DNA of 64,000 nucleotides from assembly GCF_014897815.1 (NCBI RefSeq), contig NZ_JABUZG010000046.1, positions 62,001 through 126,000 on the forward strand. Direction: 5' to 3'. The position numbers were made by a program, and so were the translations under genes. Shown in pieces: positions 1-64,000 of the stretch (positions within the stretch are counted from its first letter, which is position 1; each line of letters begins with the position of its first letter). The notes beneath the pieces are model-generated. The model was not told where the DNA came from and did no database searches. It saw only the letters and a list, made by a program, of their open reading frames with translations. Source of the stretch: Psychrobacter sp. PG1. GTDB taxonomy: Bacteria; Pseudomonadota; Gammaproteobacteria; Pseudomonadales; Moraxellaceae.

Positions 1-778
1 CTGCTTTAATCTGGCTTCTTAATGACACTACTTGCGGTGCATCTGGATTTAGATAGCTGAGTAATTGACGCTCTTCGGTACGTAATGAGCTTAATTGCGC
101 TTGCAAACTACCAATCAGCTGATTCACAATTTGAGCATTGGATTGTGGATCGTAGATCTCATTTTCGTTTTGATACTTTAATAGCTGCTCTTTGGCATCA
201 TTCAGGCGATCTTGTGATTCATCTAACTGTGTCTCAGCAAATACCAGCTGATCACGAGCCACCTCTTGTGAAATACGGTTGACGAACTGCTCAGACTCAT
301 TGAGGATCGTTTTATTCAGCTCAAAAGCATACTTTGGATCAAAGGCTTCTGTCGATACTGACAGCACATAGCTTTGTTCATCAAGATTGATGTGTACACG
401 CTTTTTGAAGTACTCAAGTAACTCTTCTTGTGTGGCATCAGGCTCAATCTCATTAAGCGGATCTGAGCCATCGACATGATACGCTTCGCGGAACTTGAAC
501 TTATTATCAAGGCGCTTCACCATATCATTGGATAGAATATACTCGGTCAGATAAGTCGCATCTTCTTTACTGGTACTGTTCACACCCAACAAGGCCGACA
601 GTCCACCGCCAGAAGGCACACTGGTATCACTGACTTGTTTGACCACCACATCAGCCGTCGAAATAAACCGCGGATGAGCAATGGTCATGACATAAAATAT
701 CACCAATACCCAAGGGAGGACCACCAAGCCAATAAACAGCGAGAAGTCAATTATCTTATTTTTTCGCTTTGTGGACAT
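1..778 (-). CDS. Capsule polysaccharide export inner-membrane protein, KpsE/CtrB/BexC-like (3' end cut by window)
   Basis: About 259 codons of the N-terminal part are visible; the C-terminus lies left of base 1. The predicted protein starts MSTKRKNKIIDF, has one membrane segment at about residues 10-30, then a long periplasmic part rich in predicted coiled coil (about residues 150-230). This is the layout of the KpsE/CtrB/BexC polysaccharide co-polymerase/export family, which links the inner-membrane ABC exporter to the outer-membrane pore. The ATG at 778 overlaps the end of the upstream kpsT-like gene by 23 bases, so the two are probably translationally coupled. The family call comes from protein layout and from the two adjacent exporter genes; the missing C-terminal membrane segment could not be checked. 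Confidence 0.85.
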   Translation of the reverse strand, partial: MSTKRKNKIIDFSLFIGLVVLPWVLVIFYVMTIAHPRFISTADVVVKQVSDTSVPSGGGLSALLGVNSTSKEDATYLTEYILSNDMVKRLDNKFKFREAYHVDGSDPLNEIEPDATQEELLEYFKKRVHINLDEQSYVLSVSTEAFDPKYAFELNKTILNESEQFVNRISQEVARDQLVFAETQLDESQDRLNDAKEQLLKYQNENEIYDPQSNAQIVNQLIGSLQAQLSSLRTEERQLLSYLNPDAPQVVSLRSQIKA

Positions 779-1427
779 GCTCTTCATATACCTCAATCGC
801 TTCTGTTGTGTCTTCAAAGACGTGTGCTGTTTGATCCATTAGCACAATACCAATATCACAATTACGCTTAATATCACCGATGTTATGCGATACGATCAAA
901 AACCCTGCTTGTTCACGGCGCGCGGCCAATATCTTTTCACTACGCTTACGAAAAGCCGCATCACCCACAGCGCCTGCTTCATCAAGCATATAATAATCAA
1001 AATCGAAGGCCAAGCTTAAACCAAACGTTAAGCGTGCTTTCATCCCTGAAGAGTAGCTTTTTACCGGCATATCAAAATAGTTTCCGATATCTGCGAACTC
1101 TTCGACAAAACGAATTTTTTCGTCAATATAGGGACCGCTTGAATAAAGACGGCAAACAAAGCGGACGTTTTGACGACCCGTCAAACTACCTTGGAAACCG
1201 CCGGCTACCCCTACTGGCCAAGAAATCGTCGAGTCGGTAATAATCTCTCCGTGATCAGGCTTATCTAGTCCGCAAATAATACGCAGCAAAGTCGATTTAC
1301 CCGCCCCGTTACGACCGAGTAAACCAACACTTTTTTTATCACCAATGGTCAGATTCAAATCTTTAAAGAGATAATGCCGACCCTGTTTGGTCATAAAGGA
1401 CTTAGAAACATTTCTAATTTCAATCAT
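756..1427 (-). CDS. kpsT: Capsule polysaccharide ABC exporter, ATP-binding protein (KpsT/CtrD/BexA-like)
   Basis: A 223-residue cytoplasmic ATPase. Walker A GRNGAGKS lies at residues 38-45, the signature SYSSGMKAR at 125-133 and Walker B YYMLDE at 146-151, followed by a switch histidine in VSHN. The short length and the missing C-terminal extension fit KpsT-type group 2 capsule exporters rather than O-antigen Wzt proteins, which often carry an extra carbohydrate-binding domain. It should power export of lipid-linked capsule polysaccharide with the KpsM-like permease encoded just upstream (14-base gap) and the KpsE-like protein downstream (23-base overlap). All three genes read leftward as one operon. 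The symbol follows E. coli; ctrD or bexA are equally used names. Confidence 0.92.
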   Translation of the reverse strand: MIEIRNVSKSFMTKQGRHYLFKDLNLTIGDKKSVGLLGRNGAGKSTLLRIICGLDKPDHGEIITDSTISWPVGVAGGFQGSLTGRQNVRFVCRLYSSGPYIDEKIRFVEEFADIGNYFDMPVKSYSSGMKARLTFGLSLAFDFDYYMLDEAGAVGDAAFRKRSEKILAARREQAGFLIVSHNIGDIKRNCDIGIVLMDQTAHVFEDTTEAIEVYEEHVHKAKK

Positions 1428-1441
1428 TCACTTACCTGTCG

Positions 1442-2254
1442 TTATTTAGAACGTATTAAGTCTCTTTCTACCGCTTTATACATGAGCAGACCCAAGAAAT
1501 TTACTGCAACCATCCACTTTAAAAAGTAGCCTATATCAATATGATATGCAGGGTAAGTGGGAGATAGTGCATTTCTCATTAGCTCTATATTATGGACATA
1601 TGGAATATATAATAAATAACTTAGATATGGCTCAGGAATAATATGAATAGAATACATAATCCCAGATATAAAATATAAAATAGTAAAAATCAAACCTATA
1701 ATTTTGCTGATTTCACCACCATAATAACCGACAACCATCATAATCATCGCTAGACCAAACCCAAACAAAAATAAGGTCAACCAACAAAACAATACTACGT
1801 TCAAATGTGCAAGACTGATAGGAATACCAATAAAAGCAAGTATGACTAACAACAGTACAAAGGTAAAAAAATAAATCACTAGCTCTAAAAATGAGCGGGC
1901 AATAATGACGTCAATGTGACGTACTGATCGATACATTAAAAGCCCTTGATTGGCCTCAACTGCTCCTAACGCTCGTGTTGCTATGGTACTCATCATACGA
2001 AAAGGCACTAGGCCTGCCACCAGAAATAACATGTAGTCCATTCCTGGCAGCACACGGGTCATAATAGCGCCAAATATGATCAAATAAATAGCAACTTGAA
2101 ACATTATCTCTAATGGCGCCCACAGATAGCCCAAGCGATAACCACCAAAGCGGGTTTGCAGCTCACGCATCAGCAAAGCATGAAATGCGGCACCCATGAC
2201 TTTTAGACCACTGCGGTGCTTAATAGGACGATAAGGAGGTAATTGTACAGACAT
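1442..2254 (-). CDS. kpsM: Capsule polysaccharide ABC exporter, permease (KpsM/CtrC/BexB-like)
   Basis: A 270-residue inner-membrane protein with about six hydrophobic segments between residues 40 and 260 and the ABC-2 type permease layout. The N-terminal part has LLMRELQTRFGGYRLGYLWA, a stretch typical of polysaccharide exporters of this family. It forms the membrane channel with the KpsT-like ATPase encoded 14 bases downstream. It is the first visible gene of the rightmost end of the capsule export operon. The operon starts about 180 bases left of a strong hairpin and 238 bases left of a tRNA-Met gene, so this is a boundary of the capsule locus. No biosynthesis genes of the capsule are visible; they would lie left of the window. 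Confidence 0.92.
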   Translation of the reverse strand: MSVQLPPYRPIKHRSGLKVMGAAFHALLMRELQTRFGGYRLGYLWAPLEIMFQVAIYLIIFGAIMTRVLPGMDYMLFLVAGLVPFRMMSTIATRALGAVEANQGLLMYRSVRHIDVIIARSFLELVIYFFTFVLLLVILAFIGIPISLAHLNVVLFCWLTLFLFGFGLAMIMMVVGYYGGEISKIIGLIFTILYFISGIMYSIHIIPEPYLSYLLYIPYVHNIELMRNALSPTYPAYHIDIGYFLKWMVAVNFLGLLMYKAVERDLIRSK

Positions 2255-2432
2255 GGCGTTACAGGACTTTACCGAAAACAGCCCCTATGATAAGTAAGCG
2301 GGACATAAGTTACAACAATTAATCTGTACCTAAACAGATAAAGCTATGATTTAGCAAGAAATCAGTAGGTAATTATAATGTTTTATGGTGCGACTTGAGC
2401 CATTCCTCATATTCTGAAATAATTTATTTTAG

Positions 2433-2473
2433 GCAAAAAAAAACCAATCAAATAGTGATTGGTTTTTTTAATA
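2433..2473. terminator. Bidirectional hairpin between kpsM-like gene and tRNA-Met
   Basis: An inverted repeat AACCAATCA/TGATTGGTT with a five-base loop, flanked by an A run on the left and a T run on the right. It can terminate transcription in either direction; the minus-strand tRNA-Met transcript is the most obvious client. Confidence 0.75.
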
Positions 2474-2492
2474 TTACAGGTATTGCTAAAAA

Positions 2493-2569
2493 TGGTGGCG
2501 ATGAAGAGACTTGAACTCTTGACCTCACGATTATGAGTCATGCGCTCTAACCAGCTGAGCTACATCGCC
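2493..2569 (-). tRNA. tRNA-Met (anticodon CAU)
   Basis: A 77-base cloverleaf read from the minus strand. The acceptor stem GGCGATG pairs with CATCGCC and the CCA end is encoded (2493-2495). The D arm has AGCTCAGCTGGTTAGAGC, the anticodon loop is CTCATAA with CAU at 2533-2535, and the T loop is GTTCAAGTC. The acceptor stem starts with G-C, so it is not an initiator tRNA. CAU tRNAs can also be isoleucine tRNAs after lysidine modification; the loop resembles both, and elongator Met is preferred without proof. Confidence 0.93.
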
Positions 2570-2689
2570 ATTTTAGGATGCACATTTTACCCAAGCTGCT
2601 GACTGTCGTCAACCCCTAAAGGGCATTTTTTGCAGAAAATATGAAGTTTATTCAAATTAGCTGCATTTTTATCACGAACAATAAAAAAG

Positions 2690-3070
<381 letters not shown>

Positions 3071-3077
3071 GCGCGCT

Positions 3078-3083
3078 AGTATA
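3078..3083 (-). promoter_or_regulatory. -10 element of the rnpB promoter
   Basis: TATACT lies seven bases before the predicted 5' end of RNase P RNA, an ideal position for a sigma-70 -10 box. The -35 region is weak: TTTACG, 19 bases upstream. Confidence 0.65.
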
Positions 3084-3135
3084 GCAAAATTAATCTTGCT
3101 TTCGTAAAGTTTTTTAGCTTATTTTTAAAGGTGAT

Positions 3136-3855
3136 TTATATAAAGTTTTCAGGGAGTATAAAATCTACATTATTACAGCTATCATTCCCATGCACAGGTA
3201 AAGATAACCAATTCGTATTTGGATAATGCTTAGCTAAATAATTTTGCAAAAATTCTATTGTACTAGTGGATATCTCTTCATCTGTCTGAGCAGCATCGTC
3301 ATGGATATGATTATAAATGATGCTATGTACCGATAACCCACGTGCTTTTATTGCCTCTAAACTCAGTAATGTGTGGTTGATACTGCCCAAACGACCAGAA
3401 GTAACCAAAACAATCGGATAACCTTGAGCAGCAATATAATCTAAAATTAATAACTGCTCCGTTATTGGCACGAGCAACCCACCAGCACCTTCTAGTAATA
3501 CCAAGTCATACTCAGCTTGCAATCGTTTGGTGGCACTAGTGATCAGTTCAGGATCTAGCACTTCCCCTGATAACCGAGTCGCTAAGTGCGGTGATGCAGG
3601 CTTCTCATAACGATATGGACAAGTGGTGAAATTGAGATCGCAAGGTTGCAACGGAAGGTTCATCAGCTGACGATGGATAATAATATCATCAGCAATTCCT
3701 ATCTCGCCACTATCTGGATTTATTGCGACACCAGTTTGCACCAGCTTTTGGGTAATAAGATTAATACCTTGCTGCATAAGCGCTTTGGCAATCATACCCG
3801 TCGCATAAGTTTTACCGATGTCGGTATCGATACCGGAGATAAAGAGAACGCTCAT
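3136..3855 (-). CDS. bioD: Dethiobiotin synthetase
   Basis: A 239-residue ATP-dependent enzyme that closes the ureido ring of dethiobiotin from diaminopelargonic acid and CO2, the step before biotin synthase. The P-loop GIDTDIGKT sits at residues 8-16 and LLEGAGGLLVP provides the second conserved loop. The ATG at 3855 is chosen because it overlaps the bioA stop in an ATGA and begins directly with the family's N-terminal strand. A longer frame up to 3924 would run inside bioA. It is the last gene of the ferredoxin-bioA-bioD operon; rnpB follows 65 bases downstream. Confidence 0.95.
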   Translation of the reverse strand: MSVLFISGIDTDIGKTYATGMIAKALMQQGINLITQKLVQTGVAINPDSGEIGIADDIIIHRQLMNLPLQPCDLNFTTCPYRYEKPASPHLATRLSGEVLDPELITSATKRLQAEYDLVLLEGAGGLLVPITEQLLILDYIAAQGYPIVLVTSGRLGSINHTLLSLEAIKARGLSVHSIIYNHIHDDAAQTDEEISTSTIEFLQNYLAKHYPNTNWLSLPVHGNDSCNNVDFILPENFI

Positions 3856-5183
3856 TCTTGACCTTTTTGCGTTAAATAAGCTTGGCTTAAATACGTGCTC
3901 ACCACTTTTAATAACGCTTCGCAAAGAGTGACAAGTTCGTATTCGCTAATCACATATGGCGGCATGATATAAACCAGTTTCCCAAAGGGTCTGATCCAAA
4001 TATCATTCTCAATCAATAAAGCCTGAAAGATAGGCATCTCAACCGCTTCATTTAGCTCAATGACGGCAACTGCGCCCAGACAGCGTACTTCCTTAACACC
4101 GTCTAGCAGCGCAGCTGGCGCTAGCTGCTGCTCCATAGTCCGTTGCATATTTGCAGTACGCGCTTCAATATCATAGGAGAGTATTAAATCAATTGAGGCA
4201 CAAGCGACGGCACAAGCCAGCGGATTGCCCATAAAGGTCGGACCGTGCATCAGTGCCGGATAATCACTTTGGCTAATGGTATCAGCAATTTTTCGAGTAC
4301 ATAAAGTCGCGGCAAAAGTCATATAACCGCCAGTTAATGCTTTACCAATCGTCATGATGTCAGGGCTGATACTCGCATGCTCACAAGCGAATAATTTGCC
4401 ACTACGCCCAAAACCAGTCGCGATTTCATCAGCAATTAGTACTACTTTGTATTTATCACACAATTTGCGAAGCAATTGTAAATATTGAGGACTATAAAAG
4501 CGCATGCCGCCTGCGCCTTGAATAATCGGCTCGATAATAAATCCAGCCAACTTATCGCTATTTTTATCAAAGAAATCCGTTAATTCATCATATTCAGACT
4601 GGCTAATATCACGTTCAAAGCCCATTGGCGGAGCTGGCACAAAATGCTGCATAGGTAATTGCTTGCCATAGAGACTATGCATGCCATTGATAGGGTCGCA
4701 GACACTCATCGCATGCCACGTATCACCATAATAACCTGAATGGGTCGAGGCAAATTGGCACTTTTGCGGACGCTTAGCAGCAATTTGATATTGCAATGCC
4801 ATTTTTAATGCTACTTCTACCGCAATGCTGCCGCTATCGGCATAAAATATGGCATCCAGTCCAGCAGGCACAATTGACAGCAGTTTTTTGCCCAAATCTA
4901 TTGCGGGTTGATGGGTCAAACCACCAAACATGACATGCGCCATTTTACCCAATTGTTCAATCATCGCTGCATTCAGCTTGGGATGATTATAGCCATGGAC
5001 ACTCGCCCACCAAGATGACATCCCATCGATCAGACGCGTGCCATCTTGCGTGACGATATAAATACCATCAGCGTGATCAATCACAATATTAGGATAAGTC
5101 GGCGGTAAGCTGGCATAAGGATGCCAGAGATGTTGCTGGTCAAAGTCGTTCGTTGATTTCGTAGATGAGAGTGATGTTGTCAT
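3852..5183 (-). CDS. bioA: Adenosylmethionine-8-amino-7-oxononanoate aminotransferase
   Basis: A 443-residue PLP-dependent class III aminotransferase that uses S-adenosylmethionine as amino donor to make 7,8-diaminopelargonate, the substrate of BioD. Visible features are the substrate-binding SSWWA (56-60), HSGYYGDTWHAM (148-159), the aspartate in ADEI (252) that contacts the PLP ring nitrogen, and the PLP lysine K281 in TIGKALTGG. Length is normal for BioA. The start at 5183 lies three bases after the ferredoxin stop and the end overlaps bioD by four bases, so all three are expected on one message. No bioB, bioC, bioF or bioH is in this window. Confidence 0.96.
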   Translation of the reverse strand: MTTSLSSTKSTNDFDQQHLWHPYASLPPTYPNIVIDHADGIYIVTQDGTRLIDGMSSWWASVHGYNHPKLNAAMIEQLGKMAHVMFGGLTHQPAIDLGKKLLSIVPAGLDAIFYADSGSIAVEVALKMALQYQIAAKRPQKCQFASTHSGYYGDTWHAMSVCDPINGMHSLYGKQLPMQHFVPAPPMGFERDISQSEYDELTDFFDKNSDKLAGFIIEPIIQGAGGMRFYSPQYLQLLRKLCDKYKVVLIADEIATGFGRSGKLFACEHASISPDIMTIGKALTGGYMTFAATLCTRKIADTISQSDYPALMHGPTFMGNPLACAVACASIDLILSYDIEARTANMQRTMEQQLAPAALLDGVKEVRCLGAVAVIELNEAVEMPIFQALLIENDIWIRPFGKLVYIMPPYVISEYELVTLCEALLKVVSTYLSQAYLTQKGQE

Positions 5184-5186
5184 ATT

Positions 5187-5456
<270 letters not shown>

Positions 5457-5537
5457 TTATAGCACTTGTATCGTTGGCTTTGACGATTTCGATGCGTTTA
5501 AATGTTCGACACATCTTCATTGTCAGCAGGTATTTTG

Positions 5538-6374
<837 letters not shown>

Positions 6375-6375
<1 letters not shown>

Positions 6376-6404
6376 AAGGACTTTGTAGTTGTAGGCAGTC
6401 CTTA
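6375..6404 (+). promoter_or_regulatory. Leader hairpin next to the smpB ribosome binding site
   Basis: A perfect eight-base inverted repeat, TAAGGACT (6375-6382) and AGTCCTTA (6397-6404), with a 14-base loop. It ends one base before the ribosome binding site GGAG (6406-6409) of smpB. It lacks a T run, so it is not a simple terminator; it could affect translation or message stability. Confidence 0.45.
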
Positions 6405-6414
6405 TGGAGAAATT

Positions 6415-6891
6415 ATGTCAAAAAAATCAAAAAAACCAGAGAATCAAATTTGTGCGAACAAAAAAGCTCGACACGAGTATTTTATTGAAGAAACGTTTGA
6501 AGCAGGATTGTCGTTACAAGGTTGGGAAGTAAAAGCCATTCGCGCGGGTAAAATGACCATCACCGAAGCCTATATTATTTTTCGTAATAATGAGGCATTT
6601 ATATTTGGTGCCCATATTCAACCGCTGCTTTCCAGCTCGACGCATGTCAGTCCTGATAGTATCCGTACCCGTAAACTGCTGCTTAATCGCCGCGAAATCG
6701 AAAAGTTAATGGGTGCAGTCAACCAAAAAGGCTATGCCTGCGTGCCATTATCCTGCTATTGGAAAAACTCGCTGGTGAAATGTCAAATTGGCTTGGCATT
6801 GGGTAAAAAACAGCACGACAAACGTAAAACGCTTAAAGACCGTGATTGGGAACGTGATAAGCAGCGAGGTTTCAAGAAGGATTTAGATTAA
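6415..6891 (+). CDS. smpB: SsrA-binding protein
   Basis: A 158-residue RNA-binding protein that carries tmRNA to stalled ribosomes in trans-translation. The conserved run [17 protein letters not shown], then [10 protein letters not shown] and the SYIxxxxxE-like stretch [12 protein letters not shown], cover the oligonucleotide-binding barrel. The basic C-terminal tail ([19 protein letters not shown]) is the part that becomes helical in the ribosome. The start at 6415 has GGAG five bases upstream. The tmRNA gene itself is not seen nearby. Confidence 0.97.
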
Positions 6892-6923
6892 AGCTCTCTT
6901 TCAACAGATTGGTGTTAATCTTC

Positions 6924-6966
6924 AAAAAACGGACGATTCAGCATAGTGTTGAATCGTCCGTTTTTA
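6924..6966. terminator. Terminator shared by smpB and the RarD-like gene
   Basis: A 12-base stem, ACGGACGATTCA and its complement, with an A run before and a T run after, lying between the convergent smpB and 6996-8018 genes. Confidence 0.9.
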
Positions 6967-6995
6967 TTTGTTGAATTAAGGTTACTTATTAATTT

Positions 6996-8018
6996 TCAAA
7001 TAGCTGGCGCAATCTTTGTTGTTTGCGATTGTTTATGAGTACTGCGTAATTGACGTATACCGTGCATAATCAGACAGACAATACCGAGCCAAATCAAACC
7101 ATAGCTATAAATCATCGCCGATTCAAACGGGTTGCCTAATACGGTGATTGCCAATATGAATAATAAAGCAGGCTCCAAATAGCTCATCATGCCATAGACA
7201 TTGACTGGTAGCATCTGACTGGCATCGACATTGGTTTTCATGGCTAATACGCTCATGACGCCGAGTCCTGCCAGCATCAGGATAAAAAAGCCAGAACCGC
7301 TCACTAAGCTTAAACTGCTCGGCGCAAACAGCAATAAGTAAGCCACAGCAAATGGTGCGAATATCGTTAAATCAACCAATAATCCAGTCACCGCGCCAAT
7401 CCCTTGCATGCGGCGTAAAATATAATATAGCGGGTACGTGCCGCAGACCCAAAGCGTTGCCCAAGAGACACTTTGCGTACGGATAATTTCACTGCCGACC
7501 CCTAATGCGGCAAATGCAACAGCCAACCATTGCAGACGGCTTAATTTTTCGCCAAATAGTACGCAACCAAACACCACCATCATAAGCGGAAATAAAAAAT
7601 AACCCATCGCGGTTTGTACGCCCTGCCCATTCACGGGTGCCCACATAAATAACCAAAACTGGCTTAAGAATATCGGTGTCGGCAATAGCAACCATGCCCA
7701 CTGCTTAACTGTGCCTAGCGCTTTGAGTTTATCGATGTGAAAACCTAAGCGCCCACTGATCAGCAAATATCCCACCAATGCCGCCCACATCGCTAGCATA
7801 CGCCATATAAAGACTTGCGTACCTGACAATGGCGCCAAAAAGCTGCTGTAAGCATAAAGTACGCCAAATAATAAATTCGACAAGATTGCTAGTATGACGC
7901 CTAATATTAATGTGCGTTGCTGTGCGCTACCCGCCGTCCAAATCGCTGGCAATGGCAAGCGCGAGACAGTCGTTGCGAGCGTATTTGCGAAGACAGTAGA
8001 GAGCATTGAAGTAGACAT
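6996..8018 (-). CDS. EamA-family transporter, RarD-like
   Basis: A 340-residue inner-membrane protein with about ten hydrophobic segments from residue 38 onward, in the drug/metabolite transporter superfamily. The order WRMLAMW, LFMWAPVNGQGVQTAMGYFL and LFGEKLSRLQWLAVAFAALGV follows the RarD subgroup (single protein with two EamA halves). The substrate of RarD proteins is not established, so none is named. The first 35 residues before the first membrane segment are longer than usual and a later start is possible. The gene is divergent from an Lrp/AsnC-type regulator 290 bases away, which could control it; many amino-acid exporters are paired this way. Confidence 0.85.
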   Translation of the reverse strand: MSTSMLSTVFANTLATTVSRLPLPAIWTAGSAQQRTLILGVILAILSNLLFGVLYAYSSFLAPLSGTQVFIWRMLAMWAALVGYLLISGRLGFHIDKLKALGTVKQWAWLLLPTPIFLSQFWLFMWAPVNGQGVQTAMGYFLFPLMMVVFGCVLFGEKLSRLQWLAVAFAALGVGSEIIRTQSVSWATLWVCGTYPLYYILRRMQGIGAVTGLLVDLTIFAPFAVAYLLLFAPSSLSLVSGSGFFILMLAGLGVMSVLAMKTNVDASQMLPVNVYGMMSYLEPALLFILAITVLGNPFESAMIYSYGLIWLGIVCLIMHGIRQLRSTHKQSQTTKIAPAI

Positions 8019-8241
8019 AAAAGCACCGTAAGTTTACATAGATATTAGAAAACCAGCTGTGAGCTTTTACTTGTTATGGTTAAGCTTTAGTTGCTAGGCT
8101 TTAATTGCTAAGTTTTGATTGTTAAACCTTGATTAATAGCACCTATTTTACTGAGTGTCGTTGATATATTATTTCTATAAAAATCTGTTTATGAACAAAT
8201 TTAGCTTTTAGAACCCTTAAAAATAAATATTTTCTTAAATT

Positions 8242-8268
8242 TTGACTTATAGTGATAATAATTATAAA
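8242..8268 (+). promoter_or_regulatory. Candidate promoter of the Lrp/AsnC-type gene
   Basis: TTGACT (8242-8247) and TATAAA (8263-8268) with a short 15-base spacer, about 40 bases before the start codon. The spacer is below the usual 16-18, so this is tentative. Confidence 0.35.
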
Positions 8269-8308
8269 AAATCCAGTGAATGAAACGCTTTCTAAAAGAG
8301 AGAACACC

Positions 8309-8776
8309 ATGAGCCAAGTTTTAGATGATATCGATAAAGCGATTTTAAATTTATTACAGGATGATGCGACCATGCCATTAAAAACCGTGGCAGAACAAGT
8401 GCATGTGTCTATTGCGACGGCTCAGCGCCGCATCCAAGCATTAATCAGCAATGGCGTCATTACCAAGCAAGTTGCTATCGTTGACCCAAACAAGGTGGGT
8501 TATGGACTGACCGCGGTGGTGATGATAGAGATGGCGCGCTCAAATACCTCGATGCAACATCGGTTTGAGCGCTTGATGAATGCGCAGCCACAAGTGATGA
8601 GCTGTTATGAGGTGTCAGGTGATGCGGATTTTATGTTGATGGTTAATGCCAAAAATATGAGCGATTACCATCGATTCACGACTGGTTTGCTCACCTATGA
8701 GAATAATGTGCGCAACTTTAAAAGCCAATTTGTGATGAACTTTACTAAAAGTGGGACAAAGATTTTGCTCGATTAA
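8309..8776 (+). CDS. Lrp/AsnC family transcriptional regulator
   Basis: A 155-residue DNA-binding regulator. An N-terminal winged helix-turn-helix (about residues 3-60: LDDIDKAILNLLQDD, then VAEQVHVSIATAQRRIQAL) is followed by the RAM/AsnC ligand-binding domain with SCYEVSGDADFMLMV at about 105-120. The start at 8309 is chosen because it has an AAGAGAG ribosome binding site and begins at the family's usual point; a longer frame from 8252 adds 19 residues with no homology feel. It is divergently placed from the RarD-like transporter, a likely target. The amino acid it senses is unknown. Confidence 0.92.
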   Translation: MSQVLDDIDKAILNLLQDDATMPLKTVAEQVHVSIATAQRRIQALISNGVITKQVAIVDPNKVGYGLTAVVMIEMARSNTSMQHRFERLMNAQPQVMSCYEVSGDADFMLMVNAKNMSDYHRFTTGLLTYENNVRNFKSQFVMNFTKSGTKILLD

Positions 8777-8808
8777 TTTGATTATGAAAACTGCTTGGCT
8801 GTTTAATT

Positions 8809-8870
8809 AAAAGTAGATAAGTCGCGGTCAAACAAGGTACGATATCAACGAAAGTTTGGCAGTAAATAAT
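8809..8870. repeat. Degenerate copy of the MITE-like repeat
   Basis: The sequence around AGATAA and GTCAAACAAGG (8829-8839) followed by GTTTGGCA (8854-8861) lines up in order with the intact element at 44858-45027, with the central part deleted. It lies in the leader of the lipoprotein gene at 8919. Homology is by eye and weak. Confidence 0.4.
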
Positions 8871-8918
8871 AGATGCCGCACCAGTAGTCCATCGCCTAGT
8901 AGACAAGGAAGCCTTACC

Positions 8919-9674
8919 ATGACTAAAAACACTTGTACCATTAGAAAAGAAGAAAGTAATAATCCAGTACTAAAAGGATTAAGCTTTAAAACAGTGATGG
9001 CCAGTGCATCGCTTGCGGCATTGCTCGCCAGCTCTGGCTGTGCCACTAGCTCATTATTAGACAGTGACAATCGAGTCAACACAACGACAACTAAAAGTGT
9101 GTTGTCAGAAGATCAAATCGTGGCTTTTGGTCGCCCTGCACAAGCATTACCCAAAATGCCAAATGCGACGATGGTTATCGTTGGCGAAAAGAACAGCTAT
9201 GTGCTGACCCAAGGTGGGACAGAGATGGTGAATTTACTGACCAATTTGACACCAAAAAATATCCAAGTCGATAATGAGATGAACTTTTATGTGCCCAATA
9301 ACGACGGCTACTTCCAGGGTGAAATGAAACTGTCTTATGCCAAACTAAAAGATGAATTTAAACGTTCTGACTATCAATTTTTTTTACAGAATAATGGCAA
9401 AGAATGCACCTCAGCCAGTGACCAGCGTATCAATGCTCAGCGCTTTTGCTTTAGCGTTCCCGTCAAAGGCGCTATTTATCCGCAAGTGAGTAATCTCAGC
9501 TTAATCCAATCCAATTATCGCCCTTTAACTAAGCCTTATACGGTGAGCTTTTATACCCAAAGTCAGCAAAATCAAGTGTCTCGTAGTGGCGCAAATACAG
9601 CTCAGAAGCTGGTTTTATTGCCTTTTGCCTTAGCTTTTGACGTAGTTACTTTCCCATTTCAGTTATTAGAGTAG
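8919..9674 (+). CDS. Putative lipoprotein of unknown function
   Basis: A 251-residue exported protein. The start at 8919 is preferred to 8856 because AAGGAAG lies 8-14 bases upstream. The N-terminus has a charged stretch, a hydrophobic core (VMASASLAALLAS) and a cysteine in SSGCATS at about residue 39, a plausible though not perfect lipobox. The rest is mostly polar with two cysteines (KECTSAS, RFCFSV) that could form a disulphide, and the C-terminal 25 residues are hydrophobic (LVLLPFALAFDVVTFPFQLLE). No family recognised. Similar hydrophobic C-termini occur in other lipoproteins of this bacterial group, but that does not give a function. Confidence 0.75.
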   Translation: MTKNTCTIRKEESNNPVLKGLSFKTVMASASLAALLASSGCATSSLLDSDNRVNTTTTKSVLSEDQIVAFGRPAQALPKMPNATMVIVGEKNSYVLTQGGTEMVNLLTNLTPKNIQVDNEMNFYVPNNDGYFQGEMKLSYAKLKDEFKRSDYQFFLQNNGKECTSASDQRINAQRFCFSVPVKGAIYPQVSNLSLIQSNYRPLTKPYTVSFYTQSQQNQVSRSGANTAQKLVLLPFALAFDVVTFPFQLLE

Positions 9675-9837
9675 TAAATCCTTACTATAAACGATGATTT
9701 GGAATAAAGATGCGCTTAGTTCCTAAAAGCCTTTTTATTCATAGATTACTTAAACTATCAATAACTTATCGTCAATCCTTTGTCATCGTTTATGACATCA
9801 TGAAGACAATTCATGTTAAAATGAGCGCTTTTAAATG

Positions 9838-9873
9838 AGCCGTTAATATTTTTAATGAATAACGGCTTTTTTT
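9838..9873 (+). terminator. Hairpin terminator between the lipoprotein gene and ygiQ
   Basis: AGCCGTTA and TAACGGCT form an eight-base stem with an AT-rich loop, followed by TTTTTTT. It is 164 bases after the lipoprotein stop and 32 bases before ygiQ, so it may also act as an attenuator in the ygiQ leader. Confidence 0.75.
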
Positions 9874-9904
9874 AGTGCCATTTTTCTAATTAACAGGTCC
9901 GCTC

Positions 9905-12364
9905 ATGTCTGCCGATACCATCGCCCGCACCGCCTTTAAACAAGGCACCAAACCACTTTACGACTACGACAAACATTGGGCAAGCTGCTACGAGCCAGCG
10001 CCTTATTTGCCAATGAGCCGCAAAGAGATGGACGATTTGGGCTGGGATGCCTGTGATGTCATCATCATTTCAGGCGATGCTTATGTCGATCATCCAAGCT
10101 TTGGTATGGCGATTATCGGTCGTTTACTAGAGTCACAAGGCTTTCGTGTGGGTATCATTGCTCAGCCAGATTGGAAGAGCAAAGACGCGTTTATGGAATT
10201 GGGCAAACCTGTCTATGCTTACGGCGTGACCGCAGGCAACATGGACAGCATGATCAACCGTTATACCGCCGATCGCAAGATTCGTAGCGATGATGCGTAC
10301 TCGCCGGGCAACGTGGCAAATAAACGCCCTGACCGCGCCGCTATCGTCTATAGCCAGCGCTGCCGCGAAGCCTATCCTGATGTGCCAATTATCCTAGGCG
10401 GTATCGAAGGCAGTCTACGCCGTATCGCTCATTATGATTACTGGTCGGATAAAGTCCGCCGTAGTATCTTGATGGATGCCCGTGCCGATGTTTTATTGTA
10501 CGGTAATGCTGAGCGCGCCATCGTCGATGTGGTACATGGTCTGTCTAAAGGCTATAGCTTTGAGCAAATGAGCAAATTGCGCGGTACCTCATATCTATTG
10601 ACGCCAACGCGCCGCCATTGGCAAGACGATATGACTGAAGTCGCTAGTAATGACGTCGATACCGTTGGCCGTGTTGACCCGATTATCAATCCGTATGTGA
10701 TGACCGAAGACGTGGATCAATGCTCAATCGAGCAAGAAAAACCCAGCGATTCACCGGTTGGGCAAGCGCTCTCAGGAATGGCTTCACAGTATCCGGGCTT
10801 TGTGTCTGAACCAGTTGCCAATAAAATTCTAAATGCTGAGCAAGTTGACGAAGAAACGCAAGTGGTGCAAATGCGTGGTTTTGACAAGCCAATGACGGCG
10901 CGTAAGCATAAAATAAAAATGCCACCACGTGAAAAGACGGTCATTCGTCTGCCTGATTATGAGCACGTCAAATCTGACCCTGTGTTATACGCTCATGCCA
11001 GCCGTATCTTACATCTTGAGACCAATCCAGGTAATGCCCGTGCCCTCGTGCAACGTCATAGTAGCGGCGCTGGTAACTCGCATACCTCGATTGACGTTTG
11101 GCTCAATCCGCCACCGATTCCCCTCTCGACCGAAGAGATGGATTATGTGTTTGACTTGCCGTACGCACGTTTGCCGCATCCAAGCTATGGCGATGCACGC
11201 ATCCCTGCTTATGACATGATTAAATTCTCAGTCAATATCATGCGCGGCTGTTTTGGTGGTTGTACTTTTTGCTCAATCACTGAGCACGAAGGACGCATTA
11301 TCCAAAACCGCTCGGAAGAATCTATCCTACGAGAAGTCGAAGCCATTCGTGATACCGCACCTAACTACACTGGCGTTATCTCTGACCTTGGCGGGCCAAC
11401 GGCCAATATGTATCGTCTGAGCTGTAAAGACGAGACCATTGAAAAGAATTGCCGTAAGCCGTCTTGTGTCTATCCTGACGTCTGCGAAAACCTAATTACC
11501 GATCACAGTAATTTGACCAAACTATATCGCAAAGCCCGTGATATCAAAGGCGTGAAAAAGATTCTTATCGCCTCTGGCTTGCGTTATGACTTAGCGGTGA
11601 AAGACCCAGAATACGTCAAAGAATTGGTCAGCCATCATGTCGGTGGTTATCTAAAAATTGCACCTGAGCATTCAGAAGAAAACGTCTTATCTAAAATGAT
11701 GAAGCCGGGCATGGGCAGCTATGATAAATTCAAAGCCATGTTTGAGCAGTACAGCCAAGAAGCGGGCAAAGAGCAATATCTCATTCCTTACTTTATCGCC
11801 GCGCATCCGGGCACGAAAGATGAGGATATGATGAACCTTGCGCTGTGGCTAAAAAGCCACGGCTACCGCGCTGACCAAGTGCAAGCGTTTTATCCAAGCC
11901 CGATGGCGACAGCGACCACCATGTATCATACGCATAAAGATCCACTGCATAAGATCAGCCGTGATGAAGGTGACATGGATATCGTCAAATCTGGTAAGCA
12001 GCGCAAATTGCATAAAGCGTTCTTACGTTATCACGATCCAAAAAACTGGGTATTATTGCGTAAAGCTCTGCAAGATATGGGTCGTGGCGATTTGATTGGT
12101 AAAAATCGTGGCTGCTTAATCCCGCCGTTCAACGCCAGTTTAGAAGGGCGCGATGCGGCACAAGATAGCTATCAATCAGCGCGTAAAAAGAACAGCCGCC
12201 TAGGTAATGACTCGGTGAAGCGTAATAATAATTCGTCAACCAATGGCGCATCCGCTAAAGGCGCTGCGGGTCAAATCACGGTCAGTAAAAACACCAAAAA
12301 GCGCGTGAGCAAAGGCAATTTCCAAACCCAGCATACGGGTCTGCCACCGCGTAAAACCAAGTAG
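9905..12364 (+). CDS. ygiQ: YgiQ family radical SAM protein
   Basis: An 819-residue radical SAM enzyme of unknown reaction. The iron-sulphur motif CxxxCxxC is at C449, C453 and C456 in [11 protein letters not shown]. The N-terminal half (about 50-350) is the YgiQ-specific domain, and [12 protein letters not shown] with later [10 protein letters not shown] gives extra conserved cysteines. The C-terminal 80 residues are basic, low in complexity and rich in K, N and S. Length is slightly above the usual 700-770, due to this tail. It stands alone between a terminator at 9838 and one at 12434. Confidence 0.95.
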
Positions 12365-12433
12365 CTAAAGCTCTGTATATCATTGCTAAATGCAGATGCT
12401 TAAATGAGTGACGAACACTTATTTAAGCTCATC

Positions 12434-12477
12434 AAAAAAGCGTCTATCGGTCAAAAGATCGATAGGCGCTTTTTTAT
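12434..12477 (+). terminator. Terminator after ygiQ
   Basis: AAAAAAGCGTCTATCG and CGATAGGCGCTTTTTT form a stem with one G-T mismatch, ending in a T run. Confidence 0.9.
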
Positions 12478-12699
12478 TTGAAGCGGCTTATTTTTAATAA
12501 ATTCATAATCAAAGCTTAAATACCAATCAAAACGCGCCAAATAATGCGTTACATTAGTCAGTGATTAAGTAACTTAATGAACACGTAACAAACAATTTCT
12601 AACATTCTTCAAGCGCTGTTTTCGTTACCATATGCGCTATATGCTTAACGCATTATTAAAAATAAATACATTATGATTTTTATATCTTTGGAGAATGCC

Positions 12700-13113
12700 A
12701 TGAACACCCTAACTAAATTTGCTGTTGCCCTACCTACCCTTGCCCTATTAAGTGCTTGTGCAACCACGGCTCCTACTACGCCAAATGCATCAAACACGCC
12801 TGCATCAGAAAGCGTCACCGATGCCGCTTATGATCGTATGGCACCAGCACCTTATACCTGTACTGACGACAGCACCATCATGGCTAAACAATCTATCAAT
12901 AAAAAACAAGTGATGCTCAATGCGACCTTGCCTAAAGTAAAATGGGCTGAGCAACCAATCATCTTAAATGGTGATGTACAAGGTGATACCGCAAGCTACG
13001 TTAATGAGTCAAACCCAGAAGCTGTCTATGCATGGCACATGAAAGGCGACAAAGGTATTTTTGCCATCAAATGGGCAAACGGTAAAGAATATCAAGTAAA
13101 CTGCCAAATCTAG
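12700..13113 (+). CDS. Small lipoprotein, possibly MliC-like
   Basis: A 137-residue lipoprotein. The signal peptide MNTLTKFAVALPTLALLSAC ends at a good lipobox (LLSAC, C20). After a Thr/Pro/Ala-rich linker comes a domain with YTCTDDSTIMAKQ near its start and KEYQVNCQI at the end. A cysteine in a Y-x-C near the front, a central AVYAWHMKGDKGIF and a final cysteine resemble the MliC family of C-type lysozyme inhibitors. The match is by pattern only. ATG at 12700 is chosen over 12673 because GGAG lies seven bases upstream and the signal peptide starts there. Confidence 0.75.
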   Translation: MNTLTKFAVALPTLALLSACATTAPTTPNASNTPASESVTDAAYDRMAPAPYTCTDDSTIMAKQSINKKQVMLNATLPKVKWAEQPIILNGDVQGDTASYVNESNPEAVYAWHMKGDKGIFAIKWANGKEYQVNCQI

Positions 13114-13161
13114 TTAGCTAGCTATAAACAGTCTGACAGTTCTAAAAAACTAGCTACTTAT

Positions 13162-13195
13162 AAAAAACAGTCATCATAGGATGGCTGTTTTTTTG
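13162..13195 (+). terminator. Terminator after the MliC-like lipoprotein gene
   Basis: AACAGTCATC and GATGGCTGTT form a stem with a four-base loop, followed by TTTTT. Confidence 0.85.
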
Positions 13196-13378
13196 CGTTT
13201 TGATTGAACAATATTGCATTGAATATCTGTATAAAAACTGACATCAAAACCACAGATTCAGGTTAAGCATTGGTTAGAATGAACGGTTTGCTGCTTTTGT
13301 CTAGAGAAGCAGCAAGAAACCTGTCAAAATAGCGCTGATAGGATATTGTCTATGATTAATAATACTGAGGATACGTCG

Positions 13379-13915
13379 ATGGCTAAGCGCCTAATAAATA
13401 TGATGATCATCGCTACTGCCAGCATGTGGGCACTGGCAGGCTGCGACAACAATGCTGAAACTGCCGCTCAAGCTTCTGAGCCAGTGGTGGCGACCGCAGA
13501 CTCATCAACGACAGCCACTAAGACTATCGACTGGTCAGTCATGGCGAGCGGTGAGAAGCCCGCTGACCCTGCCAATTATCAATATCCGTTTGCACTTGAT
13601 AGCCAAAACGTACGCGACTATGCAGAGTATTTCAAGGTAGATAATGCGACGGCTCAGCATAATCTAACGGTGAGCATGGCAAGTAATGAGGCACTGTCTA
13701 AAGCCTTGGATCAGCTGAGTGAAAGCTATGTCTCGCATGAGCTAACCGATGGCAATGAGATGAAACTCATTATTCATACTACGCCTGATATCGCTGCCAG
13801 TAGCTATGATTACGTGCTGTCTGATGACTTTGCGAAAGGATTGGTATTACCAATTGAAATCAAGCCTGATGGTAAGAAAAGTAAAGCGAAGGCGCATGGA
13901 GAAATGGTAGAGTAA
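13379..13915 (+). CDS. Putative lipoprotein of unknown function
   Basis: A 178-residue exported protein with signal peptide MAKRLINMMIIATASMWALAGC and lipobox ALAGC. The mature part is polar and acidic, starting with an Ala/Thr/Ser-rich linker, then DWSVMASGEKPADPANY and a central part with a predicted alternating helix/strand pattern. It ends in a lysine-rich KPDGKKSKAKAHGEMVE. Two starts are possible: ATG 13379 (GAGGA seven bases upstream) and ATG 13352; the first puts the signal peptide at the very N-terminus. No family recognised. A REP palindrome begins nine bases after its stop codon. Confidence 0.75.
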   Translation: MAKRLINMMIIATASMWALAGCDNNAETAAQASEPVVATADSSTTATKTIDWSVMASGEKPADPANYQYPFALDSQNVRDYAEYFKVDNATAQHNLTVSMASNEALSKALDQLSESYVSHELTDGNEMKLIIHTTPDIAASSYDYVLSDDFAKGLVLPIEIKPDGKKSKAKAHGEMVE

Positions 13916-13923
13916 TTTAATTT

Positions 13924-13944
13924 GTAGGGTGCGCCCTGCGCACC
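13924..13944 (+). repeat. REP palindrome, left of the RAYT gene
   Basis: GTAGGGTGCGCCCTGCGCAC: a GTAGG head followed by a perfect seven-base stem GGTGCGC/GCGCACC with a three-base loop. It is repeated in inverted orientation at 14542-14562 with one base difference, the arrangement typical of REP sequences mobilised by REP-associated tyrosine transposases. Confidence 0.85.
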
Positions 13945-13977
13945 GATAGAGTATTAAAATTCATACGGTAAATATAA

Positions 13978-14532
13978 ATGTCACAATACATTCGTTCATA
14001 CACGAAAGGTGCTACCTACTTTTTTACTTTGGTGTCATACGATCGAAGAAAAATACTGTGTGAAGATGACTTCTTAAAAGCCTTTAAAAAAAGCATCAAA
14101 CAAGTTCAACAACAATATCCTTTTAAAATCATTGCATGGGTACAAATGCCCGACCATCTACACTGTATTTGGAAAATGCCTACTGACGATGCTAATTATA
14201 GTATGCGTTGGTCGCAGATAAAACGATTAACCACCCAAGCTTGTCCGCAATATCATTTACCAATAGATGTGTTAAGCCGTTCAAAAATTAAAAGAAGCGA
14301 AAGAGGTATTTGGCAACGTCGATTTTATGAACATGAAATAAAGGACGAAACAGATTTCATGAGACATATGGATTACTTGCACTATAATCCTGTTAAGCAT
14401 GGGTTAGTTCAAAAGGTAGGAGACTGGCCATATTCGAGCTTTCATCTTTATGTGAGGCGATATGTTTATGCGGAAGACTGGGGTAATGATTCTATTGGTT
14501 TTTCAGAGAGTTTTTCAGATAAATTAGAGTAA
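13978..14532 (+). CDS. REP-associated tyrosine transposase (RAYT, TnpA-REP, IS200-like Y1 family)
   Basis: A 184-residue HUH-superfamily single-strand DNA endonuclease. The HUH metal-binding histidines are H60 and H62 in MPDHLHCIW. The catalytic tyrosine is expected near the C-terminus in MDYLHYNPVKHG (Y133 or Y136), a stretch diagnostic for RAYTs. Family members are domesticated relatives of IS200/IS605 transposases that bind and cut REP hairpins, usually as single-copy chromosomal genes. The gene lies between two inverted REP palindromes (13924-13944 and 14542-14562). Length is normal and all motifs are intact. Confidence 0.93.
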   Translation: MSQYIRSYTKGATYFFTLVSYDRRKILCEDDFLKAFKKSIKQVQQQYPFKIIAWVQMPDHLHCIWKMPTDDANYSMRWSQIKRLTTQACPQYHLPIDVLSRSKIKRSERGIWQRRFYEHEIKDETDFMRHMDYLHYNPVKHGLVQKVGDWPYSSFHLYVRRYVYAEDWGNDSIGFSESFSDKLE

Positions 14533-14541
14533 TTTTTCTAA

Positions 14542-14562
14542 GTGCGCTGGGCGCACCCTACG
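14542..14562 (-). repeat. REP palindrome, right of the RAYT gene
   Basis: Read on the minus strand this is CGTAGGGTGCGCCCAGCGCA, the same GTAGG head and stem as 13924-13944 with T to A in the loop. It is in opposite orientation, so the RAYT gene sits inside an inverted REP pair. Confidence 0.85.
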
Positions 14563-14582
14563 CTAACTTTTCTGAGTGGAAA

Positions 14583-15014
14583 GTGGAAGAGCGAATAAGA
14601 TTAGGTCTTCAACCGACGTTGTACACACCAGCTAAGATCGAAGAATACGAAGAATACGAAGAATACGAAGAAAGCCTATACGATGATAGCTATTTTGATT
14701 TTGAAAATTTTGTAGATTATCTCTGGGATATAGAGCCCCATGACTATGGGGACAAGGGGTGGTATCCGTTTATTATAAATCATAAAGACGAAACCAAGCT
14801 GGTCATCATTCATATAAGTCGCAATCCTAAAAATCTAGACGATTATCCTGAGGATTTCAAAGAGTATGAAAGGTTTTTCAATGCCGATAAGTCACCTAAA
14901 CAACCCAAATATTTTGATGAACACTATTGGTCAGTAAAAGTAATAAAGATGAAGACGGCAGAAATGCTGTCGGTATTGGATGAAGCCTATGATTATTTGT
15001 TTGTGTCTTCGTAA
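14583..15014 (+). CDS. Hypothetical acidic protein with an EEY tandem repeat
   Basis: A 143-residue acidic protein; no family recognised. It starts with GTG at 14583, 20 bases after the right REP. No good ribosome binding site precedes it, and the frame stays open upstream through the REP into the end of the RAYT gene, so the original N-terminus may have been lost or displaced. Residues about 19-30 are an EEY repeat encoded by a nine-base tandem repeat GAAGAATAC (14637-14672). The rest has aromatic/acidic stretches (YFDFENFVDYLWD) and ends in a helical EMLSVLDEAYDYLF. Base composition is AT-rich like its right neighbour. Confidence 0.55.
   Translation: MEERIRLGLQPTLYTPAKIEEYEEYEEYEESLYDDSYFDFENFVDYLWDIEPHDYGDKGWYPFIINHKDETKLVIIHISRNPKNLDDYPEDFKEYERFFNADKSPKQPKYFDEHYWSVKVIKMKTAEMLSVLDEAYDYLFVSS
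14637..14672 (+). repeat. Nine-base tandem repeat in coding sequence
   Basis: Three full copies of GAAGAATAC and a partial fourth. Unit length is a multiple of three, so changes in copy number would add or remove EEY without a frameshift. Confidence 0.85.
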
Positions 15015-15157
15015 CGTACGATTTATTTATCATTGATTGGAATATTTAGAAAACAGATCAGTTGTAGATTGCACCTAGTACGCATGATTCGGCTAATTTA
15101 AGTCAGTAATAAATATGATAGTTTATATAAATCAGTATCATTAACTAAGAGTGATTT

Positions 15158-16213
15158 ATGGATACCTACCAAAAAATATTTGAGAAGATATTACAGGAAG
15201 CCTCTGAAAAAGCTAAGAACATTTTATCAGAAGAGAAAATAAAAGATTTTTTGGATTCTACTGCTTCGGATTTTATCTATGAAACTATACCGGAAATAGC
15301 TGATAATATTGTTTCTTCATTAAAAGAAAGGTCTGAAGAGCAGCTAAAATTAGTTAGAGATTATCAGAAGGGGTTCATAAATAGGAATACCGAGAGATGG
15401 GAAAGAGGTTTCAATGCTTTAGAAATTTTGATTATTGTTTGTACCGAAGCAGGAGAAGAGTTCAATAACACTCATAGAGAGCATGCAGTTCAAGAGCGAA
15501 ACATACAGTTTGATCTTGTAGTTCGCTTACACGCTCGAGCCTGTCATATTTCATCGGAGATACTTTGGCTTCTCAAAGGAGGTTTTGCCGACGCTGCTCA
15601 TGCAAGATGGCGTGCATTACATGAAGTAGCAGTTACAGCTCTGTTTTTGCTTAATCATGGAAATGAGCTTTCTATTCGTTATTATGAGCATGAAGCGATA
15701 GAATCTTATAAAGCTATGAAGCAGTATAATAAATATAAATCAAGGCTAAGCATTAAAGAGTTTTCTGAAAAAGAGCTAATAGAATGTAAGGTAGCTCGTG
15801 ATAAAGCAATTAATAAATACGGGCAAGACTTTGAAGGGAGCTATGGATGGGCGGCAGACGTATTAAATAATAAAAGACCTAATTTTTCTAATTTAGAAGA
15901 AGCCGTTAAGCTTGACCACCTTCGCCCATATTATAAGTGGGCTAGCCAAAATATACATGCAAACGTACATGGAATTAGAAATAAACTTGGCTTAGCTGAA
16001 GCAAAAGAAGACGTTCTACTGGCAGGAGCAAGCAACTCCGGAATGACTGATCCTGCTGACTTAACAGTCTTATCTCTCTCACAGATTTCAGTTGGCTTAC
16101 TTACAATTTATTCAAACATGGATTCTTTAATTACACAGTATGTAATTAAAGAATTAGGTTCTAACATCGGTGAGTTATTTTTAGAGATTGAAAGTCAACA
16201 GCCACTTCGCTAA
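15158..16213 (+). CDS. DUF5677-like protein
   Basis: A 351-residue, mostly helical, soluble protein. The segment RLHARACHISSEILWLLKGGFADAA followed by ARWRALHEVAVTALFL (about residues 128-160) resembles the core of DUF5677, whose members have no known function. Later HLRPYYKWASQNIHANVHG gives conserved-looking histidines. The N-terminal 70 residues are amphipathic helix. The DNA is AT-rich compared with flanking housekeeping genes, suggesting acquisition. It lies between the right REP of the RAYT unit and a degenerate third REP. Confidence 0.7.
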   Translation: MDTYQKIFEKILQEASEKAKNILSEEKIKDFLDSTASDFIYETIPEIADNIVSSLKERSEEQLKLVRDYQKGFINRNTERWERGFNALEILIIVCTEAGEEFNNTHREHAVQERNIQFDLVVRLHARACHISSEILWLLKGGFADAAHARWRALHEVAVTALFLLNHGNELSIRYYEHEAIESYKAMKQYNKYKSRLSIKEFSEKELIECKVARDKAINKYGQDFEGSYGWAADVLNNKRPNFSNLEEAVKLDHLRPYYKWASQNIHANVHGIRNKLGLAEAKEDVLLAGASNSGMTDPADLTVLSLSQISVGLLTIYSNMDSLITQYVIKELGSNIGELFLEIESQQPLR

Positions 16214-16242
16214 GAATTCAAAATTTATTAAAGGATAGCAGG

Positions 16243-16271
16243 AAGCGCCGGGCGTACTACCCTGCGCTAAC
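16243..16271 (-). repeat. Degenerate third REP-like sequence
   Basis: GCGCCGGGCGTACTACCCTG with the following CGCTAAC lines up with 14542-14567, same orientation, with small insertions and two substitutions in the stem. It lies between the DUF5677-like gene and the end of ligA. Confidence 0.55.
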
Positions 16272-16339
16272 TCAAATACATTTAGAAAATTACCTTTAAG
16301 GAGTTTTCTCTTGCGAACCTAACAAAGCAATGCTTTGTT

Positions 16340-18603
<2,264 letters not shown>

Positions 18604-18631
18604 TAGCATTTTGCAGAAACCAAAGCCCATT

Positions 18632-18669
18632 AAAAAAGGCAAATAACGTCAAGCGCTATTTGCCTTTTA
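18632..18669 (-). terminator. Terminator after zipA
   Basis: Minus strand AAAAGGCAAATA and its complement form a 12-base stem ending in TTTTTTA, 57 bases past the zipA stop. Confidence 0.85.
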
Positions 18670-18725
18670 GAATACTGCTAATATGAATCAGCTTTTATTA
18701 ATCAACCTGTATTAATACATTAAAA

Positions 18726-19742
18726 CTAACCTTCATAATCACGAACTTGGTTACGCAATTGCTGCTTGTATTCAGGAGTGATTGGTTCGTTCTCTTCATC
18801 GAGCATAATGGCGTCCAAATCACTTGCCATCATATAAGCGATGCTCATCATACTATCGAAGCTACGCAGTGCTTGTGGATGCGGCAGCGATAAGAATACT
18901 ACCACGCCATTATAGGTATTGGTCGCCACGCTATGCGGATCAAAAGGCGCGATGCCACTATCAGTGATACCCATCATGCTAAACCATAGCATGCCCGTAC
19001 CGTCTTTTTGCTCATAACGATGGAACATGTTCATAGCGCCATAGCGCAGACCATACTTATCAATTAATGCCAATAAATCACGACCACGGATAATCGCGGC
19101 TGGACGGTCGCGATATTGATGCGGCAAGATAGTGATATTAATGTTGTCTTTGGCATTGATGAGTGGACCGTTTTGCGCTTCATCCACTGGCTCTGAGAGA
19201 TGCTGATCGAGTATCGGACTGTTATTATCGAAGCTTGGCTCGTCTGCAGTATCAATAGAGGGCATCAAGCTGTCAGTTGCCGACATCAAGCTAGAAAATG
19301 CATCAGGCTCTTGCTCGATATGCATCTGCTCAGCGGCTTCTGCAAACTCGCTGTTGTCAGCACGCTGCTGCTCTGCTTGCCAGCGCACATAGTCAGCATC
19401 ATCTATTGTGTCAGTATCGCTGTCATTAACATCCGCATGCCCAGCTGTCAGCTGCGTATCAACATGGGTATGAGATTGGGTCAAAGGCTCGTCTTCGACC
19501 ACCGCATTTAGATAACTGCGATCAGGGGCGATACTTGTTTCGCCAGCGACTGTATCATCCAAGTCTGGCTGATCGACGATATTGCGTTCATGGCGCGGTA
19601 TGATAGGAATACCGTTTTTATCATAATTGACCGCTACCGCTTCAGCATTGCTGCGGCGCTTAAAGCTACGAATGACCATAAATAGCCCTGCAAGCATGAT
19701 AAATGCGGCAATGGCAATCAATATAAACTGAATAGCGGTCAT
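18726..19742 (-). CDS. zipA: Cell division protein ZipA
   Basis: A 338-residue bitopic membrane protein that tethers FtsZ to the inner membrane. The N-terminal membrane anchor spans about residues 4-24 (FILIAIAAFIMLAGLFMVI) followed by basic KRRSN. A long acidic, low-complexity linker runs to about 195. The C-terminal ZipA domain (about 200-338) has INITILPHQ, LLALIDKYGLRYGAMNMFHR and VVVFLSLPHPQALRSFD, the FtsZ-tail-binding fold. Gene order after smc supports the call. The linker is more acidic than the P/Q-rich linker of E. coli. Confidence 0.93.
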   Translation of the reverse strand: MTAIQFILIAIAAFIMLAGLFMVIRSFKRRSNAEAVAVNYDKNGIPIIPRHERNIVDQPDLDDTVAGETSIAPDRSYLNAVVEDEPLTQSHTHVDTQLTAGHADVNDSDTDTIDDADYVRWQAEQQRADNSEFAEAAEQMHIEQEPDAFSSLMSATDSLMPSIDTADEPSFDNNSPILDQHLSEPVDEAQNGPLINAKDNINITILPHQYRDRPAAIIRGRDLLALIDKYGLRYGAMNMFHRYEQKDGTGMLWFSMMGITDSGIAPFDPHSVATNTYNGVVVFLSLPHPQALRSFDSMMSIAYMMASDLDAIMLDEENEPITPEYKQQLRNQVRDYEG

Positions 19743-19956
19743 AAGAGATACATCCTAATATATGACAAAAGGGAATACATAAGAGGGAATAAATGGCAAT
19801 AGTCTAGCATGGCTAATGAATATCGTCACCATATAGTCATCGTTTACCGTGAGGCTGACACACTTGCGTGACGTTGTAATATTGGCACATCATTTCTAAC
19901 TATACCACTGACAATTGCTGCCAGTTATCAATTATTTTTGCTATTTAGCGCTGCTC

Positions 19957-22900
19957 TTAGTCAGAAAGGTAACGTGCCGCCTCATCAAGTGAGACGCTGA
20001 CCAAAGTAGAAATGCCCGCGCTTGGCATGGTAACGCCTTTTAACTCATCGGCAATCTGCATCGTCAATTTATTATGGCTGATAAAGATAAACTGCAAATC
20101 GTCTGCTAATTCATGAATGAGACTGGTAAAGCGGGCGACGTTGGCATCATCAAGCGGCGCATCAACTTCATCTAGCACACAAAATGGCGCAGGATGCTGC
20201 TTAAATATCGCAAAAATCAAACTCAGTGCAGTAAGCGTCTTCTCGCCGCCTGACAGCACAGCGAGACGGCTATTACGTTTGCCCTTTGGTTGCGCCATCA
20301 AGGTTAGCCCTGCCCGCCACTGTTCTGATTTTGGTGCATTAACAGGCATATCATCCGTATTGAGCGTTAAACTGGCTTGCCCGCCACCAAACACTTTGGC
20401 AAATAAATTGGCAAGCTCAATATTGACGGCATCGAGCGTCTGCATAAATAGCGTCTTGGTGGTCTCATCAATTGAGGCAATCGCCTCCGTTAACGTCTGC
20501 ATACTGGCAGCAATATCGGCTGTCTGCTGCGCGAGTGGCTCTAAGCGTTCATTAACCTCTGCCAACTCTGCAACGGCTGCCAAGTTGACTGCGCCAATTT
20601 TGCTTAGCTGCTGCTCAAGCTGCTCGCGCTCAGACTCAAGATCAGCGATTTTATCTGGGCGCACACGGCGATCATGAGCGATAAAATCTGCTAATAAGTT
20701 TGAGACGCTCATCACTTGTTGCTGATGCTGTGGGTGCTGCGCTATGTCCGATTGTGCTTTATATTTATGACTCACCTTATAATAAGCATCTAGCGCTTCT
20801 TGCGTATGGCTACTAGCATCCTCTAATTTTGCAGCGCTTAATGCCAACTCGGTCGAGTGATGGGCAAGCGCGCTTTGCTGGGTTTGCAGTGTGTTTTGTA
20901 AGCTATCTAGCTCTACTTGCTGCTGATTGTATTCTTGCTTGAGCACCGTTAATGCGGTTTCTCGCCCTGTTAATACAGCCTGCTGCGCATCGCACGCTGT
21001 TTGTGCCGTCTGCAATTCGGCTTGCAGTGCTGGCAGTGTATTTTGCTGCTGCTCATGACGCGTCTTTAGATTTTGCTCGCTTTGTAGCGACTTTTCAAAT
21101 TGCGCACTTGCCCGAGCAAGACTACTGACACTATGTTCTAAACGCATCTCGCTTTGTTGAATACGAAGTTGCAAGGCTTGCCAAGCGTCATCATCTGCTT
21201 GGCGATTACGACTTAGCTCACTGCGCTCTGCTTGTAATTGCTGAGTTGCCGCACGAGCATCGGCGATTTGTGGCGTTAGCGCTGCTATTTTGTTTTGGAT
21301 ATCTTGCTGCTCATGATTGAGCGATTGTTGTTCCTGCACCAGCTCCTGTTGCTCTTGCTCAAGGGCTGCTTTATCAGCATTGAGGCGGTGGCTGTCCGCT
21401 TGCAAACGTTCAGCGTTAGCGCGCTGAGTAGTGAGCTTTTGCTGATACTGATGCTTATCGCGGGTTAATTGCTCAGCTTGCGCGCGTGTTTCTTCTAAGC
21501 TGACAGTCATTGCATCATAGTTACGCTGGTTATTAGCAATCGCCTTTTGCTGGTCTTGTATCTTTGTTTCAAAATCATCGAGCAACGCTTCTAACGCTTG
21601 CAAACGGCTGCGCTGCTGCAAACGCTGGGTTAAAAATTGACTGTTGCTGTTATTGCTACCATTTTGTCCATCTTGCGCACCAGCAAATTTACTGAGATTC
21701 ATCGTACCCTGACGACTGATAAGCCAGCCGTCAGTCGTTAGTAAAATAGCTGACGAGGGCAATACTTTTAAAATCTTAGCAAGCGCTTCTAACGTTTGTT
21801 TATTATCTGTCTCAGGCTGTGCAATATATAAATAGCACTGCCGCCAAAGCGCTAAGTTCGGTGCGCTAATCAGCTGTGATAAAGGCAGTATTTTATCAAT
21901 CAAACTCTCAGGCAATTCGCTAACCAGTGGCTTTGTATTTACCTCATTTTTCTTAGCGGATAGCCATAAACTATGACCCGTTTCTATTTTAATTGATGAC
22001 TTTTCCACTGTATTGGTTTGCGCATTTTGATAAACAAATAAATCTTTTAACTCATGCTCAAGCACCTGCCATAAGCTATGCGTTTGCTCGGAGTCAGCGC
22101 TCACGTTATTAACATTTGGTTGATAAGTTTGGTTAGAAACCAGCACATGGCTGTCTAACCATAATGCCAACACACTATCGAGTAGCTTGGCATGCTGCTG
22201 ACCTTTCGCGCTTAACTCAATCTGATCACGCAAGGTGGTAATGGTCAATTGGCTATAGTCGCTGACTATTTTGCTTTCTAAATCACTTTTAACATCAGCA
22301 GTTTTTGCATCAGCAGACTGTTGCGATTTTGATGCCGGCTTAGGATGCAATATTTGATGCAGGGTATCGTACTCACCTGCCAATACGGCGTGGCGCTTCT
22401 CACTCTCGCTAAGCTCACGCTGCTGCGTGTGCAATTGCTGCTGTAAATCCTGCGCTTGCGGTTGTAGCTCAGACAGTCGCTCATCGACGCTGTCTTGTTG
22501 GCGTTCAATCTGATGCAATTGTTTGTTTAGCTCAGCAACTTGCGCCGCTAACGTCTGCTGTAGGTTTTGTGCATCCGTTGGCGCTTGTGCATCAGAGCCC
22601 TTATTATTGCTAGATGTTGATAGCGACTGTTTTAGTTGCTGCCATAAATGCTGCCAGTTTGTATGACGACGTTGCCATTTTTCATTATTTTGCTGATAAC
22701 GTTTTTGTGCTTGGCTATTAATCGCTTGCTGCTGTTCTAGCGAGCGAGCTTCATCCTGCAAGCGTGATAGCTGGTTTTGCGTGTCATGGTAGGCGCGCTG
22801 TAATGGCTGCTCGTTGCGTTTATGCGAATCGCGTTTATTCGTTAATTCAATAAGCTTCGGACGCAATGCTTCTAGCACAGTCTGCTGCTCGGCTTGCTCA

Positions 22901-23928
22901 GCTTTTAAGCGCTCAATCTCATCGACTGCTTGCTCACGCTGTTGATCCAAGCTGGCAAGCTGTTGCTCAATAGCGGTCAGCTGTGACTTGGCATCACCTA
23001 ATTGATGCTCTGCTTGTTGATAGCTTAGCTGCTGTTGATAATGGTTGCTTTGCGCATCGTCTTTTAGCCACTGCTCTTGATTGATATGCGCGGCAAGTTT
23101 ATCTTGCTTGGCTTTTAGGGTGTCATAGTTGGCTTGTAAAGTTGATACTTCAGTGGCGCTGCGCTCATGCGCTATTTTTTGCTGCTGCTGAGTATGCTTG
23201 GCTTGATAGAGCTGCTGAATGGCAAGCTGCTGCTTGATATCAGCAAGCGCTAATGCCAGCTCCTCATAACGCTCAGCACTGGCAGCTTGCTTAGACAGAC
23301 GCTTTTGTTGGCTGACCAGCTCACTTTGCATATCATGCAGACGTGCCAAATTATCTCTAGTTTTCTCTAACTTCTTTTGCGTTTCTTCACGGCGTGCTTG
23401 ATAGCGCGACACCCCTGCTGCCTCTTCGATAAACTCACGCAGCTGCATCGGGCTAGACTCAACGATACGCCCAATCATACCTTGCTCAATCACCGCATAG
23501 CTACGTGCGCCAAGTCCCGTACCCAAGAATACATCGACCACATCACGGCGACGACAGCGCGTACCATTGATAAAATAATCCGAGCGACCTTCCTTATTTA
23601 CCTGACGACGAACGGACAGTTCTTGATACAGATTAAATTCATGGCGAATACCGTTTTGCTCATCTTGCGTATGCTCAAAGGTTAGCTCAACGCTAGCGAC
23701 ACTTTTGGCGGCTTTATCTTGCGTACCCGCAAAGATAACATCACTCATCGCCCCGCCACGCAGCTGCTTGGCAGAGGTCTCGCCCAGCACCCAACGAATG
23801 GCATCAATGACGTTGGATTTGCCACAGCCGTTCGGCCCAACGATGGCGGTGATACCATGACGAAAGGTAAAAGTCGTAGGATTGGCAAAGGATTTAAAGC
23901 CTGCCAGCTTTAGAGATTTTAGGCGCAT
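19957..23928 (-). CDS. smc: Chromosome segregation protein SMC
   Basis: A 1323-residue ATPase of the condensin type. The N-terminal Walker A GPNGCGKS is at 31-38, with QLRGG and [15 protein letters not shown] after it. The C-terminal signature [18 protein letters not shown] and Walker [16 protein letters not shown] complete the ATP site. Two very long glutamine-rich coiled coils surround the hinge near the middle (about 530-760), which looks enlarged and contains polar insertions. At 1323 residues it is longer than the 1150-1200 usual for SMC. scpA and scpB are not in this window. Several long open frames on the opposite strand are codon-bias shadows. Confidence 0.97.
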
Positions 23929-24067
23929 GAAGGATCAGTAAATATGGCGAAAACAGGCGGCTATTCTACCTCAAATTGTGTTAAATTTTTAGGGTTTGTG
24001 ACAGATGCTATAATATGGCTTAAAATAATAATTATTCATATAACTATCAAAAAATAAGAGTATAAAA

Positions 24068-24367
24068 ATGCCTAACTATAATCCGCAAGAACTACAGCAA
24101 AAATATGAGCAATGGTGCGAGCTGCATCGTCAACAGCTTGAGGCGCAGCAGCAGTTTTTGCAAGCTGAAGCATTGCAAAATGAGTTGAAAAATTACTACC
24201 TAGACCCGCAATGGATGGCAGATCGTGAAGCGGATCTGCCAATTGAGTATTCATGTGATGAATACTCTATCTTTAGTGAAGATGCGCTGTGGAGTATGCT
24301 CAGCGACCATGATGAGCTAGCAAGAAAATGGATGCGTTTGGGGCTGGATGCGATTGATAAAAAATAG
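24068..24367 (+). CDS. DUF4298-like small protein
   Basis: A 99-residue cytoplasmic protein. The N-terminal half is a glutamine/glutamate-rich helix; the second half has NYYLDPQWMADREADLP, then SIFSEDALWSMLSDHDELARKW. This spacing of YY...W..D.EA, a short loop and LSEDA-like SEDALW, then a final helix, follows DUF4298, a family of small proteins of unknown function. The start ATG at 24068 begins immediately with the helix; its ribosome binding site is weak (AAGAG 13 bases upstream). Confidence 0.75.
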   Translation: MPNYNPQELQQKYEQWCELHRQQLEAQQQFLQAEALQNELKNYYLDPQWMADREADLPIEYSCDEYSIFSEDALWSMLSDHDELARKWMRLGLDAIDKK

Positions 24368-24380
24368 GATTTCTTTAAAA

Positions 24381-24902
24381 TTAATAAAAGATAGTAAATA
24401 AATAAAGATACTTCTGAGGAGTGGCTATTTGTGTATATTCATTAGCATATTGTTTGATAACCTTTAATAGTTTGTCAGCCTCTCTATCAAATGCCTGTTT
24501 AATGATCTCACATTGCTCAAAACTACCAGCATATAGTTCAGTGTATAAGTCGATCAGTTGCTTAGAGAACTTTTCATAGTCCTCCTCTAATAATGGGAAG
24601 TGCAACATAATCAATGTTTCTACTTCTGTCATCAACATCATAAACGTCTCTATGGGAACGATTAAACTTTCACCTCTAGAGCGAAAGTAGATACCCTCGT
24701 GAACCATATAGGTTAATTTATATAATTTGATAATCAACTGCTCATATTTCTCTCGTTTAAATACTTGTATTTCTTTTTTATATTCTAGTCCTAACTTTAG
24801 AAGATCACGCTTGTGGTTTTGCCAATTTAATATAGAACTCGTTGCAAATGAAATTGCTCCCCCTAAAGCAACACTTAGAAGACTCACTAATACTACATCC
24901 AT
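24381..24902 (-). CDS. Hypothetical membrane-anchored protein
   Basis: A 173-residue protein, no family recognised. One hydrophobic segment lies at residues 4-24 (VLVSLLSVALGGAISFATSS), followed by basic WQNHKRDLLKL and a long helical, charged cytoplasmic part to the end. The layout resembles small phage- or island-type membrane proteins with an N-terminal anchor and helical tail. Codon use is AT-rich compared with the neighbours. It is convergent with the DUF4298-like gene (13-base gap) and 44 bases downstream of the TauE/SafE gene's stop. Confidence 0.65.
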   Translation of the reverse strand: MDVVLVSLLSVALGGAISFATSSILNWQNHKRDLLKLGLEYKKEIQVFKREKYEQLIIKLYKLTYMVHEGIYFRSRGESLIVPIETFMMLMTEVETLIMLHFPLLEEDYEKFSKQLIDLYTELYAGSFEQCEIIKQAFDREADKLLKVIKQYANEYTQIATPQKYLYLFTIFY

Positions 24903-24946
24903 TCATCACCTTCCTAAAAACACTGCCTAAGTTAGAGTATAAATTT

Positions 24947-25753
24947 CTAGAGAATTCCAATCCCGCTTAACAACAGCTGCCCGCCTGCAAACAATAACAA
25001 CACCCCAAAGGCACGCTTAAGCGTTAGCGCAGGCAACTGGTGCGCAAGCTTGGCACCGACTTTTGCCATCGCAAAGCTAGCGACAGAAATACATAAAAAT
25101 CCCGTGATATGCACAAAGCCTATCGTGCCCTCAGGCAGATTGACAACATCTTGCCCGAACCATGCAAACCCTGCCGCGCCAGCCAATGCAATCGGTAAGC
25201 CACAAGCGGCAGATGTGCCGACCGACTGCTTCATCGGTAACCCCGCCCAATTTAAAAACGGTACGGTTAAGCTGCCACCGCCAATACCAAAAATAGACGA
25301 CGCCATGCCAATCCCTGTACCCGCGCTAAACTGTACGCCAGTTGACGGTAGCGGTTTACCCAGCTGCTCTTTATTGGACAAAAACAGCATTTTTAAAGCA
25401 ACCAATAACGCGCCGATACCGATGATGGCTTGCAATACTTTACCGTCAATCATATCGGCAATACCAGCTCCCACCAAACTACCGATGACCAAGCCGAGTG
25501 CCATTTTGCGCCATACTTCCCAGCGCACGCCGCCACGCTTATTGTGCGCAGTCATTGAGCTGATCGAGGTCACAACGATGGTCGCCAGTGACGTACCAAT
25601 CGCCAAATGGGTCACCACTTCTGGTGAAAAATCATAAGCGGTAAAAATCCATACCAATGCTGGTACGATAATCATGCCGCCGCCAACGCCAAATAGACCT
25701 GCACTGACACCCGCAAATGCCCCTGCAATCACAAACCACACATATAACATCAT
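24947..25753 (-). CDS. TauE/SafE family permease
   Basis: A 268-residue inner-membrane protein with about eight hydrophobic segments. Two repeats of the family motif are visible: AGVSAGLFGVGGGMIIVPAL in the N-terminal half and ASSIFGIGGGSLTVPFLNW in the C-terminal half. Members export sulphite, sulphoacetate or related anions, but substrate cannot be assigned here since no sulphur-metabolism gene is adjacent. Length is normal. A long antisense frame inside it is a shadow. Confidence 0.93.
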   Translation of the reverse strand: MMLYVWFVIAGAFAGVSAGLFGVGGGMIIVPALVWIFTAYDFSPEVVTHLAIGTSLATIVVTSISSMTAHNKRGGVRWEVWRKMALGLVIGSLVGAGIADMIDGKVLQAIIGIGALLVALKMLFLSNKEQLGKPLPSTGVQFSAGTGIGMASSIFGIGGGSLTVPFLNWAGLPMKQSVGTSAACGLPIALAGAAGFAWFGQDVVNLPEGTIGFVHITGFLCISVASFAMAKVGAKLAHQLPALTLKRAFGVLLLFAGGQLLLSGIGIL

Positions 25754-25945
25754 CGAATCAGCCTTTTATCACACTTATTTTTATAAAAATTCTTTAGTTT
25801 TATAATCACTTGCCTATCGCATTTGCTAAATCATAATCCGACCTTTATGCTGTTTATTTGATACTGTCTAATCGTGACAATCTCATGACAATCGCCCAGT
25901 ATAACAAAGATTATCCACGCTATATTAACCACATCGACGAAACTT

Positions 25946-26905
25946 ATGCCGCCATTTTCCAATTTTTCTGACGACTCATTAGAGCTTCATCATTTACCAC
26001 AGCTGAACCATCGCCACCTTGTCAGCAGTGCCTCTACCAATAGCGAGCTAATAGCAGATGTACAACATGGCACGTTAAATGCTGCGCAGATGCATCTACT
26101 GACCGCTGAAACCCAAAGTGCAGGTCGTGGGCAGCACGGGCGCTCGTGGCAATCACCGCGCGGCAATGTCTATCTGTCGTTATATCACCCTGTTCATCTG
26201 CCGATTAGCGGTCTACTGTCGCTGATTATCGGCGTTGAACTGGCAAAAATGCCCGTTATTCAAATATTAAATGAGCAATTGCACGCGCAAGGATTGACGC
26301 CAATTGGGGTAAAATGGGCAAATGATTTGGGCTTTTATCAACTGCCATCTGACTCAGTGTCAAATGGGCCCAAACTGGCAGCACAGACCCTACCTTTTAA
26401 TAAACTTGCGGGTATTTTAATAGAACCTGTTACCCAAACGGGCAAATTGGTCGGCGTGGTGATGGGCGTAGGACTTAATGTACAGGCAACGCCCAAACTC
26501 ACTGCGAAGACCTCTGAAGGCATGAGTTATCAGGCGATTAGCCTACAGGATATTTATGAGAGGCTAAAACCAGAGACAGATATTGTGAGTCTGCCAAGCC
26601 TAAAAATACTTTACCAACAAATGAGTAAAGCGCTGCTAGCCGCGATGACACGCTTTGAGCATCTAGGATTAGAGAAGCCCACTGGTCAAAGCTATAATTT
26701 GGACAGCTTTTTAAAACAGTTTGATTCGATGGACGCATTGGCAGGATTACGCTTGCACGTTACTCAAGAGCATAACGGTAAAACAGATAGCATCACAGGT
26801 TATGCTTGTGGTCTTGATACACATGGATGTTTGCAATTGCGTCAAGATAGCGGTAAGATTTCTGCGCTTTTTACCGGACGCATCGACGTTATTGATAAGG
26901 CTTAA
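25946..26905 (+). CDS. birA: Biotin--[acetyl-CoA-carboxylase] ligase, no DNA-binding domain
   Basis: A 319-residue enzyme that activates biotin with ATP and attaches it to a lysine of biotin carrier domains. The biotinyl-AMP loop GRGQHG lies at residues 60-65, KWAND with the catalytic-region lysine at K122, and NKLAGILIEP with GVGLNV form the rest of the site. The protein begins directly with the catalytic domain; the N-terminal winged helix of E. coli BirA is absent, so it should not repress the biotin genes. Substrates include the methylcrotonyl-CoA carboxylase encoded at 30690-32819. coaX follows 37 bases downstream. Confidence 0.93.
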   Translation: MPPFSNFSDDSLELHHLPQLNHRHLVSSASTNSELIADVQHGTLNAAQMHLLTAETQSAGRGQHGRSWQSPRGNVYLSLYHPVHLPISGLLSLIIGVELAKMPVIQILNEQLHAQGLTPIGVKWANDLGFYQLPSDSVSNGPKLAAQTLPFNKLAGILIEPVTQTGKLVGVVMGVGLNVQATPKLTAKTSEGMSYQAISLQDIYERLKPETDIVSLPSLKILYQQMSKALLAAMTRFEHLGLEKPTGQSYNLDSFLKQFDSMDALAGLRLHVTQEHNGKTDSITGYACGLDTHGCLQLRQDSGKISALFTGRIDVIDKA

Positions 26906-26942
26906 ATCAAAGACCCAATGGGCACGATATAAAGGGATTTTT

Positions 26943-27671
26943 ATGCTCTGGTTAGATCTTGGCAACACCCGTCTAAAATACTGGCTCACCGATGATATCG
27001 GACAAATAGTCGCGCATGATGCCAAGCAACATTTGCAAGCGCCTGCCGAACTACTGATGGGTTTGACCGATCGCTTCGAGCGTTATGCGCCTGATTTTAT
27101 TGGTATCTCATCGGTGCTGGGCGACGATTTGAATGTTAAAGTGTCAGAGACGTTAGGTCGTCTGAATATTCCGTTTGAGTTTGTCCATGTCGATGCCGCG
27201 CATGCTTTGATGAAGAGTGCTTATAATGACGAACAGCTTGGCTGTGATCGTTGGCTACAGATGCTCGGCGCCGTGGATAAGAAAAAACGTCAATGCGTGA
27301 TTGGCTGCGGTACTGCGGTGACCATTGACTTGATTGATCATGCTGAGCATTTGGGCGGTTATATTTTCCCCAGTATTTATCTGCAACGTGAGTCACTGTT
27401 TTCGGGCACTAAGCAAATCACCATCTCCAATGGCACCTTTGATAGTGTGGGTCAAGGCATGACCACACAAGATGCGGTACATCGCGGTATCTTGCTCTCT
27501 ATCGTCGGTGCCATCAATGAGATTAGCCATCGCCATCCCAACTTTGAAGTCATCATGACGGGTGGTGATGCAGCTATTATTTCTCAGCATGTTAATCGAC
27601 CAGTACGTTTGCGTGATGACTTATTGTTGAATGGTCTGGCACGATATTTTGATCATACCAAACAGTCGTAA
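26943..27671 (+). CDS. coaX: Type III pantothenate kinase
   Basis: A 242-residue kinase for the first step of coenzyme A synthesis. The phosphate loop MLWLDLGNTRLKYWL opens the protein; GCDRWLQMLGA and GCGTAVTIDLI carry the pantothenate and second phosphate motifs, and GGYIFPS follows. The start ATG at 26943 places the DxGNT motif at the N-terminus as usual; the longer frame from 26721 runs inside birA. Pairing with birA is common in this group (Baf in Bordetella). CoaD, a later enzyme of the same pathway, is at 5538. Confidence 0.95.
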   Translation: MLWLDLGNTRLKYWLTDDIGQIVAHDAKQHLQAPAELLMGLTDRFERYAPDFIGISSVLGDDLNVKVSETLGRLNIPFEFVHVDAAHALMKSAYNDEQLGCDRWLQMLGAVDKKKRQCVIGCGTAVTIDLIDHAEHLGGYIFPSIYLQRESLFSGTKQITISNGTFDSVGQGMTTQDAVHRGILLSIVGAINEISHRHPNFEVIMTGGDAAIISQHVNRPVRLRDDLLLNGLARYFDHTKQS

Positions 27672-27701
27672 TCATTTTATGAACCTTATAAAATGATTAA
27701 T

Positions 27702-27736
27702 AAAAAAGCAGTACGTTTTAGGCGTACTGCTTTTTT
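27702..27736. terminator. Terminator shared by coaX and the TonB-C-like gene
   Basis: AAAAAAGCAGTACG and CGTACTGCTTTTTT with a seven-base loop, between convergent genes. Confidence 0.9.
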
Positions 27737-27768
27737 GGTTTAAACACGTCTAACTTCTCTATTACTAC

Positions 27769-28254
27769 CTATGGCACTGTAAAAATGATAGGTAAGCTAA
27801 AACTTGCCATTACGGCTTTTCCTTTAACCATGACTGGTTTCATTCGGCCGCTTCTTACCTGTCGAATAGCATTCTCATCCAAGCATTGATTACCGCTGCT
27901 TTTTTTGAATTGTACTCTAGTAATTTTGCCTTGTTTATCAATCGATCCATATAACAAGAGAGTGAGCTTATCGCCGGTACTCATAGTGTTTATACAATGA
28001 GATTCGATTCTCAAAATAGGTCTTACCACCCAATTTGCATTGCTAATAGAAATTTGAGTAACGGGTTCACGATTAGACAAATCAACCAGCTCTGCCTGTG
28101 CAGGCACCATACTCGCTGTCATCGTAAATAATGCAAACAGAGTGGTTAACAGACCATAAGTACTGATAGATTTTATGTTGGTAAGAAAATGAGAAGCTGT
28201 CTTGTTGGAAGCTATGTGATTAAGAGCGAACTTGGTATTTCGTTTACGAATCAT
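27769..28254 (-). CDS. Secreted protein with a TonB C-terminal-like domain
   Basis: A 161-residue protein. A long N-terminal region ends in the hydrophobic YGLLTTLFALFTMTASMVPAQAELV, which looks like a cleavable signal peptide (AQA). A TonB-C-like fold follows: GSIDKQGKITRVQFKKSSG, CLDENAIRQVRSGRMKPVMVKGKAVMASFSLPIIFTV, the pattern of a strand, LDxxA helix and final strand. It has no proline-rich spacer and probably no retained anchor, so it is not a normal TonB. Two cysteines may pair. Standalone domains of this kind occur in Moraxellaceae; role unknown. The true start may be later than 28254. Confidence 0.75.
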   Translation of the reverse strand: MIRKRNTKFALNHIASNKTASHFLTNIKSISTYGLLTTLFALFTMTASMVPAQAELVDLSNREPVTQISISNANWVVRPILRIESHCINTMSTGDKLTLLLYGSIDKQGKITRVQFKKSSGNQCLDENAIRQVRSGRMKPVMVKGKAVMASFSLPIIFTVP

Positions 28255-28280
28255 TATAAAAGTCTTTTATTTAAGTCATT

Positions 28281-28322
28281 AAAAAGTGCCACGCTATGAA
28301 AGACATAACGTAGCACGTTTTT
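28281..28322 (-). terminator. Probable terminator of the leucine-catabolism operon
   Basis: Minus strand GTGCTACG and CGTGGCAC form an eight-base stem (one T-G pair) with a long loop, then TTTTT, about 57 bases past the ivd stop. Confidence 0.65.
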
Positions 28323-28379
28323 AGTTTTACAGTGAACATAATTCGATAAAAATTAGCTAATTATTTATACCTATTAGTA

Positions 28380-29567
28380 TTATTTGGTCTCATTAAACAA
28401 CTCACGACCGACCAACATACGGCGAATTTCACTGGTACCTGCACCGATCTCATATAGCTTGGCATCGCGCCAGTAGCGACCAAGTGGATACTCATTGGTA
28501 TAGCCGTTACCGCCAAATATTTGAATGCCTTCGCCTGCCATCCAAGTGGCTTTTTCGGCACACCATAAAATCACACTGGCACAGTCTTTACGCACTTCTC
28601 GGCTATGACCAGCACCGCGCTGATCTAGCATGTCGAGATTTTTACCAACGGTATATAAGAAGCTGCGTCCTGCTTGCAGTATCGTATACATATCTGCCAC
28701 TTTACCTTGGATAAGCTGGAACTCGCCGATGGCTTGACCAAACTGCTTGCGATCATGGATATAAGGCACAACATTGTCCATCACCGCTTGCATGATACCG
28801 ATAGGACCCGCAGCCAATACAGCACGCTCATAATCTAGCCCACTCATCAGTACCTTAACGCCTTCATTGAGGCCGCCCAAGATGTTTTCGCTCGGTACGG
28901 TCACATTGTTAAAAGTCATCTCACCCGTATGGCTACCACGCATGCCGAGTTTGTCCAGCTTTTGTGCTGTGCCAAAACCTTCCATACCTTTTTCAACGAT
29001 AAAGGCTGTCATGCCTTTGCCGCCTAGCTCAGGATTGGTCTTCGCATAGACCACCATCACATCCGCATCAGGGCCATTGGTGATCCACATTTTAGTGCCG
29101 TTTAACACGTAACTGCCGTCTTTTTCTTCAGCTTTAAGCTTCATGCTAACGACGTCTGAGCCAGCACCCGTCTCACTCATTGCCAAGGCACCGATGAACT
29201 CACCGCTGACCAGTTTTGGCAAATACTTGTGTTTTTGTGCTTCAGAACCGTTACGTTTGATTTGGTTGATACATAGGTTTGAGTGCGCACCATAGCTCAA
29301 CGCTACCGATGCCGAAGCGCGGCTGATTTCTTCCATCGCGACCATATGTGCGACATAGCCCATATTAGAGCCACCGTACTCTTCAGGAACAGTGATGCCA
29401 TGTAGACCGATATCACCCATCTTTTGCCATAAATCCATGGGAAACTCGTCACTACTGTCAATCTCGGCAGCACGCGGGGCGATTTCATTGGTTGCAAACT
29501 GCTGTACCATATCGCGTAATGCATCAATATCTTCGCCAAGCTGAAAATTCAATCCAGGTAAACTCAT
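28380..29567 (-). CDS. ivd: Isovaleryl-CoA dehydrogenase
   Basis: A 395-residue FAD enzyme of the acyl-CoA dehydrogenase family that oxidises isovaleryl-CoA to 3-methylcrotonyl-CoA in leucine breakdown. Visible motifs are [29 protein letters not shown] and the C-terminal [34 protein letters not shown]. The acidic residue in [11 protein letters not shown] sits where isovaleryl-CoA dehydrogenases place their catalytic glutamate. It is the last gene of the leftward leucine operon, 130 bases after the lyase gene. The name liuA is also used. Confidence 0.95.
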
Positions 29568-29697
29568 AACTATTCCTTGTGTTTTGATGTTTTTAAATTT
29601 CGATTTTTAATATTTTTTTAAAACCACTATAACTGTATTTATAATGTCATTTTTGAAGTCACAGTCAATCCACTATACTAATTAAGACTGACGTTTA

Positions 29698-30630
29698 TTA
29701 ATGGCGTTTATTGATGATGGCACGTGCCACATTTGAGCCATTTGGACGCTTTAAAAACGCACTGATACGCTCGCCTGCCACGACTAATTTATCTAAGTCG
29801 ATACCAGTGCTGATACCCATACCATGCAGCATATACACCACATCTTCGGTCGCGACATTGCCTGTTGCGCCTTTGGCATAAGGACAGCCGCCCAGTCCAG
29901 CCACTGAGGTATCAAATTCGCTAACACCCATTTGTAGTGCGGCTAGCGTATTGCTCAATGCTTGACCGTAAGTGTCATGAAAATGACCCGATAGCATAGA
30001 GATATCAGTATATTCTAGAGCTGCCTGCAGGGCTCGTTGCACTTTGAGCGGCGTACCAACACCAATGGTATCGGCAATACCAATTTGCTCTGAACCAATC
30101 TCTACCAGACGCTTAGTCACATACGCTACTTGGCTTGGGTCAATGTCGCCTTCATAAGGACAGCCAACCGTACAAGAGATTACGCCTCGTACTTTGATAC
30201 CCTGCGCTTTTGCCGCAGCAGCTACTGGTGCAAAGCGCTCAATACTCTCATCAATACTACAGTTGATGTTTTTTTGGCTAAAGGTCTCGCTAGCTGAGCC
30301 AAAAATAACGATTTCGTCAGGACGGTGCAAAATAGCATTTTCAAAACCGCGCATATTGGGTACTAAGACTGAATAGCAAACCTCTGTATGCCGCGTAGGT
30401 GCGAGCACGTCAAGCAGCGCGCTATTATCGCCCATCTGTGGCACCCACTTTGGCGAGACAAAGCTTGTTGCTTCTAGCTTTTTGACACCTGCCGCAATCA
30501 AATCATTGATAAGCGCTTGCTTAACCTCAGTCGGTACCGTCGTTGACTCATTTTGTAGTCCATCACGCGGGCTGACATCAACGATTCTGACATGGCTTGG
30601 ATATGAATGGTTTGGATACGAATGGCTCAT
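29698..30630 (-). CDS. mvaB: Hydroxymethylglutaryl-CoA lyase
   Basis: A 310-residue TIM-barrel lyase that splits HMG-CoA into acetyl-CoA and acetoacetate, the last step of the leucine pathway. VRIVDVSPRDGLQNE at the N-terminus carries the metal-binding aspartate and catalytic arginine; SGHFHDTYGQALSN gives the metal-binding histidines; the family signature GLGGCPYAKGATGN has the active-site cysteine. The first 14 residues include a small SYPNHSYPSH repeat before the barrel. The gene is also called liuE. Confidence 0.95.
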   Translation of the reverse strand: MSHSYPNHSYPSHVRIVDVSPRDGLQNESTTVPTEVKQALINDLIAAGVKKLEATSFVSPKWVPQMGDNSALLDVLAPTRHTEVCYSVLVPNMRGFENAILHRPDEIVIFGSASETFSQKNINCSIDESIERFAPVAAAAKAQGIKVRGVISCTVGCPYEGDIDPSQVAYVTKRLVEIGSEQIGIADTIGVGTPLKVQRALQAALEYTDISMLSGHFHDTYGQALSNTLAALQMGVSEFDTSVAGLGGCPYAKGATGNVATEDVVYMLHGMGISTGIDLDKLVVAGERISAFLKRPNGSNVARAIINKRH

Positions 30631-30689
30631 GCTTGTCGTCCTTATTGTTATTCGCCTTTTTATGAGACTTTTTTATTAGGCTTGGTCAG

Positions 30690-32819
30690 CTATTCGCTCT
30701 CAGTATTTTCGCCAGCATCAATGCGCAATAGCTCATCACCATCAGCGACCAAATCACCGGCTGCAAATAGCAATTCTGCCACCACCCCATCCGTCGGTGC
30801 AGTAATGGTATGCTCAATTTTCATCGCTTCAATGACAGCTAATGGCTCACCTTTTTTCACGGTATCGCCAACAGCTACTTTGAATGCAACCACTTGTCCT
30901 GGCATTGGTGACTTCAAGCTACCAACCGCGGCAGACTCTTCGCCCACATGTGCCATAATATCAACAAGCGTAATCTCGTCACGACCACTGTCTGTGAACA
31001 CATAGACCGTCTCATTATTCACCCAGCTTTGCGCACTAGTACGTGCACCATCTAACCATAACGTATGATTATTTTCGTCACTGCTAACATAGCTCACTTG
31101 ACCTTCATAAACTGTTTCGGTCTGAGCAGCTACGTTAATATTGCTATTATCCTGCGTGTTAGCGATTTCTTTTTCGATAGCGAGCGTAAAGCTGCTCGAC
31201 TTGTCACTGCCTTTTTTACTATCAGAACAACTTGCATTATGCCAGTTGCTCATGCGGGCAGTATAAGCACTCTCATCATAAACCAAGCTAAATGAACGAG
31301 TATAATCGCTATAAGCACGGAAGCCTGTAGGTTTGCTAAATGGATCAATATCTGACTCTTGCATTGCAATCTCACTCGCAAGCTGACGAGTAATGACGGT
31401 CACAACGAGCGTCGATAAAGCTAAAGGCTGCTGATTAAAAATCGCATCACGCTCGTGCTCAATCAATGCCGTATCGAGATTGGCTTTGCTAAAAGACTCT
31501 GTATTTAAGATATAGCGTAAAAATGCCGCATTATTCGGCAAACCCACGATACGCGTTTGCGCAAGTGCTCGATCGAGCTTGGCTAATGCTTGCTCTCGCG
31601 TTGGCGCATGCACGATAAGCTTGGCAATCATAGAGTCATAGAACGGGCTAATCACATCACCTTCGCGCACACCATCATCGATACGTACGCCAGTACCATT
31701 TTTATCAATCATAAAGGTGCTATGTTCAGGTTTCTGATACGTGAACAACGTCCCTGTCGCTGGCAAGAAGTTATTGTCAGGGTTTTCAGCACAGATACGC
31801 GCCTCGATAGCATGACCGTTGATAGTCAGATCGTCTTGCGTTTTTGGCAATGGCTGACCCGCAGCAACCAACAGCTGCCACTCGACCAAATCGACACCAG
31901 TAATCGCTTCACTGACTGGGTGCTCAACCTGCAGGCGTGTATTCATTTCCATGAAATAAAAATTCATAGAATCTTCACGCTGCTCAACGATGAACTCAAC
32001 CGTGCCTGCGCCGACATAATCAACTGCACGAGCTGCTTCGATGGCAGCTGTTCCCATCGCCTCACGCATCGCAATGTCAACACCTGGTGCGGGCGCTTCT
32101 TCTAATACTTTTTGGTGGCGGCGCTGTACGGAACAATCACGCTCAAATAAATGCACATAGTTGCCATGCGTATCGCCAAATACTTGGATTTCGATATGGC
32201 GCGGTTTTAAGGCGTATTTTTCAACCAACACTTTATCATCAACGAAGCTGGTAATGGCTTCACGGCGACATGAGTCTAATAAATCCACAAAGTCGCTACT
32301 TTGCTCGACGATACGCATGCCTTTACCGCCACCACCTGCACTGGCTTTAATCAAGACAGGATAGCCAATGGCGTCTGCCTGCTGCTGCAGAAATTCTGCG
32401 TCTTGATTGTCACCATGATAGCCCGGTATCAGTGGTACGCCTGCTATCTCCATCAACCGCTTGGATTCAGATTTGCCGCCCATGGCGCGGATAGCATCAG
32501 CCGATGGACCGATAAATACCAGTCCTGCATCCTGACAAGCTTGCGCAAAGTCAGCATTTTCGCTTAAAAACCCATATCCTGGATGGATTGCTTGAGCACC
32601 AGTTTCAAGCGCTATCGCGATAATCGCGTCACCTTTTAGATAGCTGTCTTTTGGTGCCGAACCGCCCAAATAGATCGCTTCATCACAGACAGCCACATGC
32701 TTGGCTTCGCGATCCGCATCAGAGTAAACAGCGACGGTGCTAACACCAAGACGCTTAGCAGTCGCGGCCACTCGGCAAGCAATTTCACCACGGTTGGCAA
32801 TTAGAATTTTAGAAAACAT
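30690..32819 (-). CDS. liuD: Methylcrotonyl-CoA carboxylase, biotin-carrying alpha subunit
   Basis: A 709-residue protein with biotin carboxylase domain (about 1-450: FSKILIANRGEIACRV, KASAGGGGKGMR, FMEMNTRLQVEHPVSE) and a C-terminal biotin carrier domain. The biotinylated lysine is K667 in EAMKIEHT, where EAMKMEHT is more usual. With the beta subunit at 33850 it carboxylates 3-methylcrotonyl-CoA to 3-methylglutaconyl-CoA. The linker (about 500-590) is poorly conserved and serine/asparagine-rich. BirA at 25946 should biotinylate it. The hydratase gene lies 69 bases upstream. Confidence 0.94.
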   Translation of the reverse strand: MFSKILIANRGEIACRVAATAKRLGVSTVAVYSDADREAKHVAVCDEAIYLGGSAPKDSYLKGDAIIAIALETGAQAIHPGYGFLSENADFAQACQDAGLVFIGPSADAIRAMGGKSESKRLMEIAGVPLIPGYHGDNQDAEFLQQQADAIGYPVLIKASAGGGGKGMRIVEQSSDFVDLLDSCRREAITSFVDDKVLVEKYALKPRHIEIQVFGDTHGNYVHLFERDCSVQRRHQKVLEEAPAPGVDIAMREAMGTAAIEAARAVDYVGAGTVEFIVEQREDSMNFYFMEMNTRLQVEHPVSEAITGVDLVEWQLLVAAGQPLPKTQDDLTINGHAIEARICAENPDNNFLPATGTLFTYQKPEHSTFMIDKNGTGVRIDDGVREGDVISPFYDSMIAKLIVHAPTREQALAKLDRALAQTRIVGLPNNAAFLRYILNTESFSKANLDTALIEHERDAIFNQQPLALSTLVVTVITRQLASEIAMQESDIDPFSKPTGFRAYSDYTRSFSLVYDESAYTARMSNWHNASCSDSKKGSDKSSSFTLAIEKEIANTQDNSNINVAAQTETVYEGQVSYVSSDENNHTLWLDGARTSAQSWVNNETVYVFTDSGRDEITLVDIMAHVGEESAAVGSLKSPMPGQVVAFKVAVGDTVKKGEPLAVIEAMKIEHTITAPTDGVVAELLFAAGDLVADGDELLRIDAGENTESE

Positions 32820-32888
32820 AACTATCCCTGTGTGTTATCGTTTTTATTTGAGGTCTTGTCTACTTACTCATTTATCTCTCGTGCATTA

Positions 32889-33698
32889 TCAATCTGCCGT
32901 CAACCAATTGGGCTTACGTTTTTGCAAAAAGGCTTGCACGCCCTCTTTGCCTTGCTCTGATGAGCGGATATCAGCGATGCCTTTTACCGTATCAGCAATC
33001 AGCTCATCAGTGATGGGCGCACCAGCGACATCGTGTAATAGCTGCTTGCAAGTTTTGACTGCATCAGGGCTATTTTTGACGATTTTGCTACAAAATATAG
33101 CGACCTCATCAGCCAGCCACTCTTCGCTAACACGCTCATGAATAAAACCCAGCTGCCGTGCCTTTTTGGCATCAAATACTTCAGCACTTAAGAAATAACG
33201 CTGCGACGCTCTAGCACCTAGCGCTCGAATGACATAAGGGCTGATAGTCGCAGGGGCTAAGCCTAAACGCACTTCGCTGAGGCAGAAGTTAGCAATTTTA
33301 ACGGCGATGGCCACATCACAAGCAGCGACCAGACCCATGCCACCAGCATAAACATCACCTTGAATAGCAGCAACTGTTGGCTTAGGGCATTCATAAATAG
33401 TTTTGAGCATTTGCGCCAATTTGTCCGCGTCTGCTAGATTCTCTTCATAGCTATAATCTGCCATGGCACGCATCCAATTCAAATCAGCACCTGCACAGAA
33501 TGCTTTACCAGCCGCAGCTAGCACAATGACACGTACCTCATCATCAGCGCCAAGCGTATTGAATGCATTGGTCAGCTCAGCAATCATGTCATCGTTAAAG
33601 GCATTACGTATCTCAGGACGGTTTAACGTCACCGTAGCCACGTGCTGTTCCACTTTAACCAATAAGCTTTTATAATTTTTATCACTGTCTTTTTGCAT
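32889..33698 (-). CDS. liuC: Methylglutaconyl-CoA hydratase (enoyl-CoA hydratase family)
   Basis: A 269-residue crotonase-fold enzyme expected to hydrate 3-methylglutaconyl-CoA to HMG-CoA. The oxyanion hole loop is AGKAFCAGADLNWM and the second loop is QGDVYAGGMGLVAACDVAIA; the catalytic region FCLSEVRLGLAPATISPYV follows. Operon context between the two carboxylase subunit genes supports methylglutaconyl-CoA as substrate rather than a fatty enoyl-CoA. The ATG at 33698 is preferred to a start at 33746 because GAGAAAG lies seven bases upstream. Confidence 0.92.
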   Translation of the reverse strand: MQKDSDKNYKSLLVKVEQHVATVTLNRPEIRNAFNDDMIAELTNAFNTLGADDEVRVIVLAAAGKAFCAGADLNWMRAMADYSYEENLADADKLAQMLKTIYECPKPTVAAIQGDVYAGGMGLVAACDVAIAVKIANFCLSEVRLGLAPATISPYVIRALGARASQRYFLSAEVFDAKKARQLGFIHERVSEEWLADEVAIFCSKIVKNSPDAVKTCKQLLHDVAGAPITDELIADTVKGIADIRSSEQGKEGVQAFLQKRKPNWLTAD

Positions 33699-33849
33699 AA
33701 CTTTCTCTATATTTTTATGTAAATATTTAAACAAACGCTTGGTCAATCCATAATAATATTAATACAAGGAAACCGAATGTAGATGTACAAATCGCACTTC
33801 AAATGAGGTTGACGCAGTAGTCGCTTATTATGGGAAGGCCTGAAAATGC

Positions 33850-35460
33850 TTACATTCTAAAAACACCAAAAGTCGTCTCTTCGATCGGAGCGTTATAGGC
33901 AGCGCTTAACCCTAATGCCAATACATGTCGCGTATCGGCAGGATCAATCACGCCGTCATCCCACATGCGCGCGGTGGCATAATATGGGTGACCTTGCTTT
34001 TCATACATATCGAGAATCGGCGCTTTAAATGCGGCTTCATCATCATCACTCCATGCCTCGCCTTTACGATCAAAGTTATCACGCTTGACCGTTGCCAATA
34101 CTGATGCTGCTTGCTCGCCGCCCATCACTGAAATGCGCGCATTTGGCCACATCCATAAAAAGCGCGGACTATAAGCGCGGCCACACATGCCGTAGTTACC
34201 AGCACCAAATGAGCCACCGACAATGACCGTGAACTTTGGCACTTTTGCATTGGCGACTGCCATGACCATCTTGGCACCATGACGCGCAATGCCTTCGTTT
34301 TCATATTTGCGGCCGACCATAAAGCCAGTGATGTTTTGCAAAAATACCAATGGGATTTTGCGTTTGCAGCACAGCTCAATAAAGTGCGTGCCTTTTTGCG
34401 CTGACTCACTAAATAAGATACCGTTGTTGGCAATGATACCGACTGGCATCCCTTCGATATGAGCGAATCCGCAGACTAGCGTCGTGCCAAAGCGGGACTT
34501 GAATTCATCAAAAGCACTGTCATCGACGATACGAGCAATAATTTCTTTGATATCAAATGGCTTTCGCTTATCGGTTGGAATGACGCCATATAGCTCTTTG
34601 GCATCATAGCGCGGTGGACGTGGTTTGATTTGATTGGGCACTTGCTTCGCAGGACGATTTAGATGGCTAACGATGTTGCGCGCAATTGACAACGCATGGG
34701 TATCACTCTGTGCTAAGTGATCGACAACCCCAGACAGACGGGTATGCACATCCCCGCCGCCCAAGTCTTCGGCAGTAACTTCTTCGCCTGTCGCCGCTTT
34801 GACCAATGGTGGACCACCCAAAAAGATGGTGCCTTGGTCTTTGACGATAATAGACTCGTCACTCATCGCTGGCACATAAGCCCCGCCAGCCGTACAACTG
34901 CCCATGACCACAGCAATCTGTGGAATACCTGCCGCACTCATATTGGCCTGATTAAAAAAGATGCGACCAAAGTGCTCTTTATCGGGGAACACGTCATCTT
35001 GATTGGGCAAGTTAGCGCCACCTGAATCCACCAAATAGACACAAGGCAAATTGTTTTCTTGCGCGATTTCTTGCGCACGCAGATGTTTTTTGACCGTCAT
35101 TGGATAATAAGTGCCGCCCTTTACCGTGGCATCATTACAGACGATCATACACTCAATACCATTGATACGACCGATACCCGCAATCACACCAGCAGCGGGA
35201 ATCTCTTCGCCATACATGTCATGTGCTGCCATCGGAGCCACTTCTAAAAATGGCGTACCCACATCTAATAAACGCTCGACACGCTCACGAGGCAAGAGTT
35301 TACCACGGGCTAAATGCTTGGCACGGGCACGCTCTGAACCGCCTTGCACAACTTTACGTAAGTGACCATATAAGTCATCAACCACCGCTTGCATTGCGGC
35401 ACTATTTTGCTGAAAGTCGCTTGAGTTTGGACTCAGTTTACTGGTTATGATAGCGCTCAT
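33850..35460 (-). CDS. liuB: Methylcrotonyl-CoA carboxylase, carboxyltransferase beta subunit
   Basis: A 536-residue carboxyltransferase. Both halves of the crotonase-like fold are seen: [20 protein letters not shown] and [16 protein letters not shown] in the N-terminal half, [15 protein letters not shown] and [17 protein letters not shown] in the C-terminal half. It transfers the carboxyl group from biotin on the alpha subunit to 3-methylcrotonyl-CoA. Length and motifs match the methylcrotonyl rather than the propionyl type. It is 113 bases downstream of the acyl-CoA synthetase gene. Confidence 0.95.
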
Positions 35461-35573
35461 GATATCCCTTTTCTTTAATGCGTAAATGCAAGTGGCTTCT
35501 TTATCTTATGCTTTATTTTAGCTTTTACTTATATATCTTATTCATAAAATAACAGATAAGAGTGGTTAAATTT

Positions 35574-37349
35574 CTATAAACCCAGCTCTTCTTTCATCTG
35601 CTCAATGATTTTATATTTCTGAATTTTTCCAGTGATAGTCATCGGATATTCAGTGACAAAGCGATAATAAGTCGGCACCTTATAATGGGCAATATGCTCG
35701 CTACAGAACTCGCGAACTTCCTCTTCGGTTAAGCTGTCTGCTTCTTTAGGAATAATCCATGCCGCGAGTACTTCGCCATATTTTTTATCAGGAATACCGA
35801 CGATTTGTACATCACGAATCTTCGGATGACGATACAGATAATTCTCGATTTCGACGGGATAAATATTCTCTCCGCCACGAATGACCATGTCTTTACTACG
35901 ACCAACGATTTTGACATAACCGTCCTCATCCATCGTAGCCAAATCACCGGTATGCATCCAACCGTCTTGGATGGCTGCGCGGGTTTTGAAGCGACTGCCC
36001 CAATAGCCTTTCATTACTGAATAACCGCGTGTCAGTAACTCACCGGTCTCGCCCAATGCGACAATCTCACCCGTTTCAGTATTGACGACTTTGACTTCAA
36101 GTGCAGGCTGTACCAATCCTACAGTCGATACTTGCTTATCAAGCGGCGTATGTTCATTGGTCTGGCAAGAGACTGGACTGGTTTCAGTCATGCCGTAAGC
36201 GATCGTCACTTCACTCATATGCATCTCATCGATGACACGGCGCATGACTTCAATCGGACAACTAGAGCCTGCCATGATGCCAGTACGCAAAGTCGATAAA
36301 TCAAAGTTTTTAAACTCCGGATGGTCAAGCTCAGCGATAAACATCGTTGGCACACCATGTAGACCCGTACACTTCTCTTCTTCAACGGCTTGTAATACGG
36401 TCAATGGCTCAAAACCATCGTTCGGATAGACGATACAACCGCCATGCGTCAGAATCGCCAAGTTACCAAGCACCATACCAAAGCAATGATATAAAGGCAC
36501 TGGAATACACAGTCTATCTTCTTCGGTAAGGTTCATAGCCTCACCGATGAAGTAACCGTTATTTAAGATATTGCGATGGCTTAAGGTTGCGCCTTTTGGC
36601 GTACCAGTCGTGCCACTGGTGAACTGCACATTGATAGCATCCGTATTTTTGAGCTGGGCTTGGCGCTCCGCAACCCGTGGATCGTTGGCATCGCCTTCCG
36701 CCATCCATGCAGAGAATTTCTGCATAAAGCCAAAGGTTTCTTCACTGTCAGGCTCATCAATCCAAATGATACGCTCAATGGTTGGAATCTCGACCAAATC
36801 AAGCTGGGTATAGTCTTTATGGTAAATCTCAGGACACAGTTCACTGATGAGACTGGCGTAATCGCTGGTTTTAAAATGACGCATGAGCACAAGCGCCGAG
36901 CAGCCCAATTTATTCAAGGCATATTGCAGCTCAAAGGTACGATAGGCAGGGTTGATATTGACCAGAATGACACCGACTTTTGCCGTCGCTAATTGCATCA
37001 GCAGCCATTCAGCATTGTTATGCGACCAGATACCAATGCGATCGCCGATTTCCAGCCCCATCTCAATCATACTACTGGCCAGCTGATTGACTTGCTGTTG
37101 TAGCTCGCGGTAGGTCCAGCGGATATTTTGATGGCGAGAAATCAAAGCTTCACGCTCTGGATACTTGGATACAATTGCATCAAAAAAGTCACCGATGGTC
37201 GCTTCAATGAGCGGCACATCAGAACCTTTATCATAGCTTTGGGTAAGCGGTGCATTTGCTGAGCGTGCGCCCATATTAATACTAGGAATGCTGTTTAGAA
37301 TAGTATCAAAATCAATTTTAGTCGCATCAAAATCAGAAGTTTGCGTCAT
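35574..37349 (-). CDS. AMP-binding acyl-CoA synthetase (leucine locus copy 2)
   Basis: A 591-residue adenylate-forming enzyme that activates a carboxylic acid with ATP and CoA. The P-loop motif is [13 protein letters not shown], then [10 protein letters not shown], the hinge [16 protein letters not shown] and the C-terminal catalytic lysine in TGKIQKYKI. It resembles medium-chain/ACSF2-type synthetases; position at the head of the leucine genes suggests a branched-chain or related acid such as isovalerate, but this is inference. It is a close paralogue of the gene at 37627. A strong sigma-70 promoter precedes it and may drive the whole leucine operon. Confidence 0.88.
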
Positions 37350-37440
37350 AACGAGTCCTTTCGTTTTACTTTTTATGGTGCTTATTAGTCACCTATCACC
37401 GATTCATTCTTCCTTGAACAGGTCTTAACTAGCGTTAGCT

Positions 37441-37470
37441 ACTATACCGTCTTAAATCGAAGACTGTCAA
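37441..37470 (-). promoter_or_regulatory. Promoter of the leucine operon
   Basis: Minus strand -35 TTGACA (37465-37470, perfect) and -10 TATAGT (37441-37446) with an 18-base spacer, 92 bases before the synthetase start. A near-copy precedes the paralogous gene (39542-39571). Confidence 0.8.
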
Positions 37471-37478
37471 TAATAGTA

Positions 37479-37491
37479 ATACAATATGTAT
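37479..37491. promoter_or_regulatory. Candidate operator upstream of the leucine promoter
   Basis: Palindrome ATACA-ATA-TGTAT eight bases upstream of the -35 box. A related palindrome GATAC-AGGAC... -GTATC holds the same place before the paralogous promoter. Position suggests an activator site or an upstream repressor site. Confidence 0.5.
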
Positions 37492-37562
37492 CATTTAAAA
37501 TGATAATATGCGATAAATTCATCAGTCATAATTAAGTGACGAATTTCCTGAATGACTTAAAT

Positions 37563-37607
37563 CAAAAAAACCAGCCCTATCATATATAGAAAAAAGCTGG
37601 CTTTTCC
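37563..37607 (-). terminator. Terminator after acyl-CoA synthetase copy 1
   Basis: Minus strand GCCAGC and GCTGGT arms around a long AT-rich loop, followed by a run of T. It separates the first synthetase gene from the leucine operon. Confidence 0.65.
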
Positions 37608-37626
37608 AGTGATGAATAGTCTCAAA

Positions 37627-39417
37627 TCACTCTAGACCTAACTCCTCTATCATTTTTTCGACGATTTTATACTTCTGAATTTTACCAGTGATGGTCATTG
37701 GATATTCATCAACGAAACGAAAGTAGGTCGGCACTTTATAATGAGCAATATGGTCACAACAAAACTGCCTTATCTCTTCTTCGCTTAAGCTATTTGGCTC
37801 TTTTGCAATAATCCACGCCGCAAGTACCTCACCGTACTTTTTATCAGGAACACCAACAATTTGTACATCGCGAATCTTCGGATGACGATAGAGATAGTTT
37901 TCGACTTCGACGGGATAGATATTTTCGCCGCCGCGAATGACCATGTCCTTGCTACGTCCCACCACAGTGATGTAGCCATCTTCGTCCATTACCGCCAAAT
38001 CACCCGTATGCATCCAGCCATCAGTAATCGCCGCGCGTGTTTTAAAGCGGCTGCCCCAATAGCCTTTCATCACCGCGTAGCCATAAGTGAGTAATTCACC
38101 CGTCTCTCCAATCGGGACGACATCACCCGTTTCAGTGTCGACAATTTTGACCTCAAGCGCGGGCAGTACCATCCCTACGGTAGAGACTCTTTTTTCAAGG
38201 GGCGTCTGCGAGCTGGTTTGACAAGAAGCTGGACTGGTCTCGGTCATGCCATAAGCAATCGTCACCTCGCTCATGTGCATTTTATCCATGACGCGGCGCA
38301 TAACCTCAATCGGACAGCTAGAGCCGCCCATGATACCAGTGCGTAAGCTGGTCAAGTCAAAACTGTCGAAGTCTGGATGATCGAGCTCTGCGATAAACAT
38401 CGTCGGTACCCCAAGCAGAGCGGTACATTTTTCCTCTTCCACCGTTTGCAATACCGTTAGCGGATCAAAACCATCGTTGGGATACACCGCGCAGCCACCA
38501 TGGGTCAAAATAGCTAAGTTACCACCCACCATCCCAAAGCAGTGATAAAGTGGTAATGGAATGCATAGCCTATCTTCCTCTGTCAGCCTCATACCTTCGC
38601 CAAGGAAGTAGCCATTATTCAGGATATTTCGATGCGTTAAAGTAGCGCCTTTGGGTGTACCCGTTGTCCCACTAGTAAACTGTACACTAATAGCATCGGT
38701 ATTCTTTAGCTGGGCTTGGCGCGCAGCTAAACGAGGGTCGTTTGCGTTACCCTCTACCATCCAAGCAGAGAATTTTTGCATAAAATTAAAATTCTCATCG
38801 CTTTCTGAGTCGTCAATCCAAATGATGCGCTCAATCGTTGGAATCTCGACCAAGTCTAATTGCTGATAGTTCTTATGATAAATCTCAGGACAAAGCTCAC
38901 GAATCATTTGTGTATAGTCGCTGCTTTTGAAATGACGCATCAATACCAATGCCGAACAGCCTAGCTTATTCAGTGCATATTGCAGCTCAAAGGTACGATA
39001 AGCAGGATTGATATTGACGAGGATAACGCCGACTTTCGCAGTTGCTAATTGCATCAGCAGCCATTCAGCATTATTGTGTGACCAGATACCGATACGATCG
39101 CCAATCTCCAGCCCCATCTCAATCATGCTACTTGCCAGCTGATTGGCTTTTTCCTGTAGCTCGCGGTACGTCCAGCGAATATTTTGATGACGAGAAACCA
39201 AGGCTTCACGATCAGGATATTTATTGACAATCGCATCAAAAAAATCACCGATTGTCGCTTCAATCAGCGGCACATAAATGCCTTTATCATGGCTTTGGGT
39301 GAGTGGCGCATTTGCTGAACGCACGCCTACATTAACTTTGGGGATATTATTGAGAATACTGTTATTAGGCGTACTTTCATTAATAATGCTGTCAAAATCG
39401 GTAATCTGAGTCATCAC
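37627..39417 (-). CDS. AMP-binding acyl-CoA synthetase (leucine locus copy 1)
   Basis: A 596-residue adenylate-forming enzyme, clearly duplicated from or into the gene at 35574: long stretches are identical and differences are scattered. It has [39 protein letters not shown] and TGKIQKYKI, so it should be active. The N-terminus has a few extra residues ([10 protein letters not shown]). It has its own strong promoter (39542-39571) and its own terminator (37563-37607), so it is probably monocistronic. Substrate unknown; short or branched acids are possible. Confidence 0.88.
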
Positions 39418-39541
39418 GAGTCCTTTCGTTTTGCTGTTTAATGTTTGTTATCAGAGCGGTAATAGACTACAAAGGTAAATGTCATATTCTTCCTTGAATA
39501 TCCTCTGTCACCATAGACTATAATTAAATCAAGCCCTAACC

Positions 39542-39571
39542 AATATAGCCTCTTAAATGAAAGCCTGTCAA
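39542..39571 (-). promoter_or_regulatory. Promoter of acyl-CoA synthetase copy 1
   Basis: Minus strand -35 TTGACA (39566-39571) and -10 TATATT (39542-39547) with an 18-base spacer, 125 bases before the start codon. Confidence 0.8.
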
Positions 39572-39578
39572 TAATATT

Positions 39579-39593
39579 GATACAGGACGTATC
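39579..39593. promoter_or_regulatory. Candidate operator upstream of the copy 1 promoter
   Basis: Palindrome GATAC-AGGAC-GTATC eight bases before the -35 box, the counterpart of 37479-37491. Confidence 0.5.
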
Positions 39594-39653
39594 GATTACT
39601 ATTGCTGCGCCATCTTATTAAGTTGATTATTTATATAAAAGATGCGATAGACA

Positions 39654-39692
39654 TAAAAAAGCCAGTGCTGCATAAAGATGGCAACACTGGCT
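39654..39692 (-). terminator. Terminator after the rubredoxin reductase-like gene
   Basis: Minus strand AGCCAGTG and CACTGGCT with a 17-base loop, then TTTTTTATG. Confidence 0.85.
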
Positions 39693-39715
39693 ATGATTTA
39701 GAGCTTTTTTAATCT

Positions 39716-40942
39716 TTAAGCTTTAGGGTTGGCAGGCGATTTAATCGTTACCGTTGCGCTGACTTCATCACTATCATTTAGCAAGTCCATGACCAATTCT
39801 TCATTACTTTCTGTCTTGACTTGCCAATTACCAGTCGCTTTTGGCACACCTGTCACCATGACGGAGATTGCTTTGTTTTTTAGACGAATCATTGGCGGTT
39901 TATGCTCATAGCCATTATGATCTAGACCCAACACATCATCAGCAATGGTAGCAGCCTGCGCGCGTAATGGGGCGACATAGCGACACGGTACACCATCGAT
40001 AGACATACAGTCACCAATCGCATAAATATTGGCTGTACTGGTACGCAAGGTCGGCGCATCCACCACGATCCCAGTGCGACGGTCAAACTCGACACCAGCT
40101 GCGGTAGGCAGTTTGTCATCGACCGTCAGACCGGTACTGGCAATCACATGATCTACGATGAGCGGTTCAATTGGCTCAGCAGTACTGCTGTCTGTTGCTG
40201 ATGCTGATGCTAGCGCCTCATAACTGACCTGCAGTTTTCCATCACTGATACGAGTAATAGCAGATACCTGATACCCTCCTAAAAAGTTAATCCCTTGCGA
40301 CTTGACCGCTTGGGCGATACGAGAAGTTGCTTTTGGCGGTAGCATTTGTGATAGTGGTGCATCGTTTAAATCAATGAGCGTCACTTGATGACCCGCTTTT
40401 AATAAGTCTTCTGCAATCTCCGTCCCGACCATACCTGCACCAACGATAGCGACGTGCTGACTGCCAGTTGCTAGCTTTTCTTGCAACTGTCCAAAGCGCT
40501 CAATATGATTGACATGCCAGACTAGTTCCTCTGGCAAGCTTTTTGGGAAGATAGGATGCGCACCCATCGCTAGTACCAGCTTATCATAGCCAATCGTGGC
40601 GTAATTGGTATAAACGGGATCTGAGCGCAGCGCAGAGATAAGCTGCAACTGTTGAGTGGTCGTATCAACATCCGTCACTTGCGTGTTGGCAAGTAGCTTA
40701 ACATTTGTAGCTTCTGCGGCATCAATGCCCGTTGCTCTGACCAAATCTGCCGCACTTTTCTTTTGGCTAATCGCCATGGTCAGCATTGGCTTGTGATAAC
40801 GATCGCCACTGTCGGCAGTAATTAAGGTAATCGGAATGTCTTTGTCTTTTGCACGAATGGCATCAATCACATGCCAGCCTGCCAAACCTGCACCAATAAT
40901 GACGATACCGTTGTTTGATACTTCTGAGTTTTCAGCGCTCAT
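39716..40942 (-). CDS. FAD-dependent NAD(P)H oxidoreductase, rubredoxin reductase-like
   Basis: A 408-residue flavoprotein. The FAD Rossmann motif IVIIGAGLAGWHVIDAIR is at about 11-28, the NAD motif VAIVGAGMVGTEIAEDLLKAGH in the middle, and TANIYAIGDCMSIDG binds the flavin near the end. The compact layout fits the RubB/AlkT-type rubredoxin-NAD reductase of pseudomonads and acinetobacters, but no rubredoxin gene is adjacent and related ferredoxin reductases look alike. ATG 40942 is chosen because GGGAG lies seven bases upstream; a longer frame from 40966 lacks one. Confidence 0.8.
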   Translation of the reverse strand: MSAENSEVSNNGIVIIGAGLAGWHVIDAIRAKDKDIPITLITADSGDRYHKPMLTMAISQKKSAADLVRATGIDAAEATNVKLLANTQVTDVDTTTQQLQLISALRSDPVYTNYATIGYDKLVLAMGAHPIFPKSLPEELVWHVNHIERFGQLQEKLATGSQHVAIVGAGMVGTEIAEDLLKAGHQVTLIDLNDAPLSQMLPPKATSRIAQAVKSQGINFLGGYQVSAITRISDGKLQVSYEALASASATDSSTAEPIEPLIVDHVIASTGLTVDDKLPTAAGVEFDRRTGIVVDAPTLRTSTANIYAIGDCMSIDGVPCRYVAPLRAQAATIADDVLGLDHNGYEHKPPMIRLKNKAISVMVTGVPKATGNWQVKTESNEELVMDLLNDSDEVSATVTIKSPANPKA

Positions 40943-41086
40943 ATTAGCTCCCATATAGATAAGCAATTATTTTAATTGTTAGAATATTGACCGCTATTGT
41001 ATCAGTAAACAGCCATACACTCATCTACTCACTTATATAGCCAACCATATCAACATCACGGTCAAATGCATCAAGCTATCACGCAC

Positions 41087-41112
41087 AAAAAAGCGCCTAT
41101 AAATAGACGCTT
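41087..41112 (-). terminator. Terminator of the glutamate/aspartate ABC operon
   Basis: Minus strand AGCGTCTAT and ATAGGCGCT with a two-base loop and one G-T pair, followed by TTTTTT. Confidence 0.85.
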
Positions 41113-41153
41113 AGTATTATCATAGAGCTATATAATAAGAGCTACATAAATGG

Positions 41154-41957
41154 TTAGTGATTCAAAATCTTCGATAAGAACAGTTGCGCGCGATCACTTT
41201 TTGCCCCTTCAAAAAACTCATCCTTACTACAGTTCTCGACAATATGACCTTCGTCCATAAAGATAATACGGTTGGCTACCTGACTGGCAAAGCCCATTTC
41301 ATGGGTCACACACATCATGGTCATGCCATCACGAGTCAACTCGACCATGACATCAAGTACTTCTTGAATCATCTCAGGGTCAAGCGCAGAGGTCGGCTCA
41401 TCAAAGAGCATCGCTACAGGATCCATTGCCAGCGCGCGTGCAATTGCAACACGCTGCTGCTGACCACCCGATAGCTCCGCGGGATACTTCGCGGCCTGTA
41501 CCGTTAGTCCAACACGATCTAAATACGCCATAGCTTTTTGCTTGGCCTCGCTCTCTTTGCGACCCAATACTTTTATTTGCGCCACTGTCAAATTATCAAT
41601 GATAGTCAAATGCGGAAACAGCTCAAAATGCTGAAAGACCATGCCGACACGGCTGCGTAATTTTGGCAGATTGGTTTTTGCCGCACCAACTGAGATACCA
41701 TTCACCATGATTCCACCTTCTTGAAAAGGCTCCAGTCCATTGACCGTCTTAATCAAGGTTGATTTACCACTACCTGATGGCCCGCACACGACAACGACAT
41801 CACCTTTATGTACATGCGCCGTACAATCACTCAATACTTGAAAATCCCCATACCATTTGCTGACATCGGACATTTGAATGACCATCTCATCACTAGCATG
41901 ACCATTGTTAGTGACCAGTCCGCCAAAGGCATTTAAGTATGTATCAGCTTTGCTCAT
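41154..41957 (-). CDS. gltL: Glutamate/aspartate ABC transporter ATP-binding protein
   Basis: A 267-residue ATPase of the polar amino acid uptake family. Walker A GPSGSGKST, signature [15 protein letters not shown], Walker [14 protein letters not shown] and switch VTHEM are all present. An N-terminal extension of about 25 residues precedes the usual first strand IQMSDVSKWYG. ATG 41957 lies six bases after AGGAG; a GTG just upstream is too close to it. It is the last gene of gltI-gltJ-gltK-gltL, 110 bases after the second permease gene. Confidence 0.93.
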   Translation of the reverse strand: MSKADTYLNAFGGLVTNNGHASDEMVIQMSDVSKWYGDFQVLSDCTAHVHKGDVVVVCGPSGSGKSTLIKTVNGLEPFQEGGIMVNGISVGAAKTNLPKLRSRVGMVFQHFELFPHLTIIDNLTVAQIKVLGRKESEAKQKAMAYLDRVGLTVQAAKYPAELSGGQQQRVAIARALAMDPVAMLFDEPTSALDPEMIQEVLDVMVELTRDGMTMMCVTHEMGFASQVANRIIFMDEGHIVENCSKDEFFEGAKSDRAQLFLSKILNH

Positions 41958-42067
41958 CACTGGCTCCTAACCACATTGTTTTTAATAATCGTCATTTAAG
42001 AAAAGTTGAATCAACTACTCAACCAAAGCCTCAACACTCAAAAAGCGCAAGCCAAGATAAATATCTA

Positions 42068-42739
42068 TCAAAATCGCAAACGCTTTTGCAATTGTTGTAC
42101 ACCCACGGAGGCACTGACACTGATGATGAAATACACCGCACCCGCACCCAAAATGTAAGGCGTCAGCAAACCCATCAACTCACCGCGTACATAGGCGGCG
42201 CGGAAAAAATCTGTCAAACCAATAGCGAAAACCAACGTTGTATCTTGGAATAAAATAATACACTGCTGCAAGATTAGCGGCAGCATTTTGCGAAAGGCTT
42301 GTGGCAAAATAACCAGACGCATGGTCTGCCCATAAGTCATACCCAGCGCTTTGGCGGCATTGACCTGCCCACTACCAATCGATTGAATACCAGCACGCAC
42401 CACCTCTGAAAAGTAAGCGGCTTCAAACATCATAAAAGCAACCACACAAGAGGCAAAAGCAGCATCAAGTTGTAAGTACTTACCCGCTATCCAAAAATAA
42501 ATCATCGGTACGGCAAAGTAAAACCACAGTAGCACCAGTAGTAGCGGTACAGAGCGGAAGTAATTGACGTATAGCTTTGCTGGAATCTCAAGCGCTTTGA
42601 TACCAGACAAGCGCATCAACGCCAATACCGTTCCTAAGCTAATACCACCAATAATCGCCAAAAACAGCACCTTTAAGGTGGTAATCATACCGCCCATCAA
42701 ACCAGGATAGGCTGTTGCCAATTCGGTCATCATGTTCAT
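42068..42739 (-). CDS. gltK: Glutamate/aspartate ABC transporter permease GltK-like
   Basis: A 223-residue inner-membrane permease with about five hydrophobic segments. The coupling-loop sequence EVVRAGIQSIGSGQVNAAKALGMTYGQTM, followed by LPQAFRKMLP, is typical of the HisM/GltK family. It pairs with GltJ as a heterodimer. Its start overlaps the gltJ stop by four bases (ATGA), so the two should be translationally coupled. Confidence 0.92.
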   Translation of the reverse strand: MNMMTELATAYPGLMGGMITTLKVLFLAIIGGISLGTVLALMRLSGIKALEIPAKLYVNYFRSVPLLLVLLWFYFAVPMIYFWIAGKYLQLDAAFASCVVAFMMFEAAYFSEVVRAGIQSIGSGQVNAAKALGMTYGQTMRLVILPQAFRKMLPLILQQCIILFQDTTLVFAIGLTDFFRAAYVRGELMGLLTPYILGAGAVYFIISVSASVGVQQLQKRLRF

Positions 42740-43482
42740 TTTTGACCTCCTGCAATGAGCCCAGGTACACGCAGTTTGCGCTCAATTAACCCCATAATAG
42801 CAATCAACGATAAGTTAAATACTAAATAAATAATCGTCGCGTAGGTATAAATCTCGATGCTGTTTTGGGTGTATTCGCTAATAGTTTTGGTTTGACTAAT
42901 CAGCTCCATTACCCCCACTAATGAGGCAACGGAGGCATTTTTAAAGCAGTTGGTCAGCTCAGAGCTAAGCGGTGGCAAAATGATACGAAAAGCCTGCGGG
43001 AGCAATACTTCTTTATAGACTTGCGGAATGCTAAAGCCCAATGCATAAGCAGCATTAATCTGACCTTCGGGCAACGACTCGATACCCGTACGCACCTGTT
43101 CGACGATACGAGCGGCGGTAAATAAGCCAAGACCGATACTGGCTGATAGCATGGCTGAAGTGTTGGGAGATAAATCCTTATACCACCATTCTTGAATGGT
43201 GGGCGTGAGCCAGCCAGGTGCAATATAAAACCAAAAAAACAACTGGACAAGCAGTGGAATATTACGAAAAAACGTCACATAAGCGGTGCCAATGGCACGA
43301 GCGGTCTTATTGGGCAAAGTGCGCATGATACCAAAGATAGTACCTACGACCATAGCGATGGCCCATGCGATACTACCAATCAATAGTAGCCAGCCAAGAC
43401 CAGTAATCATCCAATGGATGTAAAGCTCATTACCGATACCAGTCTGCTCAAAGAGCACACCCCAGTTCCAGCTATAATTCAT
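42736..43482 (-). CDS. gltJ: Glutamate/aspartate ABC transporter permease GltJ-like
   Basis: A 248-residue inner-membrane permease. YVTFFRNIPLLVQLFFWFY and RIVEQVRTGIESLPEGQINAAYALGF with LPQAFRIILPPL identify the family; the longer loop between the second and third membrane segments (WLTPTIQEWWYKDLSPN) is characteristic of GltJ. It lies between the binding protein gene (95 bases upstream) and gltK (four-base overlap). Confidence 0.92.
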   Translation of the reverse strand: MNYSWNWGVLFEQTGIGNELYIHWMITGLGWLLLIGSIAWAIAMVVGTIFGIMRTLPNKTARAIGTAYVTFFRNIPLLVQLFFWFYIAPGWLTPTIQEWWYKDLSPNTSAMLSASIGLGLFTAARIVEQVRTGIESLPEGQINAAYALGFSIPQVYKEVLLPQAFRIILPPLSSELTNCFKNASVASLVGVMELISQTKTISEYTQNSIEIYTYATIIYLVFNLSLIAIMGLIERKLRVPGLIAGGQK

Positions 43483-43577
43483 GGTTGTCTCTCCGAGCAG
43501 CGACTGAAAATCCTACGCGTCAGATTGACATCGATATCAGTCTGAACGCGTAAATAAGCTATGTTGCAGGACAATGA

Positions 43578-44573
43578 TTACTGTGCAGTCGCAACTTTCG
43601 GCTGAGCACTATCATGCGGACTGGCAATCAAGGCTTTTAAGTTGTCAGACATCTCAAAGTTTAGATTGACGTTTTTTGGTGGGATTGGGTTCAAGAACCA
43701 CTTGTCATAAATGCTATTGATTTCGCCTGAGCTAAAGACATTGGTCAGTGCTTCATCAACCACGGCTTTGAATTCAGGATCATCTTTACGCATCATACAG
43801 CCATAAATCTCAAACGATTGCGGCGTACCGACGATGACCCACTCATCAGGATTTTTTGCTTTGGCTTTTTCGCCAGCAAGTAGTACATCATCCATCATAA
43901 AGGCGTCAGCACGACCATTTTCTAACATCAAAAATGCTTCGCCGTGATCTTTTGCTGAAATGATATTCATATCCATTTTGTTATCATCATTGTATTGACG
44001 AATATAACGCTCTGAGGTCGTTCCTGCGGTGGTGACTAAGGTTTTACCTTTTAAGTCTTCGAAATCTTGAATGCCAGAGTCTTTTTTGGTCAATAAGCGC
44101 GTACCAATTTCAAAGAAACCGTTAGAGAAGGCGACTTGTTTTTGACGCTCTTCGTTATTGGTGGTTGAACCACATTCAAAGTCGACCGTACCGTTTTGTA
44201 CCAAGGGAATACGTGTTTGTGAGGTAACAAGGTTATAACGGACGTTGAGGTCTGGCATGTTTAGCTTTTGCTTAACCGCTTCGACGACTTTCATTTCTAA
44301 ATCGTGCGCATAACCAATCGGCTGATTTGGGTCGTCAGCGATATAAGAAAATGGAATAGAAGAGTCGCGGTGACCAACCACAATAGTACCCGAATCTTTG
44401 ATTTTTTGTAGGGTACCGTTGGTACTTGCCGAGGCGTCTGTCGTCGTTGCACCATCTGTTGATGCCGCATCAGTAGTGGTTTGACTGCTATTATTACACC
44501 CTGCTAGACCTAGCGCCATAAAAGCTGCCAGAGTCAAAGGTTTAGAAAAAGACCTAGAAGATACATAACTCAT
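43578..44573 (-). CDS. gltI: Glutamate/aspartate ABC transporter periplasmic binding protein
   Basis: A 331-residue lipoprotein binding protein. The signal SKPLTLAAFMALGLAGC ends in lipobox GLAGC, followed by an Asn/Thr/Ser-rich linker. The mature domain starts GTLQKIKDSGTIVVGHRDSSIPFSY, has QTRIPLVQNGTVDFECGSTTN, and ends in a glutamate/aspartate-type ELFSSGEINSIYDKWF-like segment (here NVFSSGEINSIYDKWFLNP). This is the GltI/DEBP subgroup. ATG 44573 is chosen over 44582 since AAGGA lies eight bases upstream. It is first in the operon. Confidence 0.94.
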   Translation of the reverse strand: MSYVSSRSFSKPLTLAAFMALGLAGCNNSSQTTTDAASTDGATTTDASASTNGTLQKIKDSGTIVVGHRDSSIPFSYIADDPNQPIGYAHDLEMKVVEAVKQKLNMPDLNVRYNLVTSQTRIPLVQNGTVDFECGSTTNNEERQKQVAFSNGFFEIGTRLLTKKDSGIQDFEDLKGKTLVTTAGTTSERYIRQYNDDNKMDMNIISAKDHGEAFLMLENGRADAFMMDDVLLAGEKAKAKNPDEWVIVGTPQSFEIYGCMMRKDDPEFKAVVDEALTNVFSSGEINSIYDKWFLNPIPPKNVNLNFEMSDNLKALIASPHDSAQPKVATAQ

Positions 44574-44582
44574 GAGATACAT

Positions 44583-44857
44583 CCTTTTATCACATTATCA
44601 CAAGATTGAATGAATGCTTGGATGACACAGGTCTTATTCATTGACCTTATTGCCACGCATTCATGCGGTTGTTGCTGTTATTTATCACAATGCAACTTAA
44701 TGTTACTGTACAACAAATTAGCGGGTGTGGGTAAGTTTTTTTTAATGAAGGCTATATTTTAAGGATATCGGGTTTATTACCGTCATAACTATCCAATAAA
44801 ATAGATGAGATAATCAGTTAAACGCATCACTATTTTAAAGATGCCTACTGACCATTA
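44583..44857. other. Intergenic region upstream of gltI
   Basis: AT-rich, about 275 bases between gltI and a MITE-like repeat. It should hold the gltI promoter; TGTGATAAT near 44600-44610 on the minus strand could be an extended -10, without a clear -35. Confidence 0.35.
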
Positions 44858-45027
44858 GGGCGTGTCCTCATTTTAAAAATGGTGATAAAAATGAGATAAA
44901 TTGCCGTCAAACAAGGAAAGTAGCGCAAATAATATCGAGATATTCATAAGCTATTTGACGATGTTTGGCAAAATTTAGCCATTTTTAGCCCATTTAGAAA
45001 GTAATCGATTGCATTGAGTACACGCCC
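44858..45027. mobile_element. MITE-like element, 170 bases, with terminal inverted repeats
   Basis: The ends are 13-base inverted repeats, GGGCGTGTCCTCA at the left and the complement of GGGCGTGTACTCA at the right, with one mismatch. Each end is flanked by TA, consistent with a TA target duplication. The inside has further inverted blocks (TTGCC..AAACA and TGTTTGGCAA) and no coding capacity. Related decayed copies are at 51169-51294 and, faintly, 8809-8870. It lies between divergent gltI and hslO. Confidence 0.75.
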
Positions 45028-45135
45028 TAACTATCAATAAATAGCTTTAATCTGTTAAACATTATCTAACAGGCAATTGATAAATCACGATGAATCCCCA
45101 TAAAGTTTACAACTTCTTAATACTACCAATGACCT

Positions 45136-46116
45136 ATGACACAAGATATCCAAGTCCCCAATACGGACAGCCAAAACGCTGGCAACCATAGTGACAATGA
45201 CGTACGTCAGCGTTTCTTTATTGAAGATTCGCCCGTGCGCGGTGATGTGGTGCGTCTATCACGCAGCTATGCCAGCACGATTGCCCAAAAGCCTTATCCT
45301 GAAGCGATTAAGCGCTTATTGGGTGAAATGCTGACAGCCGCCAGTTTGCTTATCGGCACAGTCAAAATCGATGGTCATCTGTCCATTCAGTTGCAATCAT
45401 CAGACAGCGATAGCTTGCTAAACTGGGCAATGGCAGAATGCGATCAAGACGGTATCATCCGTGCCCTTGCCAGCTGGAAGGCTGAGACTGATGAGCAAGT
45501 GCAGGCGTGGGAAAATATGACTCATGCCAAAGAAGCATTTGCTGAATTGGGTGCGATGGGTCAAGGTGTGTTATTTATTAACATTCAGCCTGAAGGCGGC
45601 GAACCCTATCAAGGCATCGTCGAGCGCAGCCATGACAATTTGGCAGACTGCTTAGCCCACTACCAAAAACAATCGGCGCAGATTCCAACCTTGATTAATT
45701 TGGCGTCTGATGGTCTGCAAGCGGGTGGAATGTTGGTACAAATGCTTCCTCGTACCGCTGAAGAAACCTATGAAGTCGAGCAAAACCAAGATGCGGGTAT
45801 CGACGATGACTTATGGACACGTCTGAGCGTTTTGACGCGGACAGTGAAAGCTGAAGAGTTGACCACGCTTGATGCCAACGAAATCCTTTATCGCTTATAT
45901 CATGAAGAAAAAGTCATCGCGCCCGACCCTGTTGCTTTATCATTTGGTTGCACCTGCTCACGCGAGAAGTGTGAGATGGCCATTGAGCAAATCGGTGAAG
46001 CAGAAGTCTTAGACATCATTGATGAGCAAGGCGGTAACTTTGAGATGGATTGCGGATTTTGTGGCGAGATGTATAAATTTAATAAAGACGATGTGACCAC
46101 GATATTTTCTGAGTGA
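45136..46116 (+). CDS. hslO: Redox-regulated chaperone Hsp33
   Basis: A 326-residue cytoplasmic holdase activated by oxidation. The N-terminal domain has SPVRGDVVRLSRSY, then EMLTAASLLIGTVK and LGAMGQGVLFINI. The C-terminal zinc site is CTC (in FGCTCSREKC) and CGFC (in EMDCGFCGEMYKF), the CxC...CxxC pattern that senses oxidants. An additional cysteine in REKC is present as in many homologues. A polar, 20-residue N-terminal extension precedes the domain. Confidence 0.96.
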   Translation: MTQDIQVPNTDSQNAGNHSDNDVRQRFFIEDSPVRGDVVRLSRSYASTIAQKPYPEAIKRLLGEMLTAASLLIGTVKIDGHLSIQLQSSDSDSLLNWAMAECDQDGIIRALASWKAETDEQVQAWENMTHAKEAFAELGAMGQGVLFINIQPEGGEPYQGIVERSHDNLADCLAHYQKQSAQIPTLINLASDGLQAGGMLVQMLPRTAEETYEVEQNQDAGIDDDLWTRLSVLTRTVKAEELTTLDANEILYRLYHEEKVIAPDPVALSFGCTCSREKCEMAIEQIGEAEVLDIIDEQGGNFEMDCGFCGEMYKFNKDDVTTIFSE

Positions 46117-46147
46117 TTAGAATTTAATTTGGTTCGCTTAGTAATAG

Positions 46148-46183
46148 AAAAACCCTCAAGTATGATGCTTGGGGGTTTTTTAT
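46148..46183. terminator. Terminator after hslO
   Basis: AAAAACCCTCAAG and CTTGGGGGTTTTT with a six-base loop; also placed to serve the convergent hydrolase gene. Confidence 0.9.
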
Positions 46184-46231
46184 GTTATGGCTCAAGTTTA
46201 CGAATGGCGATATGACTGGTTTCGAGAATGC

Positions 46232-47701
46232 TTAATTGGCTACTTCATCCACTTCTGGGTAAGAATAGATACGAGGATTCAGCCCATACTTTGCATCATG
46301 GGCATCACCTAGTCGGTTATCCAATAGCCAAGCAATAATTTGCTCATGCACTCTATCACTGTAGATTAAATTCATGTGATTGACCCCATAAAAAATTGCC
46401 TTATGCCCCTCTGGTACTGCCAGCGTATGCTCTTCAGTATATTCGCCGAGTGCTGACTCTACTGAAACCAACCCGTCCCCAAGCAAACTTGTGGTCTTAG
46501 ATTCATAATGCGTTTCAATCAAAGCTGCCGCCACTAAATAGGTATTCACATGCAAAGGCAAATGCGTGGGATGACGAAACTCTGCTGGCAGCACGCTGCG
46601 CCCTTCGGCGGACTCCCAGTCAGCATCGCGAATACTGCCATAACGTAAATCAATAATACCGGCGCTACGCAAGTCACCCAGTTTAGCCAATGATCCTGCA
46701 AACGGCAGCTTAGCAATTTTATCTTGAACAAAATGTCCAATCTGCTCCAAGCTTGCACCATGATGCGGCGAGCCTAAGGTGACGAGGTTGCCCACGCGTT
46801 TGACCCAGCTAAAACCTTGCTCTTTGCCGTAAAACAGCGCACTACGACTCAACAAACCGCCCATACTATGACCGATTAAATCTATCTGAGTAACGTCTGG
46901 ATTATTCTCAACCAAATCTTGCAAGACTTTTGCAAAGCTACGTCCGTTGCTAGAAATACGCCGACCGGTATTGTAGTTTAAATACAGAACCGTCGCTTTT
47001 GGCAAGTGATTGACCAACGCTTCACCCAAATTGCTTTCTCCAGATACCTGCCAGCTCAAATGACTCATACAAAGCCCATGGCATAAGATAATAACACGCC
47101 CTGACAGCGCGCCACTGTGTACACGATTGTATTCATCGTATAGCACCATCGATACTGCCAATGGGTTGTGATGAGTGATAAGGTGATCGCCCATGACGCC
47201 ATTTAGAATATTGACTAAGCGACGTAAGTTTTTGGGTAAAGGTTGTATTTTTTTGGGTTTAGAAACCGTGTTATAAAGACGCAGCCCTGAGGCAAGATTA
47301 TTGCCCACCAATTGCATCGTATAACGCACCGTGCCATAAATCCGCCCTGTGATACCGCGCTGCCAGTGCTCAATATTGCCTTTATTAAACCGCCCTAAAG
47401 GACGCAGCAGAATCTCACGATGGATAGCCTCTACAATATCAGTGACTTCCACCACGCCCATCGTTGCCAACTGAGCCAAGCCTTCAAAAAAATCAACCAA
47501 CGTAATGGGCTGATGCGGTTTGCTATAGCTGTTGTCCACCGTCTCGGCGCTCAGCTCATCGACATAGATATATTCAAGTTTCGCCAGCTCTTCATAGACA
47601 TCGCCCTGAAAACCTTCACCAGTATCCGACTCAACAGCAGTTGGACGCCGAGTGGTGGCAAATAAATCATGAATGGTTTCTAAAGGTTTTGGACTGGGCA
47701 T
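46232..47701 (-). CDS. Alpha/beta hydrolase, lipase/esterase-like
   Basis: A 489-residue protein. The C-terminal 300 residues form an alpha/beta hydrolase: VIILCHGLCMSHLSWQ (oxyanion region), the nucleophile elbow LIGHSMGGLLSRSA with the catalytic serine, then NLVTLGSPHHGASLEQ as in lipases acting on lipid esters, and GVNHMNLIYSD with the likely catalytic histidine. The N-terminal 150 residues are a helical region of unknown role with no signal peptide. Substrate unknown. Similar proteins are common in Moraxellaceae genomes. Confidence 0.85.
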   Translation of the reverse strand: MPSPKPLETIHDLFATTRRPTAVESDTGEGFQGDVYEELAKLEYIYVDELSAETVDNSYSKPHQPITLVDFFEGLAQLATMGVVEVTDIVEAIHREILLRPLGRFNKGNIEHWQRGITGRIYGTVRYTMQLVGNNLASGLRLYNTVSKPKKIQPLPKNLRRLVNILNGVMGDHLITHHNPLAVSMVLYDEYNRVHSGALSGRVIILCHGLCMSHLSWQVSGESNLGEALVNHLPKATVLYLNYNTGRRISSNGRSFAKVLQDLVENNPDVTQIDLIGHSMGGLLSRSALFYGKEQGFSWVKRVGNLVTLGSPHHGASLEQIGHFVQDKIAKLPFAGSLAKLGDLRSAGIIDLRYGSIRDADWESAEGRSVLPAEFRHPTHLPLHVNTYLVAAALIETHYESKTTSLLGDGLVSVESALGEYTEEHTLAVPEGHKAIFYGVNHMNLIYSDRVHEQIIAWLLDNRLGDAHDAKYGLNPRIYSYPEVDEVAN

Positions 47702-47860
47702 AGTGTTAACATATCAAGCAGTTGAAAGGATTTTCCATACTATCCTGTAATTGTCATAAACAGAAGAGAATGATTTAACTATCAAGTATCTTTATTGTCA
47801 AAGAAAGGCGCTATCCTTTAATATCAATGCTTGCATATTAATAACTATCCTCCAAAATAC

Positions 47861-47890
47861 AAAATCCCAAGCCATGACTTGGGATTTATG
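47861..47890 (-). terminator. Terminator after phoX
   Basis: AAATCCCAAG and CTTGGGATTT with a six-base loop, 40 bases past the phoX stop. The T run on the minus strand is short (TTTTG). Confidence 0.7.
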
Positions 47891-47929
47891 TGTTGAGTAA
47901 GAAACATCATTACTCATGCAAATGTCTAA

Positions 47930-50131
47930 CTAGACAAACGACTCTGCCAGTATGACATCGCCATCTTCGCGCGTAATCATCACGGTCGCTGAGCGCGGTG
48001 TACTGCCTCCAGCAATAGCGCCCCAAGTATTACCCGGATGCTGAATATTGATAAATAAGGTTTTAAAGTCAGGAGCCATGGTAATACCTGTGACTTCACA
48101 ACCTTCAGGACCGACAAAAAAACGTTTGATATTGTCATTACTAGCAGGCATCCCAACTCGTGTTTGTTGTCCTGCTGAGGTCGTTATGGCTGTCCCATCA
48201 CTGACTTTACCCGGCAGCGCCGCCAGTAACATACAACTGCTGGTATCGGTATAAGCGCCATCATCGGTCTGAATCCATAATACGCCACGCGGATCGAAGT
48301 ACAAACCATCGGGAGAAGACAAATCATTGCTATCATTTAACTGTGACAAATTTTCTGCGGCCAGATCATAAGGCGTAGCAAACAGATAAATATCCCACTC
48401 AAAACTCATGGCCGCATGATCGCCACCTGCTTCTGCCCAGCGAATGATATGACCGTTGTCATTACCTGCCGCTTTTTCACCTGCCTGATAGCTACGCGGA
48501 TTAGAGGCTGAGACAGGTTGATCTTCGCGTACGCCGCGGTATTTATTATTGGTCAATGTGACGTACACCTCACCCGTCATAGGGCTAACCGATACCCACT
48601 CTGGTCGATCCATTTTGGTGGCACCGACCACATCTGCTGCGGCACGAGCAAAAACCAGCACCTCATCTTGTCCATTAAAAGGCAATACCGTATTGGAAGC
48701 ATCCAGTCCGTTTTGACTATGGACGAGTGCTTTCCATTCACCGCTGCCATCTTCATTAAAGATAGCAACATAAAGCGTGCCGTCATTCAAATACTTATCG
48801 CCCGCTTTTAAGCCACCGCCGATATCACTATTTGACCATGTGGCTTTGGAGACAAACTTATAAATATATTCGCCGCGAGCATCATCACCCATATAAAAGA
48901 CCACCGGTTTGCCTTGTTCAACCGGAGCATAAGCACAATTTTCATGGGCAAAACGTCCCAGTGCCGTACGTTTTTGCGGCATAGAGTTTTGGTCAAACGG
49001 GTCAATTTCGGTGATATAGCCAAAGGTATTAAAGCCATTACGATAATCGTCAGCCGCACTGGTACCGACAGCGGTCATATCCCAGCGCGAAAACTCATCG
49101 GCTATCTTGGCATTTTTGGCTTCAGGTGTGTGCCACAGATACTCCCAACCTGGGAAATCCTCTGTTGCACCGTAGCGCTCGCGACCATAGTTTTGCCCAT
49201 CACTTAATTGGCTAGCATCTTGCCCACGAGCAAACACCCCTAAAAAGTTCTCTTCGGTGGTCAGATAGGTGCCCCAAGGTGACAAACCTGCACCGCAGTT
49301 ATTATTGATGCCGCGCGTCTGAAAACCTGTCGGATCAAACTTAGTCTTGACCAAATCAGAGCCAGCAACGGGCCCTGTTAACTGTGCCGTACTACTACTC
49401 GTGAGACGGCGATTATATTTCGAATCAGTCACCATCTCATAACCCTTACCATCAGTACGTTTGGTCATCTCGACCACTGCTACCCCATGGCAATTGACTT
49501 CTCGGCGCACATCGCTCGCAAGGCGACGGTTTTTAAATATCGGAGCAGCATTATCATCTTGGATCACATGATAGCCAAACGGACTCAGCTCACTGCTGTT
49601 TACATATTCATGATTCATCACTAGCAGCCCATTCTCTGCCGCTTTGGCATCATAAGCGCCGCCCTTTTTACCAAAGAACCACATGCCATCATGGTTATCA
49701 CCCATGCGCCACTCGAATGATTCTGCCGACTGCTCTCGGTTGTCTTTCCAATCATCGATACCCGATATCAGCGGCGTACCCAGTGGTAATATCATCTCGG
49801 CTTTATAGCCTGCTGCCACACTCATCGTTTCGGCAGTTGAATGCGCCACTGCCGTAAACTTCAAAGTTTCGGGACGTTTGAGATCGCCCTGTGCAGGGAT
49901 AGCCGCGTTATTATCAGTATTTTTGATAGGACTGCTATCATCGTCATCGCTACAGCCAACCAAAGGTAGCGCCCCAAAAAAAGCCGCCGCCGTCAATCCT
50001 GTGCCACCTTTTAGGATACTACGACGATTTAAACGACGACTAATAATGGTTTGAAAATCGATATTGTCAGTCGGATTAGAGTCTTCAACGACTTCATGGG
50101 CAAGTGGTTGTTTATTATTCAATAATGTCAT
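47930..50131 (-). CDS. phoX: PhoX family phosphatase, Tat-exported
   Basis: A 733-residue exported alkaline phosphatase-like protein (DUF839/PhoX family). PhoX enzymes release phosphate from organic esters with calcium and iron cofactors. The twin-arginine signal is SRRLNRRSILKGGTG (R36, R37), followed by a hydrophobic stretch ending in LVGC60, so it may be a Tat-exported lipoprotein. Family stretches include GLLVMNHEYVNSSE, NCGAGLSPWGTYLTTEEN, FGYITEIDPFD, GRFAHENCAY and SPDGLYFDPRGVLWIQTDDG. A multi-repeat Pho box lies upstream (50234-50272), which supports phosphate control. Confidence 0.95.
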   Translation of the reverse strand: MTLLNNKQPLAHEVVEDSNPTDNIDFQTIISRRLNRRSILKGGTGLTAAAFFGALPLVGCSDDDDSSPIKNTDNNAAIPAQGDLKRPETLKFTAVAHSTAETMSVAAGYKAEMILPLGTPLISGIDDWKDNREQSAESFEWRMGDNHDGMWFFGKKGGAYDAKAAENGLLVMNHEYVNSSELSPFGYHVIQDDNAAPIFKNRRLASDVRREVNCHGVAVVEMTKRTDGKGYEMVTDSKYNRRLTSSSTAQLTGPVAGSDLVKTKFDPTGFQTRGINNNCGAGLSPWGTYLTTEENFLGVFARGQDASQLSDGQNYGRERYGATEDFPGWEYLWHTPEAKNAKIADEFSRWDMTAVGTSAADDYRNGFNTFGYITEIDPFDQNSMPQKRTALGRFAHENCAYAPVEQGKPVVFYMGDDARGEYIYKFVSKATWSNSDIGGGLKAGDKYLNDGTLYVAIFNEDGSGEWKALVHSQNGLDASNTVLPFNGQDEVLVFARAAADVVGATKMDRPEWVSVSPMTGEVYVTLTNNKYRGVREDQPVSASNPRSYQAGEKAAGNDNGHIIRWAEAGGDHAAMSFEWDIYLFATPYDLAAENLSQLNDSNDLSSPDGLYFDPRGVLWIQTDDGAYTDTSSCMLLAALPGKVSDGTAITTSAGQQTRVGMPASNDNIKRFFVGPEGCEVTGITMAPDFKTLFINIQHPGNTWGAIAGGSTPRSATVMITREDGDVILAESFV

Positions 50132-50217
50132 TATCAGTCACCTTGCTATTAGGCTGGATTGGCGGAGAGTTGGGCGCGGCTTTACAATTATCACCACAAA
50201 AATATGAATTACGCCTA

Positions 50218-50223
50218 AGTCTA
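50218..50223 (-). promoter_or_regulatory. -10 element of the phoX promoter
   Basis: TAGACT, ten bases after the last Pho box half-site, the spacing expected when PhoB replaces the -35 contact. Confidence 0.55.
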
Positions 50224-50233
50224 CCGAGAGTTT

Positions 50234-50272
50234 ATGACAGAACGTTGAAACATAGATGACAGTCTCATGACA
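50234..50272 (-). promoter_or_regulatory. Pho box, four repeats in 11-base register
   Basis: On the minus strand TGTCAT at 50267-50272, TGTCAT at 50256-50261, the degenerate TTTCAA at 50245-50250 and TGTCAT at 50234-50239 recur exactly every 11 bases. The first two match the E. coli Pho box (CTGTCAT, four bases, CTGTCAT). The array ends 102 bases before the phoX start. Confidence 0.85.
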
Positions 50273-50297
50273 ACACTTTGTAAGCACTTCATAAAAC

Positions 50298-50329
50298 GAA
50301 AAAAAATCCCAAGCGTTAACTTGGGATTT
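50298..50329 (-). terminator. Terminator after the fumarylacetoacetase-family gene
   Basis: Minus strand AAATCCCAAG and CTTGGGATTT with a six-base loop, then TTTTT. It lies just upstream of the Pho box and shields phoX from read-through. Confidence 0.85.
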
Positions 50330-50382
50330 CATGATGGCGTCGCTGGATTTGACGACTGATAAAATAGTGCTGCTATAAAAAC

Positions 50383-51108
50383 TTATTGAACCTGCGCCTG
50401 CCATTCATGGGCACCGAGCTGCAATTTTAACGCATCGCCTGCTTGTAATATGCCAACGCCGCTTGGCGTCCCAGTCATAATCACATCACCTGCTTGTAAG
50501 CTAAAGGCATGGCTAATCTCTGCCAGTAATTCATACACTGGAAATAGCATCAAAGCACTATCGCCATCTTGCTTCAACTCATCATTGATATAAAGCTGAT
50601 ATTCGACATGGCTAAAATCACCAAACGCTTGCGGATCAATCCAATCAGCAAGCACACAGGCACCATCAAAACACTTAGCACGCTCCCATGGATGACCTTT
50701 TTCTTTGAGCTTACTTTGCAAGTCACGTAAGGTCAAATCCAGCCCCAAGGTCACGCCACCTATCGCTTTCTGTGCTTGTTCAAGCGTGGCTGCCGATAAG
50801 TCTGCTGCTAATTGCACACACAGCTCAGCTTCATAATGAGTATCACCATATATCGCTGGATTGGGACGGACGATATCGTGACGCACACTGACCACTGACG
50901 ATGCTGGTTTCATAAATAAGATGGGCGATTTTGGTATCTCATTGCCAAGCTCGCGGGCGTGTTCCGCATAATTACGGCCGACACAGACCACCTTGCCGAT
51001 GGATGCACGTACGCTATCATTAACAGTGGCGATGCTCGCGTCATCATTGACGCTGGCAGCAATCGCATTGATTAAGGACATATGGGGTGATTGGCTCATA
51101 CTAGGCAC
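50383..51108 (-). CDS. Fumarylacetoacetate hydrolase family protein
   Basis: A 241-residue enzyme of the FAH fold. CVGRNYAEHARELGN, SPILFMKPASSVV, then YEAELCVQLA (metal-binding acidic residues), GLDLTLRDLQSKLKEKGHPWERAKCFDGAC and the final AGDVIMTGTPSGVGILQAGD are all characteristic. The short length fits the FAHD1/YcgM type, which acts on acylpyruvates or oxaloacetate, rather than true fumarylacetoacetase. No aromatic-degradation genes are nearby, so the substrate is open. Confidence 0.9.
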   Translation of the reverse strand: MPSMSQSPHMSLINAIAASVNDDASIATVNDSVRASIGKVVCVGRNYAEHARELGNEIPKSPILFMKPASSVVSVRHDIVRPNPAIYGDTHYEAELCVQLAADLSAATLEQAQKAIGGVTLGLDLTLRDLQSKLKEKGHPWERAKCFDGACVLADWIDPQAFGDFSHVEYQLYINDELKQDGDSALMLFPVYELLAEISHAFSLQAGDVIMTGTPSGVGILQAGDALKLQLGAHEWQAQVQ

Positions 51109-51168
51109 TCACAGCAGATTATTGATAGGTTGGTCATACATACTGCACTATCTGTCGCTATTTTTCTA

Positions 51169-51294
51169 GGGCTTATCTTCATTTTAAAAATAGTCATAAA
51201 AATGAGATAAATGGTAGTTAAACAAAAGAATAGCGGGTTAATATTAAGATATTAACCCGCTATTTCATTGATTTTTTTGGCCTTATTTTGAGCC
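51169..51294. repeat. Decayed copy of the MITE-like element
   Basis: From GGGCTTATCTTCATTTTAAA the sequence follows the element at 44858-45027 for about 125 bases, ending near GAGCC. The right terminal repeat is missing. The central part has become a perfect 16-base hairpin (see next entry). Confidence 0.65.
51229..51264 (-). terminator. Perfect 16-base hairpin, likely terminator of the permease genes
   Basis: AATAGCGGGTTAATAT (51229-51244), a four-base loop, and its perfect complement (51249-51264). On the minus strand it is followed by CTTTTGTTT, 37 bases past the permease stop. It lies inside the decayed MITE-like repeat. Confidence 0.65.
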
Positions 51295-51300
51295 AAACCA

Positions 51301-52026
51301 TTAAGGTATGGTGTTGGTCATTACATCAGGCGGTACATAGCTTGCATGACGATTCATTCTTTTTTCAAACAATCTAAAGCTAAATAAAATTACCCATGAC
51401 AATAAGAGATAAATAATACCAGCAGCAAAGAACAGCTCCATCAAGGTATAAGTACGCGCACTAATCGTACGGGCAACACCTGTGATATCCATCAAAGCGA
51501 TGGTTGACGCTAGCGCACTGCCTTTTAGCATAAAGATCACTTCATTGCTGTAGGCTGGAATGACAATACCAAAAGCACGAGGTAAGGTAATACGCGTGAG
51601 TTTCTGCCATTTGGACATACCGATGGCATCAGCTGCTTCAAGCTCACCAACAGGAATAGTCTGAATGGCACCGCGAATGATTTCTGCCAAATAAGCACTG
51701 GTATTCATAGTAAAGGCAATGATAGCGCACCAATACGCCTGACTGAGTACGGGTTCCCATAAGAACGAATTGCGGACAGCTTCAAACTGTCCTAGACCAT
51801 AATAAATCAAAAATATCTGTACCAGTAGCGGCGTGCCACGGAAGAAAAAGATATAAGCAAATGGTAATATCTGTACCAGCCAGTTCTTTGACAAGCGCAA
51901 CTGCGCTAAAACCAAACCAAAAAATAAACCGATAATACCCGAGACAACAACCAGCTGCACGGTCAATACTGCCCCGTTAAGTAATTCAGGGATATTGTCA
52001 AAAATAACCTGCCAATTCCAATCCAT
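51301..52026 (-). CDS. Basic amino acid ABC transporter permease (HisM/ArtM-like)
   Basis: A 241-residue inner-membrane permease. AYIFFFRGTPLLVQIFLIYYG, the coupling helix AEIIRGAIQTIPVGELEAADAIGMSKWQK and LPRAFGIVIPAYSNEVIFMLK match the HisM/ArtM group, which moves arginine, histidine or lysine. It is the second permease of the pair; the other starts 13 bases upstream. Transcription probably ends at the hairpin at 51229-51264. Confidence 0.9.
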   Translation of the reverse strand: MDWNWQVIFDNIPELLNGAVLTVQLVVVSGIIGLFFGLVLAQLRLSKNWLVQILPFAYIFFFRGTPLLVQIFLIYYGLGQFEAVRNSFLWEPVLSQAYWCAIIAFTMNTSAYLAEIIRGAIQTIPVGELEAADAIGMSKWQKLTRITLPRAFGIVIPAYSNEVIFMLKGSALASTIALMDITGVARTISARTYTLMELFFAAGIIYLLLSWVILFSFRLFEKRMNRHASYVPPDVMTNTIP

Positions 52027-52038
52027 AGTATCTCTCCT

Positions 52039-52773
52039 CTACCCTATGGTCGATTGACGGTGGGTTGACTGACGGCTCAGCTTTTTAGCATAGCGCGCCG
52101 CTGGATTGGCGCGCCATTCGAGCCACATCATAAAACCAGTAATCAACATGGTTAAACCCAGATAAATAATCGCTGCTGCCATATAAAAGGTGAATGGCTG
52201 CTGCGTTGATTGGGCGGCACGTGATGCCTGATACATGATGTCTTTGAGACCCACGACCGATACCAATGCAGTATCTTTGAGCAACACCAAAAACAAATTA
52301 CCCAATCCTGGCAACGCAATCTGCCAAACTTGCGGCAAGGTAATGCGATAAAACGTCTGAAAAGGGCGCATACCAATCGCTTGCGCCGCTTCTCTCTGCC
52401 CTATCGGAATCTCTTGGATTGACATGCGAAAAATTTCAGTCGCATAAGCGCCAAACGCGATAGACAACGCCATCACGCCACCCCAAAAGGCACTGATCTC
52501 AACATATTCGTTATAGCCGAATTTTTTGAGAATCGTCATCAGCAGCATAGAGCCACCGTAATAGATGAACAGTACCAATAGCAACTCTGGAATACCGCGC
52601 ATTGTCGCCGTATACACAGTCGCAATTTTACGCAGCAGCCAGACGTTGGACAGCTTAGCTGTGGCACCGAGCAGCCCTAAAGCCATGCCGATGACTAAAC
52701 TGGTCATGGCAAGCTTGATGGTGACGGTAGCGCCGCTCAGTAGTAGCGCGCCAAATCCTTGTAAATCAAACAC
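52039..52773 (-). CDS. Basic amino acid ABC transporter permease (HisQ/ArtQ-like)
   Basis: A 244-residue inner-membrane permease with MRGIPELLLVLFIYYGGS, TEIFRMSIQEIPIGQREAAQAIGM and LPQVWQIALPGLGNLFLVLLKDTALVSVVG, characteristic of HisQ/ArtQ. The basic C-terminal tail (AKKLSRQSTHRQ) is an extension. It is 458 bases downstream of the nearest binding-protein gene with a terminator between, so the permease pair may have its own promoter. Confidence 0.9.
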   Translation of the reverse strand: MFDLQGFGALLLSGATVTIKLAMTSLVIGMALGLLGATAKLSNVWLLRKIATVYTATMRGIPELLLVLFIYYGGSMLLMTILKKFGYNEYVEISAFWGGVMALSIAFGAYATEIFRMSIQEIPIGQREAAQAIGMRPFQTFYRITLPQVWQIALPGLGNLFLVLLKDTALVSVVGLKDIMYQASRAAQSTQQPFTFYMAAAIIYLGLTMLITGFMMWLEWRANPAARYAKKLSRQSTHRQSTIG

Positions 52774-53113
52774 AATTATCCACTCAGTCTCTTTATATTA
52801 GCAATTTGCAAAATATGAGTTAAAAGAATCAGCATCAATAGCTGAGCGCTGCTAATAAACGTATTTTATACCAAATAGACCTTGGTATTTTGCGTCATAG
52901 ATGGACGTCAAATCAATACAGTTATTGCGGCGGAAATTGACACAGTAGAAATGAGCGCTGATTTTATCATATTCGCTGCCAGCTATGTTAATACTCACAC
53001 GTAAAAGCAGTGCTTAAATAGCCCCTTATCTTCTTAAAAATGCATTAAATCAGTCATATTTTTACAAACCGAACAGTCAACATTATAAGACCAAACTATT
53101 TTTTATAAAAAAT
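52774..53113. other. Intergenic region between permease and binding-protein genes
   Basis: AT-rich, no gene or repeat recognised. It lies after the terminator of the third binding-protein gene (53114-53149) and should contain the promoter of the permease pair. Confidence 0.35.
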
Positions 53114-53149
53114 AAAAAAAGGATACCGCTATTAAAGCAATACCCTTTC
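53114..53149 (-). terminator. Terminator after the third binding-protein gene
   Basis: Minus strand AAGGGTATTGCT and AGCGGTATCCTT form a 12-base stem with G-T pairs, followed by TTTTTTT. Confidence 0.8.
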
Positions 53150-53231
53150 TACAAAGTGGAATCCAACTTAACCTACTAGACATCATCATTCTAACGGTTA
53201 CGATGCAACAGTGCTAAACATATTTTAAGAC

Positions 53232-54152
53232 TTATTCAGCAGGTTTTTCTGTCGGCTCAGTAGTGACCGTTGAGCTTGATACTGGAATCGCAAAATATTT
53301 TTGATTGATTTTATCGTAAGTGCCATTCGCTTTAATATTGACCAATGACTTATTGATTTTTGCTTGCAATGCATCGCCTGGGCGCACCGCGATGGCAAAA
53401 TTATCATTGATGTCAATCTCTTGACCTTTGAGCGCATACTGACTGCCTGAGGTGGAGCCAAGCCATTCTAGCGCTGGCAGCTTATCAGACACCATCGCAT
53501 CAACACGATTCGAGCCCAAATCCAAAAACGCATTACTTAGCGTGTCATAAAGCTTCATGTCAGCATTTGGATAAACCTTTTCTAACCACTGCGAAGAAAT
53601 GGTCGAGCGCTGAGCGGCAATAGAATGCGCATTGATATCATCGCTATTACTGGGATCGAAGCTGCTGTCTTTTTTTGCCAAAAACACCAAGGTATTGCTA
53701 AAGTACGGCTCTGTAAAGCTGACTTGTTGCTCACGCTCAGGCGTCACCGACATAGCGGCCACAATCGCATCATACTTACCCGCTTTTAGACCCGGGATGA
53801 TACCGTCCCAATCTTGCGCCGTGATTTCACACGTTACCTTCATATCGGCACAGATAGCGTTGGCAATATCAACATCAAAACCACCAAGGGTGCCATCCGC
53901 ATTGGTATAGTTGAAGGGGGCATAAGCGCCTTCGGTACCAATACGTAACACATCACCCGTCGCTGCGGTCTCAGCGGCGTCTGGGCTGACATCATCATTT
54001 GCATCATTTGCATCATTTTGACCATTGCTACACCCTGCTAAGGTTAAAAGCGCCGCCATCGCAAGCAAGGGCGCTGAAAAACGTCGCGCCTTGATGCCAT
54101 TGATAACGGATGCGTTCGCGATTGCACGGTGTTGGTCAAAATGGTTGTTCAT
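53232..54152 (-). CDS. Basic amino acid ABC transporter binding protein, copy 3
   Basis: A 306-residue lipoprotein. A hydrophobic signal FSAPLLAMAALLTLAGC with lipobox TLAGC follows a polar N-terminus. After an Asp/Asn linker comes a family 3 binding domain: LRIGTEGAYAPFNYTNADG, GGFDVDIANAICADM, ITAQDWDGIIPGLKAGKYDAIVAAMSVTPER and VSFTEPYF. It resembles HisJ/ArtJ-type proteins. The short C-terminal tail is Thr/Pro/Glu-rich. ATG 54152 is chosen over an earlier one because AAGG lies six bases upstream. It is the third of three tandem paralogues. Confidence 0.9.
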   Translation of the reverse strand: MNNHFDQHRAIANASVINGIKARRFSAPLLAMAALLTLAGCSNGQNDANDANDDVSPDAAETAATGDVLRIGTEGAYAPFNYTNADGTLGGFDVDIANAICADMKVTCEITAQDWDGIIPGLKAGKYDAIVAAMSVTPEREQQVSFTEPYFSNTLVFLAKKDSSFDPSNSDDINAHSIAAQRSTISSQWLEKVYPNADMKLYDTLSNAFLDLGSNRVDAMVSDKLPALEWLGSTSGSQYALKGQEIDINDNFAIAVRPGDALQAKINKSLVNIKANGTYDKINQKYFAIPVSSSTVTTEPTEKPAE

Positions 54153-54254
54153 GATCATCCTTGGGGTTTGTGAGTAAAGTAACACTCATCTCTATGAGTG
54201 AATATCGCCATACGTGACAGCCATATCAGCCGAGCACAGAGATGAGCTATGATA

Positions 54255-55181
54255 TTAGTTAGTCGCCGCTTCAGCTGATTCTTCTTTTACTTCAACAGCA
54301 TCATCACCTTCAACCACCATCACTTCTTTTACGTCGGTGGTTGCCACGGCTTTTTGCGCAGCAGCAGTAGAGCTGGTGCCAAAATAGCTGCCTGTGATTT
54401 GGTCATAAGTACCGTTTTCTTTTAATTCAGCCAACGCTTTATTGAACTTAGCGACCAATGGATCGCCTTTACGAAGCGCGATACCCATGGCATCTTCGTC
54501 GGTGCTGATTTCTTGTCCTTTCACTTCATAGTCTTTGCCAGCATCCGTTTTTAGCCAATCGATGCCAGTGACTTTATCGGACATCATTGCCCGTACGCGA
54601 CCTGAAGTCAGATCCAGATACGCATTATCTTGGGTATCATAAAGCTTGATATCAGCATCTGCATGTTCATCCTGCAAGTACTGTGAAGCGACGGTTGAGC
54701 GCTGTGAGGCAATGGGCTGACCTTTTAATGCATCGACGCGAATGTCATCACCTTTTTTACCGATCAAGATAATGCCGGTGTGAAAGTACGGGTCAGTGAA
54801 TTCAACCACTTCTTTACGCTCAGGCGTGATCGACATACCTGCGATAATTGCATCGAATTTTTGGGCATTTAGACCAGGAATGAGACCATCCCAATCTTGT
54901 GAGATGACTTCACATTTTGCTTTCATTTGTGCACACAGAGCGTCGACCAGCTCAATCTCATAACCAATTAACTTGCCATCAGCATCGGTATAACTGAACG
55001 GCTTATAGCTTGATTCGGTGGCAATTTTTATGTTCATAGGTGCATCGGCTGTGGTGTCAGCTGCCGCCCCATCTTCTGGCGTGGCGCTATTATTACAACC
55101 AGCCAGCATAAGCATCGCGGCACTTAATGGCGCAAGCCAAAGCGCCTTAGTTTTTAATGATGATGTCATTGATATTGTCAT
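54255..55181 (-). CDS. Basic amino acid ABC transporter binding protein, copy 2
   Basis: A 308-residue lipoprotein paralogous to its neighbours. Signal SLKTKALWLAPLSAAMLMLAGC with lipobox MLAGC; mature domain IKIATESSYKPFSYTDADG, GYEIELVDALCAQM, VISQDWDGLIPGLNAQKFDAIIAGMSITPERK and VEFTDPYF. It differs from the other two in having YKPFSY and ELVDAL at the ligand pocket, so specificity may differ. A roughly 40-residue acidic tail (VVEGDDAVEVKEESAEA) follows the domain. ATG 55181 has AAGGA nine bases upstream. Confidence 0.9.
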   Translation of the reverse strand: MTISMTSSLKTKALWLAPLSAAMLMLAGCNNSATPEDGAAADTTADAPMNIKIATESSYKPFSYTDADGKLIGYEIELVDALCAQMKAKCEVISQDWDGLIPGLNAQKFDAIIAGMSITPERKEVVEFTDPYFHTGIILIGKKGDDIRVDALKGQPIASQRSTVASQYLQDEHADADIKLYDTQDNAYLDLTSGRVRAMMSDKVTGIDWLKTDAGKDYEVKGQEISTDEDAMGIALRKGDPLVAKFNKALAELKENGTYDQITGSYFGTSSTAAAQKAVATTDVKEVMVVEGDDAVEVKEESAEAATN

Positions 55182-55213
55182 GTTTGCTATTCCTTCATTT
55201 TTCAATCAGAAGA

Positions 55214-56011
55214 TTATTGACCAAAGTTCGCTTGCTCAAGACGGGCCAGCTCACCGTTACTACGGATTTCGCTGAGTGCTTTATTAAAGTCGTCTCTGAG
55301 TGCGTCACCTTTACGAACAGCAATGGCAATATTATCGTCATTGTCAATTTCGTCACCAACGATACCAAAGCCTTCAGGGTTGTCTGCCAACCATGATTTG
55401 GCAGAGACTTTTTCCGCCAATACCGCATCGCTACGACCAGACTTTAGATCCAGATAAGCATTGTCATAATTGTCATACAACTGCACAGTATTGCCGTCTT
55501 TGCCTTCATAGTTATCTTGTAAATAAGCGCCAGGCGTGGTTGAACGTTGACCACCAAGTGTCAAGTTTTTGATCGCCATAGGATCAAAACTGCCTTTGGT
55601 ATCGGTCAGCCAAACCATCGTATTGGCAAAGTAAGGCTCGGTAAAGTCGACTTTTTCTTGACGCTCAGGTGTAATAGACATACCCGCAATCACTGCATCA
55701 TACTTTTGTGCTAAAAGACCCGGAATAATACCATCCCAATCTTGAGCGACGATTTCACATTTGGCTTGCATCTGTTTACACAAGGCATTGGCAACGTCAA
55801 TATCGTAGCCTGCCAAGCTGCCATCAGCATTGGTGTAGTTAAAAGGAGGGTAAGCACCTTCGGTCGCGATACGAATGGTCTTGCCAGCCGTTTCTGCTGC
55901 AGTGGCGTCAGTGTTGCTATCAGTAGTTTCATTAGCCGGTTGACTACAGGCGCTCAGCATCAATGCGGCGGTAACGGTCATCGATGACCACAATAGGCGA
56001 GAATTCGACAT
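55214..56011 (-). CDS. Basic amino acid ABC transporter binding protein, copy 1
   Basis: A 265-residue lipoprotein, the first of three tandem binding-protein genes. Signal LLWSSMTVTAALMLSAC with lipobox MLSAC; mature domain IRIATEGAYPPFNYTNADG, GYDIDVANALCKQM, IVAQDWDGIIPGLLAQKYDAVIAGMSITPERQ and VDFTEPYF. It lacks the C-terminal tails of the other copies. ATG 56011 is preferred to upstream starts because AAGGA lies seven bases upstream and the signal peptide begins there. The ATPase gene is 314 bases upstream, after a terminator. Confidence 0.9.
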   Translation of the reverse strand: MSNSRLLWSSMTVTAALMLSACSQPANETTDSNTDATAAETAGKTIRIATEGAYPPFNYTNADGSLAGYDIDVANALCKQMQAKCEIVAQDWDGIIPGLLAQKYDAVIAGMSITPERQEKVDFTEPYFANTMVWLTDTKGSFDPMAIKNLTLGGQRSTTPGAYLQDNYEGKDGNTVQLYDNYDNAYLDLKSGRSDAVLAEKVSAKSWLADNPEGFGIVGDEIDNDDNIAIAVRKGDALRDDFNKALSEIRSNGELARLEQANFGQ

Positions 56012-56264
56012 CATACATTCCTTAAATTCTGATGGGTTTTTAATGTAGGGTTCTGATATTTTGTTCTCTGACGTCCCTGCCAGACAAGCAATATAGATAG
56101 CAGAATACACAAGCAGCCGTCATTATCGACCACCTGTAAACCTTCTGATAATACCTGAGTAAAATATCAAAAACAAACGTTTTACATACCGACTGTTATT
56201 AACGAGTAATAAACGGTCAACGCTGCTTACTAAGCAGTAATTTTATGCTTAAAATAAAATGACG

Positions 56265-56292
56265 ATAGGGTGGTAAGAATATTACCACCCCA
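56265..56292 (-). terminator. Terminator after the ATPase gene
   Basis: GGGTGGTAA and TTACCACCC with a five-base loop, 36 bases past the ATPase stop; the T run is interrupted. Confidence 0.7.
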
Positions 56293-56325
56293 TTTTTGCA
56301 TATAAAACGAATACTAAATACGAGG

Positions 56326-57123
56326 CTAGTTCTGACGATGCGATGCCATAAAGTCTTTGACACGCTCAGAGGTAGGATTATCAAAAACTTGCTCAGGCGT
56401 GCCAATCTCTTCAATCACGCCTTGATGCAAGAACACCACTTTGCTTGATACTTCTCTCGCAAAACGCATCTCATGGGTGACGATAAGCATAGTACGCCCC
56501 TCTTCTGCCAACTCACGCATGACAGCGAGCACTTCATTAACCAGTTCAGGATCTAAGGCTGAGGTTGGCTCATCGAATAACAGCACTTGTGGCTGCATGG
56601 CAAGCGCACGAGCAATAGCGACACGCTGACGCTGACCACCAGATAAATTCGCTGGATAGGCGTCTTTTTTATCAAGCAAACCGACTTTATCGAGTAGCTT
56701 TTCAGCATCGCTAATGGCTTGATCTTTTTTAATCTTTAAAACCTGCGTTGGTCCTTCGATGATGTTTTGCAAAATCGTTTTGTGCGGCCACAAGTTAAAG
56801 TTTTGGAAGACAAAACCCACGCGCGCGCGCAAGTTTTCCAATTGCTTAATATCGACCGCTTGCAGCTCACCTGACTTAGCAGGCTTGAGCATCAGCTCAT
56901 CATTACCGATAATAATACGACCTTGATTGGGCTTTTCGAGCAAATTAATGCAGCGCAGCAAGGTAGATTTACCTGAGCCTGATGAGCCCAAAATAGAGAT
57001 GACATCACCGTCATATGCGGTAAGGGACACCCCTTTTAGAACTGCCAATGAGCCATAGCTTTTATGGACGTCTTGTAAATCTAAGGCGATAGGCCGAGTC
57101 GGATCTTTTGCAATATCAAGCAT
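56326..57123 (-). CDS. Basic amino acid ABC transporter ATP-binding protein (HisP/ArtP-like)
   Basis: A 265-residue ATPase with Walker [10 protein letters not shown], signature [15 protein letters not shown], Walker [15 protein letters not shown] and switch VTHEM. The insert around residues 80-105 ([20 protein letters not shown]) is typical of the HisP subgroup. It is the first gene of the cluster and is followed by a terminator, so the ATPase, binding proteins and permeases may be on separate messages. Confidence 0.92.
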
Positions 57124-57381
57124 GGTTCAGCAGACTTCCAATAAATATGAGTGAAAACACGAATAAAAATGAATAAAAAATAGCGGCATAGGCAGCATAA
57201 ATAGTATCAGCATCAATCATAACATTATTGTGATAAGGCAATGATTCGTGACACAAATAGAAAAAATGTCACATTGTCTCTTATTACACAGCAAAAAGGC
57301 AAATCCTGTATTGAACCAGAGGCTCAATCAACGCTCAATCAGTGGTAAATACATATTAATAAGCCACTAAATAGCTAACAC
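57124..57381. other. Intergenic region upstream of the ATPase gene
   Basis: AT-rich, about 260 bases up to the terminator at 57382. No gene or repeat recognised; a promoter for the ATPase gene is expected here. Confidence 0.35.
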
Positions 57382-57417
57382 AAAAAAGCCCAGACTGTAT
57401 TTACAGCGCTGAGCCTT
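57382..57417 (-). terminator. Terminator after the acidic lipoprotein gene
   Basis: Minus strand GGCTCAG/CTGGGC arms with an inner CTGT/ACAG stem, followed by TTTTTT, about 100 bases past the stop. Confidence 0.7.
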
Positions 57418-57517
57418 ATTTTATCACTTTCGTGTACTGGGCGTAGTTTTATCTGATTATCTAGTTTTATTCGCTTATATCATTAACTAATGATAGTCAG
57501 TTAATCAAAGTAGCGAT

Positions 57518-57841
57518 TTAATACGTCGAGACATGTTCTTCGCTCTCAGTACCATCTATCACTTCGGCGTCATCTGCTGTTGCTATCGCCACATCGTCAT
57601 TATTACCCACTGCCATGCCATCATCGGCACTAGCAACTGCAATATCATCACCTTCGCCTGCTGTCGCAACACCAGTAGCTTCATCCTCTACTGCTGTTTG
57701 TGCATCAACGGCTGGAGCAGTTTCCATAGGGGCTTCCTCTTTCTTACCGCAAGCGCCCAATGTCAATGCCGCGGCAACCAAACCAACTGTCAGCAAGCTT
57801 TTACGCGTGGTGTTGTCGATAGTGTCATTTCTAATAGCCAT
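57518..57841 (-). CDS. Small acidic lipoprotein with degenerate repeats
   Basis: A 107-residue protein. The signal SLLTVGLVAAALTLGAC gives lipobox TLGAC (C31), followed by KKEEAP. The mature part is very acidic and low in complexity, with repeats GDDIAVASADDG, then NDDVAIATADDA, and an acidic C-terminus. No family recognised. It could be a surface or periplasmic metal- or cation-binding lipoprotein, but nothing supports this directly. It stands alone, ended by the hairpin at 57382-57417. Confidence 0.7.
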   Translation of the reverse strand: MAIRNDTIDNTTRKSLLTVGLVAAALTLGACGKKEEAPMETAPAVDAQTAVEDEATGVATAGEGDDIAVASADDGMAVGNNDDVAIATADDAEVIDGTESEEHVSTY

Positions 57842-58304
57842 TTTTATTCTCCATCATTATTTCATTTATTGAATTGTATTTGACGAGCAACCATTCGTTC
57901 ATGAATGTCTGCCCTTTAATTGCTTTTTGATGCATCGTTAAGCTCTACTAGTTAAGCTCTACTATACGTATGATTAATGCTAGCTACCTTAGTAGTTACA
58001 ACGCAGTTCTGTTAAAACCACGTAACCGCAAACTTGCATTTCTGCTTTCTCTAAAACGGTGCTTGTGTCATGAAATGGCAAGGACTCAGTAATGGTAAAG
58101 TCAGTAAAATGACGCGACGACTATGCTCATAAACGCTATGTAAAGCAGGCACTGTTCACAAAATCATCTTTACTATCGCCTCAATCTCCTCTATGTTAAA
58201 TAACATAATACCTGATAGGTATCTAAATCATCTTTTTGCCACACTTTCGCCTTTTTGGGCGCTTTCATTTGCTTAAAACATTTATAACATAAGGAAAATA
58301 ATTT
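57842..58304. other. Intergenic region between the acidic lipoprotein gene and proA
   Basis: A 463-base gap between divergent genes. Several short palindromic stretches are present (for example TTAAATAACATAATACC near 58195), but no clear promoter pair, RNA or repeat was recognised. The proA start has AAGGA about ten bases upstream (58290-58294). Confidence 0.4.
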
Positions 58305-59606
58305 ATGAGTCAATCGAATACCACAGACGTTACTGCCTATATGCAAGCTGTCGGCAAGCAAGCAAGAGCGGCTTCTCGTGTGCTGGCTGCGGCAAACACT
58401 GGTGACAAAAACTCAGCATTAATGGCGATTCATGATGTGTTAAAAGAGGCCAAATCAGATATTTTGGCCGCCAATAAAACCGATATGGATAATGGACAAA
58501 ACAACGATTTAGAGGCAGCCTTACTGGATCGCTTAGAGCTAAATGATGCCCGCTTTGACGGCATGCTCCAAGGGTTAAAAGACGTCGCTTCATTACCAGA
58601 CCCTATCGGCGAAGTCACCGACATGACCTATCAGCCATCAGGGATTCATTTGGGTAAAATGCGGGTGCCGCTCGGCGTGGTCGGTATGATTTATGAGTCG
58701 CGCCCTAACGTGACCTTAGAAGCGGCTTCATTGGCGCTAAAATCAGGCAACGCTATTATCTTGCGCGGCGGCTCTGAAGCGTTTGAATCCAATCAAGCGA
58801 TTGCCAAGTGTATCTTGGAAGGACTACAAAAAGTCGGGCTGTCTGAGCACAGTGTGCAAGTATTACAAACGACGGATCGTGCTGCTGTCGGCGAGCTGAT
58901 CACCATGACAGATTATGTCGATGTCATCGTGCCACGTGGCGGTAAAGGTCTGATTGCGCGTATCAGTAACGATGCAAAAGTACCTGTAATTAAGCATTTA
59001 GACGGTAACTGCCATACCTTTATCGATAGTGATGCGGATGCCGAAATCGCCATCAAGGTCAGCGTCAATGCAAAAACCCATCGCTACGGTACGTGTAATA
59101 CTATGGAGACGCTATTGATCGACGAATCAGTCGCGGGTGAGCTATTGCCAAAGATTGCCGAAGCCATCATCGCCGCTGATGATGCGATGCAATTGCGCCT
59201 TGATAACAAGTCGCAAGCCATCTTAAATGACAATGCTAAGCTTGCTGGACATCTGTCTGCAGCCACTGCTGAGGATTGGGATACCGAATATTTAGCGCCT
59301 ATCTTAGCAGTAAAAGTTTTGTCAGGTATTGACGAAGCCATTGAACATATCAACACTCATGGCAGCCATCATACCGACGTTATCATTACCGACAACTATA
59401 CCAAGTCGCAACGCTTCATCCGTGAAGTCGACTCGGCGAGCGTCATGATTAACGCCTCTAGCCGTTTTGCCGATGGCTTTGAGTATGGATTGGGTGCCGA
59501 GATTGGCATCTCGACCGATAAAATCCATGCTCGTGGTCCAGTAGGACTTGAAGGTCTCACCTCACAAAAATGGATCGTGTATGGTCATGGTGAGACTCGC
59601 GCCTAA
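58305..59606 (+). CDS. proA: Gamma-glutamyl phosphate reductase
   Basis: A 433-residue NADPH-dependent enzyme that reduces gamma-glutamyl phosphate to glutamate semialdehyde in proline synthesis. The catalytic cysteine is C264 in [36 protein letters not shown] in the nucleotide-binding domain and the C-terminal [36 protein letters not shown] are conserved. proB is not adjacent, unlike in E. coli, so the two steps are separately encoded here or proB lies outside the window. Confidence 0.96.
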
Positions 59607-59657
59607 CGTCTTATCGCTTAGCCTATCATCCACTCTCTCATTTAACGTATAATCCAC

Positions 59658-59692
59658 AAAAAAACGCCAGCTCAATTGCTGGCGTTTTTTAG
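59658..59692 (+). terminator. Terminator after proA
   Basis: AAAAACGCCAGC and GCTGGCGTTTTT with a six-base loop. Confidence 0.92.
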
Positions 59693-59787
59693 TAGTGTCA
59701 AATATGTTATATATGCGGCATCAAAACCATATGTATGATAGAAGTCATGCGGCACGATAACAAAACAGGCGATAGGAAAGTGGGCTT

Positions 59788-60558
59788 ATGCAGAGTGGTA
59801 AAATCAAGCACTGGAATTCAGATAAAGGCTATGGCTTTATCGATGTAGACAATCAAAGTGAAGACGTGTTTTTTCATGTGAGTAAAGTGCGATTATCACA
59901 GCCGATAACCGTTGGTCAAAGCGTCTATTTTAATAGTGAGCGTAATGATAAAAACCAACTACGAGCCACTGAAGTCACTTCCAACGAATTGAGTATTTTA
60001 GCCACTCCAAACTCAAATATAACCAATCACTATTCAAATACTGGCAGCCGAAACAACTCTACTGATAATAACAAAAACCCGCGACACACTACCCCTGACA
60101 ATAGCCATCATCAGCGTGGCAATCAAAACAAGAGAAGCTTAGGCTCTACCCTATTTAGTGTGATTGCCCTTATTGCCGTCGCTGTTTATTTTTTTGGTGA
60201 TTTGTCGTCTGGGTTTTTGACCGATAGTATTAACCCAACGACGGTATCAGAAACTTCATCAGAGGCACAGCCAGCAAAGACAAGCGGCGTCACGGGCGAT
60301 GCTCAGATAGACAATACCATTGCCCTTATACAACGAGGCGGGCCTTTTCCTTATCCTCATAAAGATGGCACGACATTTTATAATCGTGAGAGCAGATTGC
60401 CCGCGCAGTCGCAAGGCTACTACCGCGAATATACCGTGCCTACCCCTGGCGTGTCACATCGCGGTGCACGGCGTATCGTCACAGGTGGTCATCCACCGAC
60501 CGTATATTACTTGACCGTTGATCACTATGATAGCTTTCGCAGACTGGACGTAAAATAA
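59788..60558 (+). CDS. Cold-shock domain, transmembrane and barnase-like ribonuclease fusion
   Basis: A 256-residue three-part protein. Residues 1-65 are a cold-shock domain with the RNA-binding KGYGFI (13-18) and VFFHVS (27-32). An Asn/Ser-rich linker leads to one membrane segment at about 119-137, then a second linker. Residues about 172-256 are a ribonuclease N1/barnase fold: FYNRESRLP, YYREY (E214 matching barnase E73), RGARRI (R225 and R229 matching R83 and R87) and VDHYDSF (H246 matching H102), so the active site is intact. With the basic KR before the membrane segment the ribonuclease would face the periplasm. One base separates it from a barstar-like gene, which marks it as a toxin/inhibitor pair. 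Confidence 0.88.
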   Translation: MQSGKIKHWNSDKGYGFIDVDNQSEDVFFHVSKVRLSQPITVGQSVYFNSERNDKNQLRATEVTSNELSILATPNSNITNHYSNTGSRNNSTDNNKNPRHTTPDNSHHQRGNQNKRSLGSTLFSVIALIAVAVYFFGDLSSGFLTDSINPTTVSETSSEAQPAKTSGVTGDAQIDNTIALIQRGGPFPYPHKDGTTFYNRESRLPAQSQGYYREYTVPTPGVSHRGARRIVTGGHPPTVYYLTVDHYDSFRRLDVK

Positions 60559-60559
60559 T

Positions 60560-60928
60560 ATGAGTAAAGCCATCCACTATATTAATCTGGGTTTTGACCA
60601 AGATATTAACCAAAAAACTACAGCACTAAATGCTAGCATGCCCGCTCAGACTGTTAACATACCGGTAGACGAGATACTCAATAAAACCACATTATTAACA
60701 AACTTAGCCAATGCCTGTGATTTTCCCAGCTATTTTTCACATAACTGGGATAGCGCATGGGACTGTTTAACGGACAGCGAAGTGACTCACCTGATGCTGG
60801 ATCTAACAGCGGTGAAAAAAATAAACACCGAAGATTTTAATGTTTTCAAAAGCATCATTGAAGATGCTTACAGAGATTTTAGCAAGCCGCAATTATGGGT
60901 TATTATGCCGTCCGTGGATGATGCCTAG
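60560..60928 (+). CDS. Barstar-like ribonuclease inhibitor
   Basis: A 122-residue small acidic protein. PVDEILNKTTLLTNLANACDFPSYF followed by HNWDSAWDCLTD is the barstar signature (helix, then NWDALWDCLTD-like). The later HLMLDLTAVKKIN and LWVIMPS give the remaining strands. It should bind and block the barnase-like domain of the protein encoded one base upstream. Start ATG 60560 follows the upstream stop so closely that translational coupling is likely. It presumably stays in the cytoplasm. Confidence 0.9.
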   Translation: MSKAIHYINLGFDQDINQKTTALNASMPAQTVNIPVDEILNKTTLLTNLANACDFPSYFSHNWDSAWDCLTDSEVTHLMLDLTAVKKINTEDFNVFKSIIEDAYRDFSKPQLWVIMPSVDDA

Positions 60929-60945
60929 TCGCCAATCACCACACA

Positions 60946-60989
60946 AACCTGAATTCGAGATAAAACCATATTTATCCCGAATTCAGGTT
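60946..60989 (+). terminator. Terminator after the barstar gene
   Basis: A long stem, AACCTGAATTCG/CGAATTCAGGTT with an inner GATAAA/TTTATC, separated by single mismatches, followed by a T-rich stretch. Confidence 0.8.
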
Positions 60990-61017
60990 AATTTATTTTT
61001 ATAGAAAGGATTAATAT

Positions 61018-62292
61018 ATGGAAATTACCCTAAACGGCTATTACACGCTGATACTAGCCACTCTAGTGCTGCTGCTTGGGCGCTTTTTGGTCAAGAAAAT
61101 TAAATTCTTAGAAGATTTTAACATTCCAGAGCCTGTTGCTGGTGGTTTGGTCGCGGCAATAGTGGTCTATATTCTAAATATCATTTGGGGATATAGTTTT
61201 AACTTTCATCAAGGATTACAGACGGCTACCATGCTGATGTTTTTTGCCTCTATTGGTTTGAGTGCTGATTTTAGTAGACTCAAAGCTGGTGGTACGCCAT
61301 TGTTGATTTTTACCATCGTTGTGTCCGTTTTTATCGTCTTGCAAGATGTCGTTGGTGTGGCCATGGCAAGCGCGTTGGGACTTGATCCACTACTTGGATT
61401 AGTGACAGGTTCTATCGCCCTGACTGGTGGTCACGGTACGGCAGGTGCTTGGGGTATCACCTTGGAGCAAGATTACGGTGTGGTCGGTGCAACGACACTT
61501 GGTATCGCCGTTGCCACCTACGGCTTAGTCGCTGGTGGTATCATTGGCGGTCCTGTGGCCCGTCGCCTGATTCAAAAGCTGGGGTTAAAACCAACGCCCG
61601 CCAATCCCAATCCTAGTGACATCGAAAAAGTCGCTGGTGCGCAGTCGCTTTATAGCACCAAACATGATGAAGATTCGGCGAGTAGCAATAAAGAAATTTT
61701 CGAAAGACCTGACAGCATGCGCTTTATCACCGCCTCTTCTACTATTGAGACATTGGCATTGTTTGCCGCAGCGTTGGCTTTCGCCGATGTCATGACGCTT
61801 GTTGCCCAAGGCACGTGGTTTGAGCTACCTACCTTCGTTTGGGCGTTGGCAGGTGGTGTGATTATTCGTAATGTCTTAACCACTATCTTTAATTTTGATA
61901 TGTTTGATCGCTCTATCGACGTATTTGGTAACGCTTCTTTGAGTCTGTTCTTAGCCATGGCGCTGCTGTCATTGAAGCTATGGCAGCTGACTGATTTGGC
62001 AGGTCCTGTGTTGATTATCTTATTGGTACAGACGGTCATTATGGTTGTTTATGTCTATTTCATAACCTTTAAGGTGATGGGTAAAGACTATGATGCAGCG
62101 GTCTTGTCAGCTGGACATTGTGGTTTCGGTATGGGTGCGACGCCAACGGCGATTGCCAATATGCAGGCGGTCACGGATCGCTATCTGCCTTCGCCTAAGG
62201 CGTTTTTGATTGTGCCAATGGTTGGTGCATTCTTTGTCGATATCGTCAACGCGACGATCTTGCAGATATTTACTAAACTGCCGTTTATGTAA
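61018..62292 (+). CDS. gltS: Sodium/glutamate symporter
   Basis: A 424-residue inner-membrane protein with about 11 hydrophobic segments. The two pseudo-repeat motifs LTGGHGTAGAWG in the first half and SAGHCGFGMGATPTAIANM in the second half define the GltS family, which imports glutamate with sodium. NIPEPVAGGL in the N-terminal region is also conserved. A hydrophilic loop of about 45 residues (NPNPSDIEKVAG...) joins the halves. AAGGA lies eight bases upstream of the ATG. Confidence 0.95.
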   Translation: MEITLNGYYTLILATLVLLLGRFLVKKIKFLEDFNIPEPVAGGLVAAIVVYILNIIWGYSFNFHQGLQTATMLMFFASIGLSADFSRLKAGGTPLLIFTIVVSVFIVLQDVVGVAMASALGLDPLLGLVTGSIALTGGHGTAGAWGITLEQDYGVVGATTLGIAVATYGLVAGGIIGGPVARRLIQKLGLKPTPANPNPSDIEKVAGAQSLYSTKHDEDSASSNKEIFERPDSMRFITASSTIETLALFAAALAFADVMTLVAQGTWFELPTFVWALAGGVIIRNVLTTIFNFDMFDRSIDVFGNASLSLFLAMALLSLKLWQLTDLAGPVLIILLVQTVIMVVYVYFITFKVMGKDYDAAVLSAGHCGFGMGATPTAIANMQAVTDRYLPSPKAFLIVPMVGAFFVDIVNATILQIFTKLPFM

Positions 62293-62325
62293 TTTTATAA
62301 GCAATAAAGTCGAATTAACCTGAAT

Positions 62326-62361
62326 AAGGCTGGGCTACGCTATCGTAACCCAGCCTTTTTT
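62326..62361 (+). terminator. Terminator after gltS
   Basis: AAGGCTGGG and CCCAGCCTT with a 14-base loop, followed by TTTT. Confidence 0.9.
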
Positions 62362-62434
62362 ATTGGTTATTCAACCTTCCTATAAAGATATGATTGAACT
62401 AAGCTAGATCATTACCTAGTATTGAGAGAATGAT

Positions 62435-62683
62435 ATGAGTAAAGACAAACTTATCAAGTTATCGAAGGAAGAGGAAGAAGCGCTGTTAGATAATTTGAGA
62501 GATTATATGAGCGAAGAGTTTGATTTGGATATCGGTAATTTGCCTGCCAAGTTCTTATTCGATTTTATGGTGGACTTGATCGGCTCTAAAATATATAACC
62601 AAGCCATCGATGATGCTGAACCTTGGTTATATGAGAGATTTATGGGCATATTAGAAGACAGTCATGCGCTGAAGAAGGATTAG
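62435..62683 (+). CDS. DUF2164 family protein
   Basis: An 82-residue small protein. The order IKLSKEEEEALLDNLRDYMSEEFDLDIGNLPAKFLFDFMVDLIGSKIYNQAIDDA matches DUF2164 (helix, then DIGxLxAxFLxDF, then YNQAIxDA). The function of the family is not known. ATG 62435 has a GAGAG site five bases upstream. Confidence 0.88.
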   Translation: MSKDKLIKLSKEEEEALLDNLRDYMSEEFDLDIGNLPAKFLFDFMVDLIGSKIYNQAIDDAEPWLYERFMGILEDSHALKKD

Positions 62684-62783
62684 TTTGTGTTGCGTCAAAA
62701 CATTGTCATTTTACAAAAAATGAAAGCTAGATTAAAACATAAGCTCAACCCAAATCTCAAAAACTACTACCAATTTTAATCAC

Positions 62784-62819
62784 AAAAAAACCGCCTAGCC
62801 ATTCAGCTGAGCGGTTTTT
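62784..62819. terminator. Terminator between DUF2164 and the 62890 gene
   Basis: AAAACCGC and GCGGTTTT arms with an inner TAGC/GCTG stem and T run, between convergent genes. Confidence 0.85.
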
Positions 62820-62889
62820 CACATCAAACTAAGACGCTCAAGTTTTAAAGTACTTCAAGTAACAAATACTTAACGCAAATTTTTATATA

Positions 62890-63345
62890 TTAAAGCGTAA
62901 ACCTAACCACATTGAGCTTGTTCTCTTCTGCAAACTCAAATAACTTATGAACATGATTTAAATTCTCAAGAAACGTATTCAAACCTTCTTGGCTCTCTGC
63001 TTCGTGGTAACCGATGTCGTGTACCAATTTTTTTAAGTCTGTCGCGGCAAACGCTTTGACAATCTTAGGCACGACGGCCACATCATATAATAGCCCGTCA
63101 TGCTGCTCATGCAGAGGCGTGTTGTCTGCCAAAAATAACAGATCGCACAAGGCGTAATGTCCCTCTCCCAACAGCTCAATCAATTCTTCCGTATAGTGTT
63201 CAAAAGATGCTTGTTTCACATCCAAGTATTGGTTGTCACGATTTTCTCTTAGCTCATCAAGTGTAATACTACCATTTAGCATACTTGCTAAATTTTCCTC
63301 ACGAACACTACAAAAACAAAATGACATAGATGTAGAAATAGGCAT
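62890..63345 (-). CDS. Hypothetical protein, possibly DUF1877-like
   Basis: A 151-residue soluble protein, not firmly recognised. The N-terminal SFCFCSVREENLASMLNG and the helix near the end (LNTFLENLNHVHKLFEFAEENKLNVVRFTL) are reminiscent of the YfbM/DUF1877 family, which has a similar start and final helix-strand. A middle ALCDLLFLADNTPLHEQHDG is also compatible. The start could be the ATG at 63327 (MSFCF). Function unknown. Confidence 0.5.
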   Translation of the reverse strand: MPISTSMSFCFCSVREENLASMLNGSITLDELRENRDNQYLDVKQASFEHYTEELIELLGEGHYALCDLLFLADNTPLHEQHDGLLYDVAVVPKIVKAFAATDLKKLVHDIGYHEAESQEGLNTFLENLNHVHKLFEFAEENKLNVVRFTL

Positions 63346-63588
63346 CGTACTCCCCTTATCTCTTATTAAAAATAAAAACCACCTAGCAGAAGCTAAATGG
63401 TTCTTTCTTCAGTTCAATGAGATTGTATAAAAGATAGGTCGCAGGTTAAGTAATCAATAGCGAGTATTATTATGTAAGTAAGATAAGTAAAACCCACAGT
63501 CTTGACTGGTTTGCTCATCTGTCATTTTAGCGCTTTTCTTTATACTGAATTTTCACCTGCTACAGATTATTAATCGCGTTTCACTGAA

Positions 63589-64000
63589 TTATCTAGCTAG
63601 TTTATCTAGCATGGTCGAGAGCCATGCATTGTTATCTGCAATAGACGTGTCCCCTAGTGCTAGGATCTCATCAGCCGCTTGCACAGAGTCAGGATGATCA
63701 ATCATCGCTTCTTGTATATACGTCTGTCCATGCGACACCATATCTACCATACTCTTGTTAGTCACTTCAAAATGACATTGCCAACCAAGCACCCACGTAC
63801 CTAATTCTTTATGCTTTGATGTTTGATAAACAAAACCTTGATTGGCCCAAGTATGTGACGTTGCTATTGGCATCGCGCCTTTGGGACACTCAAAACCATC
63901 GCCATGCCAATGAAATACAGTGAATTCATTCTTTGGCAAATCTGCTAGCAGCGGATGCGCAAGCCCCTGTTCGGTCAATTGAATGGGCAGCCAGCCAACC
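63589..64000 (-). CDS. Class I glutamine amidotransferase-like protein (5' end cut by window)
   Basis: The C-terminal 136 codons are visible; the N-terminal part with the nucleophilic cysteine lies right of base 64000. FTVFHWHGDGFECPKGAMPIATS and VLGWQCHFEV are the typical C-terminal stretches of GMP-synthase-like stand-alone amidotransferases, with the catalytic histidine and glutamate in QCHFEV. The open frame continues to the window edge, so a start inside the window would be an artefact. Substrate unknown. Confidence 0.85.
   Translation of the reverse strand, partial: VGWLPIQLTEQGLAHPLLADLPKNEFTVFHWHGDGFECPKGAMPIATSHTWANQGFVYQTSKHKELGTWVLGWQCHFEVTNKSMVDMVSHGQTYIQEAMIDHPDSVQAADEILALGDTSIADNNAWLSTMLDKLAR

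What the first reader, a model, noticed from the sequence alone, without database searches (positions are those of the whole stretch)
59788..60928. Cold-shock domain-transmembrane-barnase fusion with a barstar partner
One protein joins an RNA-binding cold-shock domain, a membrane segment and a barnase-like ribonuclease whose catalytic E, two R and H are all present; a barstar-like inhibitor gene starts one base later. Classical barnase is secreted and has no RNA-binding domain. Here the toxin could be held in the inner membrane with the RNA-binding part in the cytoplasm and the ribonuclease outside, or be inserted so that both face the cytoplasm. In either case it may be a membrane-tethered RNA sensor or processing enzyme, or an envelope toxin, rather than a simple secreted toxin. 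I do not know a described system with this architecture.
Basis: partly seen in the sequence, partly recalled or inferred. Interest (0 to 1): 0.75.

Follow-up and report, generated by a model that had tools for sequence, protein, structure and literature searches.

The report
RNA-binding domain fused to membrane RNase
A bacterial gene pair encodes an RNA-cutting enzyme that is probably anchored in the inner membrane and faces outward, with an RNA-binding cold-shock domain on the inside and a barstar-type inhibitor made alongside it; the parts are known, but we found no description of this combination.

Summary
ORF 59788-60558 joins a cold-shock domain, a linker, one transmembrane helix and a guanyl-specific ribonuclease nearer to RNase Sa than to barnase; a barstar gene follows one base later. 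Active-site residues are invariant in 41 of 41 distinct same-genus fusions. Of 60 same-genus (Psychrobacter) genomes, 48 carry both genes and the other 12 neither. The fusion also occurs in Stutzerimonas, Pseudomonas, a Thiopseudomonas MAG and two genomes of another family. Of 94 distinct un-fused relatives, 88 have a hydrophobic segment ahead of the RNase. Charge around the helix is positive-inside in 42 of 42 fusions. CSD inside and nuclease outside is therefore well supported; both in the cytoplasm is not. The CSD is under purifying selection almost as strong as the nuclease, yet one genome has deleted it and one has a stop codon behind it. Best reading: a membrane-tethered periplasmic RNase with a cytosolic barstar as safety partner; the CSD probably serves synthesis or placement of the enzyme. 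Topology, activity and the CSD's role are inferred, not shown. New variant of a known kind.

The parts
59788..60558 (+). CSD-TM-ribonuclease fusion gene, 256 aa
   Evidence: ORF; Pfam CSD and PF00545; orthologues
59794..59979 (+). cold-shock domain (aa 3-64) with KGYGFI and VFFH motifs
   Evidence: AlphaFold2 pLDDT about 92, Foldseek hits to CspA, CspB and YB-1 domains; pN/pS 0.145
59986..60123 (+). variable Asn/His/Ser/Arg-rich linker (aa 67-112), cytoplasmic in the proposed topology
   Evidence: pN/pS 0.674 and variable length
60139..60195 (+). transmembrane helix or signal anchor (aa 118-136), basic residues before it and acidic after it
   Evidence: hydropathy and charge, N-side more positive in 42 of 42 fusions
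60199..60285 (+). stalk between membrane and ribonuclease (aa 138-166)
   Evidence: pN/pS 0.538
60292..60546 (+). guanyl-specific ribonuclease domain (aa 169-253), RNase Sa type
   Evidence: PF00545 1.3e-20; 1mgr 1.4e-24; pN/pS 0.113
60427..60429 (+). Glu214, catalytic glutamate
   Evidence: aligned to RNase Sa3; invariant 41/41; the catalytic role is recalled
60460..60474 (+). Arg225 to Arg229 (R225, R228, R229), active-site arginines
   Evidence: invariant 41/41; roles recalled
60523..60525 (+). His246, catalytic histidine
   Evidence: invariant 41/41; role recalled
60560..60928 (+). barstar-family inhibitor, 122 aa; no hydrophobic leader seen by eye
   Evidence: PF01337 6.5e-13; AlphaFold2 pLDDT 83.5; Foldseek ranks 1-30 are barstars, best E 4.8e-3
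60749..60763 (+). Asp64 and Asp68 of the barstar (D35 and D39 of Bacillus barstar by position in the motif)
   Evidence: invariant in 26 of 26 barstars aligned; the role of D35/D39 is recalled
59665..59690 (+). stem-loop with T run after the upstream gene, separating the pair from it
   Evidence: read by eye and seen in most rows of the upstream alignment; not reported by the pattern scan

Best explanation
The pair is an inner-membrane-tethered, outward-facing guanyl-specific ribonuclease with its cytosolic inhibitor. The CSD is made first and stays in the cytoplasm. The single helix acts as an internal, uncleaved signal anchor that moves the RNase into the periplasm, where it cuts RNA after G (RNA taken up or released by lysing neighbours, or RNA outside the cell if the enzyme is shed at the stalk). 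The barstar, encoded one base later and probably translationally coupled, blocks any enzyme that folds in the cytoplasm before export. The CSD keeps its nucleic-acid-binding residues and most likely binds RNA at the inner face of the membrane, its own mRNA being the simplest target, and so tunes synthesis or membrane placement of a dangerous enzyme; it cannot hand substrate to an RNase on the other side. Shown here: architecture, conservation, co-occurrence, active-site and interface residues, positive-inside signature. Inferred: topology in the cell, enzyme activity, inhibition. Guessed: the role of the CSD (about 0.3 for self-regulation or placement).
For: Positive-inside rule: mean charge +3.8 before and -2.3 after the helix, 42 of 42 distinct fusions. 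88 of 94 distinct un-fused relatives outside the genus have a hydrophobic segment ahead of the RNase. RNase Sa homology 1.4e-24 with the active site invariant. Barstar next to the RNase in 17 of 18 RNase-bearing genomes outside the genus that were tested and within 400 nt in 78 of 80 loci; in the genus the same 48 of 60 genomes carry both genes and the same 12 neither. Natural variants that fit an outside nuclease: G963 has an intact fusion and no barstar match in its genome, a tRNA-Gly following the fusion; G020 has lost CSD and linker in frame, keeping MQSGK plus anchor plus RNase with the barstar intact. CSD under selection: pN/pS 0.145 against 0.113 for the RNase and 0.674 for the linker.
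Against: No experiment. The helix and its orientation rest on hydropathy and charge; no dedicated topology program was run. AlphaFold2 gave the nuclease pLDDT about 50 and Foldseek showed no RNase among its 50 listed hits. Strict co-occurrence with a cytosolic inhibitor is also what a cytoplasmic toxin would show. The CSD is dispensable in G020 and separated by a stop codon in G041. No conserved element other than the stem-loop after the upstream gene and the ribosome-binding region was seen ahead of the start codon in 21 aligned upstream regions, and Rfam gave nothing over its cut-offs, which weakens self-regulation through a leader.
Confidence: 0.7

Rival explanations
1. Cytoplasmic toxin-antitoxin pair: CSD and RNase both act in the cytoplasm, the CSD guiding the RNase to mRNAs under stress, with barstar as antitoxin.
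For: One-base gap and strict co-occurrence with the inhibitor; CSD and RNase both act on nucleic acid by family.
Against: A single helix lies between the domains with positive-inside charge in 42 of 42; un-fused kin look exported or anchored; a fusion without a barstar exists; the pair sits between the same two genes in 54 of 60 loci, the other six being cut short, elsewhere or from another genus; no record among 72,556 plasmids or 50,697 phages has a place covering 80% of the fusion.
Confidence: 0.08
2. Shed or released antagonistic RNase: the stalk is cut in the periplasm and the enzyme reaches the medium or rivals; barstar is self-immunity.
For: Relatives with secretion-type leaders; the fast-evolving stalk (pN/pS 0.538); toxin-then-immunity gene order, noted for simple barnase-barstar pairs in PMC3482391 (passages read).
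Against: No route across the outer membrane and no cleavage motif was looked for; a cytoplasmic barstar does not protect against periplasmic RNase.
Confidence: 0.2
3. The CSD is a passive cytoplasmic cap or anchor with no RNA-related function.
For: CSD deleted in G020 and cut off by a stop codon in G041 while RNase and barstar frames stayed open; an outward-facing RNase cannot share substrate with it.
Against: CSD pN/pS 0.145; K13, Y15, F17, F28, F29 and H30 invariant in 41 of 41 and W9 in 40 of 41; CSD kept in fusions of three families.
Confidence: 0.2
4. Breach-activated or defence enzyme: when the membrane is damaged by phage or a competitor, the anchored RNase meets cytoplasmic RNA and destroys it.
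For: Geometry only: RNA binder inside, RNase just outside. The CSD also matches CSD models of defence libraries: PADLOC CSD_V at 1.4e-9 and, far below its cut-off (30.3 of 82 bits), the NCBIfam retron Se72 effector model; other CSD models score as well or better, so this is weak.
Against: Cytosolic barstar would block it; the barstar matches no PADLOC model at 0.1; no retron was looked for.
Confidence: 0.07

Closest known systems
Secreted RNase Sa / barnase with barstar (PF00545 + PF01337)
   Same: Nuclease family, active site, inhibitor gene next door
   Different: Here the enzyme is placed behind an internal anchor and carries a cytoplasmic CSD ahead of it
Un-fused RNase-barstar pairs with an N-terminal leader or anchor (for example Rheinheimera, Alishewanella, Marinobacterium, Halomonas, Xanthomonas loci)
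   Same: RNase domain, hydrophobic leader, barstar in most
   Different: No CSD
CSD-DUF1294 membrane proteins
   Same: N-terminal CSD followed by membrane helices; one is encoded in this same genome; free Csps form a separate supported group that excludes the CSDs of both
   Different: The C-terminal part is DUF1294, not a nuclease family
Polymorphic toxins with Tox-Barnase and Imm-Barstar (PMC3482391, passages read)
   Same: Barnase-fold toxin and barstar immunity, toxin gene first
   Different: No repeats or export-apparatus domain here; the held text has no occurrence of 'cold shock' or 'CSD'
CoCoNuT systems with CSD-like domains (PMC11090510, passages read)
   Same: CSD-like fold joined to machinery predicted to target RNA
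   Different: McrB-type GTPases and other nucleases; no relation to these proteins was seen

Membership tests
PF00545 guanyl-specific ribonuclease (RNase Sa/N1/T1) | Profile match over curated cut-off | tested here: met
   74.1 bits against cut-off 24
PF00545 guanyl-specific ribonuclease (RNase Sa/N1/T1) | Catalytic E, R, R, H | tested here: met
   Aligned with RNase Sa3, invariant 41/41; catalytic roles recalled
PF00545 guanyl-specific ribonuclease (RNase Sa/N1/T1) | Microbial RNase fold in a model | tested here: inconclusive
   Helix then strands in order but pLDDT about 50; no RNase among the 50 Foldseek hits listed
PF00545 guanyl-specific ribonuclease (RNase Sa/N1/T1) | G-specific RNA cleavage | not testable with these tools
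   needs an enzyme assay
Barstar (PF01337) | Profile match and fold | tested here: met
   48.9 bits against 23.4; model pLDDT 83.5; Foldseek ranks 1-30 are barstars though the best E is 4.8e-3
Barstar (PF01337) | The two interface aspartates | tested here: met
   D64 and D68 invariant in 26 of 26
Barstar (PF01337) | Inhibits the partner RNase | not testable with these tools
   no complex could be modelled
Cold-shock domain (PF00313) | Profile, fold, nucleic-acid-contact residues | tested here: met
   49 bits against 27; Foldseek 1hzb 2.3e-5, CspA 1mjc 2.6e-4; residues 41/41, W9 40/41
CspA-type cold-shock protein | CSD groups with free-standing Csps | tested here: not met
   Free Csps form a starred group (98/95) without the fused CSDs (20 rows, 68 columns)
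Type II toxin-antitoxin | Both proteins in the cytoplasm | tested here: not met
   By prediction only: positive-inside charge places the RNase outside

The most novel reading that the evidence does not exclude
A transmembrane RNA-responsive switch: RNA bound by the cytoplasmic CSD (for example on cold or translation stress) changes insertion, clustering or proteolytic release of the periplasmic RNase, so that the state of cytoplasmic RNA sets RNA degradation outside the membrane.
Probability: 0.12. Interest if true: 0.85.

Novelty: new variant of a known kind. Interest (0 to 1): 0.48.

Why it matters
RNase-barstar pairs are textbook material from Bacillus (recalled), but the paper searches made here listed no study of their function in Gram-negative bacteria. 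A conserved RNA-binding domain on the opposite side of the membrane from the RNase, with natural CSD-less and barstar-less variants, makes two questions testable: what the inhibitor is really for, and what a membrane-bound CSD does.

Tried and rejected
Considered and rejected: chance ORF or frame artefact (both genes in 48 of 60 same-genus genomes); a second internal ATG start giving a CSD-free product in the window (no further Met in the 256 aa; GTG and TTG starts were not tested); origin of the CSD from the csp gene that lies beside the Stutzerimonas and Pseudomonas fusions (fused CSDs do not group with free Csps); mobile-element cargo (no full-length match in plasmids or phages).

Led nowhere: Rfam on 59500-61100 (4 hits, all far below the gathering scores); promoter scan (8 sites against 4.2 expected, none taken up); NCBIfam gave CSD models below their cut-offs and one chance-level flagellar model for the fusion, nothing for the barstar; the AlphaFold2 model of the nuclease was poor; paper searches for CSD plus barnase plus barstar, CSD plus DUF1294, and barstar plus Psychrobacter each gave 0 papers.

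Against or limiting my reading: of 94 distinct un-fused frames, six did not pass the hydropathy threshold: L114 and L122 just missed it, L081 and L199 are cut by a contig end, L084 and L173 have no such segment; the measure is crude, it takes up to 110 residues of open frame and does not fix the start codon. The RNase-domain tree has few columns (88) and leaves open one or two origins of the fusion; two rows labelled un-fused there (L152, cut by a contig end, and L049, split by a stop) inflate its count of 4 changes. L206 (Amycolatopsis) and L211 (Halomonas) have no barstar hit. The barstar test was given 18 of the 20 RNase-bearing genomes known then outside the genus (G892 and G968 left out, and none of those first seen). 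Eight matches had no locus and were not read, and L082 (G892) gave no hit to my model. The pN/pS values use 41 distinct same-genus fusions (35 barstars); the charge count those 41 plus L075; L083, the Pseudomonadaceae fusions, L049 and broken copies were not in either. The scan kept the best 80 of at least 556 relatives, and part of the output was cut from view.

Full report
Observation. The window holds a 256-aa ORF at 59788-60558 and a 122-aa ORF at 60560-60928, one base apart. Pfam finds a cold-shock domain (5.7e-13, aa 3-64) and a PF00545 ribonuclease (1.3e-20, aa 169-253) in the first and a barstar (6.5e-13) in the second. Against sequences of solved structures the nuclease matches RNase Sa3 at 1.4e-24 and RNase Sa entries at 2e-21 to 6e-20, but barnase and binase entries only at 0.0027 or worse: it is of the RNase Sa type. 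The barstar matches Bacillus barstar weakly by sequence (best 0.033), but its model (pLDDT 83.5) has barstars in Foldseek ranks 1-30 (best E 4.8e-3). The CSD model is confident (pLDDT about 92) and matches CspA, CspB and YB-1 domains; the nuclease part of the same model is not (about 50). The fold of the nuclease therefore rests on sequence homology, not on the model.

Setting. The upstream gene (58305-59606) matches the aldehyde dehydrogenase family and is named proA here from recall; a stem-loop with a T run follows it. The downstream gene is a sodium/glutamate symporter by Pfam, here gltS. Of the 60 loci fetched (30 each, some genomes twice), all 60 have an RNase match and a barstar match; 54 also show both proA and gltS, in the order proA, fusion, barstar, gltS; L004 and L042 show proA only, L036 and L050 gltS only, L031 and L032 neither; in L032, from another genus, only the RNase part matches.

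Who has it. In 60 genomes of the genus, 48 have the RNase part and the same 48 have the barstar; the same 12 have neither. Of the 48, 43 show an uninterrupted fused frame. The other five are G020 (CSD deleted), G041 (stop codon in the linker), G058 (frames of both genes interrupted, 85% complete assembly), G059 (interrupted copy in a genome of 340 contigs, on another contig than proA) and G032 (contig end, the record L152). The genus is Psychrobacter: 18 of the 21 fused loci of the named collection bear that name, and P. coccoides (L151) has the same protein as G125. In 199 genomes of the family, PF00545 occurs in 53: 52 of the genus and one, G087, of another genus. G087 has a 122-aa RNase with an N-terminal anchor, no CSD, and a barstar next to it. 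One of the 52, G137, has the domain at 43.6 bits in a 1469-aa frame and looks like a different kind of toxin.

Beyond the genus. PF00545 occurs in 14 of 390 genomes of the order sample, 15 of 369 of the class sample and 35 of 398 of the phylum sample (the samples overlap and include genomes of the genus). Among the loci read from these, CSD fusions outside the genus were seen only in G742 and, after a further search in its order (3 of 32 with PF00545), in G963 of the same genus; eight matches had no locus and were not read. A scan of 84,980 species genomes returned the best 80 of at least 556 relatives: 21 are fused, 18 in Psychrobacter and one each in Stutzerimonas stutzeri K1, Pseudomonas oryzagri and a Thiopseudomonas MAG; 78 of 80 have a barstar within 400 nt downstream. 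Because of the cut at 80, further fusions may exist. In an RNase-domain tree the Psychrobacter, G742/G963 and Thiopseudomonas fusions share a fork (SH-aLRT 85) and the Stutzerimonas/Pseudomonas fusions sit with un-fused Halomonas (83); one or two origins both remain possible.

Within the genus, a proA tree of 32 genomes (11 of the 12 without the pair) needs four changes between presence and absence, 3-4 over bootstraps. One genome without the pair, G036, keeps a decayed barstar between proA and gltS, so at least one absence is a loss.

Topology. The most hydrophobic 19 residues lie at aa 118-136 (mean Kyte-Doolittle 2.25). Over 42 distinct fusions (41 of the genus and L075) the N-side flank averages +3.8 and the C-side -2.3, with the N-side higher in 42 of 42. 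Of 99 distinct RNase frames outside the genus, 5 are fused; of the 94 others, 88 have a 15-residue stretch of hydropathy 1.6 or more within 110 residues ahead of the domain; L084 and L173 have none, L114 and L122 just miss the threshold, L081 and L199 are cut by contig ends. G020 shows the relation plainly: in the same locus MQSGK is followed by the anchor and the RNase, CSD and linker being gone, and Pfam finds the RNase alone (9e-21). G041 has a stop codon between CSD and anchor, with in-frame GTG codons after it. The simple picture is a CSD added in front of, and occasionally lost from, a signal-anchored RNase.

Constraint. Mean pairwise pN/pS is 0.145 for the CSD, 0.674 for the linker, 0.213 for the helix region, 0.538 for the stalk, 0.113 for the RNase and 0.173 for the barstar core (41 distinct fusions, 35 barstars). 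K13, Y15, F17, F28, F29 and H30 of the CSD (contact positions named from recall of CspA) and the RNase active site are invariant in 41 of 41, W9 in 40. The CSD is thus selected for in most of these lineages. Fused CSDs lie outside the supported group of free Csps, in a poorly resolved part of the tree with CSDs of CSD-DUF1294 membrane proteins; one such protein is encoded elsewhere in this genome.

Inhibitor. Barstar was found next to the RNase in 17 of 18 RNase-bearing genomes outside the genus that were tested. The exception is G963: its fusion keeps the active-site residues, no barstar reached E 0.001 in the genome (rated 100% complete), and a tRNA-Gly follows 57 nt after the fusion. Loss of a barstar is easier to bear if the enzyme is exported.

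Mechanism. I commit to a membrane-tethered periplasmic guanyl RNase with a cytosolic guard (0.7), the CSD tuning synthesis or placement (about 0.3 for that last step). The substrate outside the membrane is unknown. Rivals are listed with weights.

Literature. Eight searches of the held open-access library listed no paper whose title or abstract start describes the architecture; apart from two papers I saw the listings only, and one search listed 15 of 20. PMC3482391 (passages read; first 300,000 of 357,715 characters held) speaks of simple barnase-barstar pairs as an incipient toxin-immunity order and has no occurrence of cold shock. PMC11090510 (passages read) joins CSD-like folds to other systems. 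Most subscription journals and preprints are not covered.

Verdict. A real, conserved and selected new combination of known parts: new variant of a known kind, interest 0.48.

Noticed in passing
L012:1044-1493, L013, L021 and others (barstar N-termini): The barstar N-terminus carries a variable number of INQN-like repeats, from none to about seven, between a conserved start (MSxAIxY) and the barstar core.
   Followed up: no
L229 (G036), between proA and gltS: Decayed barstar remnant at the site where the pair is absent.
   Followed up: partly
L245 (G049): Fusion and barstar lie after gltS while a second barstar fragment lies between proA and gltS.
   Followed up: no
L247:1495-2157 (Halomonas plasmid NZ_CP130702.1): Another CSD protein (Pfam CSD 6e-14) with hydrophobic stretches and a CxxC...CxxC motif by eye, suggesting that membrane-bound CSDs are a wider theme.
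   Followed up: partly
L147 and L149, about 5150-5440: In Stutzerimonas and Pseudomonas the fusion-barstar pair is followed by a free-standing csp-like frame on the opposite strand.
   Followed up: partly
G137:C1:3105061-3105270: PF00545 match inside a 1469-aa open frame in a same-genus genome, possibly the tip of a large toxin.
   Followed up: no
plasmid hits H9-H13 (Enterobacter, Citrobacter, E. coli): An RNase-domain match of 48.8% identity with no listed gene under it; that gene table is incomplete.
   Followed up: no
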